Shown: positions 1-64,000 of the stretch, piece by piece
How the letters are laid out: each line of letters starts with the position of its first letter
How positions within the stretch are numbered: the stretch's first letter is position 1
The notes under the pieces: generated by a model
The model's input: the letters and a program-made list of their open reading frames with translations, nothing else
Told to the model about the DNA's origin: nothing
The model's database searches: none
Assembly (NCBI RefSeq): GCF_000317895.1
Contig: NC_019567.1
Location: forward strand, 3,782,001-3,846,000
Direction: 5' to 3'
Origin: Bdellovibrio bacteriovorus str. Tiberius
GTDB lineage: Bacteria; Bdellovibrionota; Bdellovibrionia; Bdellovibrionales; Bdellovibrionaceae
DNA length: 64,000 bases
Position numbers and translations under genes: made by a program

Positions 1-27
1 ATTTACTGGCGAAAGAGTAAGAATGAG

Positions 28-52
28 AAAGGCCGTGGAAAGCACGGCCTTT
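28..52. terminator. Bidirectional hairpin terminator
   Basis: A perfect 10-bp stem (AAAGGCCGTG against CACGGCCTTT) encloses a 5-base loop and is followed by a T run on the + strand and A/T-rich sequence on the other. It ends the YecM-fusion gene on the - strand and probably a + strand gene lying outside the window. Confidence 0.8.
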
Positions 53-54
53 TT

Positions 55-1053
55 TTATTTCAGAAGCTGACGAAGCTCAGACTCGCTGAGTGTTTGTAAT
101 CGCAAAAGCTCGTCATAAGGATTCCCGGACAGCCCCAAAGCCCTGGCAAAAGCCGGCTCGGTCTTATCCCCGGCTTTACGTAAAGCCAGAATCTTTTCAG
201 CCAATGACGATCCACCCACATGCAACAGACGCTCTTCGACCAGGAAGTGCAGGTTTGCATTTTGTTTGGCTGTATCTTTCACTTGCGCAAAGACCTCAAA
301 GGGCACGCCTTGAAAATCAAAAGAAGCTGTCACCGCAGCATACTGCGCGTGGGTTTCGATCTTAAAGTTTTCAAAGCCGGAGAAGTTCTTTCTAAACAAG
401 GTCTCCGCCGCCGTCAGATCTGGAACGTTGATCAGAACATCCACATCAGATCCAGAAACATTCATACCCAGCGGGTAGGTTCCCACCAACAGGGGCTGAT
501 GTACCTTCAGGGCTTTCAGAACACCTGAACTTTTCACAGCTGCATAAACGGCTTCGTTCTTTTCAAGTCGGATAACAGATTCCAAAGACAGCGGATGAAA
601 TTTGATCGCCAGTTCATCCAATGAAATTTCAAGCTCGGGATTAAAATCTTTTTTTAAACCCGATTCACTGAAAACTGCTTTTGGATAACGAGCCTTGATT
701 TCATCAAAGCCGCTATCTGCAACCACTTCAAAGTGCTCGAAACCTTCAACAGTGACTTTACCCGGCTTGGGCGCAGGAAGTTCGACCACCTGAATCGACC
801 AGTCTCTAAAACGAATAGGTTCAGCAAACTTGTAAGTGGCAATAGGTCGACCATTCACGTCGCTTTCAATCAAAAGTTCGGCAAAGGACGCGAACTGCGT
901 TTTGAAGACGTTATAGTTTTCCAAAGAAGAAACGCGATAACAAAGATGATCAATGAACCAGTGCTTATCCAGTTGGATATTCTGAGCATCCAACTTATTG
1001 AATACCCTCTGCAGAAAGTCCTGAGCCGCGATGTTAAATTCGTTCATATTCAT
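55..1053 (-). CDS. YecM-like / nucleotidyltransferase-like (DUF4269) fusion protein
   Basis: This 332-residue cytosolic protein appears to join two domains. Residues 1-170 resemble the YecM branch of the VOC fold (DHLCYR at 35-40, histidines at 36, 107 and 153 that could hold a metal). Residues 171-332 resemble the DUF4269 nucleotidyltransferase-like family: a GSDVDV motif at 201-206 gives the paired acidic residues of a nucleotidyltransferase, with a possible third carboxylate at E254. Family assignment is from remembered motifs, so the substrate is unknown. The start is either of two ATGs six bases apart behind AGGAGC. It is transcribed away from the exonuclease III gene. Confidence 0.7.
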   Translation of the reverse strand: MNMNEFNIAAQDFLQRVFNKLDAQNIQLDKHWFIDHLCYRVSSLENYNVFKTQFASFAELLIESDVNGRPIATYKFAEPIRFRDWSIQVVELPAPKPGKVTVEGFEHFEVVADSGFDEIKARYPKAVFSESGLKKDFNPELEISLDELAIKFHPLSLESVIRLEKNEAVYAAVKSSGVLKALKVHQPLLVGTYPLGMNVSGSDVDVLINVPDLTAAETLFRKNFSGFENFKIETHAQYAAVTASFDFQGVPFEVFAQVKDTAKQNANLHFLVEERLLHVGGSSLAEKILALRKAGDKTEPAFARALGLSGNPYDELLRLQTLSESELRQLLK

Positions 1054-1160
1054 CTTTAAATGCTCCTGAAAGCTGAGCCTTTTATAGTATCAAAACCCGG
1101 GCGGCGGCAACCCTCGACCGGCCTTGACCTCCATCGGCAAAATCCCCTATTGTAGGGCTT

Positions 1161-1934
1161 ATGAAAATGATCTCTTGGAATGTTAATGGGTTGCGTTCGG
1201 TCCACCGCAAAAATTTCCGCGAATGGTTTGAAAAAGAAAAAGCCGACATCATCTGCCTGCAGGAAATTAAAATCACCGACGAAGCCATCAAAAAGGATGA
1301 AGAATTCTATCATCCCGCGAAATACCATTCTTCTTGGGCTTTTGCCGAAAAAGCTGGTTATTCCGGCCTGGCACTTTATTCCAAGAAAGAACCCGACGAC
1401 GTGCGCATCGGATTGGGCATCCCGAAGTTTGATATCGAAGGCCGCTGGCTGGAAGCGGATTTTGGCCCGATCACAGTTGTGAACAGCTACTGGCCCAACA
1501 GTCAGCGCGAACACACCCGCTTGCCGTTCAAGCTGGAATTCTGTGCGGCGGCGGAAAAGCGCCTGCAAGCCCTTCGCAAGAAAGGCCGCGAAGTCATCAT
1601 TTGCGGGGACTTTAATATCGCTCATAAAGAGATTGATCTTAGAAATCCCAAAACCAACATGAAGAACGCGGGCTTCCTTCCGGAAGAGCGCGCATGGATG
1701 ACCAAGTTCCTGGACAAGCTTGAATGGGTCGACAGCTTCAGAAAGTTTGAACAAGGGCCTGATCATTACACCTGGTGGAGCTATCGCCCCGGAGTTCGCG
1801 AAAAGAACATCGGATGGCGCTTGGATTATTTCCTGGTGAATAAAGAGGCTTCTGACCGCCTGAAGGCGGCGGCCCACTGCCCGGACGTGATGGGTTCAGA
1901 TCACTGCCCGGTGCGCCTGACCCTGAAGAAATAA
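1161..1934 (+). CDS. xth: Exodeoxyribonuclease III / AP endonuclease
   Basis: A 257-residue endonuclease/exonuclease/phosphatase-fold enzyme that nicks abasic sites and trims 3' ends in base-excision repair. The canonical motifs are all present: N7 in SWNVNGLRS, the metal-binding E35 in LQE, D150 and N152 in GDFN, and D247-H248 in GSDHCPV. Length is standard for the ExoA/XthA family. It stands alone, divergent from the fusion gene and closed by a terminator shared with the SRPBCC gene behind it. I am confident of the family; the exact balance of exonuclease and AP-endonuclease activity cannot be read from the sequence. Confidence 0.95.
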   Translation: MKMISWNVNGLRSVHRKNFREWFEKEKADIICLQEIKITDEAIKKDEEFYHPAKYHSSWAFAEKAGYSGLALYSKKEPDDVRIGLGIPKFDIEGRWLEADFGPITVVNSYWPNSQREHTRLPFKLEFCAAAEKRLQALRKKGREVIICGDFNIAHKEIDLRNPKTNMKNAGFLPEERAWMTKFLDKLEWVDSFRKFEQGPDHYTWWSYRPGVREKNIGWRLDYFLVNKEASDRLKAAAHCPDVMGSDHCPVRLTLKK

Positions 1935-1936
1935 AA

Positions 1937-1963
1937 AAAGCGGCTTTGTTACAAGCCGCTTTT
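1937..1963. terminator. Bidirectional hairpin terminator
   Basis: AGCGGCTT and AAGCCGCT form a stem around TGTTAC, with A runs before and T runs after. It serves the convergent xth and SRPBCC/AHSA1 genes. Confidence 0.85.
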
Positions 1964-1969
1964 TCTTTT

Positions 1970-2452
1970 TTAAAGACTCTTCATCACTTTCACAAGCTGA
2001 TCAGCACAAATGCCCCAGCCTTCATGGAAGCCCATGGCTTCGTGTTTTTTCAAGTCTTCTTCACTGCGATGGCGAGCCACGGCCGTGTACTTGGTTTTTC
2101 CCTGATGCTCTTCAAGCAAGATGAAGGCCGTCATCGGGAAACCCGCGCCGGATTCTACGGTCGGAACCGGGCGGAATCCTGGAGCCAAAACATCAGTCCA
2201 TACAAGCTTTTTGTTCTTTTCAACTTCCAGGAAGCAGCCGACATTCGGGTACTTGTCACCTTCCGGAGATTGCATCACCGTGCGGAAGATCCCGCCTGGT
2301 TTCAGATCCACTTCGGCCTCAATGGTTTTCCAGGGTTCCGGGCAGAACCATTTGGTCAGAATCTCTGGAGTCGTCCAGCCCTTCCATACCTGTTCAGGGG
2401 TCAAATCAATAACTCTCTCAAGCACCAGATCAAGCTTTGGATCAATATTCAT
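1970..2452 (-). CDS. SRPBCC/AHSA1-family protein
   Basis: A 160-residue protein with the START-like SRPBCC fold of the AHSA1 (activator of Hsp90 ATPase C-terminal-like) family: an N-terminal strand with [19 protein letters not shown], then W-rich strands and a C-terminal helix. Members bind hydrophobic ligands, and few have a known role. It is the last gene of a three-gene operon (SRPBCC membrane protein, VOC protein, this) with 9-10 bp gaps and its own strong AGGAGG site. Expression is probably set by the divergent TetR repressor. The function is not predictable beyond small-ligand handling. Confidence 0.85.
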
Positions 2453-2461
2453 AACGGCCTC

Positions 2462-2875
2462 CTATTTCGGCATCTTGCTCATGTTCATAAATAAAATATT
2501 CCAGCGGTGACCGTCCGGATCGGCAAAGCCACACCCGTACATCCAACCGTCTTTGTCTCCGGGGTCACCAAAGGATTTGGCCCCGGCTTTTTCGGCTCGG
2601 CTGGCCCAATCATCCACTTCCGCGACAGAGTCAGCACCCAATGAAAAAAGCACTTCTCCGGATTCATGGCTTTCTGTCACGGCAGAACCACCGATAAATT
2701 CTTTGAACATCACATCCGGGAAGATATTCAACACAACCTTCTTGCTTCCCAAAAACATTCCCACCATGTGGGGGGCCGCGTGAGCGGTGTTCATTTCAAA
2801 ACCAAGCTCGGTATAAAATTTACGGCTTTTTTCAATATCCTTGGAAGGAAGATTGATCCAAAATTCGCCTTTCAT
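2462..2875 (-). CDS. VOC-family (glyoxalase/bleomycin-resistance fold) protein
   Basis: A 137-residue single VOC-module protein. It has the typical opening (FWINLPSKDIEKSRKFYTEL) and the closing FADPDGHRWNILFMN strand. Glyoxalases, dioxygenases and drug-binding proteins share this fold. The metal ligands are incompletely conserved here, so an enzyme activity is not assured. It is the middle gene of the TetR-flanked operon, between two SRPBCC genes. A pairing of VOC and SRPBCC proteins is common in small stress or detoxification operons. Confidence 0.85.
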   Translation of the reverse strand: MKGEFWINLPSKDIEKSRKFYTELGFEMNTAHAAPHMVGMFLGSKKVVLNIFPDVMFKEFIGGSAVTESHESGEVLFSLGADSVAEVDDWASRAEKAGAKSFGDPGDKDGWMYGCGFADPDGHRWNILFMNMSKMPK

Positions 2876-2885
2876 CTTCTGCTCC

Positions 2886-3416
2886 TTACCTTACTTCCAC
2901 GATGGCTTTTAGGTTTTCAAAGCCTTTGCGGAATTGATCCGTGATCATTTTTTCGCAATCGATAAAGAATGTAACAAGTTTTCCAACATAGCCACCATCA
3001 CCGGACATGGACCAGCTGAAACGAGTTCCTTGTCCTTCGGGTGTCAGGCGATATTCCACAATATTGTCAGCGGCCAAAGGTTCAGTCATCAGCAGACGAA
3101 GCTGCACCAGTTCATTGGGAACAATTCGGATGATCTCAATTGAGCCGGCACCAGCCTCTTTATTGCCAGCAAAAGTCATCTTGCTGCCCACTTGATTCGG
3201 TTCACCGATAAATTCTTTTTTCATGTTCGGATCCACTTTTTCAAATGGAGACCACTCCCCGCCCAGCTTCAAATCACTAATATAGGGAAAGATCTTTTCC
3301 GGCGGAGCCGCTATCACTTCGCCTGCTTCATAGCGAAATTCACCCTTGCGAGTGGCGATAAAGGCCAGGAACAATGCCACGACAACCAGAACACCCACGA
3401 CCACTTTGATCAACAT
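2886..3416 (-). CDS. Membrane-anchored SRPBCC (polyketide cyclase-like) protein
   Basis: A 176-residue protein with one N-terminal membrane segment (residues 3-22, VVVGVLVVVALFLAFIA) followed by an SRPBCC domain. It has the family opening in which a PPEKIFPYISDLKLGGEW segment precedes the ligand cavity. The domain may face either side of the inner membrane. It is the first gene of the operon and starts behind AGGAGG, about 25 bp from a perfect 20-bp palindrome that is the likely operator of the divergent TetR gene. What it binds is unknown. Confidence 0.8.
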   Translation of the reverse strand: MLIKVVVGVLVVVALFLAFIATRKGEFRYEAGEVIAAPPEKIFPYISDLKLGGEWSPFEKVDPNMKKEFIGEPNQVGSKMTFAGNKEAGAGSIEIIRIVPNELVQLRLLMTEPLAADNIVEYRLTPEGQGTRFSWSMSGDGGYVGKLVTFFIDCEKMITDQFRKGFENLKAIVEVR

Positions 3417-3441
3417 AAAGACCTCCTATATGAGAAACCTT

Positions 3442-3461
3442 AACATACTATTTAGTATGTT
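3442..3461. promoter_or_regulatory. 20-bp perfect palindrome, likely TetR operator
   Basis: AACATACTA-TT-TAGTATGTT is a perfect inverted repeat in the 78-bp gap between the SRPBCC operon and the TetR gene. Its size and symmetry suit a TetR dimer site, and its position would let one repressor control both directions. Confidence 0.8.
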
Positions 3462-3494
3462 GTAAAGATCGGTCTTTTTTGCTAGACTCTTTAC

Positions 3495-4130
3495 ATGGAA
3501 AAAGGAAAAAAGGTGCGAAAAGCACCTCTTAGAAAGACCCGAAACCTGGAAAAGTCCCGCAAAGAGATTTTGGATGCGGCTTTTTGGGAGGTCTTTACCC
3601 GCGGATTTCAAGGGGTTAGCATCGATGACATTGTCAAAAAGACGTCGATGACCAAAGGGGCCTTTTACCATCAATTCCCGACAAAACTGGATCTGGGCTA
3701 TGCCCTGGTGGATGAAGTCATCAAGCCCATGACCTATGCCCGCTGGATTGATCCGCTTAAAACCTATGAAAACCCCCTTGAAGGGATCTTGCTTCAGTTA
3801 AAAAACCTGATCGGTAAGGCAGATCCTCAGGAACTTCGCTATGGCTGTCCTTTAAATAATCTGGTGCAGGAAATGGCGCCGGTGGATGCTGGCTTTAAAG
3901 AGCGTCTGCAAGATGCGCTGAACTACTGGATTGATGGCATGGATCAGGAACTCAAGCGCGCCAAAAAAGCAGGTTATCTGCGTGACGACATCAACACCCG
4001 TCAGGTGGCGCATTTTGTGGTGATGGCCCATGAGGGCTTTTACGGGATGTTAAAGGGCCTTGAAGATCCCAAAGCCTTTAATGCCCTTTATGATTCTCTG
4101 AAAAGATATTTTGAAATTCTAAAAGCTTAG
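3495..4130 (+). CDS. TetR-family transcriptional repressor
   Basis: A 211-residue TetR/AcrR regulator. The N-terminal helix-turn-helix lies at about residues 22-68 (ILDAAFWEVFTRGFQGVSI, then TKGAFYHQFPTKLDLGYAL). The C-terminal part is all helical and should bind an inducer. A very basic N-terminal extension precedes the DNA-binding domain. It diverges from the SRPBCC/VOC operon across a palindromic operator and probably represses both itself and that operon. Its last four bases overlap the end of the convergent zinc-finger gene. The inducer is unknown. Confidence 0.92.
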   Translation: MEKGKKVRKAPLRKTRNLEKSRKEILDAAFWEVFTRGFQGVSIDDIVKKTSMTKGAFYHQFPTKLDLGYALVDEVIKPMTYARWIDPLKTYENPLEGILLQLKNLIGKADPQELRYGCPLNNLVQEMAPVDAGFKERLQDALNYWIDGMDQELKRAKKAGYLRDDINTRQVAHFVVMAHEGFYGMLKGLEDPKAFNALYDSLKRYFEILKA

Positions 4131-4672
4131 TCCGGGCGATAGTTGCTGATATTTTCAAAGAGCTTGGACATCTTATAGTAAAGCTCCGTGATATTTTTCT
4201 CGGGATCTTTCCCCGCCAGCATTGCCGCTTCTTCAATCTTTTCAATACAGCGCAGGTCCTGACAGATCATGTAGGAGTTACTGACATTGGCGCTCATCGC
4301 AACCGAAAGCAGGCCGATTTCTTCTGACGAACCATAAGCATTGCACCAGTTGCAAAGACCGCCCGTGGGCTCACCGCTGGAAGCGGTTCGTTTAAACGCC
4401 ACACCTTTGGGAAGATCCCAGTTGGGCATTTTCATGACCAGATAGGTGTAAACTCCAGAGGACTCTTTCCACGTGAAGTAAGAGCGGATGTTCAGGGGGA
4501 ACTTCAAATTCCCCGGCAGAACCAATTTTTTCTGATCACGCACACGGAACGATTTCACCAGCTCATCTTCAGAGCTGATCGAAAAGGAATGTTCGGCCTG
4601 GAAATTATTGCTGTGAGATTTAATCATGGACTTAGAATATTCCAAGCCCATGATCAAATCGAACAATTTCAA
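4127..4672 (-). CDS. FBP-type treble-clef zinc-finger protein
   Basis: A 181-residue protein whose C-terminal half (about 110-175) has C-x2-C (CNWC) followed 40-odd residues later by ICQDLRC. This is the pattern of the FBP C-terminal treble-clef zinc finger, related to a region of elongation-factor-G-binding proteins; the match is from memory of the family pattern. The reading frame opens with a TTG that directly follows the stop of the upstream carboxymuconolactone-decarboxylase gene. An ATG 21 bases further in (4649-4651) is the alternative start. It is probably co-transcribed with that gene and so may belong to the ECF41 regulon. Function unproven. Confidence 0.7.
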   Translation of the reverse strand: MKLFDLIMGLEYSKSMIKSHSNNFQAEHSFSISSEDELVKSFRVRDQKKLVLPGNLKFPLNIRSYFTWKESSGVYTYLVMKMPNWDLPKGVAFKRTASSGEPTGGLCNWCNAYGSSEEIGLLSVAMSANVSNSYMICQDLRCIEKIEEAAMLAGKDPEKNITELYYKMSKLFENISNYRPD

Positions 4673-5149
4673 CTATAGACCCGCCTTATCAAGACCGAAA
4701 AAAGCATCGGCAGAACCGGCAGGATTGCGGAAAGCCACATTCAGACGGTTCCACACATTCACCACGCTGATCCCCAACGTCAGATGAACCAGTTCCTTTT
4801 CAGAGAAGTGTTCACGAACACGCTGATACAGCTCATCACTGATATTATCCCCATGCAGCTTGGTGACAGCCTCGCTCCATTCCAAAGCGGCTCTTTCCTT
4901 ATCCGTAAACAGATGAGAATCGCGCCAGACGGCAACGTGATACATGCGCAGTTCACGCTCGCCGCGAATTTTGGCTTTTTTCACATCCATATCCAGACAG
5001 AAGGCACAGCCGTTGATCTGGGAAACACGGTTATGAACCAGACCAAACAGGCTTTCACCAAGGGTTTCTTCCACGGACTGGCTCATTTGTGCGAGCTTTT
5101 GGAACTGATCTTGAATCATGGGTGCAAATTGAATTCTTGCTTTGTGCAT
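4673..5149 (-). CDS. Carboxymuconolactone decarboxylase / AhpD-like protein
   Basis: A 158-residue helical protein of the carboxymuconolactone-decarboxylase/AhpD family. It has the redox CAFCLDMD motif at about residues 48-55 in place of the usual CxxCxxxH, so the distal histidine is replaced by aspartate. Family members are thiol peroxidases or decarboxylases. It lies divergent from an ECF41 sigma gene, the textbook arrangement for that group, and has its own ECF41-type promoter (5181-5207). The start follows AAGGAGCC. It is most likely the target enzyme of the sigma factor, perhaps in an oxidative-stress response. Confidence 0.9.
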   Translation of the reverse strand: MHKARIQFAPMIQDQFQKLAQMSQSVEETLGESLFGLVHNRVSQINGCAFCLDMDVKKAKIRGERELRMYHVAVWRDSHLFTDKERAALEWSEAVTKLHGDNISDELYQRVREHFSEKELVHLTLGISVVNVWNRLNVAFRNPAGSADAFFGLDKAGL

Positions 5150-5180
5150 ACAGGCTCCTTGAAGGGGTTTGTGCCCTTAA

Positions 5181-5207
5181 GACGACGGAGGCCTAAAAAT
5201 TGTGACA
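5181..5207 (-). promoter_or_regulatory. ECF41-type promoter for the decarboxylase gene
   Basis: On the - strand TGTCACA (5201-5207) and CGTC (5181-5184) are separated by exactly 16 bases, the published ECF41 recognition pattern. The start codon at 5149 lies about 30 bp beyond, leaving room for the visible AAGGAG site. Confidence 0.8.
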
Positions 5208-5230
5208 GATCTGGATATTTTAAGGTGAAT

Positions 5231-5257
5231 TGTCACATTTCGCCTTTTAGACTCGTC
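5231..5257 (+). promoter_or_regulatory. ECF41-type autoregulatory promoter of the sigma gene
   Basis: TGTCACA (5231-5237) and CGTC (5254-5257) are spaced by exactly 16 bases. The ATG of the sigma gene begins only 9 bases after the -10 element, so a transcript from here would have almost no leader. Confidence 0.8.
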
Positions 5258-5265
5258 TTATCGAT

Positions 5266-6204
5266 ATGGAAAAACCGCTTTATTTTAATGAATGGGAACC
5301 GTCTTTTTCACAGCACCGTCCCTATTTGATATCCTTCACTTTCAGAATGACCGGAAGTCTGGCCGAAGCCGAAGACCTGGTTCAGGATGTCTTTATTGAG
5401 GCGGCGAAAACCGACCCTTCCACTATAGAAAGCCACAAATCCTGGCTGACCAAGATATGTTCACACCGCGCGCTGGATCTGCTGAAATCCGCATATAAAC
5501 AGCGGGAATCTTATTCCGGAACCTGGCTTCCGGATGCGGTGCCTGACAGCCTTCAATATTGGAACTTGCCGGAAGCAGATTCCGCCGACAAGAATCTGAT
5601 TATAACAGAGAGCCTGACCACAAGCTTTCTGCTATTGCTGGAGCGCTTAAACCCTGAAGAGCGCGCCGTCTATCTGTTGAATGAAATCTTTGAATACTCA
5701 TTCAAGGAAATCTCTGAGTTCTTAAACAAGTCCGAGGCCGCCTGCAGAAAGATCGCGCAAAGAGCGCGAGAGTTTATTTCCACGAATAAGAAGCGCTTTG
5801 AACCTGCCGAAGGTGCAAATCCCACAAAGCTGATTTCGCAGTTCTTTGAAACTGCCCGAACCGGCAATACTGAAGCACTTAGTCTGCTTTTATCTGACAG
5901 TTCTGAATTTTGGGCAGATGGTGGTGGGAAGATCTCGGCTGTTCCGCACATCCTGCGCACACCATTTGATATTGCGCGGTTCTTTGCGGGTATCTATTCT
6001 TCCCGCGTGAAGCCGCCTTATGAAATGAAAATGGAACTGCACCCGGTCAGTGGACGTCCGGGTGTGGTGATTTCTAAAAAGCTTCCTTCGGGTGATTGGG
6101 CCTTTGAAACCCTGATTTCATTTGAATTTGAAGATGGAAAGATTGCCCGAATTTACTCCCAAAGAAATCCGGACAAACTGGCACGCCTGACTTCGCTCCG
6201 CTAA
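5266..6204 (+). CDS. ECF41 sigma factor with SnoaL-like C-terminal domain
   Basis: A 312-residue extracytoplasmic-function sigma factor. Region 2 spans about 8-78 (DLVQDVFIEA) and region 4 about 115-170. A C-terminal NTF2/SnoaL-like domain covers 185-312. This domain carries the two motifs known to control ECF41 activity, DGGGK at 218-222 and NPDKL at 301-305. ECF41 proteins have no classic anti-sigma factor; the C-terminal extension acts in its place. It diverges from its probable target, the AhpD-like gene, and both have TGTCACA-N16-CGTC promoters. The signal sensed is unknown. Confidence 0.93.
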   Translation: MEKPLYFNEWEPSFSQHRPYLISFTFRMTGSLAEAEDLVQDVFIEAAKTDPSTIESHKSWLTKICSHRALDLLKSAYKQRESYSGTWLPDAVPDSLQYWNLPEADSADKNLIITESLTTSFLLLLERLNPEERAVYLLNEIFEYSFKEISEFLNKSEAACRKIAQRAREFISTNKKRFEPAEGANPTKLISQFFETARTGNTEALSLLLSDSSEFWADGGGKISAVPHILRTPFDIARFFAGIYSSRVKPPYEMKMELHPVSGRPGVVISKKLPSGDWAFETLISFEFEDGKIARIYSQRNPDKLARLTSLR

Positions 6205-6218
6205 GGACCCCGCCTAAG

Positions 6219-6821
6219 CTATGTCCAGAACTCTGCCGGTGGCGGAGTTCCGTTTTTGAACAGGTTATACCAGTGCTGACGCTTTTCTTCGGTGTAAACA
6301 TCCAAAGCGCGCAAAAGCTCCAACGTGAAGTCCACCGGGCCTGCTCCGGAAGCCGTGATCAGATTTCCATCCGTAACGGCAAGCTGGTTCTGGTAATTGG
6401 CGTCTTCAGTATAGGTTGGCACGAAGGCCTTTAGCATATTCAGATCATTGCTGGTGTGTTTGCGGTCTTTCAGTAAGCCCTCTTGCGCCAGCGCAAAGGT
6501 CGCCCCACAGATCGCCGCCAGCACAGAGTTTTGCTTCAAAACCTGGGCTGCCAGTGCGCGCGCGTCTTTATTGCGATCCATATTCGGCCAGTTTTCCCCG
6601 CCGATCAGAATCAAAGCGGACACCTGATCTGCGGTAAAGTCTGAGACAGCCGCCTGAGGCTGCACTTCCAGGCTTCCGATGGAGGTGATGGTGTTCTTCG
6701 TTTCGGACACAACGGTAAAAGGAATCTTGTTCTGGGAAAGTTCGCTCATCAGGTAAGCGCCTTCCCAGTCCGCGTATTCATCTGGAAGATAGATCAAAAT
6801 CTTTTTGTCGTTAGCAGCCAT
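6219..6821 (-). CDS. DJ-1/PfpI-family protein
   Basis: A 200-residue class I glutamine-amidotransferase-like protein of the DJ-1/PfpI superfamily. The nucleophile-elbow cysteine is C105 in AICGATFAL, and E20 in the DWEGAY segment is a plausible partner residue. Related proteins act as chaperones, deglycases, hydratases or stress sensors. The gene converges on the sigma gene with a 14-bp gap and follows the PAS-protein gene with a 15-bp gap, so the last two may be one transcript. AGGCCTCC-type sequence upstream gives GGGAGG as its ribosome site. Confidence 0.9.
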   Translation of the reverse strand: MAANDKKILIYLPDEYADWEGAYLMSELSQNKIPFTVVSETKNTITSIGSLEVQPQAAVSDFTADQVSALILIGGENWPNMDRNKDARALAAQVLKQNSVLAAICGATFALAQEGLLKDRKHTSNDLNMLKAFVPTYTEDANYQNQLAVTDGNLITASGAGPVDFTLELLRALDVYTEEKRQHWYNLFKNGTPPPAEFWT

Positions 6822-6836
6822 GAAGGCCTCCCAAGG

Positions 6837-7820
6837 TTACTGTAAAACCTTTACTGAAACTTTACCGATCGAAATCGCTTTGCCCGTCTGATCCACAATC
6901 GGGAACACCGTGGAAAGATACTTTTCTTCAGTCCCATTTGTCACTAACACTTCGTCATAGGTGACCGGGATCTGCGATCTTAGAACTTCCTGCTCTTTTT
7001 CAGAAGAAGCCGAGTGGAATGGAGATTTTAACAGTCGGATGTTTTTTCCCAAAAGGGATTCGCGGGTGAAACCCACCATCCCGGCAAAGGCGTCATTGCA
7101 ATTGGTGATAGTGCCTTCGGTGTCTTTCACAATCAGCAGGAACGGAGCCGAATCCAGGATCTGCTGCATACGGGTTCTGAAGTTTCTTTCATCGGTCACA
7201 TCGCGGGCCGAAGCAAAACGAACACCCAGTTCGTCGTCGGCGGCGGCACTCCAGCTCAGGGTGCGATAAGAGCCCTCGGCCGTGCGATAGCGATTCACAA
7301 AGTCCACGGAACGCAGGCCCAAACTTAAGGCCTTGATGTTTTCGCGGGTGGATACGCGGTCATCTGGATGAATGAATTCAAAAAACGGAGTGCTGAGCAA
7401 AGTCTCTTCACTGTATCCCAGAGTATTCACCAGGGACTTGCTGACTTTCTTCAGACGCCCGTCTTTCCCCGCCACCGCCATCAGGTCATTGGAAATGGTA
7501 AAGAATCTATCTAGGGTGATTTGTGAATCTTCCGTTTCGGACAACCGCTGCGCCATTTTGTCGTAGTCACGTCGGGCTTTCTCCAACTCCAGACCGGAAG
7601 AATGGCAGGTTGCAATGCCGAAGCAGGCGATGGCTGGAATCAGAATAATAAAAGCAATAATTTGCGTGGTGGTGATGGCCGGTAGAAGGATCGCTGCGGC
7701 CACAAACAGGGCTGAAAGCAGCAAAATGGAAATCAGGCAGATCAGAGTGATCTTGTTCTGGACATGCCATGAGCTAAAATACTCAATTGTCTTTTTCTTG
7801 TCGTTTAACGCCAAAACCAC
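6837..7820 (-). CDS. Membrane-anchored double PAS-domain sensor without output domain
   Basis: A 327-residue protein with two membrane segments (about residues 24-68) joined by a very short loop, a short linker helix, and two PAS domains (about 100-210 and 215-325). It ends after the second PAS with no kinase, GGDEF or phosphatase module. It must act through a partner or by competing for one. The start is uncertain: the GTG at 7820 lies only two bases from a GAGGG site, and a TTG two codons later is better spaced. It is followed by the DJ-1/PfpI gene, a possible redox or stress link. Confidence 0.85.
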   Translation of the reverse strand: MVLALNDKKKTIEYFSSWHVQNKITLICLISILLLSALFVAAAILLPAITTTQIIAFIILIPAIACFGIATCHSSGLELEKARRDYDKMAQRLSETEDSQITLDRFFTISNDLMAVAGKDGRLKKVSKSLVNTLGYSEETLLSTPFFEFIHPDDRVSTRENIKALSLGLRSVDFVNRYRTAEGSYRTLSWSAAADDELGVRFASARDVTDERNFRTRMQQILDSAPFLLIVKDTEGTITNCNDAFAGMVGFTRESLLGKNIRLLKSPFHSASSEKEQEVLRSQIPVTYDEVLVTNGTEEKYLSTVFPIVDQTGKAISIGKVSVKVLQ

Positions 7821-7893
7821 GTCCCTCTAGCAGTGCATGGGATCATATCCAACCGGATTGGATCATTCAAGTAATCTGCGAACGGGGCCAATT

Positions 7894-8088
7894 TTAGTGT
7901 TCGCCGTCCGCCGCACGCATTTTTCTTAAAACCATCATAATGGTCTCGCCGTCCACCCCGGCGCGTCTCATCAGGGCTCGGGCCTGGTCAAAGTCGTCGG
8001 AATCCAGAGCCTCAAAGAACTCGTCAATCTTATTGATCTCTGCAATTTTCTCAAGAACCAAAGTCCCCTCAAAATCACTTTCATCCAT
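7894..8088 (-). CDS. Small acidic protein of unknown function (64 aa)
   Basis: A 64-residue, strongly acidic helical protein beginning MDESDF. I chose the ATG at 8088 because AGGAGG lies the right distance upstream; an earlier in-frame ATG at 8118 has no such site. The sequence has helices rich in Asp and Glu and no cysteine. I do not recognise it. It lies between the PAS gene and divergent radD, as a one-gene unit. Confidence 0.75.
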   Translation of the reverse strand: MDESDFEGTLVLEKIAEINKIDEFFEALDSDDFDQARALMRRAGVDGETIMMVLRKMRAADGEH

Positions 8089-8199
8089 ATAGACCTCCTG
8101 CAAAAATAGTTTAGTCACGGCGCTCTCAGCTGTAAATAAGCTTGTGTCCAGAGAAACTTAAGAAGTGAGATTTTCAGCCTAATCCTGTAAGGTGGGCCC

Positions 8200-9942
8200 A
8201 TGTACAGGTTACGTGACTATCAACAGCAGGCGGTTACAAATACGATCCGGTATTTCCAGAAGAAACGGGAACCGGCTGTCATTGTGCTGCCGACAGGTGC
8301 GGGAAAAAGTTTGGTTATTGCCGAATTGGCCCGCATCGCCCGTGGTCGTATCCTGGTACTGGCACACGTCAAAGAGCTGGTCGAACAAAACCATGACAAG
8401 TACAGAAGCTATGGCCTGGAAGCCGGCATCTTTTCTGCCAGCCTGGGAAAGAAAGATCACGATCAGAAGGCCATTTTTGGAAGCGTCCAGTCCGTGGCCC
8501 GCGCCCCGGATGAATTTTTCAACAACTTTTCTTTGCTGATCATCGATGAATGCCATCGTGTCGCCGAAGAGGGCGCAACACAATATCAGGAAGTCGTTAA
8601 AAAGCTGCAGGATCGCAACCCGACTTTGTGTGTCTTGGGCCTGACGGCCACGCCTTACCGCATGGGGCTGGGCTGGATTTATGAATACAACCAAGGTGGC
8701 GAGCTTAAAACCGAACAAAGCCGATTCTTCAAGCAGTGCGTGTACGAACTGCCACTGTCCTACATGATTCGCCACGGCTATCTGACCATCCCGGTCAAGG
8801 TTGATATTCCCGTCACATGCTATGACTTTTCAGACCTGCTGGGAAAAGACCGCGCCTTCACCACCGCCGAGGTTGAAGAAGTTCTTAAGAATCAAAAGCG
8901 CCTGACCCCGTTGATTATCAATAACATCATCGACATCACGGAAAAGTACGACCGTCAAGGTGTGATGATTTTTGCCAGCACCATTAAACATGCTGAAGAA
9001 ATCATGACCTATCTGCCCACGGATCAGGCCCGCGTCGTCTTTGGTGACACGGATATCAAAGAGCGCGCGCAAATCATCCACGACTTTAAACAGAAGAAAT
9101 TCAAGTACCTGGTGAACGTGTCAGTCCTGACCACAGGATTTGATGCGCCTCATGTCGATGTTATTGCGATCTTGCGCCCCACGGAATCCAACAGTCTGTA
9201 TCAGCAGATTGTGGGTCGCGGACTTCGTTTATCTGAAGACAAAAAAGATTGTTACGTTCTGGATTACACCGGGGTCGGTCACGACATCTATGCTCCGGAG
9301 ATCAGCGACAAGCGCCCGGCCAAGGACACCGTCCCGGTCAAAGTGGCCTGCCCAAAATGTGCTTTTGAAAATGATTTCTGGGGTTATGCCGATGATGATG
9401 GCGTGGTCTTTGAACATTTCGGCAGAAAATGCAAAGGGGCCTCTCAAGATCCGAACACATTGGAAATCAAGCCCTGCGGATTCCGATTCCGATTTAAGCT
9501 TTGCCACAACTGTTCCTGTGAAAACGACATCACGGCCAAGGCTTGTGAAAAGTGCGATGCCGTCTTAATTGATGCTGAAGCCAAACTGAAGCAGGCGAAG
9601 CTTTCCAAGAACGCCCATGTGATGACTCCGGACCGGATTTCATTTGAAGAGCGCAAGGACAAGAACTCAAATCCTTACCTCGAAATCCGTTATTACGATC
9701 TGGAGTCCAATTACCTCAGCGAAGTCCACTTCTTCAACAACACAACAGCTGTGAAGAAGTTCAATATCAACTTCTTAAGATCCCACCTAAGACTGCCGGA
9801 ACTGGCCGTGGATCTGACAAGTCCTCAGGAAGTCATCCGATTCCAGAAGCTTTTCCGCTCCCCGATCTTTGTCATCGCCAGAAAACAGGACAAGTTCTGG
9901 CGCGTGACCGAAAAAGTCTTTGCTGAAGAGCTGACACCTTAA
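8200..9942 (+). CDS. radD: DNA repair helicase RadD (YejH)
   Basis: A 580-residue superfamily 2 helicase that reads almost along its whole length like E. coli RadD/YejH. It has Walker A LPTGAGKS at 30-37, DECH at 116-119, LGLTATPYRMG after it, and VLTTGFDAPHVD and QQIVGRGLRL as motifs V and VI. The C-terminal region has paired zinc-binding cysteines (CPKC, then CGFRFRFKLCHNC and CEKC). RadD assists RecA-dependent repair and binds SSB. Length matches the E. coli protein. It starts behind AAGGTGG and stands alone. Confidence 0.95.
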   Translation: MYRLRDYQQQAVTNTIRYFQKKREPAVIVLPTGAGKSLVIAELARIARGRILVLAHVKELVEQNHDKYRSYGLEAGIFSASLGKKDHDQKAIFGSVQSVARAPDEFFNNFSLLIIDECHRVAEEGATQYQEVVKKLQDRNPTLCVLGLTATPYRMGLGWIYEYNQGGELKTEQSRFFKQCVYELPLSYMIRHGYLTIPVKVDIPVTCYDFSDLLGKDRAFTTAEVEEVLKNQKRLTPLIINNIIDITEKYDRQGVMIFASTIKHAEEIMTYLPTDQARVVFGDTDIKERAQIIHDFKQKKFKYLVNVSVLTTGFDAPHVDVIAILRPTESNSLYQQIVGRGLRLSEDKKDCYVLDYTGVGHDIYAPEISDKRPAKDTVPVKVACPKCAFENDFWGYADDDGVVFEHFGRKCKGASQDPNTLEIKPCGFRFRFKLCHNCSCENDITAKACEKCDAVLIDAEAKLKQAKLSKNAHVMTPDRISFEERKDKNSNPYLEIRYYDLESNYLSEVHFFNNTTAVKKFNINFLRSHLRLPELAVDLTSPQEVIRFQKLFRSPIFVIARKQDKFWRVTEKVFAEELTP

Positions 9943-9985
9943 AGAATAGATAGCCCTGATCGGTTTCTCGGGGTTAAATCAAGAC

Positions 9986-10912
9986 ATGAAAAAACTTGGT
10001 CTTGCTGAGCTATTGGCTCCTGTCACACTTCCTGAATTCTTTAATTCCCACTGGCCTGTAGAGCCTTTGTTTATTCCGGCGACCCCGGGGAAACTGCAGG
10101 ACATCTTTTCCTTAGAGCAAATGCAAGATCTTAAAAACCTGATCTCTGCCCGACAGCGCAAAGTTCGCGCCTGCCTGCCTGATTTTGACGACGAATACAG
10201 CTCGATTCATCTTGAGCCTAACGATGCGCTGAAAGCCTATCGCAACAACATGACCCTGGTTTTTGATTCCATGCAAAGTCAGGATTCAACGATTGCTGAC
10301 ATATTGGGGAATGTCCGCGCGGACTTGGGGTTAGTAACTGGTGGAGCTGAAAACGATCTGTGCAAAGCGCGTTCGATTGCCTATGCCACACCTGCTGGTT
10401 GCGGCACCCGTCTGCATTTTGATGCCAACGCAAACTTCATCATTCAGATCAAAGGCACCAAGACATGGCGACTTGCACCGAATGAGTCCGTGGATTTCCC
10501 CACGGAGCGTTTTACCACCGGTTCGGAAGAAATGCCGGCAGCTCTTGAGAAGCAATGTCATGCTCACCTGATCGATGCTTTGGATGAAGACAGCATGGAA
10601 GTCGTGATGAAGCCGGGCTGTGTTTTATTTGTCCCCCGCGGTTATTGGCATGAAACAACCACCGAGGAAGAATCCCTTTCACTGAACTTTACATTCAGCC
10701 AACCGACGTGGGCTGATGTGTTCACCAAGTCATTGCAAGAGGTCCTTTTAAGATCACCGGAATGGCGCGAACTGGCCGACGGCCTTGAAGGGACTGATCA
10801 AGAACGAAAAGAAGCCGCTATCGCACGTTTTGAATTCTTGCTAAAAAGCCTGGCAACAGAGCTGCCGGAAATTTCCGGCAGACTGCTGCTTCAGGAAGGT
10901 GGCTTGATCTAG
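9986..10912 (+). CDS. JmjC/cupin-fold Fe(II)/2-oxoglutarate oxygenase (cupin_4 type)
   Basis: A 308-residue protein with a JmjC-type double-stranded beta-helix. The metal triad is visible as H144-x-D146 (LHFDANANF) and H222 in GYWHETTT, with a 2-oxoglutarate-binding lysine likely at K156 or K159. Bacterial relatives such as RoxA hydroxylate ribosomal proteins; that substrate is only a family precedent here. The C-terminal 60 residues are helical. The gene follows radD by 43 bp on the same strand and its end overlaps that of the convergent HxlR gene by 4 bp. Confidence 0.85.
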   Translation: MKKLGLAELLAPVTLPEFFNSHWPVEPLFIPATPGKLQDIFSLEQMQDLKNLISARQRKVRACLPDFDDEYSSIHLEPNDALKAYRNNMTLVFDSMQSQDSTIADILGNVRADLGLVTGGAENDLCKARSIAYATPAGCGTRLHFDANANFIIQIKGTKTWRLAPNESVDFPTERFTTGSEEMPAALEKQCHAHLIDALDEDSMEVVMKPGCVLFVPRGYWHETTTEEESLSLNFTFSQPTWADVFTKSLQEVLLRSPEWRELADGLEGTDQERKEAAIARFEFLLKSLATELPEISGRLLLQEGGLI

Positions 10913-11229
10913 CGCAGCCACTTGTCTCCGAATTTTGCCATGGAATCAAACACGGCAGAAAGACCTTTGCCTTTTTCAGTCAGAGAGTATTCCACCCTTG
11001 GCGGGACCTCGGCGTAGACTTTTCTTGAAACCAACCCCTGATCTTCCAGCTCCGTCAGGCGCTCGGTCAGGGTTTTGGGGCTGATGGATCCCAGGGACCG
11101 GCGAAGCTCATTGAACCGGACGACTTTATTAGCCAGTAAGTCTCTAAAGATGAGAATAGTCCACTTTCCGTCCAGAATCATCGCCGTCTTATAAACCGGG
11201 CAGGCTTCCAATGATTTACTTTTTGCCAT
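10909..11229 (-). CDS. HxlR-family transcriptional regulator
   Basis: A 106-residue winged-helix regulator with the HxlR signature: an N-terminal cysteine (C9 in EACPVYKTAMILDGKW), the RDLLANKVVRFNELRRSLG recognition region and the ISPKTLTERLTELEDQGLV helix. The N-terminal cysteine is often the sensor for electrophiles or oxidants in this family. It diverges from the pirin gene, and a 14-bp palindrome at 11242-11255 just before its start codon is the likely shared operator. Confidence 0.92.
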   Translation of the reverse strand: MAKSKSLEACPVYKTAMILDGKWTILIFRDLLANKVVRFNELRRSLGSISPKTLTERLTELEDQGLVSRKVYAEVPPRVEYSLTEKGKGLSAVFDSMAKFGDKWLR

Positions 11230-11241
11230 TAGTTCACTCCA

Positions 11242-11255
11242 GGAAACTAGTTTCC
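11242..11255. promoter_or_regulatory. 14-bp palindrome, likely HxlR operator
   Basis: GGAAACTAGTTTCC is a perfect inverted repeat 12 bp before the HxlR start codon and about 60 bp before the pirin start. The spacing suits autorepression plus control of the pirin gene. Confidence 0.7.
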
Positions 11256-11315
11256 AAAATACCCCTACTTTACTAAAGATACCACCTGCCCCAGAATACC
11301 ATAAGGAGCGATTCT

Positions 11316-12005
11316 ATGAATTCAAAACTATCCGAAATTCAAGTTAGGCCCTATTCCCAGTTGCCGGAAATGAACCTGGGCTGGCTGTCTTTGAAAGATC
11401 ACTTTATCGCCACTGTCGGCCCGTATTCTGGTCGTGGCGAACAACTGAGGAATCTGCTGGTTTTGGCGGATGCGAAAATCCAACCCAAATCCCGCTTCCC
11501 CGATCATCCCCACAATGACATGGAAATCCTGACCTGGGTGGTTCATGGCAAGCTTCAACATTTGGATGACAAAGGAACGAATCAGGAAGTTCCGGCAGAG
11601 CATCTGCAACTGATGAGTGCCCGAGACGGCATCTTTCATGCGGAAGGGAATCTCAGTGACCAACCTTTGCGTCTGCTTCAGATCTGGATCCATCCGAATG
11701 CCAAATCGGGAACGCCGGTGGTGCAGCAAGCAGGTCTTACCCAGAAAGGCTTCAACCTGTTGGCGGGACCTAGCGCTGCCCCACTGAATATCCGACAGGA
11801 TGTGTGGTTGTATGCTGCAAAGATTGAAGGGGACGAACAGGTCTTTGATATTCCAGAAGACAAGTTCGCCTATGCGGTTTCCATTGGAAGTCTTAGCTGG
11901 AACGGCAGCGAGCTCCAAGATGGTGACGGCCTTCTTGCCAAAAGCGGAAAGCTATCCATCAAAGGCAAAGGACAAGCCATCGTCATTTTGCAGAACAGAC
12001 AATGA
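11316..12005 (+). CDS. Pirin-family protein (YhhW-like)
   Basis: A 229-residue bicupin of the pirin family. The metal-binding H-x-H region is seen at about 61-64 (FPDHPHNDMEILTWV) with a further His at 106 or so in DGIFHAEGN. E. coli YhhW and human pirin have quercetin 2,3-dioxygenase activity, but the physiological substrate is unknown. It starts behind AAGGAG and is divergent from HxlR, a common pairing, so it is probably induced when HxlR is inactivated. Confidence 0.92.
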   Translation: MNSKLSEIQVRPYSQLPEMNLGWLSLKDHFIATVGPYSGRGEQLRNLLVLADAKIQPKSRFPDHPHNDMEILTWVVHGKLQHLDDKGTNQEVPAEHLQLMSARDGIFHAEGNLSDQPLRLLQIWIHPNAKSGTPVVQQAGLTQKGFNLLAGPSAAPLNIRQDVWLYAAKIEGDEQVFDIPEDKFAYAVSIGSLSWNGSELQDGDGLLAKSGKLSIKGKGQAIVILQNRQ

Positions 12006-12049
12006 AGACGCAGTGTCAGCTGACGACGGGTATTTGGATTTAAAAAAAG

Positions 12050-12241
12050 CTATTTCTGCTTTTTCTTCCATTCATCCGTCGGCAGACCTTCAAAACCCCA
12101 ATCCTCGTCCGCAATTTCCTGGATGACGATATGAGTGTGTTCTGGCTTCTTACCCAGTACTTTTACAAGAGACTGAGTAATATCAGCGATAATTTGCGCT
12201 TTCTGCGCTTTGCTCAAAAACACCAGTTCAAATCTTGACGC
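12050..12241 (-). pseudogene. 4-oxalocrotonate tautomerase-like remnant lacking the N-terminus
   Basis: About 60 residues on the - strand match the body of a 4-OT-family tautomerase: LSKAQKAQIIADIT helix, the H-x-H-I-V-I-Q-E strand and the DWGFEG turn. The first beta strand and the catalytic Pro1 are missing. The only in-frame start close to the homology is a GTG at 12223, which gives MFLSKAQK and no Pro1; further upstream the frame runs through the divergent flavin-reductase gene. I read this as a 5'-truncated gene, possibly clipped when the flavin-reductase gene was joined here. An alternative is a live, repurposed small protein. Confidence 0.6.
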
Positions 12242-12269
12242 TCCAGTTGCCAGGTCGTGTGATTTTGCT

Positions 12270-12812
12270 ATGAAGAAAATGGATCTTCGCAAAGCATTCA
12301 CTCTTATCGAGCCCGGCCCGGTGACGCTCGTGACCACAAGTGCCGGCGGCACCAATAATGTCATGACGATTTCATGGACGATGGTTGTGGATTTCACACC
12401 AAAATTCGCTATCACCACAGGCCCGTGGAACTTTTCCTATAAAGCGCTCACAAAGAACCGCGAGTGTGTCATTGCCATACCGACTGTTGATTTGCTGGAT
12501 AAAGTGGTTGGCGTGGGCACTTGTTCTGGAAAAGACACTGACAAGTTTGATACATTTCGACTCACGCCCATTAAAGGAAAGTATGTTGAAGCTCCCCTGA
12601 TCAAAGAATGTGTTGCCAACATTGAATGCAAAGTCGTCGACATCATCAAGAAGCACGACATCGTCGTGCTTGAGGGAGTTGCCGCTTACTTCGACACCTC
12701 CCGAAAGGAAAAGCGCACCCTGCATGCCGTGGGTGACGGCACCTTTGTCGTCGATGGCAGGACACTTGATCGAAAGAAACAGATGCGCTCAAAGCTTCTT
12801 GGCATCTTCTGA
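12270..12812 (+). CDS. Flavin reductase-like (FMN-binding split-barrel) protein
   Basis: A 180-residue FMN-binding split-barrel protein of the flavin-reductase-like family. It has the PGPVTLVTT opening, the N-V-M-T-I-S-W segment that packs on FMN, and a DKFD motif before the second half-barrel. I start it at ATG 12270 (MKKMDLRK) because residues before that are not family-like; the ribosome site is weak. It would reduce flavin with NAD(P)H or act as an FMN-binding oxidoreductase. Its 5' side abuts the tautomerase remnant. Confidence 0.85.
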   Translation: MKKMDLRKAFTLIEPGPVTLVTTSAGGTNNVMTISWTMVVDFTPKFAITTGPWNFSYKALTKNRECVIAIPTVDLLDKVVGVGTCSGKDTDKFDTFRLTPIKGKYVEAPLIKECVANIECKVVDIIKKHDIVVLEGVAAYFDTSRKEKRTLHAVGDGTFVVDGRTLDRKKQMRSKLLGIF

Positions 12813-12841
12813 AAATGACCATCGAGGCCTTAGAAAAAGGC

Positions 12842-13456
12842 TCACTTCTTTCTTACGAATTTAAGCCTACGGAAAAGAAGCATGCGATTGTTCGCTGGCA
12901 TTTCGAAGTCTTTCACGAACTCAAAACCATTCTTAAACATCGCCGCCAGCACATCTTCAAAGTTGCGAATGCCACTTTGCGGATCTCGTTCACGCAGGGA
13001 CTTGTCGAACTCTTCATTGCTAGGGGTCGTGAACTTGCCGTTATAGTTGAACGGCCCGTAGATCAAAACCTTCCCGCTTTCTTCCAAGCGGCCTGCGATC
13101 AATTTGATAAAAGTCTTACACTCTTTCCAGGACATGATGTGGAAAGTATTGATCGTCAGAATCACATCGAAAGTGCGAATCGGGAAATCATCCTCCCCGA
13201 CAACCATACGGAACGGGGTTTTGATATTCGGAATGCCAGCTTGCTTGATACGCTCACGAAGCATCGGCAGGTTTTCTGCCACTTCGGTCGGAGTCCAATC
13301 CATCCTTGGGAAGAAGGGCGCAAGGTAAACCGCGTGTTGTCCCGTGCCTGCGCCCACCTCGAGCAGGTTGTGGTCTTCGGTACGAATCACTTTCTTAAGA
13401 ACTTCCAGAATGGGTTCTTTGTTACGGTCGGCAGCGGCGGAGAATGGTAGGTCCAT
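12842..13456 (-). CDS. DUF938-type SAM-dependent methyltransferase
   Basis: A 204-residue class I methyltransferase of the DUF938 family. The SAM motif I is LLEVGAGTGQHAVYL near residue 30, followed by an acidic post-I region and a VILTINTFHIMSW motif. I take the ATG at 13456 (MDLPFSAAADRNKEPIL) because AAGGA is well placed before it and because DUF938 proteins begin with this SxAAxRNxxPIL stretch. The substrate is unknown. It is the last typical gene before the AT-richer island. Confidence 0.9.
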   Translation of the reverse strand: MDLPFSAAADRNKEPILEVLKKVIRTEDHNLLEVGAGTGQHAVYLAPFFPRMDWTPTEVAENLPMLRERIKQAGIPNIKTPFRMVVGEDDFPIRTFDVILTINTFHIMSWKECKTFIKLIAGRLEESGKVLIYGPFNYNGKFTTPSNEEFDKSLRERDPQSGIRNFEDVLAAMFKNGFEFVKDFEMPANNRMLLFRRLKFVRKK

Positions 13457-13563
13457 GGGATTTTCCTTAAACAGAGCGTTATGCCTACTTAATCTCAAGG
13501 AAGGAAAAAATCAAGGGTTCATGCGCCTAACATTACCTCCACCAAATTTATAGTCTTGCAACA

Positions 13564-15993
13564 CTATCTGACATGAAAGCTAGCTTCGTAGACAAGAACC
13601 ATGTTCTCCTTATTTTTTTCCATTTCACCTAAAATTTCCATTCGTAGATTTATACTCCCATTCTCTTGATGGACGATAAACTGGGAATACTTCTCTCTTA
13701 AGAGAGTTGCCAGTGAACCACCAAATCCATTTCGAAGCATAGATATCTGAGTGAGGTCGGATGTGCCATATTTTAGTTTAATATATAATGAGTACGAAAT
13801 CAGACCTGAATCATTAAGGATCTCAACAAACTTCATCAACTTGTTATCCACAAAGTCCTGTTCGTCCTTAATCTTTGCAATTATTAAGTTAATTTTTTGT
13901 TCGTGTGTTTTCTTCTTAAGATTTATCCAATTTGGCCGGTGACCGTCGCGCTTTTCATCTCCCCATTTACCCACATATGCATAAGGAATAGGTGTGTTTT
14001 CGACATGGTCCCAGTAAGTTTTAAATAGGTAAATCATTTCAGAGTATGACTTATTCTCTATTCTCCATTCCAAAAACCTTGAATAGAAATTCATAGCCTC
14101 TTCCTTAAGTAGACGACGGATATTTGCAAATAGTCTCTCTTCTGGAATTAGCTGAACAAAAACATCTGAAATCAAAAAGATAATATCTGAAACCTCTGAC
14201 GCCTCAATACCAAGCTCGATCATTTCATTAATCTTCGCTTGCATTGTCTTTTCGTGCTTGAGTATATCTATTTCAGTTACATTATTTCTAAATGCGAGAC
14301 GCCCAACGTCAGTAGTCGCATACGAAATATCATCTTTCTCTGTTATTCCAGGAGACAGATTCTCCAAAAAAGTTTCGACTTCCGCTTTTTGAGTCAATTT
14401 CTCGACGTCATTTGCTTTCTCCAGAAGCACATTTGACGGCTTATCCTTAAGCTCTCTATCTACCTTGAAAGATTCTGATATCCACTTATGTAAATTCGCA
14501 CTCTCGCTAGTAAATTGTGACCCGATAACATACATTTCGGGGGCAAGCAGGCTCAAATCCTTGTTTGAATCCCGGAATACCTCACTAAAACGACAAATCC
14601 GCCCCGCCAAATTCCTAACCTGCGACGGCGCCAATAAACGACTACCTTTTTTGTTACTCAAAATGAAGATTTTCTCCGCCGGAATATTTACACCCTCCAG
14701 CAAAGTTGAATTCGTAACTATATGCTTGATATCTTGAAACTGAGAAAAAATATACTCAACAAAAAGTCTGACATTGTCCGGAACGGATCCGTGATGAAAG
14801 ACAACTCCTTTCCGGAGTGCCTTAATAAGGGTATAGTCTTTATGTAAAAACTTTGCAATGTCGTTACATGCGGTCTCGATCTGTTCATTATACATTGGAG
14901 GCAATAAATCAATGAAACGCAAAGTAAACTTTTCAATATCAACTGGCCTATTAATATATACGATGTTCTTTTGGCCCGCTTTTTCTCGAATGAGTTCAGT
15001 ATCCCGACCAAAGATTTTGTCTGATGCGGGATAATACTTATCCATAAATTGATCATAGAAGAAAAGCCGACGATTCTTTCGCGTATCACAAAGAAATATC
15101 TTTTCAGCCTTAACAAATTCTTTAATTCTTATCTCCTCAAGATCATAGTTCGCAAAATTCACCTTCAGATTCTTTACGCTATTTAAAAATGGCGTGAGGA
15201 AGTTAAGAGCGATACCCGTATTCCTCTTCACCATCAATATAATGGCCATTGCCAAAAATCTCTCACGATCGCCATCAACGAGAAGATTATGAGCTTCGTC
15301 GATAAATAAAGAATGGAACTTTACTTTTTCATCAGATTCCAACAGTTTTAACAACCGCTCTTGGGTCAAAATTGCAATAAATCCATTATCGTTCCTATTG
15401 TACATCTCATGGTGTGTGATGATCTTCTGAGATACTTCATACATTTCACTTCGCAACACTCTCTTCTTCGTCTGCGCAAGTAGAGCCAAGGTTGGAACCA
15501 AAATACAGATATTTTCGCCTGGCCTAAGAGAAGAAGTAATTAATTCAGATTTTCCGTAGGATGTCGGAGCTACTACCGCTACAGATCCAGCCCGATTTTT
15601 AAACTTTATATTCGATAAATTCTGTCCTCGAGTTAAATATCTGCCATCACTATTGTACGCCTCAGTTATAGCCTCTGAAAATTCATGGTAAAAGCCTTCT
15701 GATATAATAGTATCTTCTTTAGAAGACCTTTGAATTAACTTCAACACTGGATAATATCCGAGTCCCTGCGCAACCTTAAATAGAAGGCCAAAATCCTTCT
15801 GTTTCATAGCGTAAAACAAGGTCAGCCTATACCCAAACTGGCAAATTTCTTGCCTACTAGAGGACAGAAAAAGAAATGCTGATTGAAGAAGTTTCGCGAG
15901 GTCATCAGATGAGTTCATCTGATGTAATATGAATCTTCGATACAGCTTAGGAAAATCAGTTTCTCTAAGAACTCTTAAGGTAAGGGTACCCAT
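13564..15993 (-). CDS. hamB: HamB-like superfamily 2 helicase of a Hachiman-type defence system
   Basis: An 809-residue DEAD/DEAH-box helicase. Walker A is APTSYGKSE (142-150), motif II is DEAH at 232-235, and the second RecA lobe carries STLLEGVNIPA and QVRNLAGRICR. The PTSYGKS form of motif I and the GVNIP/NLAGRI pair are typical of HamB and related phage-defence helicases. Residues from about 500 onward match nothing I recognise. It begins 5 bp after hamA with an AGGA site, so the two are one transcript. Base composition is visibly AT-richer than its neighbours, suggesting acquisition. In Hachiman the helicase scans DNA and unleashes the HamA nuclease. Confidence 0.85.
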   Translation of the reverse strand: MGTLTLRVLRETDFPKLYRRFILHQMNSSDDLAKLLQSAFLFLSSSRQEICQFGYRLTLFYAMKQKDFGLLFKVAQGLGYYPVLKLIQRSSKEDTIISEGFYHEFSEAITEAYNSDGRYLTRGQNLSNIKFKNRAGSVAVVAPTSYGKSELITSSLRPGENICILVPTLALLAQTKKRVLRSEMYEVSQKIITHHEMYNRNDNGFIAILTQERLLKLLESDEKVKFHSLFIDEAHNLLVDGDRERFLAMAIILMVKRNTGIALNFLTPFLNSVKNLKVNFANYDLEEIRIKEFVKAEKIFLCDTRKNRRLFFYDQFMDKYYPASDKIFGRDTELIREKAGQKNIVYINRPVDIEKFTLRFIDLLPPMYNEQIETACNDIAKFLHKDYTLIKALRKGVVFHHGSVPDNVRLFVEYIFSQFQDIKHIVTNSTLLEGVNIPAEKIFILSNKKGSRLLAPSQVRNLAGRICRFSEVFRDSNKDLSLLAPEMYVIGSQFTSESANLHKWISESFKVDRELKDKPSNVLLEKANDVEKLTQKAEVETFLENLSPGITEKDDISYATTDVGRLAFRNNVTEIDILKHEKTMQAKINEMIELGIEASEVSDIIFLISDVFVQLIPEERLFANIRRLLKEEAMNFYSRFLEWRIENKSYSEMIYLFKTYWDHVENTPIPYAYVGKWGDEKRDGHRPNWINLKKKTHEQKINLIIAKIKDEQDFVDNKLMKFVEILNDSGLISYSLYIKLKYGTSDLTQISMLRNGFGGSLATLLREKYSQFIVHQENGSINLRMEILGEMEKNKENMVLVYEASFHVR

Positions 15994-15998
15994 TTTTC

Positions 15999-16817
15999 CT
16001 AACTCGCCTCTGTCTGTAAGAATTTAATTACTTTTTCAACCGTGGTTTTTTGAATTGCAAGAACAACCAAATTTTTAAAGATGTTTGCTTTTAAAATAGT
16101 GGCATGAAGCGCAACAATGCTTTCACTAATGACTGCAGGCGGAATACCTCCAAATATTGGAGCTGCCAGAATGACATTATGTTCTTTTGCATCCCCACCT
16201 GAAGCCTCCGCTTTCATATAGCCACCTTTCAGAATCGCCTCTAAAGCCCTCTTCTCATCAGATGGTTTATTAGCAATTGAAAATCCATTCAGGGCGTTTT
16301 GCCAGAGCGTTGTTCTTTTGCTTTTCAACTTACCAGCAATATCTCTTTTGGCAGCATGTAAGTGAGAAGTCGTCATGACGGTGATATCACCCTTGTTCCA
16401 GCTGCCAGATTTGGATTCCAAAAGCCAGATCTCCCCATCTCTTTTGTAGGTTCCATCAAAGCCCTTTTTTATGTTTGCCTCTTCCAAGTTAAAATAGATG
16501 CCCACAGAATCCATTCTCTGACATGTCATAGGCAGAACTAAGTGAATCAGCAGTTCGCCAATCATTCCGACCTTCATATCTTCTTCTTTATTACTAAGAC
16601 GGGACAAGAACTCCCCAAGAGTTCTTTTATATGTATAGAATTCAGCCTCATCTTCAGCGCGTGATTTTCCATGACAAATTCTCACCAAACATTCTCTTAA
16701 AGAGTTTTCCAACTCCTCGGAAAACTCTTCAATTATGCAAACTACACAGTTATTCGATTCGTTTACTTTTAAGCCTTTAATAAATCGCCTCGCCTTTTCC
16801 AAGAGGCAGTTTATCAA
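15999..16817 (-). CDS. hamA: HamA-like (DUF1837) PD-(D/E)xK nuclease effector
   Basis: A 272-residue protein with the layout of HamA/DUF1837 nucleases. A GELL helix with E88 precedes KGFDGTY (D121) and the WLLESKSG strand (E134-x-K136), forming a PD-(D/E)xK active site. It is followed directly by the HamB-like helicase, the pairing that defines Hachiman (and the related AbpAB). The N-terminus is uncertain: the frame has only a TTG at 16817 right after an in-frame stop, with no ribosome site, and an ATG at 16828 lies in another frame. A leaderless start, a later start or a frameshift near the 5' end are all possible. Confidence 0.8.
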   Translation of the reverse strand: MINCLLEKARRFIKGLKVNESNNCVVCIIEEFSEELENSLRECLVRICHGKSRAEDEAEFYTYKRTLGEFLSRLSNKEEDMKVGMIGELLIHLVLPMTCQRMDSVGIYFNLEEANIKKGFDGTYKRDGEIWLLESKSGSWNKGDITVMTTSHLHAAKRDIAGKLKSKRTTLWQNALNGFSIANKPSDEKRALEAILKGGYMKAEASGGDAKEHNVILAAPIFGGIPPAVISESIVALHATILKANIFKNLVVLAIQKTTVEKVIKFLQTEAS

Positions 16818-16825
16818 ACAACGGC

Positions 16826-16831
16826 ATTATA
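16826..16831 (-). promoter_or_regulatory. Consensus -10 element upstream of hamA
   Basis: A perfect TATAAT on the - strand lies 8 bp before the TTG of hamA, within an AT-rich stretch (16826-16880). No good -35 hexamer sits 16-18 bp upstream; TTGTCT is 21 bp away. Transcription from it would give a nearly leaderless mRNA. Confidence 0.4.
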
Positions 16832-16943
16832 CATAGATATATGTTTATTTATAGACAAATGGCTTGCATAAGGTAGGCACAGAAATTCCACAGCGTGAAA
16901 TAGTTCATTATTGAAAATATTAGCGAGATTTCTCGACAAAAAA

Positions 16944-17289
16944 TGGTGGAGGCGGGGGGAATTGAACCCCCGTCCGCAAATGATCCACGATAAGGCGCTA
17001 CATACTTAGTCAGTGTTTTAGATTGGTCCTCGGGCTTCCACAGACAAAATCCCTAAGACCTCTCCCCCAGTAAATTTAAGCATGTCTGCTGGAGAAAACC
17101 CAACACGCCGAGGTCCCTAAATGACGATCAATCCAAGTGCGGAACCACCACAAGGTTGATCGTGCTGCTTAATTAAGCTGCAAGTGCGTAATCGTTGCCA
17201 ATTACAAAGTGCACGTTTTTAACGAGGTCCTCATGCGCCCCGGTATGCTCCTTATGCTTCAGCACCCACGTCGAAGCCAGTACGCCCCC
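16944..17289 (-). ncRNA. ssrA: Transfer-messenger RNA (tmRNA)
   Basis: The tRNA-like ends pair as a 7-bp acceptor (GGGGGCG at the 5' end against CGCCTCC, then discriminator A and CCA at 16944-16946). The T arm reads GGGGGTTCAATTCCCCC and the 5' side has the conserved CTGGCTTCGACGTGG. The tag-coding stretch (17173-17199) begins at GGC after TAATT and encodes GNDYALAA, then TAA. It rescues stalled ribosomes and marks products for ClpXP-type proteases, both subunits of which are encoded at the other end of the window. The gene is one-piece, 346 nt. Its 3' end points at the HamAB island. Confidence 0.95.
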
Positions 17290-17622
17290 ATAGTGTGTGA
17301 ACACATCGTCTTCATTGTCCCTTAATTTCGGGCAAATGAAAACCGGTTATCCTTCCCATTTGCACCCCTGTTTTCAACGATTAAATTTTTCGTGACGCAG
17401 GACTTTTGTCTTGCGTAGGTGGTGTCATCCTAACCAGATCCTAACGTTAGCAAGGGACAATTTACGCCAAACGGTTGAGATATCCACCATTTATGGGGCT
17501 ATTCCACAGAGTTATCCACATTGTTGGCTGAAAAATGGGGCAAAACTGACACCAAAATTTAAGAATCTTAAATTTATCCGAGGGGCTGTCACGTTCAATG
17601 ACAGCCCTTAGATTGTGCAGAA
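17290..17622. other. Intergenic region upstream of ssrA
   Basis: This 333-bp gap holds the upstream region of ssrA on the - strand, where a weak -35/-10 pair (GGGACA, CACACT) can be drawn before 17289. It also holds a strong hairpin near 17582-17609. A 66-codon + strand frame at 17411-17611 lacks a ribosome site and family likeness. I see no other gene. Confidence 0.6.
17582..17609. terminator. Hairpin downstream of the TIGR02147 gene
   Basis: GGGGCTGTCA and TGACAGCCCT form a 10-bp stem around a 7-base loop, 14 bp past the stop of the - strand gene at 17623. There is no clear T run, so it may be a processing or mRNA-stability hairpin rather than a simple terminator. Confidence 0.5.
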
Positions 17623-18765
17623 TTAACGGAAAAGGTCAGCAGCGGACGCTGCCGTTGCGGCAAGAGAGCTCACATTGGAGCGTTCATTCTTCTGTTCTTT
17701 AGCGCTGACAGGGGCAGATACAGGACTCACAGGAGGAACCACCGGAGCAGCCTCAGCCATCATCACTGGCGCTTCCACAGGGGTCGTCTCCACGATCGGA
17801 GTTTCAACCTGGATGTCCAAAGCCGACTTCATCGCTGGTGCTTTCACCGCAGATTCAACCGCGTTGGTCACCGGAAACAGTTGGATGTTCAACTGGTAAA
17901 CTCTTTCGCCCTTGTCCTTCATGCGCGCGATTGAGTTGTCCTTGTGCAGGGCTTTTCTCATCTGGCGCAGTTTGAATTTGATCTCTTCAAATTCAGACTT
18001 GGTCAAAGAAAGAGTCAACGTCCCGAACTCACGCTCGGTTGGTTGATCCTGATACAGGGATTCAAGGCCCAAGTACATCAGTTGGGATTGCAGCTTGCGA
18101 ACCAAAGCCACCGGGATTTCCTCCGGGGATTCAGTCAGACTGCGGGCTTTTTTCAATTCACCTGTCACTTCGTCACGGCGAAGATCGCCCGAAGTAATCA
18201 GAGTGGTCAGCGCATTGTCGATTTCATCTTCAGAAGCCTTGCCACGCAGAAGCTTTTTCAGTGTCGCCGTATCGAAGGACACGCCGTCTTGATCGATCAT
18301 TGCGTAAATGATCCACGCCACCCAGTTCGGAACTTTTTCCCAGGTCTTGCGATCGATTTCGCCGGATTTCAGTTTCCCCGCCACACGGTGTTCGCTCAAT
18401 TTCTTGAGGTACATGTTGCGCTCAGCCGGATCCATCGCTTGCGTGAATTGCACCAACAGGCGGAATTCTTCGGTCTGATCTTTCATAAAGCCCAGGGCTT
18501 TACCGAACTTGCCGATCATGTCGTCGGAAAGATTTCTTTTTCCTTCGATGATCATTTTCAGGTAATTCGGGGATTTGATATTCGCAGCGGCAGAGAACAC
18601 AGCATACGTGTATGCGCGCAAAGAGCCTTTGGAAGCCTTACGTTTATAAAGATAGAAGTCCGCCAAGAACTGGCGATAGTTCATGTAATCAGATAATACG
18701 GGCGGAACGAGCGAACCCATTGAAATTTCTTTGCCTTTGCTAAACTCTGGCTGGCGGTTTTGCAT
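17623..18765 (-). CDS. TIGR02147-family protein with Ala/Pro-rich C-terminal tail
   Basis: A 380-residue cytosolic protein of the TIGR02147 family, known mainly from Bdellovibrio and Fibrobacter. It opens with the SDYMNYRQFLADFYLYKR helix and a helix-turn-helix-like part (SPNYLKMIIEGKRNLSDDMI), then a winged-helix-like TLITSGDLRRDEVTGEL. The last 80 residues are low-complexity Val/Ala/Pro. Family members are presumed regulators, without a proven target. I chose the ATG at 18765 because AAGGAGA lies 9 bp before it; a GTG seven codons earlier overlaps that site. Confidence 0.85.
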   Translation of the reverse strand: MQNRQPEFSKGKEISMGSLVPPVLSDYMNYRQFLADFYLYKRKASKGSLRAYTYAVFSAAANIKSPNYLKMIIEGKRNLSDDMIGKFGKALGFMKDQTEEFRLLVQFTQAMDPAERNMYLKKLSEHRVAGKLKSGEIDRKTWEKVPNWVAWIIYAMIDQDGVSFDTATLKKLLRGKASEDEIDNALTTLITSGDLRRDEVTGELKKARSLTESPEEIPVALVRKLQSQLMYLGLESLYQDQPTEREFGTLTLSLTKSEFEEIKFKLRQMRKALHKDNSIARMKDKGERVYQLNIQLFPVTNAVESAVKAPAMKSALDIQVETPIVETTPVEAPVMMAEAAPVVPPVSPVSAPVSAKEQKNERSNVSSLAATAASAADLFR

Positions 18766-18862
18766 AGAAATGGTTCTCCTTTGCACTCAACTAGTTCACC
18801 TGATTTGAATCCTCAAAACAAGCGGATTTGGCGCAAAGATCCTTAACTTATTGCAAGGCATA

Positions 18863-18894
18863 AAAAAAGGGCCCCCTGTTGGAGCCCCTTTTCT
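18863..18894 (-). terminator. Hairpin terminator after the secreted-protein gene
   Basis: On the - strand AAAAGGGGCTCC and GGGGGCCCTTTTTTT pair around AACA with one bulge, followed by a seven-T run. It lies 28 bp past the stop at 18922. Confidence 0.8.
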
Positions 18895-18921
18895 TAGTCT
18901 AAGTTTTAAAACGTTCAGCAA

Positions 18922-19818
18922 TTAGCGACGGGACAACTTCAAAGTCACCCCGCGAACATCCAAGTCCCCGCGAGTGTAAAGCACGATGCTGGATGCCGTC
19001 TGACCGATCACAGCATTTTGCGGCTGCACTGTCTGGCGGCGACCGTAACGATCCACTTGGATGGTTTGACCCTGGTTGAAGCCGTTGATCAAAAGATCCA
19101 TCAACGCCACATTGTATACCGCATTCGCATCGATTTCGATCGCCTGGATTCTGTAACCACGGTAGCGGTTCATATCCAGGTACATGCCCAGATCCAAACG
19201 GTCATTCCCGTACAAACGACGGTTCACATACAACGGCACGTCGATTGTGCGCTCAGGACGACCTGGAGGATTGTATGAATCCTGCTCACGCAAGTTTACA
19301 GTGACGGATTCAAGCTGGGCATTGCCACGGATTTCTAGTTGCAAAGTGCGGATGTCTTCACCCAAAACCGCACGATACTGCGGGCGAAGCAAAACAGAAC
19401 CTTGAGGAGAATAAACACTTTCCTCACGACGGCCATCAGTCAGCAAAATGACTTCCGTGTTGTAACCGCTGCTGCGGAATTCCGCTTCCACGGACTCCAC
19501 AACATAACCACGGTAGTTTTCACCAATCCCCGCCAACTGGCGAAGGTGCAAGGTTTCATTGTTCACACGACGGTTCAAATAAATGACTTTACGTTCCTGA
19601 CGGCCATAACCCCCGCCATTACCGAAGTCATCCCCCGGATAACCCGGAGCTGGTCCAAAATCACCGCCCGGTCCGAAATCACCTGGGAAGCCAGGGCCGA
19701 CATCTGGAATGGGAGCTGGGCCCGGACGAGAACCACCCGGCACGATATAGGCTTCAGCAGCAGCGGCGAATAAAGTAATAGCGGCAAACGAAATTAAAAG
19801 GCTGTTTTTTAGAGTCAT
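18922..19818 (-). CDS. Secreted Gly/Pro-rich protein with repeated beta-domain
   Basis: A 298-residue exported protein. The signal peptide (MTLKNSLLISFAAITLFAAAAEA) is followed by a Gly/Pro/Asp-rich spacer of about 60 residues. Then come two similar halves, each with a YLNRRVN or YVNRRLY-type strand and a YRGYVVESVEA or YRGYRIQAIEI strand, which suggests an internal duplication of a beta domain. I do not recognise the family. The start is set by a GGGGGA site before ATG 19818. It is monocistronic, closed by a hairpin. Confidence 0.8.
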   Translation of the reverse strand: MTLKNSLLISFAAITLFAAAAEAYIVPGGSRPGPAPIPDVGPGFPGDFGPGGDFGPAPGYPGDDFGNGGGYGRQERKVIYLNRRVNNETLHLRQLAGIGENYRGYVVESVEAEFRSSGYNTEVILLTDGRREESVYSPQGSVLLRPQYRAVLGEDIRTLQLEIRGNAQLESVTVNLREQDSYNPPGRPERTIDVPLYVNRRLYGNDRLDLGMYLDMNRYRGYRIQAIEIDANAVYNVALMDLLINGFNQGQTIQVDRYGRRQTVQPQNAVIGQTASSIVLYTRGDLDVRGVTLKLSRR

Positions 19819-19917
19819 TATGTCCCCCAAGTGGTTAGAAAGTTCCCCCACCGACCCTTAAAGCAACCTGCGTACCAACCCTTTTGGAGGCCAAAATGAC
19901 CCTGAAAAACGAAAAAA

Positions 19918-19947
19918 GGGCCACTGACCTTGGAGTATCAGTGACCC
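19918..19947 (-). terminator. Hairpin terminator after the proline-rich lipoprotein gene
   Basis: On the - strand GGGTCACTGA pairs with TCAGTGGCCC (one G-T wobble) and is followed by TTTTTT. It sits about 40 bp past the stop at 19987. Confidence 0.85.
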
Positions 19948-19986
19948 TCAACACATTAACCACCCTCGAAAGGGTTCTTTTAGGGA

Positions 19987-21348
19987 CTATTTCAAGTTGT
20001 CATCAGTAAGATCAACGATAGGTTTGATCTTACGCATGAACGTGATCGCGAACTGATCTTGAGCATAAGTGGCGCGTTTTCTCATTTTCAAAGCCAAACG
20101 AACCTGACCCAAACCGTTGTTGGCGACAAGGCGAGCCTCACCGATCCAGTTAGCATAAGTCAGTTTGGTGTTGTTCAAAGAGATCAAATCCAAAGTGTCT
20201 TCCTGATCTTTCGCGATACGGGAAAGAGGAATGTTCACACCTGTACCCGCTTCAGGAGCCAGCAACGGACCGGCGAAAGCCAACAACTCGCTGTTGCCAC
20301 CTTTCATCATAACTGTGAAACCGGAACGGCCGTTTACAACTTCGAAAGAGGACATTTTCACGGACTTCACTTTGTCTTGAGTGTTTTCATTCAAGTAAGT
20401 GTTTCTCATGAACTCACGCAGAACCAGATACTCTGGGTTGTCAGAGTAGTTGCCTGGAAGCTTGAAGAACAAGTCAGCAGAAGAATTTCTGAACACGATA
20501 TTGATGATCGCAGAAGTGGGGCTTGTACCGATTTTCAAGCGAGCAAAAGTCGTTTCGCAACCGCCATCCAGGTCCACACATTTCACAGTGCCTTCCAAAG
20601 CGCGAGCGCCGGTGGAACGTTCGCCGTTACCAGCGCGCACAGATCTTACTGGTGTTGCAGAACCTTCGCCGGAAGAACCCGCGACGTTGTAGACTTTAAC
20701 GTCATTACCTTCTTTGATTTTCAAAGTGATGATCACATCACCGGACAAACCATCCACAGACATTTTCGCAGACTGAACAGAAGCCGCTGCATCGTTATTC
20801 AAACGACGAGTGTCATAGCTGACTTTTTCGTTACGAGCTCTTAGATAGTTCAAAAGCTCATCGGTGGAAGAAGAAGTATAAACCAGACCGTCTTCAGTCA
20901 CGCCACCAGTCATACGTTTTGTCAGGTTGTCACGATTAAGACTGTTGGGATCTTTCTCGTTATAGTCACCAGGAATCACATTCGTGCCTGGAGCCGGAGC
21001 GGGACGAGTGCCCACCACTGGCGGCGGAGTCGTTGGAACCGGAGCCGGTGGAGGTGTTGGATTGGAAGTCTGAGGCGCCTCGGGAGTTTTTGGCGGAGGA
21101 GGAGGCGTCGGAGTTGACGGCTGTTTACCCGGAAGTGGTTGAGGCTTAGAGCCCGCATTAGGATCTGCAGGGTCAGGAAGACCGCCACCCAATTTATCGT
21201 TGGTGTCGCTTGTCTTATTAGAGTCAGTTTGAGTCGCCTCTTTTTTAGGCTCACTGAATACGTCTTTTTTCTTACCACACGCAGTAAGAGACAAAGAAGC
21301 CAGCAAAGCGGCCGTAATGATTGTATGCTTGTGAAGCATTGGTAACAT
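19987..21348 (-). CDS. Lipoprotein with Pro-rich linker and C-terminal globular domain
   Basis: A 453-residue lipoprotein. The signal peptide ends in the lipobox LTAC with the lipidated cysteine near residue 24. A charged Ser/Thr/Lys spacer and a Pro/Thr-rich stretch (about residues 60-130) act as a stalk for a C-terminal beta-rich domain of about 300 residues with a single disulphide-type pair (CVDLDGGC). I start at ATG 21348, which has TGGAGG 8 bp upstream; an earlier frame extension lacks both a ribosome site and signal-peptide character. Family unknown; the design is that of a surface or periplasmic tethered protein. Confidence 0.8.
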   Translation of the reverse strand: MLPMLHKHTIITAALLASLSLTACGKKKDVFSEPKKEATQTDSNKTSDTNDKLGGGLPDPADPNAGSKPQPLPGKQPSTPTPPPPPKTPEAPQTSNPTPPPAPVPTTPPPVVGTRPAPAPGTNVIPGDYNEKDPNSLNRDNLTKRMTGGVTEDGLVYTSSSTDELLNYLRARNEKVSYDTRRLNNDAAASVQSAKMSVDGLSGDVIITLKIKEGNDVKVYNVAGSSGEGSATPVRSVRAGNGERSTGARALEGTVKCVDLDGGCETTFARLKIGTSPTSAIINIVFRNSSADLFFKLPGNYSDNPEYLVLREFMRNTYLNENTQDKVKSVKMSSFEVVNGRSGFTVMMKGGNSELLAFAGPLLAPEAGTGVNIPLSRIAKDQEDTLDLISLNNTKLTYANWIGEARLVANNGLGQVRLALKMRKRATYAQDQFAITFMRKIKPIVDLTDDNLK

Positions 21349-21486
21349 GAGAAACCTCCAAGTATTCTTTCTATAAACCAATTCAGAAAGGACCTTTAGC
21401 AAGGCTCGGGCCAGATTTCGTCACCCCTCATCAGGCCTTGTATTTCAATACAGATAGGTTTTAGACTGGCTTTTAGAAGGAATTAC

Positions 21487-22179
21487 ATGCCTGTACAACA
21501 ATTCGGCGAGCTTCTGAGCGACCCTAAAAAACTGATTCGACATATTCTTAAAGTCACCCTGATCGCCCTGGCCCTGGCTGGTTTGGCCTTGGTCTTCGTG
21601 GATCAACAGGCTTCTTTGTATTTTGCTGAACAAGAAGTCAAAGGCCTGATCCGCGCCCCGGCCCGCATCCTGACGGACATCGCTTTGTCCGAGTACTATT
21701 TCGTGGGTTCTTTGCTGGTGTGGATTTTCTGCAAGTGGATCGGCCCGCGTCTCAGCTTCCTGCAAACACATCTGGACCGCGTGGATTACTATCGCCGCTG
21801 GGCTTTGAATTTCTTTGTGGCTTTGATCGTGGCTGGCGTGATCACGCACATTATTAAGTTCACAGTGGGCCGTCAGCGTCCACACAAGACACCGGATTTC
21901 GATCCCTACGTCTTTGATCATTTTACGACTCACTGGCACTGGCATTCGTTTTCTTCCGGCCATTCGCAGGTGATCTTCACGGTGGCAACCATGCTGAGCG
22001 TGGCCTTCCCGCGCTTTAAATGGTTCTGGATTCCGTTTGCGATGCTGATTTGTCTGACCCGTGTGGTGGTGCATGACCACTTTGTCAGCGATATTATCTT
22101 TGGTGCCTGTGTGGGTTATGTCGGCACTTTGCTGGCCCTGCAACTGATGCGCAAAAAAACCAGCAACGGCATTTACTAG
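21487..22179 (+). CDS. PAP2-family membrane phosphatase
   Basis: A 230-residue inner-membrane phosphatase with about five membrane segments. The three PAP2 motifs are intact: K124 through R131-P132 (KFTVGRQRP), SSGH at 156-159, and R192-x5-H198-x3-D202. Such enzymes remove phosphate from phosphatidic acid, phosphatidylglycerol phosphate, undecaprenyl pyrophosphate or lipid A; motifs do not say which. It starts behind AAGGA and its stop is directly adjacent to that of the convergent metallopeptidase gene. Confidence 0.92.
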   Translation: MPVQQFGELLSDPKKLIRHILKVTLIALALAGLALVFVDQQASLYFAEQEVKGLIRAPARILTDIALSEYYFVGSLLVWIFCKWIGPRLSFLQTHLDRVDYYRRWALNFFVALIVAGVITHIIKFTVGRQRPHKTPDFDPYVFDHFTTHWHWHSFSSGHSQVIFTVATMLSVAFPRFKWFWIPFAMLICLTRVVVHDHFVSDIIFGACVGYVGTLLALQLMRKKTSNGIY

Positions 22180-22932
22180 CTAAGTCTCGGAAAGGAATTC
22201 CACCAGATACTGGGATTCCTTCATCGTCTTGACGATGTCCTTATAATTTTCAACGTACTTTTCGACCAGGCCCCAGAAATGACTGGAATGATTCATGTGC
22301 TGCAAATGGGCCAGTTCATGCACGATCACATAGTCGATGATCTCTTGGGTAAACACAATCAAACGCCAGTTCAAATTGATCACCTTACGCGAAGAACAAC
22401 TGCCCCAGCGGGTCTTTTGTTCGCGGAATTTGACTTGTGACGGATGCAGGTTCATTTCTCCGGCCCAGAACTTCACGCGTTCGCTTAAGAAATCCACGGC
22501 TTCGCGTTTATAGAAGTGGCGGATTTCTTTGAGGGCGGTCGGATGCTCTTCAATCAGGGAATTGGCACTCCAGTCATTTCTTGGAATGTGAAGCAGCAGG
22601 TGTTCGTCGGTGATCGACACAAAAGTTTTTTTGTGAAGGGTGATGACGACTTTTAGTTTTCGTTCTTTACCTTTGAACGGGAAGTTTTCATAGGCTTTGA
22701 TCTTTTTATCCGGAAATTTTTCGGCGATTTCCTGGAACTTTTCAAAGTTCTTTTCAATCCAGTCTTTCTTCGCCATCAGAAAATCAACGATGACCTTCTG
22801 AGGCGTGCTTTTCGCCGCAACAACCTTGATGGGTTTATTGGGATAAAGATAAATGGAAACCGAGCGACGAAAATTCCGTCGATGCACCTCTACAGGCCAT
22901 TTTGCGAAGAGAAAAGTTTCTTTGCCGCTCAT
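22180..22932 (-). CDS. YgjP/DUF45-type zinc metallopeptidase
   Basis: A 250-residue YgjP-like protein, the DUF45/SprT-related gluzincin family. The HELAH motif is at 205-209, with a third ligand likely among the histidines of MNHSSHFW (H215, H218). The RWGSCSSRK motif at 175-183 is diagnostic of the family. No signal peptide is present, so it works in the cytosol. Its substrates are unknown. It is divergent from srkA across 45 bp and has no obvious ribosome site. Confidence 0.9.
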   Translation of the reverse strand: MSGKETFLFAKWPVEVHRRNFRRSVSIYLYPNKPIKVVAAKSTPQKVIVDFLMAKKDWIEKNFEKFQEIAEKFPDKKIKAYENFPFKGKERKLKVVITLHKKTFVSITDEHLLLHIPRNDWSANSLIEEHPTALKEIRHFYKREAVDFLSERVKFWAGEMNLHPSQVKFREQKTRWGSCSSRKVINLNWRLIVFTQEIIDYVIVHELAHLQHMNHSSHFWGLVEKYVENYKDIVKTMKESQYLVEFLSET

Positions 22933-22977
22933 CAGTCAGAGAATGACTTAAGCCTTAAAAACTGGCAAGATCTGATA

Positions 22978-23952
22978 ATGGATAAAAGCTCTTCTTTTTA
23001 CAGTCTGGACCCCGAAAAAGTGCTGCTGGCAGCAGAACACGCGGGCTTTTATCCTACGGGCGAATTCACACAGCTGAATTCCTATGAAAACCGCGTTTTT
23101 GATATCAAGCTGGAACAGCCAAGCTTTCCCGGGGCCCAAAGCAACAACGTCATTGCCAAATTCTATCGCCCCCAGCGCTGGAGCAAAGACGCCATCCTGG
23201 AAGAACATGAATTTCTGCTGTCCCTGAAAGCCGAAGGCATCCCGGCCGTGGCACCCCTTTTACAGGGCCATGATTCGACCATTCAGGAAGTCGACGGCAT
23301 GTACGTCGCTTTCTTCCCAAAGGTTCTGGGCCGTATGCCGCAGGAATTTTTATCCGGCGAACTTCATAAAGTCGGCCGCCTGATGGCACAAGTTCACAAC
23401 GTGGGCGCCAGAAAGCCCGCCCCCCACCGCCCGACATTGGACACCAGCTATTATGGTGGCTGGGATACGTTGGACCATTTGCAGGACTGGATCACCCCGG
23501 AACTGCGGGAACGCTACAATATCGCGGCTGAAGATATTCTGTACGCGATTGATGATAGCTTTGATACGTCTGAATTTATCCGCATTCACGGCGACTGCCA
23601 TAAAGGCAATTTACTGAATAACGGCAAAGAATTCTTCCTGGTCGACTTTGACGATTTCGTCAATGGCCCGGTTATTCAGGATTTCTGGATGCTGTTATCA
23701 GGTGACGAAGACAGTCTGGATGACGAGCGCACGCAGATCATTCAAGGCTATGAAGAACTGCGTGAATTCCCGGATCATCAGTGGTCCTGGATTCCGATGC
23801 TGCGAGGTTTGCGGATTATTTCCTATGCCGGATGGATTGCAAAACGCTGGACGGATCCAAGCTTCCCGCGCCTGTTCCCCGAATTTAACAAATACACCTA
23901 TTGGGCGGAAGAAGTTGAAGCCCTGGAAAAAATCGCCTGGAAAATCGGATAA
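22978..23952 (+). CDS. srkA: Stress response kinase SrkA (YihE/RdoA-like)
   Basis: A 324-residue Ser/Thr kinase of the SrkA/YihE type (APH-like fold). The catalytic loop is HGDCHKGN at 204-211 and the metal-binding motif is VDFDD at 222-226. E. coli SrkA counteracts stress-induced death by phosphorylating unknown targets. Residues before the ATG at 22978 (MDKSSSFYSL) have no family likeness, so I use that start; the ribosome site is weak. A terminator follows. Confidence 0.9.
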   Translation: MDKSSSFYSLDPEKVLLAAEHAGFYPTGEFTQLNSYENRVFDIKLEQPSFPGAQSNNVIAKFYRPQRWSKDAILEEHEFLLSLKAEGIPAVAPLLQGHDSTIQEVDGMYVAFFPKVLGRMPQEFLSGELHKVGRLMAQVHNVGARKPAPHRPTLDTSYYGGWDTLDHLQDWITPELRERYNIAAEDILYAIDDSFDTSEFIRIHGDCHKGNLLNNGKEFFLVDFDDFVNGPVIQDFWMLLSGDEDSLDDERTQIIQGYEELREFPDHQWSWIPMLRGLRIISYAGWIAKRWTDPSFPRLFPEFNKYTYWAEEVEALEKIAWKIG

Positions 23953-23954
23953 AA

Positions 23955-23982
23955 AAAAGACCCGCGTCACAGCGGGTCTTTT
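23955..23982 (+). terminator. Hairpin terminator after srkA
   Basis: AAAAGACCCGC and GCGGGTCTTTT form an 11-bp stem around GTCACA. The symmetric A and T runs also let it act for the - strand gene that ends at 24011. Confidence 0.9.
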
Positions 23983-24010
23983 CATTTCAGCCATTCATAT
24001 AGCGGAAGAA

Positions 24011-24538
24011 TCAACGACGACGAAGTGCCGGGTTGATGGAATTTGACGGCAGAATGTCTTTTTCAGGACGCGCGCTCAAGTTTGTAACTCCCTTTTGCAG
24101 TCCCTTGCGTGGCAACCGCATTTTAGGCTGAGCCGTCGCACGGGAGTATTTTTCCTCACTGCCGCGGGCAAAGCTCATTTCATCAATAGTGGCTTCATTG
24201 CGTGCATGAGGAGTGGCCTTGCTGCTGGCGGATTTTCTTTTGGCAGTGCCACCGATGGCTTTAGACGCCCCGGCGCGACGAGTGCGAAGTTTTGGCTTAT
24301 CCGCTTTCATTTTCGCACTGGCGGTTCTTTTCGCTTTAAGCGTGCGGGTTTTTGCTGCGGATTTAGGTTTGGCGGTTTTGCTGGCGGCGGCTTTTTTGCG
24401 CACACTGCGAACTTTAGTTCCACTCACTGCTTTTTTTGCGCTGGCGGACTTTCTGCGCGTTTTTTTTGAGCTGCCGACAGAACTAGCGCGAACGGCTTTT
24501 TTTCCACGTGAACTTTCTCTTACTTGTTCGTGTCTCAT
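24011..24538 (-). CDS. Histone H1-like Lys/Ala/Ser-rich basic protein
   Basis: A 175-residue extremely basic protein. Residues 10-115 are made of Lys, Ala, Ser, Arg and Thr with AK-, KKA- and KSA-type repeats, resembling the disordered tails of histone H1-like and AlgP-like proteins. The last 60 residues are less biased (MSFARGSEEKYSRATAQPKM). It probably binds nucleic acid and condenses or organises the chromosome, perhaps in the non-growing attack phase; the phase link is speculation. GAGGAG precedes ATG 24538. Confidence 0.8.
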   Translation of the reverse strand: MRHEQVRESSRGKKAVRASSVGSSKKTRRKSASAKKAVSGTKVRSVRKKAAASKTAKPKSAAKTRTLKAKRTASAKMKADKPKLRTRRAGASKAIGGTAKRKSASSKATPHARNEATIDEMSFARGSEEKYSRATAQPKMRLPRKGLQKGVTNLSARPEKDILPSNSINPALRRR

Positions 24539-24626
24539 GATTGGCTCCTCGGTTGGTTCATGTTGTTGACTCTAGTTTAGAGAACTCTTTCCGAGTGACC
24601 TTAAAAAACAGGTCTGTGCTGTTATA

Positions 24627-24653
24627 AAACAAGAGCCGCTCTAGGCGGCTCTT
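24627..24653 (-). terminator. Hairpin terminator
   Basis: AAGAGCCGC and GCGGCTCTT pair around TCTAG, and on the - strand are followed by TGTTTTAT. It closes the secreted-protein gene ending at 24674. Confidence 0.85.
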
Positions 24654-24673
24654 GCAACGGGGATTCGGCTGTC

Positions 24674-25177
24674 TTACTGGCCCAAAGTAACTGTGCTCAG
24701 CTCGATAGTTTTTGTTCCCTTTTCACCCGTATGCACGACCTTCACCACGCCAAATGGTACATCCCCCCACCACATTGTTGTAGTTCCGTCGTCATCATCT
24801 TTATCAAGAACGTCATGTGTTTTCGTGAACTTACAAGTGCTGTATGTGCCCGCTGGTACAGTCACATCCTCCATCACCCCACCACGAGCCACGCACGTGG
24901 TGCTGATTTCAGTCCACTTGGCTGGAGTGTACATTTTTTTGGTGTACTTGGTTTCCATCTTTTCCCACTTGCCCACCATAAACCACGATTTTACCAGCCA
25001 CTTCATTGTGGTCGGATCCTGTTCCAGAATCTCTTTGGATCCTTTGGCGTCAGTGGATGTGCCGTCTGTGCCCACCACGGTGCCCGTCCATTCGACCTTA
25101 TCCCCGACCATTGGGTAAGCGATCGCATAGTTTGCTGCCAGGAACACGATACCGGCAAGAATGTTTCTTGCTTTCAT
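24674..25177 (-). CDS. Secreted protein of unknown function (167 aa)
   Basis: A 167-residue exported protein with signal peptide MKARNILAGIVFLAANYAIA. The mature part is a beta-rich, Thr/Lys/Trp-rich domain with two cysteines (TTCVARGG and TYSTCKF) that may form a disulphide, and an acidic DKDDDDGT loop that could bind calcium. No family recognised. AGGAGG precedes ATG 25177, and the gene is monocistronic between terminators. Confidence 0.8.
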   Translation of the reverse strand: MKARNILAGIVFLAANYAIAYPMVGDKVEWTGTVVGTDGTSTDAKGSKEILEQDPTTMKWLVKSWFMVGKWEKMETKYTKKMYTPAKWTEISTTCVARGGVMEDVTVPAGTYSTCKFTKTHDVLDKDDDDGTTTMWWGDVPFGVVKVVHTGEKGTKTIELSTVTLGQ

Positions 25178-25342
25178 AAAGACCTCCTCGTCTTGGTTTG
25201 GTTTGAATTTGGAAGCCTAGGTTGAACTGAAGAAAAAGTTCGGTCGTCTTTTTTCTGGGATAGCTGCAACCTTACACCCACCAAGACCCGCAACCCACAA
25301 GAGGAAGGCAATCTGCATGTGATTGATCAGTTAAGAAATGAA

Positions 25343-25370
25343 AAAAGCCAGGTCGTGACGCCTGGCTTTT
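25343..25370 (-). terminator. Hairpin terminator after the esterase gene
   Basis: AAAAGCCAGG and CCTGGCTTTT form a 10-bp stem around an 8-base loop, 26 bp past the stop at 25397. Confidence 0.85.
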
Positions 25371-25396
25371 GTTAATTGAACGATATCTGTTTTCTA

Positions 25397-26212
25397 CTAT
25401 TTATGGTTGATGAACCAGTTGGTGATCAGCTCGGGAGCTTCTTCCAGCCACTCGTGCCGGGCCCAAGGGCTGACGAACATCTCGGTTTCCACACCCTGAC
25501 TCTTTAAAACCTCGTGATACGGATACATCGTGCGCACCGGAACCACCGGATCCAATCGGCCGTGCAGGAAAATTGTTGGCGGATGATTCTCCGGAACCTG
25601 CGCCGGAACAAAACACATCGGCCCTCCACAATCAGCATAAGACGCCGAGTGAACCGCAAGGGCTTTAAACACCCCTGGGAAGGCCACCGCCATACGGCTG
25701 GAATGATATCCACCGCTGGAGATCCCTGTGGCATACAGACGATCCATGTTCAGCTTCCCGAATTCCCCATTCCCCATGGCTGCTAAAAGCTCTTCCACGA
25801 AATAGCGATCTTCAGAAGTGTCATAATCAATTCCCACGATATTCGTCATCCAGGCCACACCTTCAATCGCCGGCGGAGCAATCACCGCAAAGCCGGAATC
25901 AAGCAGCGTCTGGATCAGACGAATTTCGTTATATCCGCCAGCAATCATCAGACTGCTGCGGGAAAACTCCACCGGAAAAAGACTGCCCTGATACAAAATG
26001 ACCGTTGGCCATCCCGCTTTCGGTGTCTTTCCTTTGGGCAGGGAGTACTTCACGTGACGGGTTAAATGAGGACCGGAAACAAGCTTTTCCAAATAAGGGC
26101 ACGTCAGGCGATCCACAAGTCCCGTGACTTCACAGTTGGATACCTTCTTTGCCGCTTGAGCCGACAGACTCATCGCCACAGCACCAAAGACACCTGCTAA
26201 AAGTTTTTTCAT
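25397..26212 (-). CDS. Exported PHB-depolymerase-like esterase (alpha/beta hydrolase)
   Basis: A 271-residue secreted alpha/beta hydrolase of the poly(3-hydroxybutyrate) depolymerase/feruloyl-esterase type. After a signal peptide (MKKLLAGVFGAVAMSLSAQA) come the nucleophile motif GISSGG (serine about 168), the acid in HGRLDPVVP and the histidine in ARHEW near the end. Several cysteines (GGPMCFVP, TCPYLE) suggest disulphides. For a predator it could degrade prey storage polyester or ester-linked material. It starts behind AAAGGAG. Confidence 0.85.
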   Translation of the reverse strand: MKKLLAGVFGAVAMSLSAQAAKKVSNCEVTGLVDRLTCPYLEKLVSGPHLTRHVKYSLPKGKTPKAGWPTVILYQGSLFPVEFSRSSLMIAGGYNEIRLIQTLLDSGFAVIAPPAIEGVAWMTNIVGIDYDTSEDRYFVEELLAAMGNGEFGKLNMDRLYATGISSGGYHSSRMAVAFPGVFKALAVHSASYADCGGPMCFVPAQVPENHPPTIFLHGRLDPVVPVRTMYPYHEVLKSQGVETEMFVSPWARHEWLEEAPELITNWFINHK

Positions 26213-26383
26213 CCGGGACTCCTTTGTCCAAACTCAAACCCGAGGCCACTATAAAGGCACCGGCCTTAGTTTGTCCCCTGAATCAGTTGACGGTTTTCCA
26301 AGTCTTTTGTCAAAAAGACCCTTTCAGCCGCGACTCAGAAGCCCCGAAATACCACTTTGTCGTGGGATATTTCCTTCAGCAGA

Positions 26384-26878
26384 CTAGTGGCAGAACCACT
26401 TTGTGCCTTTTCCTGTCAGTTCTGTGCCTTGAACCTGCAAAGTCTTCAAAGTCATGGCTACAAAGGATTGCAATGCCTGTGGCGGCTTTTGTTCCAAAAT
26501 CATCAGGAACTCAAGGCCGTTGCTGTTGGCAACATTCAAAACCAGCTGTTGATCATTGTAGTTGTTCACGCTGCCGGTTTTTCCTGGCTCGTCGCTGGAC
26601 CCTTCGTTCGTGTATTGGACTTCGCTGCCGCAGTTACGGCTAGGGCATTTGCCGGCAATCCAGGTTGAAAGATCGTAAGTCACTTTTCCCTGATCATCGA
26701 AAGTTACAGACAGTTTCTGCGCTTTGCTGCCCGTGGCAGAGTCCGCTTCATTCGTGCAGGTGATCTGCTTCGGAAATGAACACTGATAGCTGCTGGCGCG
26801 ATCAAGGAAGCAATCCGCCTGCGCCGCTGTGGTGGAAAGAATCAAACCGGAAAGAACCATCAAAGACTTTAATTTCAT
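26384..26878 (-). CDS. Secreted protein of unknown function (164 aa)
   Basis: A 164-residue exported protein with signal peptide MKLKSLMVLSGLILSTTAAQA. Six cysteines in the mature part (CFLDRASSYQC, QITC, GKCPSRNC and the CH terminus) point to disulphides in the periplasm. The rest is beta-rich. It ends a few residues after GKGTKW. Family unknown. A GGAGG site precedes ATG 26878. It is divergent from the LysR gene and so a possible target of it. Confidence 0.8.
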   Translation of the reverse strand: MKLKSLMVLSGLILSTTAAQADCFLDRASSYQCSFPKQITCTNEADSATGSKAQKLSVTFDDQGKVTYDLSTWIAGKCPSRNCGSEVQYTNEGSSDEPGKTGSVNNYNDQQLVLNVANSNGLEFLMILEQKPPQALQSFVAMTLKTLQVQGTELTGKGTKWFCH

Positions 26879-26964
26879 TACAACCTCCTACGTTGTTGGA
26901 GGCGAAATTATTTTCAAACAAAGTATTTGTATAATTCATATATTTCATTTTACTATGATTTTAA

Positions 26965-27837
26965 ATGAGTTTACTGAGCCCTTCCCTTGAAGCTTTCTGG
27001 GCCGTCGTCCAAAAGGGCACGGTCCTGGAAGCTGCTAAAATGGTAAATCTCACCCAGACAGGGGTGACCCAACGAATCCGGAGCTTGGAAAAGCAACTGG
27101 CCGTGACGCTGTTCACCCGCTCCCGTAAAGGCATGCGTCTGACCCAGGAAGGGGAATCCCTTCTGCGCTATGTCCAAGCGGCCCGCGATCTCGAAGGGGA
27201 CACCCTGTCTAAAATTTCCGGCAAAAAAGAATCCAGCTTCTTTGAGGTCTGCATCAGTGGCACCTCCACGCTGATGCGTTCGCGGATTATTCCTAAAGCC
27301 AGCTTGGTGATGAAAAAGAATCCGAAACTGCGCGTGCGTTTTGATATCACCGACACCGACAGTGTTTTGGGAAAACTAAAAACCGGTTTTGCGCAGATTG
27401 GGGCTTTGCCTGCCAGTCAAGTGGGGCTCGAACTGGATTCCAAGACGCTCGCGCCGGAACGATATGTTCTCGTCGGGACTTCCGCGTGGAAGAAAAGAAA
27501 GCTCGATGATATTTTAGCCAACGAGCCGATTATTGATTTTGATCCGCAGGACACTGTGACCTTGGATCTTTTAAAGAAATACAAACTTGCCGGCAAAGCG
27601 CAGAAACTGCGTAACTATGCCAACAACATCGATGCGCTGACGTATATGCTGCAACAGGGACTGGGTTATTCGACTCTGACAGAAGAATTCGCACGGCCTT
27701 ATATTAAAGATGGCAGTCTTTGTCTTTTGGCCAATGATTTGCATTTGGATTATTCCGTTGCATTGGCATGGTATCCGCGCACCGAAATGCCACCGTACTT
27801 CAAACAACTCGTCGAATCTTTGACAAAGAAAATTTAG
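26965..27837 (+). CDS. LysR-family transcriptional regulator
   Basis: A 290-residue LysR-type regulator. The N-terminal winged helix (residues 5-63) has the usual VLEAAKMVNLTQTGVTQRI recognition region and LTQEGESLL end, and a periplasmic-binding-like effector domain follows. The 86-bp gap to the divergent secreted-protein gene is AT-rich and should contain its binding site; I could not pick out a convincing T-N11-A palindrome. Effector unknown. Confidence 0.92.
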   Translation: MSLLSPSLEAFWAVVQKGTVLEAAKMVNLTQTGVTQRIRSLEKQLAVTLFTRSRKGMRLTQEGESLLRYVQAARDLEGDTLSKISGKKESSFFEVCISGTSTLMRSRIIPKASLVMKKNPKLRVRFDITDTDSVLGKLKTGFAQIGALPASQVGLELDSKTLAPERYVLVGTSAWKKRKLDDILANEPIIDFDPQDTVTLDLLKKYKLAGKAQKLRNYANNIDALTYMLQQGLGYSTLTEEFARPYIKDGSLCLLANDLHLDYSVALAWYPRTEMPPYFKQLVESLTKKI

Positions 27838-27891
27838 AAAAACAAAATCATTCGCGACTTAAGTTCCAAGTTGGAACTGGGTAGGCGCACT

Positions 27892-27910
27892 TCTGGTGCG
27901 CCTAAGTAGA
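27892..27910 (+). terminator. Hairpin after the LysR gene
   Basis: GGCGCAC and GTGCGCC form a 7-bp stem around TTCTG, 55 bp past the lysR stop. It lacks a strong T run, so it is only a moderate terminator candidate. Confidence 0.5.
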
Positions 27911-27995
27911 CGAACTGAATTATTTCATAAATTTCAGTTTACTTTTTAAGCAACATTGGAGATATTGGCTTCACTCTATTGAAAGGAGGCCATCA

Positions 27996-28073
27996 ATGAA
28001 TTTGATGAACATTAAAAAATCCAATCACCAAGGATCCGCAGTCATCGGGATGGCCTCTGATATCCAATCATAG
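27996..28073 (+). CDS. Possible 25-residue mini-protein or leader peptide
   Basis: A 25-codon frame starts at ATG 27996 behind an almost perfect AAAGGAGG at 5-6 bp spacing and ends at TAG 28073. The product (MNLMNIKKSNH... ending SDIQS) has no recognisable domain. It may be a short peptide gene or a leader for the protein at 28308, 230 bp downstream. The only evidence is the ribosome site. Confidence 0.35.
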   Translation: MNLMNIKKSNHQGSAVIGMASDIQS

Positions 28074-28307
28074 GTACTCAGATTCAATCCCACGACAATT
28101 GAACTGCTATTCTAAGAATTAAAGCGCTTTGCTGCGTCTGATTCTTGGTTCTTAACCCAAAACAATTTTATTTTTTCAGTCCCTCAGGCGCGTTCGCATG
28201 GGGCGATTTCGTCTGACGGTCTGAAATTTCAACTCTTGCATTCGCACGGTCAAAACGGCCTTTTGCCACCGCGCTTTGCAAGCATCATTAATCCTGAGGA
28301 GGAAGCT

Positions 28308-28610
28308 ATGAACGCTCTAATGCGTAAAAAGAAAGAATGGGAATTCCAAAACGAACGATACTTTATGAGTCTCGTCGAAACCTCAGCTGATGTTTCTGTT
28401 GAAAGCGTGAAAAAGGCCGGTCAAGTAACAAGCTTCCTTCTGTACCTCGCGTACAAATCCACAAGGATGATGCTTGCATTGGCGTCTTGGACGATCAATG
28501 GACCGAAACTCGTGCGCTATTCAAATCCAGAAAAGTCTTTCGAGACCTTGGAAACAGAAATCAAGCTGCTGGAAACCCGCTTACAAAATCCATTCAGCCT
28601 GCAAAGGTAA
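28308..28610 (+). CDS. Small protein of unknown function (100 aa)
   Basis: A 100-residue protein starting at ATG 28308 behind GAGGAGG. It has a charged N-terminus, a moderately hydrophobic stretch at about 45-65 (VTSFLLYLAY..., MMLALASWT) that may lie on or in the membrane, and a C-terminal amphipathic, coiled-coil-like helix (FETLETEIKLLETRLQ). I do not recognise it. Earlier in-frame codons have no ribosome site. Confidence 0.65.
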   Translation: MNALMRKKKEWEFQNERYFMSLVETSADVSVESVKKAGQVTSFLLYLAYKSTRMMLALASWTINGPKLVRYSNPEKSFETLETEIKLLETRLQNPFSLQR

Positions 28611-28623
28611 TTGGGGGAAGGGC

Positions 28624-29202
28624 TTAAACGCCCTTCTTGCCCAATTCGTAAGCTTTTTTAAGGAAGGCCTCAATCTGTGGGGCCTTTCTGTTTTTCACTT
28701 CATCAAACTGTGTGACCTTGACCGGTTTCACACCGCAAAATTCCAACACGGTGGTTTTCATCATATGAATCGCCGGATTGCGGTTCACAAATTTATTCCA
28801 CCACCACGGGGCATCCGTCGTAATGATCAATCTGCCCGTGCGACCTTTCAACAAACGATCCCAGAACGGATCGTTCTTATGATATTTAAATGCAAAACCC
28901 GGAAGCAGCACGCGATCCAGGAGGCCTTTTAATAAAGCTGGCACCGTTCCCCACCAGATGGGGTAAACGATCACGATGTGTTCAGAACACAGGATGTCTT
29001 TTTGAATTTGCACAAGATCTGGTTCTAGTTCCTGAATCTGCAAATAGCCTTTGTGCAAGATCGGATCAAACTGCAAACGCGACAGATGCACAAGCTTCAC
29101 GTCAAAGCCTGATTCTTTTGCTCCATCAAAGTATTTCTGCGCCAAAGATCCGCAAAGGGCCGTCTCGTTCGGGTGACCATTCAGAATAAGAATCTTTTTC
29201 AT
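28624..29202 (-). CDS. Flavodoxin-fold NAD(P)H:quinone oxidoreductase
   Basis: A 192-residue quinone reductase of the NQO/MdaB/KefF type. ILILNGHPNETALCGSLA is the phosphate-binding loop for FMN or FAD and IVYPIWWGTVPALLKGLLDRVL the flavin-contact segment. Such enzymes make two-electron reductions of quinones and so protect against redox cycling. Its ATG overlaps the end of the DoxX gene by 4 bp, so both are translated from one mRNA under the TetR operator at 29644-29683. Confidence 0.9.
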   Translation of the reverse strand: MKKILILNGHPNETALCGSLAQKYFDGAKESGFDVKLVHLSRLQFDPILHKGYLQIQELEPDLVQIQKDILCSEHIVIVYPIWWGTVPALLKGLLDRVLLPGFAFKYHKNDPFWDRLLKGRTGRLIITTDAPWWWNKFVNRNPAIHMMKTTVLEFCGVKPVKVTQFDEVKNRKAPQIEAFLKKAYELGKKGV

Positions 29203-29645
29203 GCAATACCTCCCACATACAAAGCGGCAATGAATGCGACTTGCACCAGGCCCCGCTGCAGCACGGACAATTGTTTGGCGCCCCTGAAGCGGATGTCGTG
29301 TTTGGCGGCGTAATAGTTAGCCGGGAAGACCAGAATCAAAAACACGATCAATGCTTTTGCGGCAAACGGGCGCGTGACGGGATCTGCCAGATCCACAGCG
29401 CCCAGAATTTCCAGCGCCCCGGTCACATAGACCAATAGCATTTTGGCCGGGAACACCGGCGGGATCATTTTCACAAATTCATGGCGAAGCGGCGTAAAGT
29501 GGCTGACCCCGGCAAAGAAAAAGACCTGAATCATGATCCACAGCGCGACCTCATTCCAGGTGGCCAGCAATCCAACAGCCCTGGCTGTCAGCGCCAACAA
29601 AGAAAACACGATCAACATACGGTAAAAGGCATTGAGCTTTTTCAT
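29199..29645 (-). CDS. DoxX-family membrane protein
   Basis: A 148-residue inner-membrane protein with four membrane helices in the DoxX/DoxD-like pattern. It has the PPVFPAKMLLVYVTGALEILGAV segment of the family. DoxX proteins often accompany redox enzymes. It is the first gene of an operon with a quinone reductase, and its start codon lies at the edge of the TetR palindrome, so the repressor would block transcription close to the start. Exact role unknown. Confidence 0.88.
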   Translation of the reverse strand: MKKLNAFYRMLIVFSLLALTARAVGLLATWNEVALWIMIQVFFFAGVSHFTPLRHEFVKMIPPVFPAKMLLVYVTGALEILGAVDLADPVTRPFAAKALIVFLILVFPANYYAAKHDIRFRGAKQLSVLQRGLVQVAFIAALYVGGIA

Positions 29646-29683
29646 GTTTACAATGTTAACATTAATGTGACCATTGTAAACAT
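29644..29683. promoter_or_regulatory. 40-bp TetR operator with 12-bp perfect arms
   Basis: ATGTTTACAATG (29644-29655) and CATTGTAAACAT (29672-29683) are exact inverted repeats around a 16-bp centre that itself contains GTTAAC and CATTAATG. It fills the gap between doxX and the TetR gene. The arm spacing suggests two repressor dimers or a long single site. Confidence 0.85.
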
Positions 29684-29709
29684 AGAAAAGGAGTGCTAGT
29701 CTTTATTTC

Positions 29710-30312
29710 ATGGCTAAGACATATCACCATGGTGACCTTAAAACGGCCGCCATTAAAAAGACGGTTGAAATCATTCAAAAAAAGGGCGAAGCCGATTTTA
29801 CATTGCGTGAAATTGCCGAAAGCCTCAAAGTGAGCCACACCGCCGTTTATCGCCATTTTAAATCCAAGCAGGATCTGCTTTCGCATATTGCCGAAGAGGG
29901 CTTCAACAACCTTATCACCGCCTTTGAAAAGTCCACCCTGGGGCTTCGCAGCCCCCGTCAACGTCTAACGGCTTTAGGAAGAACCTATATTGAATTTGCC
30001 TTAAGCCATTCCGGCCACTACCGGGCGATGTTTCATCAGGAACTTCGTTGCGCCAAGGACCAGCGGGCCGAACTTGAGTCCGCGGGCTACAAAGCCTTTG
30101 CCATGTTGGCAGAGTGCCTGCACGACGGAATGAAGAGCCAAGTATTTAAAAAATCCAATCCCGAAGAGGCCGGCCGGTCGGTTTGGTCAGGCATTCATGG
30201 TTTTTCGGTATTGATGATCGACGGACAGTTTCAAAGCCTGACCAACAAAACCGCTTTAAACGAAGCTATCGACGGCCATCTGGCCTTTTTGGAGCGAGCT
30301 CTTTTGAAATAG
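29710..30312 (+). CDS. TetR-family transcriptional regulator
   Basis: A 200-residue TetR regulator. The N-terminal helix-turn-helix spans about 10-60 (FTLREIAESLKVSHTAVYRHFKS), and the C-terminal ligand domain has the TetR_C_33-like FALSHSGHYRAMFHQE segment. It is divergent from the doxX/quinone-reductase operon across the palindrome at 29644-29683, so it very likely represses both directions. A quinone or electrophile is a reasonable but unproven inducer. Confidence 0.92.
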   Translation: MAKTYHHGDLKTAAIKKTVEIIQKKGEADFTLREIAESLKVSHTAVYRHFKSKQDLLSHIAEEGFNNLITAFEKSTLGLRSPRQRLTALGRTYIEFALSHSGHYRAMFHQELRCAKDQRAELESAGYKAFAMLAECLHDGMKSQVFKKSNPEEAGRSVWSGIHGFSVLMIDGQFQSLTNKTALNEAIDGHLAFLERALLK

Positions 30313-30534
30313 AAAGGCGCCTCACAGTCAGGCTTTAATCCCTTGTTTTAGTTTTTGAACTCTTTTGAGATTTCAATACTTTGCGTTAATAGCGCTTTCG
30401 CTTCAGTTTTCTGGCTTAAACAGACTTTCAGACGCTGTCCCAAGGTTTTGATGCCCTGTTTTTCTTTGTCATCGCGGCAGGGGCATTCTATATTTTCAGG
30501 GCTTCAATAATCCAATCACAAAGGACACCGACTT

Positions 30535-31764
30535 ATGAAAAAAATCAAAGTTGCCAATCCCGTCGTTGAGCTCGACGGCGATGAAATGACAAGAATCATC
30601 TGGAAATTCATCAAACAACAATTGATCCTTCCTTACCTTGATATCGACATTAAGTACTACGACTTGGGCATGGAGCATCGTGATGCTACCAACGACCAAG
30701 TGACTGTTGACGCTGCTGAAGCGATCAAAAAATACAACGTGGGTATCAAATGCGCGACGATCACTCCGGACGAAGCTCGCGTGACTGAATTCAACCTGAA
30801 ACAAATGTGGAAGTCCCCGAACGGCACTATCCGTAACATTTTGGATGGCACTGTATTCCGTGAACCCATCATCTGCAAAAACGTTCCTCGCCTGGTTCCT
30901 AACTGGACAGCACCTATCTGCATCGGTCGTCACGCTTTCGGTGACCAATACCGTGCAACTGACTTCGTAACCAAAGGCAAAGGCAAGCTGACTGTGACTT
31001 TCCAACCTGAAAACGGTGGCGAAACGATCACTCACGAAGTTTACAACTTCAAAGGCGATGGCGTTGCTTTGACTATGTACAACACTGACGAATCCATCAC
31101 TGGTTTCGCACGTTCTTGCTTCAACCAGGCGTTGACCAAGAAATGGCCGTTGTACCTTTCCACTAAAAACACCATCCTTAAAAAATACGATGGTCGCTTC
31201 AAAGACATCTTCGAAGAGATCTACCAAAAAGAATTCAAAGCGAAGTTCGATGCTGCTGGCATCACTTACGAGCACCGCCTGATCGACGACATGGTTGCTT
31301 CCGCATTGAAATGGAATGGTAACTTCGTATGGGCATGTAAGAACTACGACGGCGACGTTCAGTCCGATACAGTAGCTCAAGGTTTCGGTTCTTTGGGTCT
31401 GATGACTTCCGTACTGGTAACTCCAGACGGCAAGACAATGGAATCAGAAGCGGCACACGGTACTGTGACTCGTCACTACCGTCAGCACCAGCAAGGCAAG
31501 CCAACTTCCACGAACCCGATCGCTTCCATCTTTGCATGGACTCGCGGTCTTGAGCACCGTGGTAACCTGGATAACAATCCAGAGTTGGTGAAATTCGCCC
31601 AGACTTTGGAAAAAGTCTGCGTAGAAACTGTTGAAGCTGGCTTCATGACCAAAGACCTTGCAGTTTGCATCTATGGCGACAAAGTTCCAGCTGACAAATA
31701 CATGAACACTGAGCCGTTCCTGGCGAAGTTGGACGAGAACTTGAAAAAAGCTCTTTCCATGTAA
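30535..31764 (+). CDS. icd: NADP-dependent isocitrate dehydrogenase, eukaryote-like subfamily
   Basis: A 409-residue NADP-isocitrate dehydrogenase that resembles human IDH1/IDH2 rather than the E. coli enzyme. It has [19 protein letters not shown] at the start, [19 protein letters not shown] for substrate binding, [14 protein letters not shown], and DDMVA with the metal aspartates. It makes 2-oxoglutarate and NADPH in the TCA cycle. Codon use is more regular than in its neighbours, as expected for high expression. An AAAGGA site precedes it and a bidirectional terminator follows. Confidence 0.97.
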
Positions 31765-31788
31765 TTGATTTGTCCTAAAGACAAAATG

Positions 31789-31816
31789 AAAGAGGAGCCC
31801 CGCAAGGCTCCTCTTT
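31789..31816. terminator. Bidirectional terminator between icd and the lipoprotein gene
   Basis: AAAGAGGAGCC and GGCTCCTCTTT form an 11-bp stem around CCGCAA with a T7 run following on the + strand. Confidence 0.9.
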
Positions 31817-31818
31817 TT

Positions 31819-34539
31819 TTATTTCTGCAGCGTCATTCGGCGCACCTGTCTTTGCACCTTTTCATCCACCGCCATCGGAGTGACTTCAAGATAAGCTTCA
31901 ACCAGCTTGTCCTGAAGAACCATCAGGCGTTTCATGTTATCGGTATATACGATCTCCCCACGTATGACTTCATCAGGGGATGGCAATCGGGTATCATAAA
32001 TCCCGCCTTTGTCCGGCCACGAAAGCACCAGATACTTTTCTTTGCCCTCTTCCTTTGTTTTAGGTTCTTTCACTTTGATTTTGCCAGCAAAGTCCAACCC
32101 CAAGGTCAGCTCCAGCGCCTGGGCATTTAAACCGGAAAGTGCCTTCTGATAGTGGGTTCTTAAACCCTCGACCGGAATACGCTGTCTGATCACGAAAGTA
32201 AGAAGGTTTTTGTTCAAAATTCTATTACGACGAACCGCGCATGCTAAGCTCTGATTGGGAGCATTGACTTCCGCGCATTCAGTCACTTCGCTCAAGGCAC
32301 CAAACTGATCCGCCAGGCCCAGCATCAAAGGTTCTCCAACCATCAGGCTTTCCTGAGCAATCGCGGACTGAACCAGTGACAGCGCATTTTCAAGCCAATA
32401 GTGGGACCTTGCCCAGCTGATGTTATAGCGCTCTTTCAGAGTGTTGGCGTCTTTTTCGGCCGCCAGCCAATCCGCTTTGTCATAAGAAAGAATCGGATGA
32501 AGCACCAGCAGATTTTCCACATAGCGCTCAAGCCCCTCTGTTGAAATCAGATTGATCAGGTCATACTGTTCAACACCATGAACGGCTCCCTCACCGCGAA
32601 CTGCATATTCAACTTTGCGTCTTAATGAATCCGCATTGACTGCCGGAAGATGCAAACCCGTGAACATCACAGAATATGGAATAATCTTGGTACTTTGAAG
32701 GGCCTCCACCAACGGCTGATAAACATCTTTATGGAAAGTCGCCAGCTCGTCATTGCGGAAATTTGCCACGAACTGAACCGGATTTTCATTGGCATTTTTA
32801 CTGCCAAAAGCTTTGGTCATGCTTCGCTGGCAAGTTTCATAGTTGGATTCACCAGAAGAACGGGCAAATCGCACCAGTGCTCCCTTTTCCTGCAAAGAGG
32901 CTTTCAGAAGCTGCCTTGTGGCTTCAAATGTACGAACACTACCCAGGCGATAAAGCTGGGACTGTTCTGCGTTCATGCTGACTCCGTATTGAATCATCTT
33001 TTCGCAAGAGTTGATTTCCGCGTGAGTAAGCAGTCTTTGTGCCTCAATATTCTGAACGATGACGGATTTGATCTCTTCAATCTTTCGCATCTCTATCTTG
33101 TGATAAGATTCAACAACGACTGCAAGTTCCCGGATCATTTTCATGGTTTCAAGCTGAATTTCGATCATCTGCTTTTGCAGTTGTTTGATTTCGGCAAGCT
33201 CACGACGGATGGCCTTTAGATCAGCCGCCATTTCCGCCTGCATCGCTGCACCGGAAACCGCCCCCATCAGTGCCGGCCCCGGACCACCGGCCATCATACC
33301 CATTGCACCAATCAATCCGCCAGAGGCATAAGCGCTCATCACCGACTGAGTCAGATTCACCACCGAGGCCACAGTGCGGGCTGTATCGATAGCCTGCTGA
33401 ACGCCCGGATCAATTTTAATTCCCAGAGTGACCGCTAATTTTTCAGTCGCATTCAATATCGTGTCCAGACGACCGGCCGCTGAAGCAGCGCTGTTTACAA
33501 AAGTTTCAATATTCTTATTGATGGCCTGTGGCTCACTCAATGGACCCTGGCCTTCTGCGGACTGCAGATTCCCGGTCAAAGCGTCGCTCATCAAACGCAA
33601 AGACTCCACACGGGTCTCATAGCGAAATTCAAGCTCCCATTTTCCTTTTTTGATTTCCTGAAGAATTGCTTCCATGGCGCCCTTGGCCGACTGCCAGTCT
33701 TCACCCATCTTCTGACGGCTGTCCTGGATCAGCTGAACCAGAGACGCGGCTTCACGCACCTTCGCGACCACATCGCCGACCTCACGGGCTTTCTTGATCA
33801 GCTCTTGGATGCTGGGTTGCTTTGCCAGATGATCCACCACGGCCCCGGCAACCAGTCCGATGACGATCAGCTTGGTATTGTCATCATTATGGAAATTGTA
33901 AGCGGCAAGAATTTTGTCGTAACGCTTCAGGATCTCAACTGTGTTTTCAATAGCTTCAGCACGAGGGCCCTTAACTGCAGCAGAAAGCTTTTTCTGATCT
34001 TCGGGACTTAGCTGCTGAATGTAGGCAGGCATCAGTTCAATTGCCACTTTCTGAGCTCTTTCAGAATAAGTTTTCAAAAGACTGTCCATAGCCTGATTCT
34101 GTTTTTGTATTTGCAGATTCAGATTGAAGTCATCACGAATACCCTTCGCACTAAAAGACATCTGGTTGTATCTGTAATTCAAAGTGAAATTCAGCACTGC
34201 TGGATCATTTCGGAATCCCAAAGTCTGCAACAGGTAAATGTTCTTGGCCATCTGACGGTCGCTTTCAAGCGCCGAAAGGACACTGTCGTCTACCGCAACA
34301 CGCTTCAAGTAAGCTGCGCGGTCCTGCTCTGACAGATAGGGAATCAGCAATCCCGCCAATGCAGGATTGGGACTGTTTCCTGCGGCGATCTGTTCCCAGA
34401 ATGGCAAGAACGAAGCGTCGCTAACATCACCCTGCGGTTTTTCTGTTCGGACGATTTCCCGAACCGTTTCTTTCTGAGGAGCACATGCCGACAAGGCCAG
34501 CACCGCACTTATTGTCATTGGAATGAATTTGTTTTTCAC
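31819..34539 (-). CDS. Large helical lipoprotein (906 aa) with Gly/Ala/Met-rich hydrophobic segment
   Basis: A 906-residue lipoprotein: lipobox LSAC with C19. It is nearly all helical. Residues 403-434 form a long hydrophobic stretch rich in Gly, Ala and Met, flanked by helices at about 340-400 and a strong coiled coil at 435-505. That helix/hydrophobic-hairpin/helix layout recalls helical pore-forming proteins, but I recognise no family. It begins with GTG in a 4-bp overlap (GTGA) with the end of the collagen-like lipoprotein gene, behind GGAGG, so the two are translated together and probably work together. Confidence 0.8.
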   Translation of the reverse strand: MKNKFIPMTISAVLALSACAPQKETVREIVRTEKPQGDVSDASFLPFWEQIAAGNSPNPALAGLLIPYLSEQDRAAYLKRVAVDDSVLSALESDRQMAKNIYLLQTLGFRNDPAVLNFTLNYRYNQMSFSAKGIRDDFNLNLQIQKQNQAMDSLLKTYSERAQKVAIELMPAYIQQLSPEDQKKLSAAVKGPRAEAIENTVEILKRYDKILAAYNFHNDDNTKLIVIGLVAGAVVDHLAKQPSIQELIKKAREVGDVVAKVREAASLVQLIQDSRQKMGEDWQSAKGAMEAILQEIKKGKWELEFRYETRVESLRLMSDALTGNLQSAEGQGPLSEPQAINKNIETFVNSAASAAGRLDTILNATEKLAVTLGIKIDPGVQQAIDTARTVASVVNLTQSVMSAYASGGLIGAMGMMAGGPGPALMGAVSGAAMQAEMAADLKAIRRELAEIKQLQKQMIEIQLETMKMIRELAVVVESYHKIEMRKIEEIKSVIVQNIEAQRLLTHAEINSCEKMIQYGVSMNAEQSQLYRLGSVRTFEATRQLLKASLQEKGALVRFARSSGESNYETCQRSMTKAFGSKNANENPVQFVANFRNDELATFHKDVYQPLVEALQSTKIIPYSVMFTGLHLPAVNADSLRRKVEYAVRGEGAVHGVEQYDLINLISTEGLERYVENLLVLHPILSYDKADWLAAEKDANTLKERYNISWARSHYWLENALSLVQSAIAQESLMVGEPLMLGLADQFGALSEVTECAEVNAPNQSLACAVRRNRILNKNLLTFVIRQRIPVEGLRTHYQKALSGLNAQALELTLGLDFAGKIKVKEPKTKEEGKEKYLVLSWPDKGGIYDTRLPSPDEVIRGEIVYTDNMKRLMVLQDKLVEAYLEVTPMAVDEKVQRQVRRMTLQK

Positions 34540-35759
34540 TTTACACCTCCAGAAAATTGATCGCGGGTGATGCAGGATGTCCCCTTATCGCCCATAGTAA
34601 GACAGAATTCACCCAAGGTACCCACACTTCCTTGTTGACCTTTAGAGCCGACGGCTCCGTTCGCACCATCTGCACCAGCCTTCGCTTTTCTGCAAAGAGG
34701 CGCAGAGGCTCCTGCCTGACCACCCAAACCTCCCGGCTGGCCTTTGCCGCCCTCACCACCCTCGCCTCCTTCACCAGGAACAAAGACGACTTCGTAGTCA
34801 AAGAACCTTGCTGATTGCAGCGTCAGATAAAGTGAACCGGAAGATCCCCCTTGGAAGCCATTGAAGCCGTCGGCACCGGCAACACCGTTTGTGCCGCGCT
34901 GACCGTCGGTGGGATGTTTGCTGCAACTTGGGCGTTCGCCGTCATAATCAGGTCCACGGGGAAAACCCGCGAAATATTCGCCCGCCGTGCCAGCGGCAGC
35001 TTGTGCCGGGCGCTCTTGAGTCGCATCAACACCTTTTTCACCACGAGAGCCACGATGCCCGCGCATTTGAATTTTTACGACGCCCGTGGCGTATTTCAGA
35101 TTCAGGATCAAACGACCACCGCCCTGACCTGGAACTTTAACTGTATTGGACAGTTCCAAATCCTTGTCACTGAATGTCTGGATGTGCGCGATGGATCCAC
35201 TGCGAAGTTCGGCGGCATCAATCTGCAGATCTCGGCCTTCAGTGATAAGCACAGCCCCTTCTTTAAGGACCAGAAAGCGAACTTCGATACGATTTGATTC
35301 GATTTTGAAATCAGAGATGCGAGCTGTCTCAGCAAGAACCCAGTCTTTTAAGACACGGACCTCTTTAACCAGTTGGCCGCGGTTAGTTTGAATGATGTAC
35401 TTATAGTGCCAAGGGCGCAGGTCGCTGCGAGGACTGTTCACGTGGTCCACGACATCGACACCGCTGACGGGAACATTCACAGAATAGCCGGTGATCACAT
35501 CCAGTCTTTCAACAGACTCGATACCGAAAGAGCTGTTGTCTTTGGTAATGCGAACGGTAATTGCAGATGGCTCTGAGTCGCGGTCCACAGACACGGTCAC
35601 TGAAGCCTCGGAAGAAGCCTTGGGACCCGAGACCTGATCATCAATGGGGTTTTCGTTTGGGACAACCTGCTTGGGGGCCGCTTGTTTGTCAGAGTCAGAA
35701 CCGGGCTGACAAGCGGCCAATGTGAGGACCAAGGGAAGGACGATAAAAAGTGTTTTCAT
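34536..35759 (-). CDS. Lipoprotein with collagen-like Gly-x-y repeats (407 aa)
   Basis: A 407-residue lipoprotein: lipobox LAAC with C17. Residues 45-230 look like beta-sandwich strands. From about 235 onward there are Gly-x-y tracts (GHRGSRGEKG, GQRGTNGVAGADGFNGFQG, GEGGEGGEGGKGQPGG, GADGANGAVGSKGQQG) interrupted by strand segments and paired cysteines. This is collagen-like sequence, usually a rod in surface proteins. It is the first gene of the pair with the 906-residue protein. Starts behind AGGAGAT at ATG 35759. Confidence 0.8.
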   Translation of the reverse strand: MKTLFIVLPLVLTLAACQPGSDSDKQAAPKQVVPNENPIDDQVSGPKASSEASVTVSVDRDSEPSAITVRITKDNSSFGIESVERLDVITGYSVNVPVSGVDVVDHVNSPRSDLRPWHYKYIIQTNRGQLVKEVRVLKDWVLAETARISDFKIESNRIEVRFLVLKEGAVLITEGRDLQIDAAELRSGSIAHIQTFSDKDLELSNTVKVPGQGGGRLILNLKYATGVVKIQMRGHRGSRGEKGVDATQERPAQAAAGTAGEYFAGFPRGPDYDGERPSCSKHPTDGQRGTNGVAGADGFNGFQGGSSGSLYLTLQSARFFDYEVVFVPGEGGEGGEGGKGQPGGLGGQAGASAPLCRKAKAGADGANGAVGSKGQQGSVGTLGEFCLTMGDKGTSCITRDQFSGGVK

Positions 35760-35905
35760 GGTATCTCCTATTTTCGGAAGAAGGAGATATCAAGAGCCGC
35801 GCCAAGCGCAGAAACCCGTCAGATCAAATAAACACGCCGAAGACAGGCCCCGGCGTCCGGTCCGTCCCTGAATCTGGACGGACAATCTTGGATATTAGAT
35901 TAAAA

Positions 35906-36661
35906 TCAGTTGCAGCTTTTACCCCAAGTGTTGGCGGTTTTATCACCCACACCGATATGCAAAGAGGCGCTGCCATAGTGACCAATCGCACGCAGGCGTT
36001 TGGCTTTGCGCATTTTGCAAAGCTCACGGAAAGCGCGGTCCGCTTCGCTGTTGCTGGCAAAACGAACGTCGATGGAAGTTCCATACGGGTGACGACCGGC
36101 GGCTCCGCCCACGTTTTTGTTGTAGGGCTGAGGTCTCCACCAGTTGTAGATCTGACTGATTTTAAGGCCTTTGGCGGAAAGATCCTGAAGGATACGAACG
36201 CCTTCGATAGGGTACTTCCACGTGCCTTCATCCGGGTGAATCAGATTGTGCGCTTGAGACGAACCGTAGGTGCAACGGAATGTGTTCACACTGCGCGGGT
36301 TCGGACGAACCAGCTCATCACACCAGGAAGATCCATTGGTTTCCTTCGAGCATTTCGCCAGGAACTCTTCTTTTTTAGAAAGACCCAGGTTCACTTGTTT
36401 CTTCTGTGAAGTGGAGGCTTTCACACACCCCAAAGCCTGAATGTCTTCACTGATGGCTTCGCTAATATCATTGTGAATGTGGTCGGCGATATCGTGACTG
36501 TCTTCGGCCGTAGTGTCGGCAGTGTCCGTGATGTTCTGGGAATCGTTTTGTTCTGAAGAAGTGCTGGAGTAGTTTTGGAAGTCGTCCGATCCACCCTGGC
36601 ATCCGATAAGAGGCAGGCCCAGAGCGACGATCATCGTGATAGCGTGGTTTTTCAATTTCAT
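35906..36661 (-). CDS. M15-like peptidase lipoprotein
   Basis: A 251-residue lipoprotein with lipobox LIGC (C21), an acidic Ser/Asp-rich spacer (30-75), then a C-terminal domain with M15 peptidase features. H191 and D198 in GRHPYGTSIDV and H235 in SLHIGVGD match the zinc ligands of D-Ala-D-Ala carboxypeptidases and VanY-type enzymes. A cysteine-rich middle part (CSKET, WCDEL, FRCTYG) suggests disulphides. A role in trimming own or prey peptidoglycan fits. Start at ATG 36661 is set by AAGGAGATC; earlier codons are not signal-like. Confidence 0.75.
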   Translation of the reverse strand: MKLKNHAITMIVALGLPLIGCQGGSDDFQNYSSTSSEQNDSQNITDTADTTAEDSHDIADHIHNDISEAISEDIQALGCVKASTSQKKQVNLGLSKKEEFLAKCSKETNGSSWCDELVRPNPRSVNTFRCTYGSSQAHNLIHPDEGTWKYPIEGVRILQDLSAKGLKISQIYNWWRPQPYNKNVGGAAGRHPYGTSIDVRFASNSEADRAFRELCKMRKAKRLRAIGHYGSASLHIGVGDKTANTWGKSCN

Positions 36662-36821
36662 CTGATCTCCTTCATTGCGTTTTCGCAAGGAAGTGTCAGC
36701 CTACAATGCTTACATTTTTTTCATCTACACGACCGGGCGAGATCCAGAACAAAGGACAGGACAACACGAGGGATCTTTTATTAAAGACAGGACTAAAGGC
36801 AAACATTTGCGGAAAAACTGT

Positions 36822-39800
36822 TTATGGAGTGGAGGCATCCAGCGGGCCTGAAGCCCCGATGATGTAGAATTTCACCTGCTGGTTGTCGTCAAATACTTTC
36901 AATAACAAAGAATTTGTTCGAGGGATATGAGCATTGCCAAAGGGATGCATGGACTCCTTATCCCATAGAGGCGCCTGCAACATGCCATCAAGACTTGGCT
37001 GCTGTTCAGCCTGTGTCGGAAGCATCACTTCTGTGAAGTGCCCGCCGTCCAGATCTCGATACAAAATTCCAGCCAGCAGATTAGTGGCATCAACGAATCC
37101 GGCATTGATGACTTTCGTCCCCGCACAAAGATAGCCGTACACAAAATTTAAAGTATAAGGAGGGTAGATTTGCAGAATATTATTTTGAATATCAGAAAAA
37201 TTCACCGGACTGACTGCAGAGCCGTAAACGGCTGAGAAGTCCACAAAGCTCAGATCTTTTTTAACCTCTGAGAGCTGTCCCCCACGAATAACCAGCAGGC
37301 CACGGGAAGAAGCCTTAAGATTTATCAAATAGTCCTGATATTCGGAATAAGTGATGCCATCGGACTGAATGGCCCCGATTCGGAATCGTCCCTGATCGGG
37401 ACCACTGGTTGCCTGGGAAATAAAATAGATCCCGGAAGCTCCCTGAAGAACTTCGTGAATCTTTTCGTCTGAAATCTTGCTCATCGGGCCTTCCAGCTTC
37501 CAAAGATTCCACGACCAAGTCATATAATCCCAAGTCGTAGAGGTGGATATCGGGAACAACATGTATTTGTCACCATTCAGGCTATAAACGCGGGTGACAA
37601 ACGGAGAATCACGTTGCTCACCCACCTGCACTTCTGCAGAGACTTTCTCAAGTGTCGGCACAATAGCGGTTGTATCTACCTTCCAAAGATACACTTTCAT
37701 ATCAACATCCAAACCGCGGAAGTAAACCGTGTTCCCGACCCAACGGAAGCTGCCGGCGTTCTGTAAGTTCGATGCCACAAGCGTGGTTGTCCCAGCTCGG
37801 CGCAGATAAAGGTTTTTCAACGACATTGAACTGATGTGATAAAGAAACTTGTCCTCTCGGACTGTTCCCATCACACCCGAATCCTCGTTATTCAGCACGG
37901 TGGCGGTTCCACCAGAAAGCATAATCGGTCGATCGGTGAACATACCGCCAAGTCTTGAGGGTGAACGCCCGGTGAAAATAAAATCCTGAGTTCCAGTCAG
38001 TGCCGCGCCAATACCGCTGAACATATAACCCCGAACACTGTCTCCGACCAAGCCCCATTCACGCTTCAGCAGCGGTTCAAACTGACTGCCATTATAGGAT
38101 ATCAACTGCACGGCAAATGAAGAGGTGCCTGGATGTTCCCACAGCCCCCCGGCGATTCTGACATGAAGATGGGCCGATGTCGCAATAAGGATTCGAGAAT
38201 TACGAACCTCGATAATACGTGTGGAGCTTTCATTAAAGAATGCTCCGGGAATCTGGATGTATTTCAAGTTTCCGTTGTTATATTCAACCAAGTAAGGCTT
38301 TGCGAGGCTGGCCGTATGAATGTAGATGTCTGAGCCCTCTTTGTTCACATCCAAAGTGCGACGTACCGTGCGCGAAGGCATATTATAGTCGCCTTCAAAG
38401 ATATAATCATCGGATGAGACACCACTGATAGCAGAGGTTCCACCGTCTGTACCGTCACTTCGATACAATTGAACTTTGCCGTCAGTACCCACACCAAGGA
38501 AGAACATTTCTCCTCCGCTTTCACGGATCGAGTGCGGCTGAAAGACATTGATTCCAGGATCATCGACAGCCAATGTGCTGGCGTTGATTCTTTTCAGAGA
38601 GGTCAGGCCTGTCACCTGATCAAACACCGGCAGGAAATAGTTATTGTTCACATAAGCATGCTGAACCCAGTCCAGACGCTGAATTTTGCCGGCAATATTA
38701 CCACCGTACTCACGATCAATGAACGTGTCCACCAAAGTGCCCTTGGTAGTGGGTCCCGTAATGTTATAAAGATAGCGACCGCCATCAGTGCTTGAGATCA
38801 GCGCGGCATTCTGACCGGCAAGCACACTGGCATTTCCAATACTGGAAAGATTCGCCTCAAGTGTCGCAGTCTGAGTGGCCATGTTCACTTTCACGATACG
38901 TCCGTCCGTGAAACATGTGGTGGGTGGGCAATAAAAGAAGGTGCTGCCATTGATGCTCTGCACGTCGGCACCAAACTCAGGCCAGGGATCAAAATCGAAA
39001 CCCAGACTTGTCACCGCATTATTAGTGGATGTTGCCACTTTGACGATTTGATGAGTTGCAATCCCACTCGGGTTCACATTGGCACGGAAGTAAAGGTCCC
39101 CATTGTAACTGATCGCCCCTGATAAAAGACGGGTCACGGACCCATCCACCGTCGGCGCCTGAACAACACCGGCAATGACCTGACGAAGAGATCCTGAACT
39201 GTCGACGATATAGGATTTTCCCGAAGCGTTGTATATTCTAAGAGCCGTCTGCCCCGTGTCCACGCAGTTTGCACCGTCCACATAGTAGAGTCGGCCATTC
39301 TGGGCATTCAGCGGCGCCACGCCGGAGTTCATAACAAAGTAGGCCCCTTGATTGCCATCCGGATAAATGCGGAATTCAAGTTTGTTTTGCACGTCGATAT
39401 TCATTCCAGCACATTGCAAAGTATCCAGACTGAACGTGCTTTTATTAATCGAACGGATATAAGAACGCACTGTGCCCGCCGAAATCTCTTCGTCGGTCAT
39501 AATCAGAACGTGAGTGGGAGTGGAGGCCAGATGATAGTGACTGATAACATTCAACCCCAAAGCCAGCTCACTTTTCATTGCACCAGAAATCTTCACAACT
39601 TTACGTCGCATATTATCTGTGCTTGACGGCTGAATGAAATAATAGCGTTCAGGAGAAATGCTGCCAAAGTGGCCAGTGATTTTACTTAAACTGGAAGGAA
39701 GATTTTGCTGAATGAATCCCGCATCGATAGATCCAAGTGGTACCGGCGTTGTGGGAATAGAAGTCCCCGGAGCTGGCTCCGTCACTGAGAATGGCATTTC

Positions 39801-39872
39801 GGTAAGGGTCGCATCCAACGAGCACCCCGCCAAAATCCAGGCAGTAAGAACTATCAAGACATTCAAAAACAT
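36822..39872 (-). CDS. Very large lipoprotein, probable beta-propeller (1016 aa)
   Basis: A 1016-residue lipoprotein: signal peptide ending LAGC with C17. The rest is beta-rich with many repeats of the type Y-x-V-D/N-G and short loops, including FRxVGNTVYFRG-type and NGDKY-type strands, typical of proteins displaying WD/kelch-like propellers. No catalytic motif stands out. It is monocistronic. It may be a surface binding protein; that is inferred from architecture only. Starts behind AAGGTG at ATG 39872. Confidence 0.75.
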   Translation of the reverse strand: MFLNVLIVLTAWILAGCSLDATLTEMPFSVTEPAPGTSIPTTPVPLGSIDAGFIQQNLPSSLSKITGHFGSISPERYYFIQPSSTDNMRRKVVKISGAMKSELALGLNVISHYHLASTPTHVLIMTDEEISAGTVRSYIRSINKSTFSLDTLQCAGMNIDVQNKLEFRIYPDGNQGAYFVMNSGVAPLNAQNGRLYYVDGANCVDTGQTALRIYNASGKSYIVDSSGSLRQVIAGVVQAPTVDGSVTRLLSGAISYNGDLYFRANVNPSGIATHQIVKVATSTNNAVTSLGFDFDPWPEFGADVQSINGSTFFYCPPTTCFTDGRIVKVNMATQTATLEANLSSIGNASVLAGQNAALISSTDGGRYLYNITGPTTKGTLVDTFIDREYGGNIAGKIQRLDWVQHAYVNNNYFLPVFDQVTGLTSLKRINASTLAVDDPGINVFQPHSIRESGGEMFFLGVGTDGKVQLYRSDGTDGGTSAISGVSSDDYIFEGDYNMPSRTVRRTLDVNKEGSDIYIHTASLAKPYLVEYNNGNLKYIQIPGAFFNESSTRIIEVRNSRILIATSAHLHVRIAGGLWEHPGTSSFAVQLISYNGSQFEPLLKREWGLVGDSVRGYMFSGIGAALTGTQDFIFTGRSPSRLGGMFTDRPIMLSGGTATVLNNEDSGVMGTVREDKFLYHISSMSLKNLYLRRAGTTTLVASNLQNAGSFRWVGNTVYFRGLDVDMKVYLWKVDTTAIVPTLEKVSAEVQVGEQRDSPFVTRVYSLNGDKYMLFPISTSTTWDYMTWSWNLWKLEGPMSKISDEKIHEVLQGASGIYFISQATSGPDQGRFRIGAIQSDGITYSEYQDYLINLKASSRGLLVIRGGQLSEVKKDLSFVDFSAVYGSAVSPVNFSDIQNNILQIYPPYTLNFVYGYLCAGTKVINAGFVDATNLLAGILYRDLDGGHFTEVMLPTQAEQQPSLDGMLQAPLWDKESMHPFGNAHIPRTNSLLLKVFDDNQQVKFYIIGASGPLDASTP

Positions 39873-40099
39873 TCCAGCACCTTGAAATAGTGTTCTAAAT
39901 ACCTATCGGCTGGCCCGAACGATCAACGAAGTCAAAACCAGAGGATTTCTTTAAGAAAATGTTCATTACCTCGTTTATGCGGAAAACAGGCTTCTTTTGG
40001 GGGTTCCTCTCAATTTGATACACATGTCTTTTAACACCGGATCAGGTCATCGCCCGACGAATAAAGTATAAAAGAAGATTCAAACACCAAGGAGTTTTC

Positions 40100-40669
40100 A
40101 TGAAGCCACTGCTGTTGTGCTTGCTGTTGTTTTCTTCCACGAGTTTTGCCTTCGCCGAGGATCTGCCGGTGGTGGAGCAAGTGGACATCCCCCGCTATAT
40201 GGGAAAGTGGCACGAGATCGCCTCGATCCCTCAATCTTTTCAAAAACAATGTGTCAGCAACACCACCGCCGAATATGAATTGCTGACCGACACCAACGAA
40301 GTAAAAGTTCTGAATTCATGTCAGACCATTAATGGCGATCGCAGCCAATCCGAAGGCCGTGGCAAAGTTGTGGATCCCACGACGAACGCCAAACTGAAGG
40401 TGACGTTCGTAAAAATTGGCGACCGCTGGATTTATATTTTCGGAGGCAAATATTGGATCATCCGTCTGGATGAAAATTATCAATTCGCCATCGTGGGACA
40501 CCCCAGTCGCGATTACGGCTGGATTCTGTCACGCACTCCGGATCTGCCGGCAGCGACACTGAAGGATCTGACGATATTTCTGCAGGACAAGGGTTATGAT
40601 CCGTGCAAGTTCCTGACAACACCTCAAGACGGAGGCCTTACCGAACAAAAGTCCCTTTGCCAGTTGTAG
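40100..40669 (+). CDS. Lipocalin (Blc-like) exported protein
   Basis: A 189-residue bacterial lipocalin. The signal peptide is cleaved near AFAED. The G-x-W motif is MGKWHEIASIP and the second conserved stretch is GKYWIIRLDENYQFAIVGHP. E. coli Blc is an outer-membrane lipoprotein, but here there is no lipobox cysteine, so this one is probably soluble in the periplasm. Lipocalins carry lysolipids or fatty acids. Two late cysteines (C176 or so, and near the C-terminus) may pair. Its last 32 bases overlap the end of the convergent protease gene. Confidence 0.92.
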   Translation: MKPLLLCLLLFSSTSFAFAEDLPVVEQVDIPRYMGKWHEIASIPQSFQKQCVSNTTAEYELLTDTNEVKVLNSCQTINGDRSQSEGRGKVVDPTTNAKLKVTFVKIGDRWIYIFGGKYWIIRLDENYQFAIVGHPSRDYGWILSRTPDLPAATLKDLTIFLQDKGYDPCKFLTTPQDGGLTEQKSLCQL

Positions 40670-41576
40670 GCAGCAGGCTTTCAAGCTCGCGAATCAGATT
40701 CTGGTTGGCGAGCTCCCATTCGGGCTCTTCTTCATCCATCAAATCTTCAGCTAGCATGCGAAGCACAGAAAACAAAATCCAATCCGCCATTTCACCGGCC
40801 TGAACCGAAGTTTCCGGCCACAAATGCCGCCCCACGAACGCCCTGGTGGGCGCCAGTTTCGCGTGATCTTCCGTCATCAGATGCTGCCATTTCAAATCAG
40901 GATCGGCAGAAAAGTCGCGCATGCGGATATAGTTGTATTGAAAGTCATCAAGCCCGTCATGATAAAGCGCCTTCACCATCGCCCGACGATCATTGAAGTG
41001 ATACACGGCCAGCACATCAGCGAAGAATTCAGAATAAGCCCCCATACGCGAACTGATATGTGAAAACTCGGGCGAATAGTAAAGCGCCGTGGAATCACCA
41101 ACAAAGTGAACATCTGAAGCCCCCTTCAAGATCGCCAACTTGCGCGCCGAGAGATCATCCAGTTTCGCAAAAAGATTTCTGTATTCATCCCCGGAAGCTT
41201 TACGAAGAGCCTGATGAAAAATCGCATGCCCATATTCATGCGCGGCACTGACGTACAAATTTGAAAGCGGGACTTCATACGTGCGCCCGTACTTGCCATA
41301 GAAGACCATACGATAGGGCACCTGTACGATGAACCCATTGTCGAAACTGGCATTGTCTGAAGGGCCGCCAATCACAATGTTCACAGCAGCGGTGGATTGA
41401 AAGGTCTGCGCCATTTCATTGAAGATGTCCGAAAGATTCGCCGCCAGTTCACAGTCCTGGTGCTCAAGAAAGATCACTTCACGAACAACACCACTGACGC
41501 CTTTGCAGGAACCCACGGTGGCCGCTTGCGCCGGAGTGACAGAAGAAAGAAGAACGGAAACAAAAAAGCTCAACAT
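40638..41576 (-). CDS. Exported HExxH zinc metalloprotease (312 aa)
   Basis: A 312-residue exported protein with signal peptide ending SVTPAQA. AAHEYGHAIFHQ gives an HExxH zinc site near residue 115, and YSEFFADVLAVYHF about 70 residues later supplies the third glutamate with the ExxxD pattern of gluzincins. Two cysteines near the N-terminus (SCKGV, DCEL) could pair. Family otherwise unrecognised. An exported protease fits a predator's hydrolase set. It overlaps the lipocalin gene tail to tail. Confidence 0.8.
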   Translation of the reverse strand: MLSFFVSVLLSSVTPAQAATVGSCKGVSGVVREVIFLEHQDCELAANLSDIFNEMAQTFQSTAAVNIVIGGPSDNASFDNGFIVQVPYRMVFYGKYGRTYEVPLSNLYVSAAHEYGHAIFHQALRKASGDEYRNLFAKLDDLSARKLAILKGASDVHFVGDSTALYYSPEFSHISSRMGAYSEFFADVLAVYHFNDRRAMVKALYHDGLDDFQYNYIRMRDFSADPDLKWQHLMTEDHAKLAPTRAFVGRHLWPETSVQAGEMADWILFSVLRMLAEDLMDEEEPEWELANQNLIRELESLLPTTGKGTFVR

Positions 41577-41633
41577 GCCCCGAGAATATAGACACGTTGA
41601 GCTTGGTTCGAAATAGGTGTGGAAAGAATTACC

Positions 41634-41999
41634 CTATTTTACCTTAACTTTAATCTTGGCGTTGGTTTTGGAACGACAAGTGGACTCCATAGCAACGGTA
41701 GAGCATTCCATTTTTCCGCAGCTCAAGGTAAGGACACGGTTTTCTTTGTTCAGGTCTTTGGTTTCTGCTTTCCAGTCAGCGCAGGCTCTTTTCCAGTTCA
41801 CGCGGGCTTCTTTCAGAAGTGGAGCCGCATCGCCCTCGATTTCGTCTTCGCTTTGGATGACTTCGAATTCGTTTTGGGTTTTAGAGCCTTTTTTGATTTC
41901 AATAGTGGTGTCGCCATCAGCCGGGATGTCTTTCACGCCGACAGATTGAGCAAAAGCAAAGGAGCTGATCAGGGACAGGGAAAGGATCAATTTCATCAT
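41634..41999 (-). CDS. Secreted protein of unknown function (121 aa)
   Basis: A 121-residue exported protein with signal peptide MMKLILSLSLISSFAFAQ. The mature part is acidic at first (DGDTTIEIKKGSK, SEDEIEGDA) and basic at the end (KTNAKIKVKVK), with cysteines at RACADW, LSCGKMEC and STC that may pair. I set the start at ATG 41999 behind GAGGTG; the same frame continues upstream through a GC-rich repeat region but that part is not coding-like. Confidence 0.8.
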   Translation of the reverse strand: MMKLILSLSLISSFAFAQSVGVKDIPADGDTTIEIKKGSKTQNEFEVIQSEDEIEGDAAPLLKEARVNWKRACADWKAETKDLNKENRVLTLSCGKMECSTVAMESTCRSKTNAKIKVKVK

Positions 42000-42273
42000 A
42001 GGATTCACCTCAGGTAAGTTGAATAATCCTCGCGCAAGGAATGAGGAACAGCAAGCAACGACCCACCCCAACAATTCCCAGTTAACCCTCTCCCCCGGTC
42101 CCCATCCCCGGGGGAAAGGGGCAAAAGCCCCAGCCGGGACAAGGGGCAGCCGCCCCAGAAGGCGGCGCCAAAGGCCAGCCAGAAAAACCGCGGCGCCCGC
42201 AGGGCCAGCCAGAAGTCCCCCAAGCACCACCGCCCAGTTATCCCATTCCCCAGTATTTTCGATAGCTTCGGGT
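42000..42273. repeat. GC-rich intergenic region with nested hairpins
   Basis: This stretch is C/G-rich with almost no stop codons in several frames, so long frames here are artefacts of composition. It contains CCCCGGGG-type palindromes, GGGGCAAAAGCCCC hairpins and a 12-base direct repeat, GGCCAGCCAGAA, at 42173-42184 and 42203-42214. It resembles a decayed or composite intergenic repeat. Confidence 0.6.
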
Positions 42274-42418
42274 ATTTCAGTTAGTTTGGGAGGGGAACCC
42301 CCGAAGGAGGGCCTCTGGCGGGGCCACGATGGCCCGAACCGGGGCAAAGCCCCGGCGCCAGCAGAGCCCGGACGGCGTGCCCGACGAAGCGGGGTTCCCC
42401 TCCCAAACTAACTGAAAT
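42274..42418. repeat. 145-bp inverted-repeat element (MITE- or REP-like)
   Basis: A perfect 28-bp inverted repeat (42274-42301 and 42391-42418; the core of the left arm reads ATTTCAGTTAGTTTGGGAGG) bounds an 89-bp, very GC-rich centre with its own hairpins. The arms extend outward imperfectly (TTCGATAGCT against TTCGATAACT). The whole could fold into one long hairpin. No transposase is present. It sits about 50 bp before the SRP RNA gene. Confidence 0.7.
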
Positions 42419-42469
42419 GCGCGGCGAGTTATCGAATGTAATCCCCCCACCAATGGGATACATCCAGCG

Positions 42470-42569
42470 GTGGCCGGGTCCCATACAATAGCTTTCTTGA
42501 CGAATCCCGCTAGGTCCGGAAGGAAGCAACGGCACTCGAGGGACTATGTGATATGGGGTGCTCGGCCAC
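42470..42569 (+). ncRNA. ffs: Signal recognition particle 4.5S RNA
   Basis: The universally conserved SRP loop TCCGGAAGGAAGCAAC lies in the middle, and the outer stem pairs GTGGCCG with CGGCCAC. Inner paired blocks CCCATA and TATGGGG support the rod structure. A seven-T run (42570-42576) follows as the terminator. It is the short 4.5S type, about 100 nt, without an Alu domain. It precedes dnaX, as in other bacteria. Confidence 0.95.
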
Positions 42570-42604
42570 TTTTTTTCCTGTTTCATGATCTTGAGGGGTG
42601 GATT

Positions 42605-44443
42605 TTGTCTTATCAGGTGATTGCACGCAAATGGCGTCCCCAATCATTTACCGACGTTGTCGGGCAAAATCATATTACCCAAACGCTTTCCAATGCCCTT
42701 AAAAACGGTCGCTTGCCTCACGCCCTGCTTTTCACAGGTCCGCGTGGCACAGGAAAAACCTCTTCCGCTCGTATTCTTGCTAAAGCCCTTCGCTGCCCGA
42801 ATGCCCAGAACTTCGTTCCATGTAACGACTGTTATTCGTGCAACGAAATCGCGGGCGGTTCCAGCATCGACGTGATCGAAATCGATGGAGCTTCCAACAA
42901 CGGTGTGGATGCCATCCGTGAACTTCGTGACACTGTGGCTTTCATGCCTTCCAGTGGAAAATACAAAATCTATATCATCGACGAAGTGCACATGCTTTCC
43001 ACCAGCGCCTTCAACGCCCTGTTGAAGACTTTGGAAGAGCCGCCGTCCCACGTGGTTTTCATCATGGCGACCACCGAAGTGCACAAAATCCCGCAGACGA
43101 TTCTGTCGCGCTGTCAGCGTTTTGATTTCCGCCGTATCTCCACCCGCTCGATCACCGAGCGCCTGCAGCTGATCTGTGATCGCGAAGGCGTGACCGCGGA
43201 TGACGAAGCCCTGTGGGTGGTGGCTCGTCAGGGTGACGGGTCCATGCGTGACTCGCAAAGTTTGCTGGATCAGGTGATCACTTTTGCAAACGGTCCTTTG
43301 ACCCGCGCCAGTGTGGTTGAAATCCTGGGTCTGACGGACCGGGCTTTGCTTTTTGAAACTTTGAATGCCCTGATTGATCGCAACTCTCAGGCGATTTTGA
43401 AAGTGATTGAGAAAATCGCTGCGGCCGGTTTTGAGCCGCACTTGTATTCTCAGGATCTTTTGGAAATGATCCGCAACCTGCTTCTGATCAAGGTGTCTGA
43501 AGCGCAAGCCAGTCAGATTCTGGAAATGCCGGATTCTGAACTGCAGGCTTTGAGCGAAATGGCTCAACGTCTGCCGGAAGAGGACATTCACATGCTCTTC
43601 GACATGGCTTTGAAGGGTGGTTCGGATATTCCGCGTGCTCAGGATCCTCGCATTGTGCTTGAAGTGACTTTGCTGCGCATGGCTTCGGCTCCAAAACTTG
43701 TGGACCTGAAGACGTTGTTGCAAGGCGGATCTGTTCCCACTCACAGCGCAGGTGGGGCCAGGCCCTACGTTCCGCCGGTAAGCCTTCCAGTCAAAGGACA
43801 TGATCGCATCGAAGAATCCCAGAAGGTTCTTGATGGCCCGACAGGTCTTGAGGCGATGAAGGCTGCATTGAATAAAGCTTCTTCTGCCGCATCTTCTTTG
43901 AAATCCAACCCAGCTCCTGCGGCAAAGCCGGCAGCGACCGCTCAGGCACAGACTCAGGCTCCTGTGGCTGCAGCTGCGCCTGCGACTCAAGCAGCTCCGG
44001 TTGTTGAAAACAAACCGAAAATTGCCTCTGGTTCGAATTCCAAAGAGCGCTGGGTGAACTTTGTTGAACTGCTTCGTCAGGACGACGCTTTGTTCGCCGC
44101 AAAAGTGGAAAATTTACTGTTTGTTAAGGAAGAGGGAAAGCTGATCAGCCTTGGCGTTCCTGTGAAATTGGCCTTCCTGAAAGACCAAATGGCTGACGCC
44201 CAAGTGCGCAAAAAACTACAGGGATTTATTGATTCGTACTGGGGTGCTGGGTATTCTTTTGAGGTATTGATGAGTCGTGATCAGGTCGGCGAATCCGCCC
44301 AAGCCATCCAGCAGAAAAAAGTGCAGATGGCCGAAGAGGATCTGCGCAACAAGATCATCGAAAACCCCATGGTTAAAGCCGCTCAAACCGTGTTCAAGGG
44401 ACAGATCAAGTCCATCGTTGAACTGAACAAGCGCGGCCACTAA
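42605..44443 (+). CDS. dnaX: DNA polymerase III subunit gamma/tau
   Basis: A 612-residue clamp-loader ATPase. I start at TTG 42605 (MSYQVIARKWRPQSF), since this is where DnaX proteins begin and GAGGGG lies upstream. The AAA+ motor has Walker A GPRGTGKT (45-52), a zinc knuckle C64-x8-C73-x2-C76-x2-C79 and DEVH at 126-129. Domain III and an Ala/Pro-rich linker (about 440-500) lead to a C-terminal tau-type domain. I see no A-AAA-AAG slip site in frame, so gamma, if made, needs another route. It heads the dnaX-ybaB-recR-mglA cluster. Confidence 0.95.
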   Translation: MSYQVIARKWRPQSFTDVVGQNHITQTLSNALKNGRLPHALLFTGPRGTGKTSSARILAKALRCPNAQNFVPCNDCYSCNEIAGGSSIDVIEIDGASNNGVDAIRELRDTVAFMPSSGKYKIYIIDEVHMLSTSAFNALLKTLEEPPSHVVFIMATTEVHKIPQTILSRCQRFDFRRISTRSITERLQLICDREGVTADDEALWVVARQGDGSMRDSQSLLDQVITFANGPLTRASVVEILGLTDRALLFETLNALIDRNSQAILKVIEKIAAAGFEPHLYSQDLLEMIRNLLLIKVSEAQASQILEMPDSELQALSEMAQRLPEEDIHMLFDMALKGGSDIPRAQDPRIVLEVTLLRMASAPKLVDLKTLLQGGSVPTHSAGGARPYVPPVSLPVKGHDRIEESQKVLDGPTGLEAMKAALNKASSAASSLKSNPAPAAKPAATAQAQTQAPVAAAAPATQAAPVVENKPKIASGSNSKERWVNFVELLRQDDALFAAKVENLLFVKEEGKLISLGVPVKLAFLKDQMADAQVRKKLQGFIDSYWGAGYSFEVLMSRDQVGESAQAIQQKKVQMAEEDLRNKIIENPMVKAAQTVFKGQIKSIVELNKRGH

Positions 44444-44456
44444 AAAAGGAGATTTT

Positions 44457-44780
44457 ATGAAGGGTATGCCCGGCGGAATGGCCCAGCTGATGAAGCAAGC
44501 CAACCAAATGCAGATGAAAATGAAGAAAGCCCAGGAAGAACTTGCAAAAGTTGAGTACGAAGCTTCTTCCGGTGGCGGCGCTGTAAAAGTAAAAGTGAAC
44601 GGCGACCACTTGATCACTGCATTGACCATCGACCCTGAAGTTTTGAAAGCTGGCGATGTTGAGATGCTTCAGGACATGATCCTGTCTGCAACCAACGAAG
44701 CAGTTAAAACAGCCCGTGATACTTCCGCTAAAGAAATGGAAAAAATCACTGGCGGTCTAAATATCCCAGGAATGTTCTAG
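44457..44780 (+). CDS. YbaB/EbfC nucleoid-associated protein
   Basis: A 107-residue YbaB/EbfC-family DNA-binding dimer. It has the Gly/Met-rich N-terminus, the long helix QMKMKKAQEELAKVEYEA, the GGGAVKVKVNGD strand and the C-terminal helix. It binds DNA and is encoded between dnaX and recR in most bacteria. Here it follows dnaX by 13 bp behind AAGGAG and precedes recR by 55 bp. Confidence 0.95.
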   Translation: MKGMPGGMAQLMKQANQMQMKMKKAQEELAKVEYEASSGGGAVKVKVNGDHLITALTIDPEVLKAGDVEMLQDMILSATNEAVKTARDTSAKEMEKITGGLNIPGMF

Positions 44781-44835
44781 GGGCAACAGCCCACAGTGCT
44801 GAGGGCGCCACAGGCGTCCGAAGCTGGAGTAGTAA

Positions 44836-45450
44836 GTGTTACATATTTCTGCCCTTGAAAAATTAGTCCACGAGTTGAGCCGTCTGCCTGGTATCGGGCC
44901 GAAGACTGCTCAGCGTCTGGCTTATTACATTCTGCGTACCGGGAACGAATACCCGGAACGTTTGAGTGAGGCGCTTTTGCGCGTCAAGGCTGAAGTTCAC
45001 GACTGCCCAACCTGCTTCAACTACACTGACACGGATATCTGCCGCTATTGTGAGGATTCTCACCGTTCGGATGAATCCATCTGTGTGGTTGAAGAGCCCT
45101 CCGACATCATGAGAATTGAATCTTCAGGCGCGTTCCGTGGCCGCTACCATGTTTTGCATGGAGCGATTTCTCCGCTGGAAGGCATCGGCCCTAAAGAATT
45201 GAAAATCAAAGAGCTGATCGACCGTGTTGATGACGGTTTGAACGGCACCAGCCCGGTTATCAAGGAAATCATCCTTGCATTGGATGCGGACCTTGAGGGC
45301 GACACCACCATTTTATACCTGGCAAAGCAGCTGCAGGGCAAAGGCTTGAAACTTTCTCGCATTGCCCATGGAGTTCCTATTGGCAGCGACATCGATTTCG
45401 TAGATGATAGAACGATGGGTCGCGCCCTGCAAAACCGCGTGGAGCTGTAA
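44836..45450 (+). CDS. recR: Recombination protein RecR
   Basis: A 204-residue RecR. The helix-hairpin-helix is LPGIGPKTAQRLAYYIL, the zinc finger is CPTC...CRYC at about 57-72, and the Toprim domain follows with VVEEPSDIMRIE. It acts with RecO and RecF to load RecA at gaps. The start is GTG 44836. Its TAA overlaps the ATG of mglA by one base (TAATG), so translation of the two is coupled. Confidence 0.96.
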   Translation: MLHISALEKLVHELSRLPGIGPKTAQRLAYYILRTGNEYPERLSEALLRVKAEVHDCPTCFNYTDTDICRYCEDSHRSDESICVVEEPSDIMRIESSGAFRGRYHVLHGAISPLEGIGPKELKIKELIDRVDDGLNGTSPVIKEIILALDADLEGDTTILYLAKQLQGKGLKLSRIAHGVPIGSDIDFVDDRTMGRALQNRVEL

Positions 45451-46043
45451 TGTCCTTTATTAACTACAATGCCAAAGAAATTCACTGCAAAGTCGTGTAC
45501 TACGGCCCATCCCTGGGCGGTAAAACCACGAACATCCAGTGGGTTTACCAGAAAACAGCCGAGGATCAAAAATCCAAGCTGGTGGCATTGAATACGGACA
45601 TCGAGCGCACCCTGTTCTTTGACTTCCTCCCATTAAATGTTGGCGACATCCGTGGATTTAAAACCCGTTTCCACCTTTACACTGTTCCAGGTCAGGTGGT
45701 TTACGATGCTTCCCGCAAGCTGATCCTGAAAGGATTGGATGGCGTGATCTTCGTGGCGGACTCCCAGATTGAACGTATGGACGAAAACTTAGAGTCCCTG
45801 CGCAATCTGGAACGCAATCTGGAGCAACAAGGCTACGACATCCGCGAAATCCCGCTGATCATGCAGTACAACAAGCGTGATTTGCCGAACGTGGCGTCCC
45901 TGGCAGAGCTTAGAAGTGCTCTGAACCCTTATAACGCCCCTGAAATCGAAGGCTGCGCTTCTGAAGGCCGTGGCGTCTTTGAATCGCTTAAAACCGTTTC
46001 TAAATCCATTATCAACGTTCTTAAAGGCGGCACCACTCTGTAA
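45450..46043 (+). CDS. mglA: Ras-like small GTPase MglA
   Basis: A 197-residue MglA-type GTPase. The P-loop is GPSLGGKTT (19-27), switch regions follow with TVPGQ in place of the Ras DxxGQ, and NKRDLP is the guanine-specificity motif. In Myxococcus MglA sets cell polarity; in Bdellovibrio its homologue has been reported to be needed for efficient prey entry. No MglB partner is encoded nearby. It lies behind recR with one-base overlap. Confidence 0.96.
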   Translation: MSFINYNAKEIHCKVVYYGPSLGGKTTNIQWVYQKTAEDQKSKLVALNTDIERTLFFDFLPLNVGDIRGFKTRFHLYTVPGQVVYDASRKLILKGLDGVIFVADSQIERMDENLESLRNLERNLEQQGYDIREIPLIMQYNKRDLPNVASLAELRSALNPYNAPEIEGCASEGRGVFESLKTVSKSIINVLKGGTTL

Positions 46044-46075
46044 ACCTTGGCCGTCATGGCTGGGCTTTTGTGGGG

Positions 46076-46103
46076 TTGCATTTCGTTCTCTTCGTGCTAT
46101 ATG
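46076..46103 (+). promoter_or_regulatory. Possible sigma-70-type promoter for nadA
   Basis: TTGCAT (46076-46081) and TATATG (46098-46103) are separated by 16 bases, 45 bp before the nadA start. It lets nadA be transcribed apart from the dnaX-mglA operon; the match is moderate. Confidence 0.35.
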
Positions 46104-46148
46104 AGGCCCATCTGTATTCATTTGGGTTACAATAGGCCCGAGGTAGAT

Positions 46149-47114
46149 ATGTCTTATGATATTGCTGCTGATATTCAGCGCCTGAAAAAAGAAAAAAACG
46201 CCGTCATTCTGGCTCACTATTATGAAGATGGTGATATCCAGGACATCGCCGACTATGTCGGTGACAGCTTCTATCTGGCCAAGATGGGCCAACAGGTACA
46301 GCAAGACACCATCCTGCTTGCCGGCGTTGTGTTCATGGCCGAAAGCGTGAAGATCCTAAATCCCACCAAGACAGTTCTGGTTCCGGACATGGAAGCCAGC
46401 TGTTCTCTTGTTAAAGGCGCGCCTTACGATCAGTACCTGGCGTGGCGCCGTCAGCACCCGGACGGGATTGCGGTGACCTACATTAATTCCAGCGCGGAAG
46501 TGAAATCCATTTCTGATGTGATCATCACTTCTTCCAATGCTCAGCAGATCGTTGAATCCATTCCGAAAGACCGCAAGATTTTGTTCGGACCGGATCAGCA
46601 CCTGGGTCGCTGGTTGATGAAAAAACTAAATCGTGAGTTTGTGCTGTGGCCAGGGGCGTGCGAAGTGCACGTGCTGTTCAATGCCCGCAAACTTCACGAA
46701 CTGATCGCCCAACACCCGGATGCGGTGGTGATTGCGCACCCTGAGTGCGATGAATCCGTGTTGCAGTATGCTTCTGTGGCAGGCTCCACTTCCCGTTTGC
46801 TGGAAGAGGTTCAGAAAAACCCGGCGAAGAAATTCATCGTGGCCACTGAAACTGGTATTTTCCACCAGATGCAAAAACTTCGTCCGGACGTGACGCTGAT
46901 TCAAGCGCCGGTTCTGGATGCCGGCTGTTCTTGCAACAACTGCCCATACATGAAGATGAACAACATGGAAAAAATCAAACACGCTTTGGAAACATTCCAG
47001 CCGCAAGTGGGCCTGGATGAGGCATTGCGCCTGAAAGCCAAGGTGTCTTTGGATCGCATGATGGACATCACCAGCGGCAAACCTGTCAGCTGGCCTGCGG
47101 AATTCACGGTTTAA
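46149..47114 (+). CDS. nadA: Quinolinate synthase NadA
   Basis: A 321-residue [4Fe-4S] quinolinate synthase, condensing iminoaspartate with dihydroxyacetone phosphate in NAD biosynthesis. The cluster cysteines are likely C85 (MEASCS), C171 (PGACEVH) and one of C260, C262 and C265 in CSCNNCPYM. AHYYEDGDIQDIADYVGDS is the family opening. I start at ATG 46149 behind CGAGGT; the frame extends 34 codons upstream without family likeness. Confidence 0.96.
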   Translation: MSYDIAADIQRLKKEKNAVILAHYYEDGDIQDIADYVGDSFYLAKMGQQVQQDTILLAGVVFMAESVKILNPTKTVLVPDMEASCSLVKGAPYDQYLAWRRQHPDGIAVTYINSSAEVKSISDVIITSSNAQQIVESIPKDRKILFGPDQHLGRWLMKKLNREFVLWPGACEVHVLFNARKLHELIAQHPDAVVIAHPECDESVLQYASVAGSTSRLLEEVQKNPAKKFIVATETGIFHQMQKLRPDVTLIQAPVLDAGCSCNNCPYMKMNNMEKIKHALETFQPQVGLDEALRLKAKVSLDRMMDITSGKPVSWPAEFTV

Positions 47115-47120
47115 TCCTTT

Positions 47121-47657
47121 ATGGACTCTTTGGTTCTTTCCGAACAACTGACAGAGTCCGCGCGAAAGCTTCTTCAGTCTCCGGGTTTGCAAATTCATGC
47201 CCGCCCGGAATGGGGAAGCCACAATCCCGCACATCGCGAACTGATCCGTGCGGAAATTCAAAAGCTGCTTCCTGAAAACTGGCACTCTTCCACTTCCCAC
47301 ACGGAAGGCTTGGGTGTCATCATGCTTTCGGCTTCGCCAATTGGTGTGGATGTCGAAGTCACCGTGCGTGTGACTGACAAAACCGTGTCCCGCGTGTCGT
47401 CACAAGAAGAACTGACCGAGGCGCCAAGTGCTGCGGCCTTGTGGTGTGCGAAAGAGGCGTGTTTTAAGGCGCTTCGTTCGTATGATCAGCCGTCGGTGAT
47501 CTCTAAAATTTCTATAGGGTCGTGGGAAAATATAGATTCTCAGACTGAGACATTCCGTCTTTCAAACCCTGAAACGTTTAATTCCTCCTCTGAAAACAGG
47601 GGTGTGATGATGAAAATTTCCACCTGGAGTTTGGCCTTTTTTATTTTTCCCTCTTAA
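47121..47657 (+). CDS. 4'-phosphopantetheinyl transferase-like protein
   Basis: A 178-residue protein with the two hallmark motifs of the phosphopantetheinyl transferase superfamily: GVDVEV near 73-78 and WCAKEACFKAL near 112-122. Mg-coA binding residues D and E are kept. It would activate carrier proteins by attaching the phosphopantetheine arm. It is short, with only one half of the Sfp-type fold clear, so a AcpS-like trimeric form is possible. It follows nadA by 6 bp and is probably co-transcribed. Confidence 0.8.
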   Translation: MDSLVLSEQLTESARKLLQSPGLQIHARPEWGSHNPAHRELIRAEIQKLLPENWHSSTSHTEGLGVIMLSASPIGVDVEVTVRVTDKTVSRVSSQEELTEAPSAAALWCAKEACFKALRSYDQPSVISKISIGSWENIDSQTETFRLSNPETFNSSSENRGVMMKISTWSLAFFIFPS

Positions 47658-47727
47658 CTTTGGTCGAGTCCTGCCGAAGAGTTTATTAACCGACGCTAAT
47701 GCAGTTTGTTTTTAAGGTAGGTGAAAA

Positions 47728-48120
47728 ATGGGAAGTTCAAAATACAACCGCAGAGTGGCTCCAAGGACCGAAGTCTCTCCCATTCATATTTCGTATCTCA
47801 CTTCACTGGATGACTTTGCAAAGATCGCAAAGAACAGTGAGATTGTCGAAGCCTCTTCCACCGGACTTTTGCTTCTGGTGAAGCGCGAGGATCTGATTCC
47901 ATCAGCCCTGCGCAAGACGCTGACGCTGGATTGCCTGATTGGCGACCGGGTGTTCATGCATCTGGAAGAAATGAATCTTGAAATCTCGGGCGTAATTACG
48001 CGCACGCAGCTTCTGGGCAAGAAGGGTTTCTATGTGGCTGTGGACTACAGCGACGAGGCTCCGGAATACTGGCGTGAGTGCCTGATGGATCTCTTGCCCC
48101 GTCCGGGCGAGCTTGATTAA
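47728..48120 (+). CDS. PilZ-like domain protein
   Basis: A 130-residue single-domain protein. RRVAPR near the N-terminus and EASSTG 35 residues later fit, loosely, the RxxxR and (D/N)xSxxG signature of c-di-GMP-binding PilZ domains; Glu replaces Asp in the second. The rest is beta-rich and ends with helix EYWRECLMDLL. Bdellovibrio uses c-di-GMP heavily, so a c-di-GMP receptor is plausible, but the motif is not exact. It starts behind AAGGTAGGTG. Confidence 0.7.
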   Translation: MGSSKYNRRVAPRTEVSPIHISYLTSLDDFAKIAKNSEIVEASSTGLLLLVKREDLIPSALRKTLTLDCLIGDRVFMHLEEMNLEISGVITRTQLLGKKGFYVAVDYSDEAPEYWRECLMDLLPRPGELD

Positions 48121-48140
48121 AACACCACGAAAACCACCAG

Positions 48141-48166
48141 TCGCGGGGTCGAAAGATCCCGCGATT
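48141..48166 (+). terminator. Hairpin terminator after the PilZ-like gene
   Basis: TCGCGGGGTC and GATCCCGCGA pair (one wobble) around GAAA, then a T7 run. Confidence 0.88.
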
Positions 48167-48236
48167 TTTTTGCAATCTTTTCAGCCAAATGCCATTTGAT
48201 TGGCCGGTCCCTTAAACGCCCTTTAAGATCCCGCCC

Positions 48237-48986
48237 ATGAAACTTTGGCTGTTCACCCTGACATTCCTGGCAGTGCTGGCTCCGTCCCACGTGGCGGTTC
48301 AGCGCGTGTTGTGCCCGGCTCTTTTGCCGGTCAATGCCAGCGCCTCTGTCAGCGAAGGACTTTCCGAAGATCAGCTGAATCAGCTGCTGGCGCTTTTCCA
48401 AAAGTCTTATCCCGATATCGATTTTCAATCCAGCTGGTACAACGACACCATCAATGCCCAGGCTTTGCGTTTTGACGAGTCAAAACTGATCATCGTCTAT
48501 GGCGGTTTGGTGCGTGAATCCACCACCACGCCTGACAGCTTGGCGTTGATGATCTGCCATGAGGTCGGTCACCACAAGGGGGGCGCGCCTTATTTCAGAG
48601 ATGCCGATGGCCGGGACACCTGGGCTTCGGCTGAGGGCGCTGCGGATTATTATTCCATTCGTGGCTGCTTCACGCGCATTGCCTCGATGATGAAGACCCC
48701 GGCAGCGCGCCTGTCGGAACGCGATGAAGCCTTGCTGGAACAAACCTGTGCTAATTCCGCAAAGCCCACCGTGTGCCGTCGCGCCTTGCAGTCCGGCGCC
48801 CTGATGGCGAAATTGCAGTGGAATGTCTTTCCCAACAATCAGCCCGTTCCCGCTCTGGATGCCGAAGACAGCAATGTTCCGGCGACCACCTTGCTGGGAT
48901 ATCCAAGCCCGCAATGCCGCTTGGATACTTTCCGCGCCAGCGCTTTGCTGCAAGAACGCCCGTCTTGCTGGTACCGCCCTCTTTAA
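48237..48986 (+). CDS. Exported HExxH metalloprotease-like protein (249 aa)
   Basis: A 249-residue exported protein with signal peptide MKLWLFTLTFLAVLAPSHV. MICHEVGHHKGG provides the HExxH site near residue 103, and SAEGAADYY about 25 residues later gives a glutamate in an ExxxD setting, as in M48-like gluzincins. Eight or so cysteines are spread along the mature chain. The family is otherwise unrecognised. The ribosome site is weak (TTTAAG). Confidence 0.8.
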   Translation: MKLWLFTLTFLAVLAPSHVAVQRVLCPALLPVNASASVSEGLSEDQLNQLLALFQKSYPDIDFQSSWYNDTINAQALRFDESKLIIVYGGLVRESTTTPDSLALMICHEVGHHKGGAPYFRDADGRDTWASAEGAADYYSIRGCFTRIASMMKTPAARLSERDEALLEQTCANSAKPTVCRRALQSGALMAKLQWNVFPNNQPVPALDAEDSNVPATTLLGYPSPQCRLDTFRASALLQERPSCWYRPL

Positions 48987-49103
48987 GGCATCAGGTGTCT
49001 TATATTTTGACAGCTCCGTTTCTTCAGATCGAAGCAGGATTATTTTAAACAGGTACAGGCCTTGCTTTAGAGAAGAACTCGAATCAACCAAGGAGTCTGT
49101 TCC

Positions 49104-49592
49104 ATGAAGATCGCCGCCACATCCCTGCTGTTTTGCTCTTTGCTTCTAAGTGCCCTTTCCGCCTCGGCGGGCATGACCAGCGGGACCATCGGGGTAAGCC
49201 TGACCATCGTGGAGGCCGGCCGTCTTTCCTCAGACGTCACCAGCGAATCTTCCCAGCTTCGTGATATCAAAGCCCTCAGCATTCTGACGGAAGCCAAAGA
49301 TGGCGCGGTGGTGGATGTGTACATCAATCGCCAACTGATCACTTCCGTGCGCTCACAAAAAGGTGTCGTGAACTTTGAGCTGAATTGGACATCCGAAGAC
49401 AAAATGAATCTGGAACTGCGATCCGGCGGCAAGGTGCTTGAGCCGTTGCAGACTGCCTATATCACCCCAAGCACGACGATGGTTCCGAAGATGTCGACCC
49501 AAGCGTATCAGCGCCAGGTGCAGGTCACCAACGACGATGGAACTTTAAGCACCAAGACCATTGAAGTGAAGACCGTGGTGGTTGAATACTAA
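49104..49592 (+). CDS. Secreted protein of unknown function (162 aa)
   Basis: A 162-residue exported protein with signal peptide MKIAATSLLFCSLLLSALSASA. The mature chain is beta-rich with no cysteine and ends with a run of valines (TVVVEY). No family recognised. It follows an AAGGAG site at 49104 and ends before a shared terminator. Confidence 0.8.
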   Translation: MKIAATSLLFCSLLLSALSASAGMTSGTIGVSLTIVEAGRLSSDVTSESSQLRDIKALSILTEAKDGAVVDVYINRQLITSVRSQKGVVNFELNWTSEDKMNLELRSGGKVLEPLQTAYITPSTTMVPKMSTQAYQRQVQVTNDDGTLSTKTIEVKTVVVEY

Positions 49593-49635
49593 GTGGTTAT
49601 TGGAAATTAGAAATTGATTTAGGAATGAAATAAAA

Positions 49636-49662
49636 AACCCCGCTTTGTTGGCGGGGTTTTTC
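49636..49662. terminator. Bidirectional hairpin terminator
   Basis: AAAACCCCGC and GCGGGGTTTTT pair around TTTGTTG between two convergent genes. Confidence 0.9.
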
Positions 49663-49665
49663 TTT

Positions 49666-50301
49666 TTATAGATCTGAGAATTGTGGCAATCCGATTTCTG
49701 AAACCAGCACTACTGAATAGTGTGGAGGCAGGAACCAGCTCAGGGCTTCGGCGATGCCCTGGTGCTCTTTGGTTGGGGGATTACCCAACGCTTCCAAAGA
49801 GAAAGCCAGATCGTAGTGTTTGCGGTCCTGGCTCATCACCAGAATGCGTGGGCGCAGAACACCCTGATCGCGGAAGAATTCTTTCAGAATATTGCGAACG
49901 TACTGAGGCAGATAGTGTGGTGCCGGCGGACCTGCGTGCAGACCCTGACCTTTTTCCATTTCCACGGTGCCTACCGGAGACTGAGCAGCCTCTTGATAGA
50001 AACGGCCGGTTTCTTTGAAGCTCCAAAGCATGCCGTAAGTGAAAACATAGTCAGGATAAGACTTCATCGGATTCACAACCAGGCCCACACCTTTGGTGGC
50101 GGCCCATTGCATGATTTTGTTTGCGGGCTCTGTCGCTTCCGCACCGGTTTCAACCAGCAGATAAGGCCAGCCGTCCGGTCCTTGTTGAGGGACTTCGTGG
50201 ATCAGCTTAACGTTGCCTTGAGTGACCGCCATGAAAAAGTCGATCTCCCACTGATGGTCACGTTGTTCATCGGGGGTGTTTACGATTTCAATCAGGTTCA
50301 T
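49666..50301 (-). CDS. Conserved-looking cytosolic protein of unknown function (211 aa)
   Basis: A 211-residue cytosolic protein without signal or membrane segments. It opens MNLIEIVNTPDEQRD, has a GPDGWPYLLVET strand near 43-54, and a C-terminal half with HYLPQYVRNILKEFFRDQG and RPRILVMSQDRKHYDLAF. The pattern of alternating strands and helices is regular, but I cannot name the family. It starts behind AGGAGC at ATG 50301. Confidence 0.75.
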   Translation of the reverse strand: MNLIEIVNTPDEQRDHQWEIDFFMAVTQGNVKLIHEVPQQGPDGWPYLLVETGAEATEPANKIMQWAATKGVGLVVNPMKSYPDYVFTYGMLWSFKETGRFYQEAAQSPVGTVEMEKGQGLHAGPPAPHYLPQYVRNILKEFFRDQGVLRPRILVMSQDRKHYDLAFSLEALGNPPTKEHQGIAEALSWFLPPHYSVVLVSEIGLPQFSDL

Positions 50302-50319
50302 AGCTTGCTCCTAAAATAC

Positions 50320-50347
50320 AAAAAGGCCGGGGAAACCCAGCCTTTTT
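50320..50347 (-). terminator. Terminator after the L,D-transpeptidase gene
   Basis: On the - strand AAAAAGGCTGGG and CCCCGGCCTTTTT pair around TTTC and end in a T run. A second hairpin, GCCCC/GGGGC at 50351-50364, lies between it and the gene. Confidence 0.8.
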
Positions 50348-50397
50348 ATGCCCCTTTCGGGGCGAGGTCAAGACGCCGCCCTATTGCGAGGGGCGTT

Positions 50398-51138
50398 CTA
50401 GTACTCTTCCACGATCACGATTGTTTTATAACCGCTTTCATAGCGAACTTTGCCGTTCTGGTCGTACTTAGGCTGACCAGTGCGAGTATCCAGCACTGGA
50501 ACAATGCCACGGTCCGCTGCAGTCACAGCACGATGGATGGTTTGAATCTGGTTTTTATGAACGCGAACACAGCCAGAGGAAGCGCGTTTACCCAACATCG
50601 CCTCGCCCGCCGCTTCACCGCCGGAAAGATCCGGTGGCACCTGGTGAACTGCCAGACCGCGGGTTTCATTGAAGAACATCGCAAATGGCATGTGGAATTT
50701 GGATTCACCAGAACGGTAGTTGTAACCGTGAACACGTTTGATGGTGTAGAAACCACGAGTGGTGTGTCTCCAGTGAGAGGACGTCGCCCCTTTGAAGATC
50801 TTGTTCACAACACCACGAACTGCGCTGATGTATTCAAGGTCTTCACGGCCCGTGGAAACGTATGTGGAAAGCATCAACTGACGGTTCGTGTACAGGCGCA
50901 AAGTCTGGGCCTGGGAACCGGAAGCGGCTTTATTGATCACAATCACGTTTGTGTACTGGTTCAGGTAAGTTTCGCCGCGCAGGTAAGCCTGCTCATTGAA
51001 CAGACGACCACGAGGAGCTTCGTAAGAGTCCTCTACCATCATACGGCGCTCTAGTTCAGAACGGGATTGAGCAAATGTATTAAAGGATGCCAAAGTCGCA
51101 ACCAGCAGAACACCAAAGACAGTCAGCAGACGATTCAT
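50398..51138 (-). CDS. L,D-transpeptidase (YkuD domain)
   Basis: A 246-residue exported L,D-transpeptidase. The signal peptide is MNRLLTVFGVLLVATLASFNTFA. The YkuD active site is SSGCVRV with the nucleophile cysteine, preceded by the histidine in LAVHQVP. These enzymes make or edit 3-3 peptidoglycan cross-links, or attach lipoproteins. Bdellovibrio uses several to remodel the prey wall; whether this one acts on self or prey is open. Start at ATG 51138 is set by AGAGGAG. Confidence 0.93.
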   Translation of the reverse strand: MNRLLTVFGVLLVATLASFNTFAQSRSELERRMMVEDSYEAPRGRLFNEQAYLRGETYLNQYTNVIVINKAASGSQAQTLRLYTNRQLMLSTYVSTGREDLEYISAVRGVVNKIFKGATSSHWRHTTRGFYTIKRVHGYNYRSGESKFHMPFAMFFNETRGLAVHQVPPDLSGGEAAGEAMLGKRASSGCVRVHKNQIQTIHRAVTAADRGIVPVLDTRTGQPKYDQNGKVRYESGYKTIVIVEEY

Positions 51139-51368
51139 GATCACTCCTCTTAGAAAATAATTCCGCCCCAAGGACAAAATTCGTCGTTTCAAGATGGAGA
51201 GCTATCTAGCAGAAAGATTACACAGCCCGTACAAAAATTGTGCATTGTGTAACAATTGTGTATTCAAGAATTTTGTTCAAGCAAAGGAGTGCTAAATAAA
51301 TTGCGGCAGATTTTGGGCATAAAAAAACCACCTTGGCGGTGGTTGATTTAAACTTCTTGGAAGAAGTT

Positions 51369-51444
51369 TGGTAGGGAGTACAGGATTCGAACCTGCGACA
51401 TCCACCTTGTAAGGGTGGCGCTCTACCAACTGAGCTAACTCCCT
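51369..51444 (-). tRNA. tRNA-Val (TAC anticodon)
   Basis: A full cloverleaf: acceptor AGGGAGT/ACTCCCT, D arm AGCTCAGTTGGTAGAGC, anticodon arm CCACC-CTTACAA-GGTGG with TAC, T arm with GGTTCGAATCC, and an encoded CCA. It stands alone between the transpeptidase and secreted-protein genes. Confidence 0.97.
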
Positions 51445-51511
51445 ATTGGTATCGAGAGGACCATTTCTAGCAACGGTCCGTCCCTTAATCAATATCTTTT
51501 TTTAATAATCC

Positions 51512-52081
51512 CTATTTTTTTAGGGTCTTCAGGTCATCCATGCAGGTTTTCTGGGTCAAAGTCGCTGAAATCTTCATAATTTGCATATGAATCAGTTCCT
51601 CAGTCCCACGCTGCTCCAGCGCTCCGAAGGAAAGAAGCATCACAGCCTCCGTCGGCAGGTTCCCGCGCAACGGTGGAAGTGGAGAGTCTTTCTGATCAAA
51701 TGCCGTCAGCTGAACACGGAAGGTTGTTCCGCCCTTGCTGGTCATCTGAGAAAGAACCTTTTTGTTTCTTTCAATACCCACACCCGTCGCGATCACACGG
51801 CAAGTTTCACCATCAAACTGCTTCACCTGAAGCTGGCGCACACCGGTGGATTTTTGACGAACCACTTTCAGTGCGAAGTAAGATGTGAATTCACCCTGCT
51901 GGGCTTTCCAAAGACCCTGGATGTCCTGCCATGGGAATGGCTGCGCCAGGTGCATTGGCCATGGTACCCAGCGGTCATCGCTGGCTGGCATGATGTGTTC
52001 TTCGTCCTTTGCAAACGCTGTTGCAGAGAATGTCAGTCCCGATAGAGTCACCAAAGTTGCGATCAAAATTTTGCTCAACAT
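51512..52081 (-). CDS. Secreted protein of unknown function (189 aa)
   Basis: A 189-residue exported protein with signal peptide ending FSATAFA. The mature domain is beta-rich with W residues near the start (DDRWVPWPMH, WQDIQGLWKAQQG) and two cysteines (ETCRV, KTCMD). The GLWKAQQGE opening is like lipocalin-type or DUF barrels, but this is not a firm match. It lies 9 bp behind the TPR regulator gene and is probably in its operon. AAGGGGG precedes ATG 52081. Confidence 0.8.
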   Translation of the reverse strand: MLSKILIATLVTLSGLTFSATAFAKDEEHIMPASDDRWVPWPMHLAQPFPWQDIQGLWKAQQGEFTSYFALKVVRQKSTGVRQLQVKQFDGETCRVIATGVGIERNKKVLSQMTSKGGTTFRVQLTAFDQKDSPLPPLRGNLPTEAVMLLSFGALEQRGTEELIHMQIMKISATLTQKTCMDDLKTLKK

Positions 52082-52090
52082 GAATCCCCC

Positions 52091-53194
52091 TTAGTGCTCG
52101 AAATGAACTCGAGCCGCTTTATTCATGTAATATCCGTTTTTGGCTCTAAAGATATATTTAGGTTTTTCGTAATCCGGTTCAATCAGTTTACGCAGACGTT
52201 TGATGGTCACGTAAATCTTATTGTCGTGGATGGCAGGATCATAAGGCTGCTTCCATACATTCTCAACCAGGAATTCTTTGGAATAAATCTGACCCTGGTT
52301 CTGAACGAACAGGCGCAGAAGATCCAATAATATAAACTGGTTTTTGAAATCAATGCGGCCCAGTTTCTTTTCGATCACAGAGTGATTTGCCTCATCAAAG
52401 ATAAGGTCGAAATTGCTCTGAGTTTCGCCACCGATTTTTTCGGCAAGGTTTTTCACCATGCGCGCCAGACGTTTGTGGTTTTCAGTGTCCACAGATCTTT
52501 GCGCCAAAGTGATGTAAGTGCGGGCCATGTCCTTGTCGCCGATTTCGAAATACGTGTCCGCCAGGGCGCCCATCAGATAGTTGGACATAACCACGTTGCG
52601 GGTTTCACGAACGATATCGTAGGCCTTCCACAGAACCTCGATCGCCTCGTCGTATTTTTTCATCTGCTTCAGGATATCCGCATTCAGGAAAAGAGAAGAC
52701 GCCTGAAGATCCGGCATCTGATAAACCTGGAAGAAGACCTGAAGATTGTAGATCTCTTTCAACGCATCAGAATAGCGAGCCGAAGACGGATGAGAGTACA
52801 CCATCGCAAGACCGAAGATGGCGTGACAGATGTCTTCCTTGTTGTCAGAAGCAAGTGCGATAGCCAGGGCCTTTTGGAGATAGTCCATGGCTGTGTCGAT
52901 TTGACCCTTGTAAGACGCGCACACCGCGAGCGTGTAGTACGTCTTGGAATTCAGTTCGAAGCCCTCTTTCAGAACCAAATCCTGCAGTTTTTCTTTTGTC
53001 AGATTTACTTCTTCAAATTGCTCACGCTCTGCAAAGATACGCAGAAGCAAATTGATGCACTTCAAGTATTGAGAGAAATTCTTCTCGGCAAAGAAAGCTT
53101 TCGTCGCTTCCTGAAGATTGTCCACGGCAGGCGTGAACTCTCCCCGGTCGTAGTAAAGCTTGCCGAGCTCGAAAGCACGATCAGTAGGGCTCAT
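52091..53194 (-). CDS. TPR protein with C-terminal OmpR-type winged helix
   Basis: A 367-residue cytosolic protein. Residues 1-260 are tetratricopeptide-like helical repeats (AFELGKLYYDRGEFTPAVDNL, YTLAVCASYKGQIDTAMDYLQKAL). The last 100 residues are an OmpR/PhoB-type DNA-binding domain (LVENVWKQPYDP, NKIYVTIKRLRKLIEP, YIFRAKNGYYM). It is a regulator without a receiver domain, so the TPR part likely senses a peptide or partner. It is followed at 9 bp by a secreted-protein gene, an obvious candidate target. Confidence 0.88.
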   Translation of the reverse strand: MSPTDRAFELGKLYYDRGEFTPAVDNLQEATKAFFAEKNFSQYLKCINLLLRIFAEREQFEEVNLTKEKLQDLVLKEGFELNSKTYYTLAVCASYKGQIDTAMDYLQKALAIALASDNKEDICHAIFGLAMVYSHPSSARYSDALKEIYNLQVFFQVYQMPDLQASSLFLNADILKQMKKYDEAIEVLWKAYDIVRETRNVVMSNYLMGALADTYFEIGDKDMARTYITLAQRSVDTENHKRLARMVKNLAEKIGGETQSNFDLIFDEANHSVIEKKLGRIDFKNQFILLDLLRLFVQNQGQIYSKEFLVENVWKQPYDPAIHDNKIYVTIKRLRKLIEPDYEKPKYIFRAKNGYYMNKAARVHFEH

Positions 53195-53401
53195 AAGGTC
53201 TTAAAACTCCAAAACAAAAAACAAATTACTCGCGAGGGACAGGTTTTTACAGATTGTCAGGAATACGTCAATGTAAGACGCGGACAGTTGCTGAAAATTT
53301 GAGCATAGTGAGAATTGATTTCAGGAATGTAATGCGCCGGTAATGAAACCAGCTACATTATTGCGGCGTGTGAGGTGAAGAAATCGCTAGGAGAGCGCTT
53401 T

Positions 53402-53665
53402 TCAGCGCTTCTGGAACTTCTTCCACTCCTGCTCTGACATCAAGCTGACGCTTTCGGTGTTGGGATCAAACACGATGCGCACGTGCCCTTTGTCGATCTG
53501 CTTTTGCACCTGCTGCATCTTGGTTTCGTAAGATATTTCATTCACACCATAGTCGGTGCCTTCGCGCTGAATAAAGTTATCAATCACTCCCCGCAGGGCC
53601 TGTTCGCTTAAGGCTTCTTTGGGGATTTCAATAGGGGCGGCGTTTTCCGGACTGTTGTCGCTCAT
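53402..53665 (-). CDS. YheU-family (UPF0270) protein
   Basis: An 87-residue protein of the YheU/UPF0270 family. IEIPKEALSEQALRGVIDNF and REGTDYG match the start of E. coli YheU, and QKQIDKGHVRIVFDP its end. Function in E. coli is not known. The ATG at 53665 is used because the residues before it are not family-like. It stands alone. Confidence 0.88.
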   Translation of the reverse strand: MSDNSPENAAPIEIPKEALSEQALRGVIDNFIQREGTDYGVNEISYETKMQQVQKQIDKGHVRIVFDPNTESVSLMSEQEWKKFQKR

Positions 53666-53827
53666 AACACATCCTTTACCACGACCCACCCAAGGGCTGG
53701 CAGAAAAAATGAGTAACCCTTTCAGGCGAAAGGCTTAAGGCGAGTTTTGACTGCTAACATAAGTAATTTTCCGAAGTTCGTTAAAAATCAGTGAAAATAA
53801 GTTCAGCCCCCTAACGAAGGATTCTGA

Positions 53828-55240
53828 ATGAAGAACCTGCCCCTGATAATTTTGTGTTTAAGTCTGACGACAACTCTTTCTGCGTGCTCAGGAAGTTTCA
53901 GCGGCAAAAAATCAGGACAGGAAGATCAGACGGCGGAAAACCCCCCACAATCAGATCCTACGCAGCCGCCAAGTCAGCAGACTCCGACGCCTGCGCCGAC
54001 ACCAACGCCATCCCCTGAGCCAAGCCCAGAGCCAGCTCCAGTGCCTGCGCCCGTGCCGGAAGAACCGGCTCCGACTCCTGAACCAACTCCAGCCCCCACT
54101 CCAGAAGAGCCGACCCCAGCACCAGTGCCAGCACCGCAGCCGGCACCAGAACCCGCTCCTGCTCCGGCACCAACGCCGGATCCAGCGCCTGCGCCAGAAC
54201 CAACACCAGCACCAATTCCAGCTCCAACTCCGGAGCCTTCGCCAACCCCTGCGCCTGAACCAAGCCCAGCGCCACAACCGACTCCAGAGCCAACTCCGGC
54301 ACCGACTCCTGCTCCTACTCCGGCGCCAGAACCTGTTCCTGCACCTACGCCAGCTCCGGAACCAACACCTGAGCCGACTCCGGCACCAACTCCAACACCT
54401 GTGCCTGAACCTGAACCAGCACCAGTTCCTGAACCAGTGCCGGTGCCGACTCCAGTCAGTGGTTGTCCGGAGAACTATGAACTTGTTGCAGCTAACAGCA
54501 CGGTGAAAACTGAAGCGTTCTGTATTGCTAAATTTGAAATGAAAAAAGCCAGCGGAAAAGCCGTTTCCACAGCGACGAACAAACCTTGGCTGGCGACCAA
54601 AGCGGCCGCCACCGACGCGTGTGCCGCGCTGGGTGCGGATTACCGTCTGCCGACAAATTCTGAATGGAATGCGGCGGCTTTGGAAATTTACAACAACCAG
54701 GAAAACTGGATTGATAAAAACAAGAAAGACACTTTGTACACTGGATACTATTCCGGATGGAGCGAGCCTGTGGAAATCAAAGACGTCACAAATCCATATG
54801 ACAGCACCGGCAAAACCAGCGGAAGCGAACGACGCACCTTTGTTCTGGAAAGCGGCAAAGTGATCTGGGACTTCGGTGGCAATGCCTGGGAATGGGTCAG
54901 TGACACCATCTATGGCAGTTCGTACAACCCGGATCTTTCCAGCTTCTATGGTCGTCAGTATCACAACAACAACTGGGATGTGAAACCGGGATCAAAAGCG
55001 CTGTTTGATTTCACCGGCCTTGCGGATGCTGGCAAAAAAGACACCTCCATGGGGAACCTGTTCGGAGGAAGCTCGGGCAAAGTCATCCGCGGTGGTGCGC
55101 TTTGCATGCACTCCAAGGGCGTGACCGGGATATTTGCCGCCAATATCGGAGATATCACCGCCGATGAAATGCAGGCCCCTGCATCGTGGAATCTGAAAAT
55201 GAACAACGTCGGTTTCCGCTGTGTGACCACGCCTAAATAG
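53828..55240 (+). CDS. FGE/SUMF1-domain lipoprotein with long Pro-rich stalk
   Basis: A 470-residue lipoprotein with lipobox LSAC (C20). About 170 residues (roughly 40-212) are Pro-x repeats of the [10 protein letters not shown] kind, encoded by a degenerate 6- to 12-base repeat, and form a stalk. The C-terminal domain is of the formylglycine-generating-enzyme/sulfatase-modifying type: [43 protein letters not shown]. In such exported proteins the fold is used for binding or for unknown catalysis. Closed by a terminator. Confidence 0.88.
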
Positions 55241-55268
55241 TCCCTGTCCAGATTTTCGACAGCTTTTT

Positions 55269-55300
55269 AAAGCCCTCCTCAAATTGAGCGGGGGCTTTTT
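55269..55300 (+). terminator. Hairpin terminator after the FGE lipoprotein gene
   Basis: AAAGCCC and GGGGCTTTTT pair, with an inner TCAA/TTGA stem, about 30 bp past the stop at 55240. Confidence 0.8.
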
Positions 55301-55365
55301 CGTTTTCAGAACGGCATCTGATTTGCTCCTTCCAAAGCCGGAATAAACAATTGAAGGAGCGTTCC

Positions 55366-56193
55366 ATGAGATTACAGAATATCGCACGTATCGCATCTGC
55401 GGTTCTTACCGTATCGAGCCTTTGGATTTCTCAAGCCGAAGCCAAGCAAGCTCCTACCAACAAGGCGGAATTCTGTGCGATGACCTCTCAGGATTACAAA
55501 GACATCCTGATGAAAGTGGAGAATCACCTGGCCTTTGAAAACCGTGGCGGCATCGGCGATCAAGGCGTGTGCTGGTGGCACTCCATGTTCACGCGAAATG
55601 CGACTTATCTGGCGATTTATCGTCCGGAACTGCCGCGCCCGACGCGTTCAGAAGCCCGTCAGATCATTGAAGACATTTCTGCCAACCGTGGTGTCGTCGA
55701 AATTCCCGGCTTTAAAAACCTGGAAGAATTTTCTTATGCTCATCGTGATCAGATTCAGACCTCGCTGAATGCCGCACAGATCGTGGACGGCGGCATCTTG
55801 TTTGGTTGGGTTCGCGGAGTAACTGGCAATCATGAAGTGGCCCCTCAGAAGCTTGAGAATATGATGAATGATCTTTACCTTGAAGTGCGCACAGGCCGCG
55901 TGGTTTATCAGATGCTGCAAATCGAGGGCATCATGGCTCACGCCTGGCTGGTGGTGGATATGGAGCGCGATGGAGACGGCTATATCCTGAAGGTACTGGA
56001 TAGCAATGATCGCGATGTTTACAAAGTTTACTACAAGCGCGGAATGAAGCAGCTGCTGGATTATGACTCTGTCCCTTACACCAGCCGCAATGCGGTTGAC
56101 TATCAGGGCTACAAAAACGCCAAGGCCTCTTTCTGCAAACGCGGAATGACTGCCAAAGACATCCGCGATCAACGCAACAACCGTCAGAACTAG
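55366..56193 (+). CDS. Exported papain-like cysteine peptidase candidate (275 aa)
   Basis: A 275-residue exported protein with signal peptide ending SQAEA. The order Cys-His-Asp/Asn fits a papain-type fold: C69 in DQGVCWWHS, H192 in MAHAWLVV and D212 or N214 in VLDSND. The CWWHS context matches the QGxCWxxS of C1-type enzymes. Known families do not come to mind. AAGGAG sets the start at ATG 55366. It could be a prey-directed protease or an inactive relative. Confidence 0.7.
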   Translation: MRLQNIARIASAVLTVSSLWISQAEAKQAPTNKAEFCAMTSQDYKDILMKVENHLAFENRGGIGDQGVCWWHSMFTRNATYLAIYRPELPRPTRSEARQIIEDISANRGVVEIPGFKNLEEFSYAHRDQIQTSLNAAQIVDGGILFGWVRGVTGNHEVAPQKLENMMNDLYLEVRTGRVVYQMLQIEGIMAHAWLVVDMERDGDGYILKVLDSNDRDVYKVYYKRGMKQLLDYDSVPYTSRNAVDYQGYKNAKASFCKRGMTAKDIRDQRNNRQN

Positions 56194-56211
56194 AACTGAT
56201 TTTAAAAAACA

Positions 56212-56240
56212 AAAAGGCCGGTATTTCTACCGGCCTTTTT
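56212..56240. terminator. Bidirectional terminator between the peptidase gene and lon
   Basis: AAAGGCCGGTA and TACCGGCCTTT pair around TTTC with a T run following, between two convergent genes. Confidence 0.9.
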
Positions 56241-56285
56241 TATTCGACTCTCGTCAAATTTGAAGTCTCTAATCTCCAACCACTC

Positions 56286-58781
56286 TTAGTGGTGGTGTAC
56301 CGACTGACCCGTGTACTGAGCTTTGATTCCGAACTCGCGCTCCTTCTGAATCTTGAACAATTCTTTCGGAGACTTGATGTCCAGAGCATTGATCAGAACC
56401 TGATCCACATGGTCCACCAGGATCACTTTCAGATCTTTCATTACATCCTTAGGGATGTCCTTAAGATCTTTTTCGTTTTCCTTAGGGCAGATGATCAGCT
56501 TGATGCCACCGCGGTGAGCAGCAAGGATCTTCTCTTTCAGACCACCGATGGCCATCACGCGACCGCGAAGGGAAACTTCACCAGTCATCGCCACTGTGCG
56601 CTTCACAGGGACTTTCATGATCGCTGACACGATGGAAGTCGTCAGTGCGATACCTGCAGAAGGACCGTCCTTAGGAACTGCACCCTCTGGCAAGTGGATG
56701 TGCACATCAATGTTCGAGAAATACTCTTTGTCCAAACCGAACAAAGGACCTCTGGATCGAACATAGCTCATCGCCGCCGCACAGGATTCTTTCATCACAT
56801 CACCCAGCTGACCGGTCACTGTGAACTTGCCTTTACCCGGCACCACGCTCACCTCGACTGCCAGAAGGTCACCGCCCACTTCCGTCCAAGCCATACCGTT
56901 CGTCAGACCGATTTCGTTTTCAGTCTCGATCATACCGAACTTGTACTTGTGCGGACCCAGAAGCTCGACCAGTTTCTGCGGAGTAACCACATAACCTTCG
57001 TTCTTCTTTGTGGAAGTCTTCGCCGTTTTCGCGCCTTTTTTGGCCGCTACAGCTTTTTTCTCTGTTTTAGTGTCGGCTTTGAAGTTTTCCAAAGTTTCGT
57101 TCATCACGATATCTTTAGCGACCTTACGAGCCACGTTTGCAAACTGTCTTTCCAGGTTACGAACGCCCGCTTCACGAGTGTAGTAGCGGATCACATCGCG
57201 GATGGTGTCATCCTTGATGGTGACTTTGTAGTCTTTCAAGCCGTGGTTTTCCAACTGCTTCGGAACCAGATAGTTCTTCGCAATGTGGAATTTTTCCTGC
57301 TCGATATAACCTTCAAGATTGATGATCTCCATACGATCCAAAAGAGGTCTTGGAATCGTGTGCAAGGAGTTCGCTGTCGCGATAAACATCACCTTGGACA
57401 GGTCGTATTCAAGCTCCAGATAGTGATCCTGGAAGTTGTTGTTCTGCTCAGGGTCCAAAACCTCAAGCATCGCAGCCGCCGGGTCACCTCTGAAGTCATT
57501 CGCCATTTTGTCGATTTCATCCAGAAGAACCAGTGGATTACCTTTGTCCACTTTACGAAGCGCCTGCAGGATTTTACCTGGCATCGCACCTACGTATGTT
57601 TTTCTGTGACCGCGAATTTCCGCTTCGTCACGCACGCCACCCAAAGAGATACGCGCAAATGGACGATTCAAAGATTCCGCGATGGATCTTGCCAAGGAAG
57701 TTTTACCCACCCCTGGAGGACCCGCCAGGCAAAGGATAGGCCCTTTCATATCTTTGGAGATAGACAATACTGCCAGGTACTCCAGGATACGATCTTTGAC
57801 TTTTTCCAAACCCCAGTGATCGTCATCAAGAATGCGCTGGGCATTTTTGATGTCGTGTTTTTCTTCTGTGTAGTCAGCCCAAGGCAAAGACAGAACCCAG
57901 TCGATATAGTTGCGAACAACTGTCGCTTCCGCAGACATAGGTGACATCATTTTGAGTTTTTTAATCTCTTTCATGACCTTGTCTTTGGCTTCCTGACTCA
58001 TTTTTTTGTTCTTGGTCTTGATCTCAAGATCCTGAAGCTCTGCCTGGTAATCGTCTTTTTCACCAAGCTCCTTCTGGATGGCCTGCATTTGTTCATTCAG
58101 ATAGTACTCTTTCTGAGAGCGCTCCATCTGTTTCTTCACGCGTGTGCGGATCTTCTTTTCCACTTCAAGGATTTCGATCTCGCCGGTCATCAGGTTCAGA
58201 AGGTGTTCCAGACGCTTGGAAGGATCAATGATCTCCAAAACGGTCTGTTTGTCTTCAAGTTTCAGGTTCAGCTGAGCCACGATGATATCTGCAAGCTCCC
58301 CTGGATTTTCGATGGTCGAAACACGCATCAGAATCTCTGGCGGGATACGCTTGTTCAGTTTCACGTAGGTCTCGAACGTTCCTTTTACGGAGCGAACCAA
58401 AGCCTGCGCTTCAACGATATTTGTAGGATCTTCATCCAGGGCTTCAACCGCCACCGTGAAGAAATTATCGTTGTTTACAAAATTCTTAATCTTTACGCGA
58501 CGTTTACCCTCAACCAGAACCTTCACAGTTCCATCCGGCAAACGAAGCAATTGGATGATTGTTCCAACTGTACCGATTGCAAAGATATCTTTAGGTTCGG
58601 GATTGTTGGTTTTGGCGTCCTTTTGAGCGGCCAAAACGATGTCGGTTTGTTTGCTCATCGCCTCTTCAAGAGCGTTGATGCTCTTTTCACGACCGACAAA
58701 CAAAGGCATCATCATATGCGGAAAAATGATGAGGTCTCTTAGGGGCAAAAGTGGTAGTTGTTGTACTTTTCCCTCGCTCAT
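56286..58781 (-). CDS. lon: ATP-dependent Lon protease
   Basis: An 831-residue LonA. The N-terminal substrate domain ([15 protein letters not shown]) is followed by the AAA+ motor (GPPGVGKT; second region [10 protein letters not shown]) and the protease domain with catalytic S708 in PKDGPSAG and K751 in GGLKEK. Between the AAA+ lid and the protease domain there is a 20-25 residue Lys/Ala/Thr-rich insertion (about 572-594) not found in E. coli Lon. A His-rich end (SVHHH) is also unusual. The leader carries a perfect 7-bp hairpin. Confidence 0.97.
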
Positions 58782-59100
58782 AATCCTATCCCTCCCTGTG
58801 GGTTAACGAGCAGGCTCGTTCCTACTTAGAACCGAACCAAATCTGCTTAGGTTAAAAAATCCATCTCAACCTTGAGCAAATTCTTATACTCAGTCTAACT
58901 ATGTGTATGATTGCTGGGAAGTAAATATATTGCAGAGAAAAAGACTTCTGGTCCTAGAAGCGAGTCCAATTTGCCCTAATTTTAGGCATCATAATCAGCC
59001 CTAATGCTAACCGAAAATAATTCTAATAAGTGTCGGAAATTGAGAATCTTTCCTAATTGTAATTCCAGGTCCTAACATTTTGATGCCCTTTTAAGCCATT
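58782..59100. other. Intergenic region between lon and the histidine kinase gene
   Basis: The 319-bp gap holds the lon leader and both promoters. A CTCAACCTTGAG palindrome occurs at about 58865-58876, and the 58805-58820 hairpin lies within the lon leader. The right half is AT-rich and contains three CCTAAT-like copies (CCCTAAT at 58974 and 58997, TCCTAAT at 59053). No gene is seen. Confidence 0.55.
58805..58820 (-). promoter_or_regulatory. Hairpin in the lon leader
   Basis: AACGAGC and GCTCGTT form a perfect 7-bp stem with a 2-bp centre, 24 bp before the lon start codon. It could be an operator, an mRNA hairpin or a thermo-labile element. Confidence 0.45.
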
Positions 59101-60648
59101 TTGTTCGATAAGTGCTATGTGACACCCAGAGACAGCAAAAGATGGTTCCGCACCAACTCGCTATCACTCAAGCTGCTTATAGCGACTTGGGCCGTAAGCT
59201 CGTTTGCGACACTGATTCTTACCGCATTCCAACTCATCATGGACTATCAAAGAGATTTTGATAAGTTGCAGAACAACTTTACCATCATCAAGAACTCTTA
59301 CCTTGATTCCATGGCCGAACATCTGTGGTCATATGACACAAGACTACTGGAAATTCAGCTTGATGGTCTGGGTCGTTTGCAAGGCGTAAGCTATTTGCGT
59401 CTGGTGGCTGACAATAAAACCATCTACGAGACCGGAAAGTCCGACCCCACCGAAGAAAGCCACAAGCGCTTTGATATCTATCACAAGAACACCAATGAAA
59501 TCCTGGGCGCTTTGGATGTCGAACTGGATATCAAAAGCCTGCGTGAAAAGTACTTCCAGGAAGCCATTTGGATCTTCATTCGCCAAGCGGCCAAAACCGC
59601 AGTCGTGGTGTTCTTCCTGTATTTCATCTTCAACCGCATCCTGGTGGTTCATATCAAGCATATCGCCGGCTATCTGGCGGAAAACCGCGGCCGCGACGCC
59701 AAGGATCTGGAGCTGAAACGCCGGGCCCACAAAGGGCAGGATGAACTGGATGTTCTGGTTGAATCCATCAATCAGTTCCGGTCCGAGCTTTTGGAAGCCA
59801 ATCAGAAACTGGAAAGCCTGAATCAGGCTTTGGAGCAAAAGGTCGCCGAGCGCACCCGCCAGCTGACCACGAAAAACGAAAGCCTGGAAAAAGCGATGAT
59901 GCAGATCAAACGCATGCAGGCGACTTTGGTGGCGCAAGAACGTCTGGCGTCTTTGGGAAGTCTGACCGCCAGCGTGGCGCATGAAATCCGCAATCCGCTG
60001 AACTTCGTTCTGAATTTCTCTGAACTGCTGACTGATTCAGAAAATCTGGAAGAGATCAAAGAGATCAGCCGCGTGATTCTGAAACACAGTCAACGCATTG
60101 ATCAGATCGTGCGTTCCATGCAGATCCTGTCCGGTTACGACAGCGATGTGCTGGAAGTTACTGACATCAATGAGATCGTTAAAAAATCCTATCAGGACAC
60201 CGTTTCAACCCGCTCTTTGGGTTCAAGCTATGTGCCGCCGAAGGTGACTTACCGTTTGGGTGAATCCGTCAAAGCTCCGGTGTACACAACGTCTTTGCTG
60301 CGGGCTCTTTCCAATATCGTGGACAATGCGATCCATGCGTTGGAAAAGAAAGTGCGCGCCAATAAGAACTTCGAACCAGAACTTATTTTGTCCACAGCCG
60401 TGCGCGGGGACATGGTGGAAATCACCATCCGCGACAATGGTGTGGGCATCCCCACAATTCTTGGTGAAAAAATCTTTGATCCTTTCTTGACGACAAAGTC
60501 AGCGGGTGAAGGAGCTGGACTCGGACTGACTGTTGCATTTAATATTGCCCAGAAACACGGTGGCACATTAAAATACAACAGCGAGTTCGGGCAATGGACA
60601 GAGTTTTCGATGTCCCTGCCCCTTACACACGAAAGACCGAATTCATGA
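59101..60648 (+). CDS. Membrane sensor histidine kinase
   Basis: A 515-residue sensor kinase. Membrane segments at about 24-47 and 155-180 bracket a periplasmic domain of about 105 residues. A HAMP-less linker with a coiled coil (225-285) leads to the HisKA box with phospho-acceptor H294 (SVAHEIRNPL) and an HATPase with NAIHALEKK and GVGIP, GAGLGLTVAF. The start is unclear: TTG 59101 or GTG 59119, both without a ribosome site. It overlaps the response-regulator gene by ATGA, so they form a pair. Confidence 0.9.
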   Translation: MFDKCYVTPRDSKRWFRTNSLSLKLLIATWAVSSFATLILTAFQLIMDYQRDFDKLQNNFTIIKNSYLDSMAEHLWSYDTRLLEIQLDGLGRLQGVSYLRLVADNKTIYETGKSDPTEESHKRFDIYHKNTNEILGALDVELDIKSLREKYFQEAIWIFIRQAAKTAVVVFFLYFIFNRILVVHIKHIAGYLAENRGRDAKDLELKRRAHKGQDELDVLVESINQFRSELLEANQKLESLNQALEQKVAERTRQLTTKNESLEKAMMQIKRMQATLVAQERLASLGSLTASVAHEIRNPLNFVLNFSELLTDSENLEEIKEISRVILKHSQRIDQIVRSMQILSGYDSDVLEVTDINEIVKKSYQDTVSTRSLGSSYVPPKVTYRLGESVKAPVYTTSLLRALSNIVDNAIHALEKKVRANKNFEPELILSTAVRGDMVEITIRDNGVGIPTILGEKIFDPFLTTKSAGEGAGLGLTVAFNIAQKHGGTLKYNSEFGQWTEFSMSLPLTHERPNS

Positions 60649-61034
60649 TCCACATTGTGATAGTCGATGATGAAGCAGACACACACCTGCTTTATAAATT
60701 AAAGTTCAAAAAGCTGTTTGCACATTGGGGAGATCTCAATCTGACCTCTTTCCTGAATGCACCGGACTGCCTGGACTTTCTGAAAAGCCCGGAAGGGGCC
60801 AAGGTCGACCTGATTCTTTCAGACATCAATATGCCTGGCATGGATGGATTTGAGCTTTTACAGGCCGTCAAGGGCCTTCATATCAAGGTGCCGTTCTATA
60901 TGGTCAGCGCCTATGAATCTTCTGAATTCCGCAACAAGGCCGAATCCTTGGGGGCCACCCGCTTCCTCAGCAAGCCGGTGGATTTCAGCCGCCTGGGAGA
61001 CGCCGTTCGCCTGGATCTGAAACTGACGGAATAA
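60645..61034 (+). CDS. Single-domain response regulator
   Basis: A 129-residue CheY-like receiver with no output domain. The acidic pocket is D8-D9, the phospho-acceptor D60 lies in LILSDINMPGMDG, and the conserved Lys is in FLSKPVD. It starts inside the kinase stop (ATGA), so both are translated together. With no DNA-binding or enzyme domain, it must act through protein contacts, for example as a relay to a hybrid kinase or motility target. Confidence 0.92.
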   Translation: MIHIVIVDDEADTHLLYKLKFKKLFAHWGDLNLTSFLNAPDCLDFLKSPEGAKVDLILSDINMPGMDGFELLQAVKGLHIKVPFYMVSAYESSEFRNKAESLGATRFLSKPVDFSRLGDAVRLDLKLTE

Positions 61035-61054
61035 TCTGAATAGCTAAAAATAAA

Positions 61055-61082
61055 AAAAGACCCGGGGAAACCCGGGTCTTTT
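61055..61082. terminator. Bidirectional terminator between the response regulator and clpX
   Basis: AAAAGACCCGGG and CCCGGGTCTTTT form a 12-bp stem around GAAA between convergent genes. Confidence 0.92.
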
Positions 61083-61113
61083 AGTTTTCGGCTTTTAGGA
61101 AGCTCCGGCCTGA

Positions 61114-62409
61114 CTAGGCAGAGCTTTTCTTTTTCGCTTCTTCTTCCTCTGCGCGGATTTCTTCGTCGGTTTTATAGACGAGCATCGGCTGAGCGCCTTC
61201 GTTGATCACGTTTTCATCGATCACAACTTCCTTCACATTGTTTTTGGAAGGAATATCGTACATCACATCCAACATCGCTGTTTCCAGAACTCCACGCAAG
61301 CCGCGGGCACCGGTTTTACGTTTCAAGGCCATCTGGGCAACTGCACGCAGGGCTTTTTCCGTAAACTTCAGTTCCACACCCTCGAAGCTGAACAGCTTCT
61401 GGTACTGCTTCGTGATCGCGTTCTTCGGACGAACCAGGATGTCGAGCAAAGCTTCTTCATCCAATGGCGCCAGAACCGCAATCGCCGGAAGACGACCGAT
61501 GAACTCCGGGATCAGACCGAATTTGGAAAGATCGTCCGGCTCCACTTTGGAAAGCAGATTCGCGCTCTTTTCAACTTCCTCGGATGTGCGGATGTCTGCC
61601 GCGATACCCATGGTTTTGTTCGTCGTTCTTTGTTCGATGATCTTGTCCAGACCCACGAACGCACCACCCACGATGAAGAGGATATTCGTCGTATCAACCT
61701 GGATGAATTCCTGCTGAGGATGTTTACGACCGCCCTTAGGAGGCAGATTCGCCACAGTGCCCTCGAGAATTTTCAGCAACGCCTGCTGCACACCCTCACC
61801 GCTCACGTCACGCGTGATGGACGGGTTTTCAGACTTACGGGAGATCTTGTCGATCTCGTCCACGTAGATCACGCCTTTTTGCGCTTTTTCCACGTCATAG
61901 TCAGAAGCCTGCAGCAAGTTCAACACCACGTTTTCAACGTCTTCACCGACATAACCGGCTTCCGTCAAAGTCGTCGCATCGGCCATCGCAAACGGCACAT
62001 TCAGAACCTTGGCAATTGTCTGAGCCAACAAGGTCTTACCGGAACCTGTCGGACCGATCAGAAGGATGTTGGATTTTTGCATTTCAACGTCAGCGGATTT
62101 TTTACCGCCGGACATCGCATTCACACGCTTATAGTGATTGTGTACCGCAACTGCCAAAGTTTTCTTGGCTTGCGTCTGACCGATCACATAGTCATCAAGA
62201 TAAGTTTTGATATCGGAAGGCTTGGGAACTTTGAACGTGCCCTTGACTGCCGTCTCGCGCTCTTTTTCCTCGTCAATGATGTCATTGCAAAGATCGATAC
62301 ACTCATCGCAGATGTACACGCCAGGACCGGCGATCAATTTCTTGACCTCTTTTTGGCCCTTGCCACAGAAGCTGCATCTCAAAGCACCGTTGGTATCTTT
62401 AGTTGTCAT
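61114..62409 (-). CDS. clpX: ATP-dependent Clp protease ATPase subunit ClpX
   Basis: A 431-residue ClpX. The N-terminal zinc domain uses C12, C15, C34 and C37 ([14 protein letters not shown]). The AAA+ motor has GPTGSGKT and VDEIDK, then the pore-2 region [10 protein letters not shown] and sensor-2. It unfolds tagged proteins, including those marked by the tmRNA tag, for ClpP. It lies 6 bp after clpP and is co-transcribed with it. Its C-terminus ends in a charged Glu/Lys/Ala stretch. Confidence 0.97.
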
Positions 62410-62415
62410 CGGCTC

Positions 62416-63054
62416 TTATCCTTTTTTTGCCTTACGGGATTCAACCACATGATCAAGCAAACCGAACTCTTTCGCCTGATAAGGATCCATGAAGTTATCG
62501 CGTTCCATGGCCGCTCTCAAGGTGTCATAGTCTCTGCCAGTGTGTGTCTCGTAGATGCGAGTCAATTTCTCTTTTGTTTTCACAAGTTCTTTGGCGTGGA
62601 TTTCAATGTCCGTCACCTGACCGGATAGACCCCCGCCGGAAAGAAGCGGCTGGTGAATCATGATACGGGTGTTCGGCAGGCTGTAACGCATGCCCTTTGT
62701 ACCCGCGGTCAGCAGCAACGAACCCATGCTCGCAGCCATACCCATGCAATAGGTCGCCACGTCGCACTTTACGAACTGCATAAAGTCGTAGATCGCCAGG
62801 CCCGCAGACACGCTGCCCCCTGGAGAATTGATGTACAAATGAATCGGCTTTTCAGGATTGTCCACTTCAAGGAACAACATCTGGGCAATGATAGAGTTCG
62901 CCACCTCATCAGTAACGGCAGTACCAAGAATGATAATGCGGTCTTTTAGTAGTCGGGAGTAAATATCGTAAGATCTTTCACCCTTTGAGGTCTGCTCGAT
63001 GACGTAAGGTATGAGGGCCACTGCTGTCTCCTGTGGTTGTGATTGAGGTGTCAT
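62416..63054 (-). CDS. clpP: ATP-dependent Clp protease proteolytic subunit ClpP
   Basis: A 212-residue ClpP. The catalytic S109 is in GMAASMGS and H134 in RIMIHQP, with the aspartate in the MERDNF segment near residue 186. It forms the 14-mer degrading chamber. It heads a clpP-clpX operon; trigger factor, often upstream in other bacteria, is not encoded here. Divergent from the aminopeptidase gene. Confidence 0.97.
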
Positions 63055-63171
63055 ACTGTGCTACCTATCGGAATACTATGGCAGGACTTTATCAAAAAGC
63101 CTTTGACCCCCAAAACTGCTGTGCTACATCTATTAACGCACAACAAAACCGAATAATATTAAGGGGTTTTT

Positions 63172-64000
63172 ATGGCTTTCAACTTACTTAACAAAGACAT
63201 CGACACATTGACTTGCCCGGCTTTGGTCGTGTTTTCCAAGTCTTCTTCTCAAAAAGACAAGCTCGCAAAAGTGACTCATTCTGAAATTCACAAAGCTTTG
63301 CTGCCATCTTTGGAAGAAAAAACGATCTCCGGCAAACATCAGGAAACTGTTGTTTTCCGTGAATTCAGCTTCAATGGTTTCCGCCATGTAATCGTGGTGG
63401 GTCTTGGCAAAGAAAACGAAATCACTCACGAATCTGTTCGTCAGTCCATGGCTTCCGCTTACGAGGCGATCAAAGCTTTGAACGTGCCTGAAGCAGCCAT
63501 TCACTTCGACGGCATCACTGCTGGCAAAAAAGACGCTGCAGATTTCGCAAAAGCGGCTGCTGAAGGTCTGATCCTGACTTCATACGTATTCAACGAATTG
63601 ATGTCCGGTAAAAAAGACGCAAAAGAAATCAACGTTCACGTTGTTTCCAAATTGGGTAACGACAAAGCTGTGAAAGCTGCTTTCAACGAAGGCGCGATCC
63701 TGGGTTCTGTTGTGAACTTCTCCCGCCGTCTGGGCGATTTGCCAGGCAACCTGATGACTCCGACCATCCTTGCAGACCACGCAGTTGAAGGCGCTAAAGG
63801 CGTTGCCAACCTGAAAGTGACTGTGTGGGATAAAGCCCGCATCAAAAAAGAAAAAATGGGCGGCCTGTTGGGCGTTTCCAACGGTTCTGACCAAGAGCCG
63901 CGTTTCATCATCATGGAATACAAAGGTGCTGCCGCTTCCAAAAAGCCAGTGTGCTTCGTTGGTAAAGGCCTGACTTTTGACTGCGGTGGTATTTCCATTA
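63172..64000 (+). CDS. pepA: Leucyl aminopeptidase (PepA, M17), 5' part
   Basis: The first 276 codons of a cytosolic M17 aminopeptidase gene, cut by the window edge. The N-terminal macro-like domain is followed by the segment SRRLGDLPGNLMTPTILADHA and by VGKGLTFDCGGISI, which leads into the zinc-binding site; the catalytic part lies beyond the window. PepA releases N-terminal residues from peptides, which suits a predator feeding on prey protein. It starts behind AAGGGG at ATG 63172 and diverges from clpP. Confidence 0.95.
   Translation, partial: MAFNLLNKDIDTLTCPALVVFSKSSSQKDKLAKVTHSEIHKALLPSLEEKTISGKHQETVVFREFSFNGFRHVIVVGLGKENEITHESVRQSMASAYEAIKALNVPEAAIHFDGITAGKKDAADFAKAAAEGLILTSYVFNELMSGKKDAKEINVHVVSKLGNDKAVKAAFNEGAILGSVVNFSRRLGDLPGNLMTPTILADHAVEGAKGVANLKVTVWDKARIKKEKMGGLLGVSNGSDQEPRFIIMEYKGAAASKKPVCFVGKGLTFDCGGISI

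What the first reader, a model, noticed from the sequence alone, without database searches (positions are those of the whole stretch)
31819..35759. Translationally coupled lipoprotein pair: collagen-like rod plus large helical protein
A 407-residue lipoprotein with Gly-x-y tracts overlaps (GTGA) a 906-residue helical lipoprotein with a 30-residue Gly/Ala/Met-rich hydrophobic segment (403-434) flanked by helices and a coiled coil. This outline resembles helical pore-formers or membrane-inserting toxins displayed on a rod. No known family is evident. It is the best candidate in the window for an undescribed envelope or prey-interaction device.
Basis: partly seen in the sequence, partly recalled or inferred. 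Interest (0 to 1): 0.75.

Follow-up and report, generated by a model that had tools for sequence, protein, structure and literature searches.

The report
Swappable two-lipoprotein module of predatory bacteria
Two envelope lipoproteins made by predatory Bdellovibrio-type bacteria, one predicted to be folded like a phage tail-tip recognition protein and one a very large helical protein of no known family, are inherited and swapped as a unit, which makes them good but untested candidates for a device by which the predator recognises or acts on other cells.

Summary
In detail: two overlapping lipoprotein genes (407 and 906 codons, GTGA overlap), no curated family, and a 47-residue charge-free Gly/Ala/Met-rich segment in the larger protein. 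The interpretation changes in two ways. (1) The smaller protein is probably not a collagen rod: its model is a beta domain plus a packed glycine-rich domain that aligns with snow flea antifreeze protein and phage gp38 tips (weak Z scores). (2) The pair is a conserved two-gene module: 19 intact, tightly spaced pairs in Bdellovibrio and Bacteriovoracaceae. It is patchy (9 of 24 genus genomes carry a full-length large protein), sits at different sites, is missing in one genome that keeps the same flanking genes, and occurs three times in another. Against an HD100-like genome it is an allelic island: identity drops from 93-99% to 55-80% at its borders and dS is 1.8-3.1 against a neighbour median of 0.21, yet dN/dS is only 0.12-0.14. 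Distant relatives of the large protein have other upstream partners, including phage tail-collar-type lipoproteins in two genomes. Best reading: a recognition lipoprotein coupled to a helical, possibly membrane-inserting lipoprotein. Recognition, surface exposure and pore formation are untested.

The parts
31819..34539 (-). 906-aa helical lipoprotein (GTG start); long helices, hydrophobic segment, conserved C-terminal domain; invariant cysteines C512, C570, C755, C767
34483..34485 (-). lipobox cysteine Cys19 of the 906-aa protein
   Evidence: sequence; invariant column
33235..33375 (-). 47-residue charge-free Gly/Ala/Met-rich segment (residues 389-435); contains the lowest-confidence part of the model
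33025..33210 (-). long helix / coiled coil, residues 444-505, hydrophobic period 3.53
31870..32922 (-). C-terminal domain (about residues 540-890), the part best shared by the most distant relatives
34536..34539 (-). GTGA overlap of stop and start codons
   Evidence: overlap of 4 or 1 nt in 8 of 19 pairs, gap of 8 to 23 nt in the rest
34536..35759 (-). 407-aa lipoprotein with beta domain followed by glycine-rich domain predicted as a polyglycine-II bundle; presumed recognition subunit
35709..35711 (-). lipobox cysteine Cys17 of the 407-aa protein
   Evidence: sequence; invariant
35025..35417 (-). beta-rich domain, about residues 115-245
   Evidence: mostly pLDDT 70-95
34605..34919 (-). glycine-rich domain, residues 281-385, mostly pLDDT 82-95, with many invariant Gly and Cys356 (Cys279 just before it)
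35762..35789 (-). hairpin TATCTCCT...AGGAGATA that contains the Shine-Dalgarno sequence of the 407-aa gene; present in three strains
35834..35856 (-). terminator-like hairpin between the upstream M15-like lipoprotein gene and the pair
31788..31817 (.). bidirectional terminator-like hairpin between the pair and icd

Best explanation
The two genes form a stand-alone two-gene operon that makes a two-part envelope device. Step 1 (shown by sequence): both products carry lipoprotein signals; conserved cysteines besides the lipobox suggest disulphides. Step 2 (inferred from the model and from partner swapping): the 407-aa protein is a recognition subunit, a beta domain carrying a polyglycine-II bundle with loops, the layout of the gp38 receptor-binding tips of T2-type phages. 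Step 3 (inferred): it binds a variable surface feature of another cell and is complexed with the 906-aa protein, which is made next to it by coupled translation. Step 4 (inferred, weakest): the 906-aa protein, long helices around a flexible charge-free hydrophobic hairpin, anchors to or inserts into the contacted membrane. Step 5 (shown): the module is kept or lost as a unit, found at several chromosomal sites, and its alleles at one site differ as a block, as expected for a surface system under selection from changing targets such as prey, phage or rivals.
For: Conserved adjacency, order and tight spacing in 19 intact pairs, Mantel r 0.93 with 0 of 5000 permutations as high. Lipobox Cys and further cysteines invariant. 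Partner model aligns with snow flea antifreeze protein (2.1 A over 66 of 81 residues, 33% identity, Z 3.3-3.6), phage gp38 tips 9v85 (Z 5.3) and 6f45 (Z 4.2) and beta-helix 4kh3 (Z 7.3); PP01 gp38 is described as beta-helix, PGII sandwich and recognition loops (PMC12892980). In two distant relatives the upstream partner is a lipoprotein with a phage tail-collar-fibre domain (phrog_523, E 3e-15 and 4e-17); in another (G337) a PGII lipoprotein is kept with a very divergent helical protein. Allelic island with sharp borders and dS 1.8-3.1 against neighbour median 0.21, dN/dS 0.12-0.14 against the same genome. Flanking genes adjacent without the pair in G015; three pairs in G017. Long helices around a charge-free hairpin.
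Against: No experiment. The model of the 906-aa protein is only moderately confident (mean pLDDT 58) and has no significant structural match. VIA Z scores of the partner are below 8, where a common arrangement may explain them. The hydrophobic segment is weakly hydrophobic for a transmembrane helix. Surface exposure, as against facing the periplasm, is not shown. Many PGII lipoproteins stand alone without a helical partner in the same genomes, so PGII alone does not imply this device. Patchy presence argues against an essential role in predation. Correlated distances of two adjacent genes are expected from linkage alone.
Confidence: 0.38

Rival explanations
1. The pair is a surface antigen complex whose allele swapping is driven by phages or protists that attack Bdellovibrio; its job is structural or protective, and it does nothing to prey.
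For: Allelic island with high dS and purifying selection and frequent absence fit escape from phage as well as prey adaptation.
Against: Does not explain why other upstream partners include phage receptor-binding folds or the conserved hydrophobic hairpin.
Confidence: 0.25
2. The pair is a periplasmic envelope-maintenance or cell-wall-linked complex; the helical protein spans the periplasm and the glycine protein packs against peptidoglycan or the outer-membrane inner leaflet.
For: Lipoproteins often stay on the inner leaflet of the outer membrane (general knowledge); long coiled coils and cysteine pairs; the gene upstream is an M15-like lipoprotein, M15 called by eye.
Against: Housekeeping envelope genes are not usually hypervariable allelic islands absent from more than half of the genus.
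Confidence: 0.2
3. The pair mediates recognition or inhibition among Bdellovibrio themselves (kin discrimination), the alleles defining compatibility groups.
For: Deeply diverged alleles at one site in related strains under purifying selection; three pairs in one genome.
Against: No immunity-like third gene is conserved next to the pair.
Confidence: 0.1
4. One reading: a collagen-like rod displaying a helical pore-forming toxin.
For: Gly-x-y tracts; hydrophobic segment between long helices.
Against: Collagen profile below cut-off; tracts interrupted; confident glycine-domain model with polyglycine-II matches instead; no pore-former match.
Confidence: 0.07

Closest known systems
Phage gp38 receptor-binding tips (S16, PP01)
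   Same: Beta domain then glycine-rich polyglycine-II domain with variable loops (PMC12892980)
   Different: Cellular lipoprotein, no sequence match, Z only 4.2-5.3; paired with a helical protein instead of a tail fibre
Phage tail-collar fibre proteins (phrog_523)
   Same: Occupy the same upstream partner slot in two distant relatives
   Different: The window's own partner is not of this family
Snow flea / springtail antifreeze proteins (polyproline/polyglycine-II bundles)
   Same: Aligned glycine helices, 2.1 A over 66 residues, 33% identity
   Different: Not lipoproteins, no partner; probably shared geometry only
ClyA-like alpha-pore-forming toxins, including two-component YaxAB/XaxAB
   Same: Helices around a hydrophobic element; two gene products (general scheme, PMC6162564)
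   Different: No sequence or fold match found; partner is beta/PGII, not helical; longer; lipoprotein
Mosaic adhesive trimer (MAT) fibres of Bdellovibrio
   Same: Predator surface proteins that borrow phage-fibre folds (PMC10769870)
   Different: MATs are trimeric fibres, some ending in an S74 motif; the main text of that paper mentions no collagen, lipoprotein or Bd37xx protein

Membership tests
Collagen (PF01391) | profile score above gathering cut-off | tested here: not met
   13.1 bits against cut-off 27.2, E 0.086
Collagen (PF01391) | long uninterrupted Gly-x-y, Pro-rich | tested here: not met
   longest run 8 triplets; 8 Pro in residues 233-385
Streptococcal collagen-like adhesins Scl1/Scl2 (NCBIfam) | curated cut-off and LPXTG anchor | tested here: not met
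   14 bits against 325-400; lipobox instead of LPXTG
Phage gp38 PGII adhesins | beta-helix domain followed by PGII sandwich | tested here: inconclusive
   AF2 model confident in the Gly domain; VIA Z 5.3 (9v85) and 4.2 (6f45), below 8
Phage gp38 PGII adhesins | sequence homology to phage families | tested here: not met
   no PHROG match at E 0.1
Phage gp38 PGII adhesins | binds an outer-membrane receptor | not testable with these tools
   needs a binding assay
ClyA-like alpha-pore-forming toxins | sequence homology | tested here: not met
   no significant PDB match by phmmer or profile
ClyA-like alpha-pore-forming toxins | fold | tested here: inconclusive
   model pLDDT 58, no clear match
ClyA-like alpha-pore-forming toxins | hydrophobic element between long helices | tested here: met
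   helices 378-416 and 444-505 around charge-free 389-435
ClyA-like alpha-pore-forming toxins | pore formation | not testable with these tools
   needs a liposome assay
Bdellovibrio MAT fibres | trimeric fibre with mosaic domains | not tested
   no MAT sequence or model was compared

The most novel reading that the evidence does not exclude
A family of predator-phylum surface machines in which an exchangeable phage-tail-tip-like recognition lipoprotein is paired with a large helical membrane-inserting lipoprotein, spread and re-tuned by swapping whole two-gene alleles.
Probability: 0.3. Interest if true: 0.85.

Novelty: new variant of a known kind. Interest (0 to 1): 0.62.

Why it matters
How Bdellovibrio-type predators recognise different prey is open. 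This module is a small, deletable, allele-swapped locus with a predicted recognition subunit and an uncharacterised large partner, so its role in attachment, prey range, competition or phage sensitivity can be tested directly in laboratory strains. It also adds a further possible case of phage tail-tip folds used by bacterial predators, and a helical protein family that the curated libraries searched here do not hold.

Tried and rejected
Collagen rod: rejected on profile and model. Toxin-family homology: nothing significant; weak profile matches to coiled coils of viral fusion proteins and designed bundles (E 0.02 and worse) are taken as coiled-coil composition. Pfam ANAPC4, NCBIfam PRK13783 and PHROG holin hits are weak (E 0.008-0.06), below the curated cut-offs where a cut-off exists, and set aside. 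Fold search of the helical model: no match well above the others; ClyA-type chains did not appear among the listed rows, which excludes nothing. A single-sequence scan of genome contigs found nothing; the alignment scan worked. Viral contigs and plasmids: no relatives. Four distant profile hits to proteins of about 605-609 residues (G184, G185, G149, G204) look secretin-like by eye and were discarded. The HD100 locus number and published expression data could not be found. Other phyla could be checked only through the one-motif scan.
Full report
OBSERVATION. The genome (G000, 3,988,594 bases, one contig) has the two genes exactly as described: 407 and 906 codons on the minus strand with a GTGA overlap. 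Terminator-like hairpins lie between icd and the pair (31788-31817) and between the upstream M15-like lipoprotein gene and the pair (35834-35856), so the pair looks like its own operon (the scan found 12 such hairpins against 9.8 expected, so each alone is weak). The Shine-Dalgarno sequence of the first gene sits in a hairpin (TATCTCCT...AGGAGATA) whose arms are present in three strains although the leader around them varies (folding z only -1.2 to -1.8).

FAMILY. Neither protein has a curated match: Pfam, NCBIfam and the PDB by sequence give nothing above a cut-off, PADLOC gives nothing, and PHROGs gives only a holin hit at E 0.038. Relatives of the 906-aa protein were found by profile in 11 of 24 genus genomes: nine hold a full-length member (G000, G003, G005, G007, G012, G015, G016, G017, G023), while G002 and G006 hold only a distant type. 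In the phylum 33 of 369 genomes matched the first profile and 43 of 369 a profile that includes distant members; the weakest hits of the second search are false. A motif scan of genome contigs (84,980 species) returned relatives only from records labelled Bdellovibrio, Bacteriovorax stolpii, Bacteriovoracaceae and one labelled Proteobacteria. That scan used a single peptide motif and so misses members; no other phylum was searched directly. Viral contigs and plasmids gave none.

THE PAIR IS A UNIT. The glycine-rich lipoprotein lies directly upstream of the helical one in nearly all loci of the close family. In 19 intact pairs the spacing runs from a 4-nt overlap to a 23-nt gap, and pairwise distances of the two proteins correlate with r 0.93 (0 of 5000 permutations as high); linkage alone would also give correlated distances. 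G012 has a transposase gene pair inside its glycine gene. The flanking genes differ between loci. In G015 the M15-like gene and icd are direct neighbours without the pair, while G015's own, diverged pair lies elsewhere; G017 has three pairs at three places. I cannot say whether the empty site is ancestral or a loss.

ALLELIC ISLAND. Against the HD100-like genome, nucleotide identity is 93-99% through icd, falls to 55-80% from about 31857 to 35757, and rises to 83-92% beyond. The two proteins are 66% and 56% identical, third-lowest and lowest of 47 window ORF products compared (median 97.5%). dS is 1.8 and 3.1, against a median of 0.21 and a maximum of 1.41 for the other genes, while dN/dS is 0.12-0.14. 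Such dS values are near saturation and only say 'very high'. Against G023 the divergence is milder (dS 0.75 and 0.92 against a median of 0.30), and a stretch of the glycine gene near 34707-34857 is 97% identical, which suggests recombination within the gene. Block replacement by recombination is the simplest reading; some neighbours, such as 29710 and 40638, are also divergent.

STRUCTURE. The 407-aa model has mean pLDDT 66.7: residues 1-109 are unreliable, but a beta domain (about 115-245) and the glycine-rich region (about 291-350 and 361-390) are mostly at 70-95. Foldseek finds nothing significant; its first hits are snow flea and springtail antifreeze proteins, E 1 and worse. VIA-align, a second look at the same candidates, gives 4kh3 (Z 7.3), gp38 of PP01 (9v85, Z 5.3, 4.1 A over 120), gp38 of S16 (6f45, Z 4.2, 3.6 A over 114) and snow flea antifreeze protein (Z 3.3-3.6, 2.1 A over 66 of 81, 33% identity). 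These Z scores are in the range that may mean a common arrangement only. [quoted passage not shown] The 906-aa model has mean pLDDT 58.4: very long helices (135-176, 242-306, 337-372, 378-416, 444-505), least confident at the hydrophobic hairpin, more confident in the C-terminal domain; no significant match in the PDB. Cysteines 512, 570, 755 and 767 are invariant in the first alignment, which suggests disulphides.

PARTNER SWAPPING. Distant relatives share mainly the coiled-coil and C-terminal part. Their upstream neighbours differ: small exported proteins, several with what looks like a coiled coil, and in G153 and G272 a lipoprotein with a phage tail-collar-fibre domain (phrog_523, E 3.1e-15 and 4e-17). 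In G337 a PGII lipoprotein (A2 profile E 2.9e-46) precedes a very divergent helical protein. PGII-type lipoproteins occur in all 24 genus genomes, many without a helical partner. In G000 two of them, in tandem, sit in the place where G002 and G006 carry the distant helical protein. Two of the partner types thus resemble phage receptor-binding tips, which is the main reason to call the partner a recognition subunit; this is inference.

MECHANISM. Shown: the coding pair, lipoprotein signals, conserved pairing, purifying selection, allelic island, patchy distribution. Inferred: surface exposure, recognition by the 407-aa protein, complex formation, membrane insertion by the 906-aa protein. I put 0.38 on the whole chain, and less on membrane insertion being shown true in detail. 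The main rivals are a phage-driven surface antigen (0.25), a periplasmic structural complex (0.2) and kin discrimination (0.1).

The finding is right about the genes and the lack of a known family, in all likelihood wrong about the collagen rod, and untested about the toxin. Which of the phylum's genomes are predators is not known from the tools.

Noticed in passing
35762-35789: Shine-Dalgarno of the 407-aa gene inside a hairpin conserved in three strains; possible translational control.
   Followed up: partly
L077 7077-9529 (G000:C1 about 81076-83528): Tandem orphan PGII lipoprotein genes occupy the site where G002 and G006 carry a distant helical-lipoprotein relative.
   Followed up: partly
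L129 2463-2996 and L164 2734-3306: Lipoproteins with a phage tail-collar-fibre domain directly upstream of distant helical relatives.
   Followed up: partly
34707-34857: 97% identical stretch to G023 inside an otherwise 65-81% identical gene, suggesting recombination within the gene.
   Followed up: no
36822-39872: 1016-aa lipoprotein-like gene absent from the same place in the HD100-like and G023 genomes; a relative lies at that place in G015.
   Followed up: no
52091-53194: 367-aa TPR-like protein, probably Bd3743 of PMC12034629 by length and domain (inference).
   Followed up: no
L085 5262-6466 (G012): Transposase gene pair inserted in the glycine-rich partner gene, leaving a C-terminal remnant while the helical gene stays open.
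   Followed up: no
L080, L083: Papain-like exported proteins (by eye) beside the distant helical relatives.
   Followed up: no
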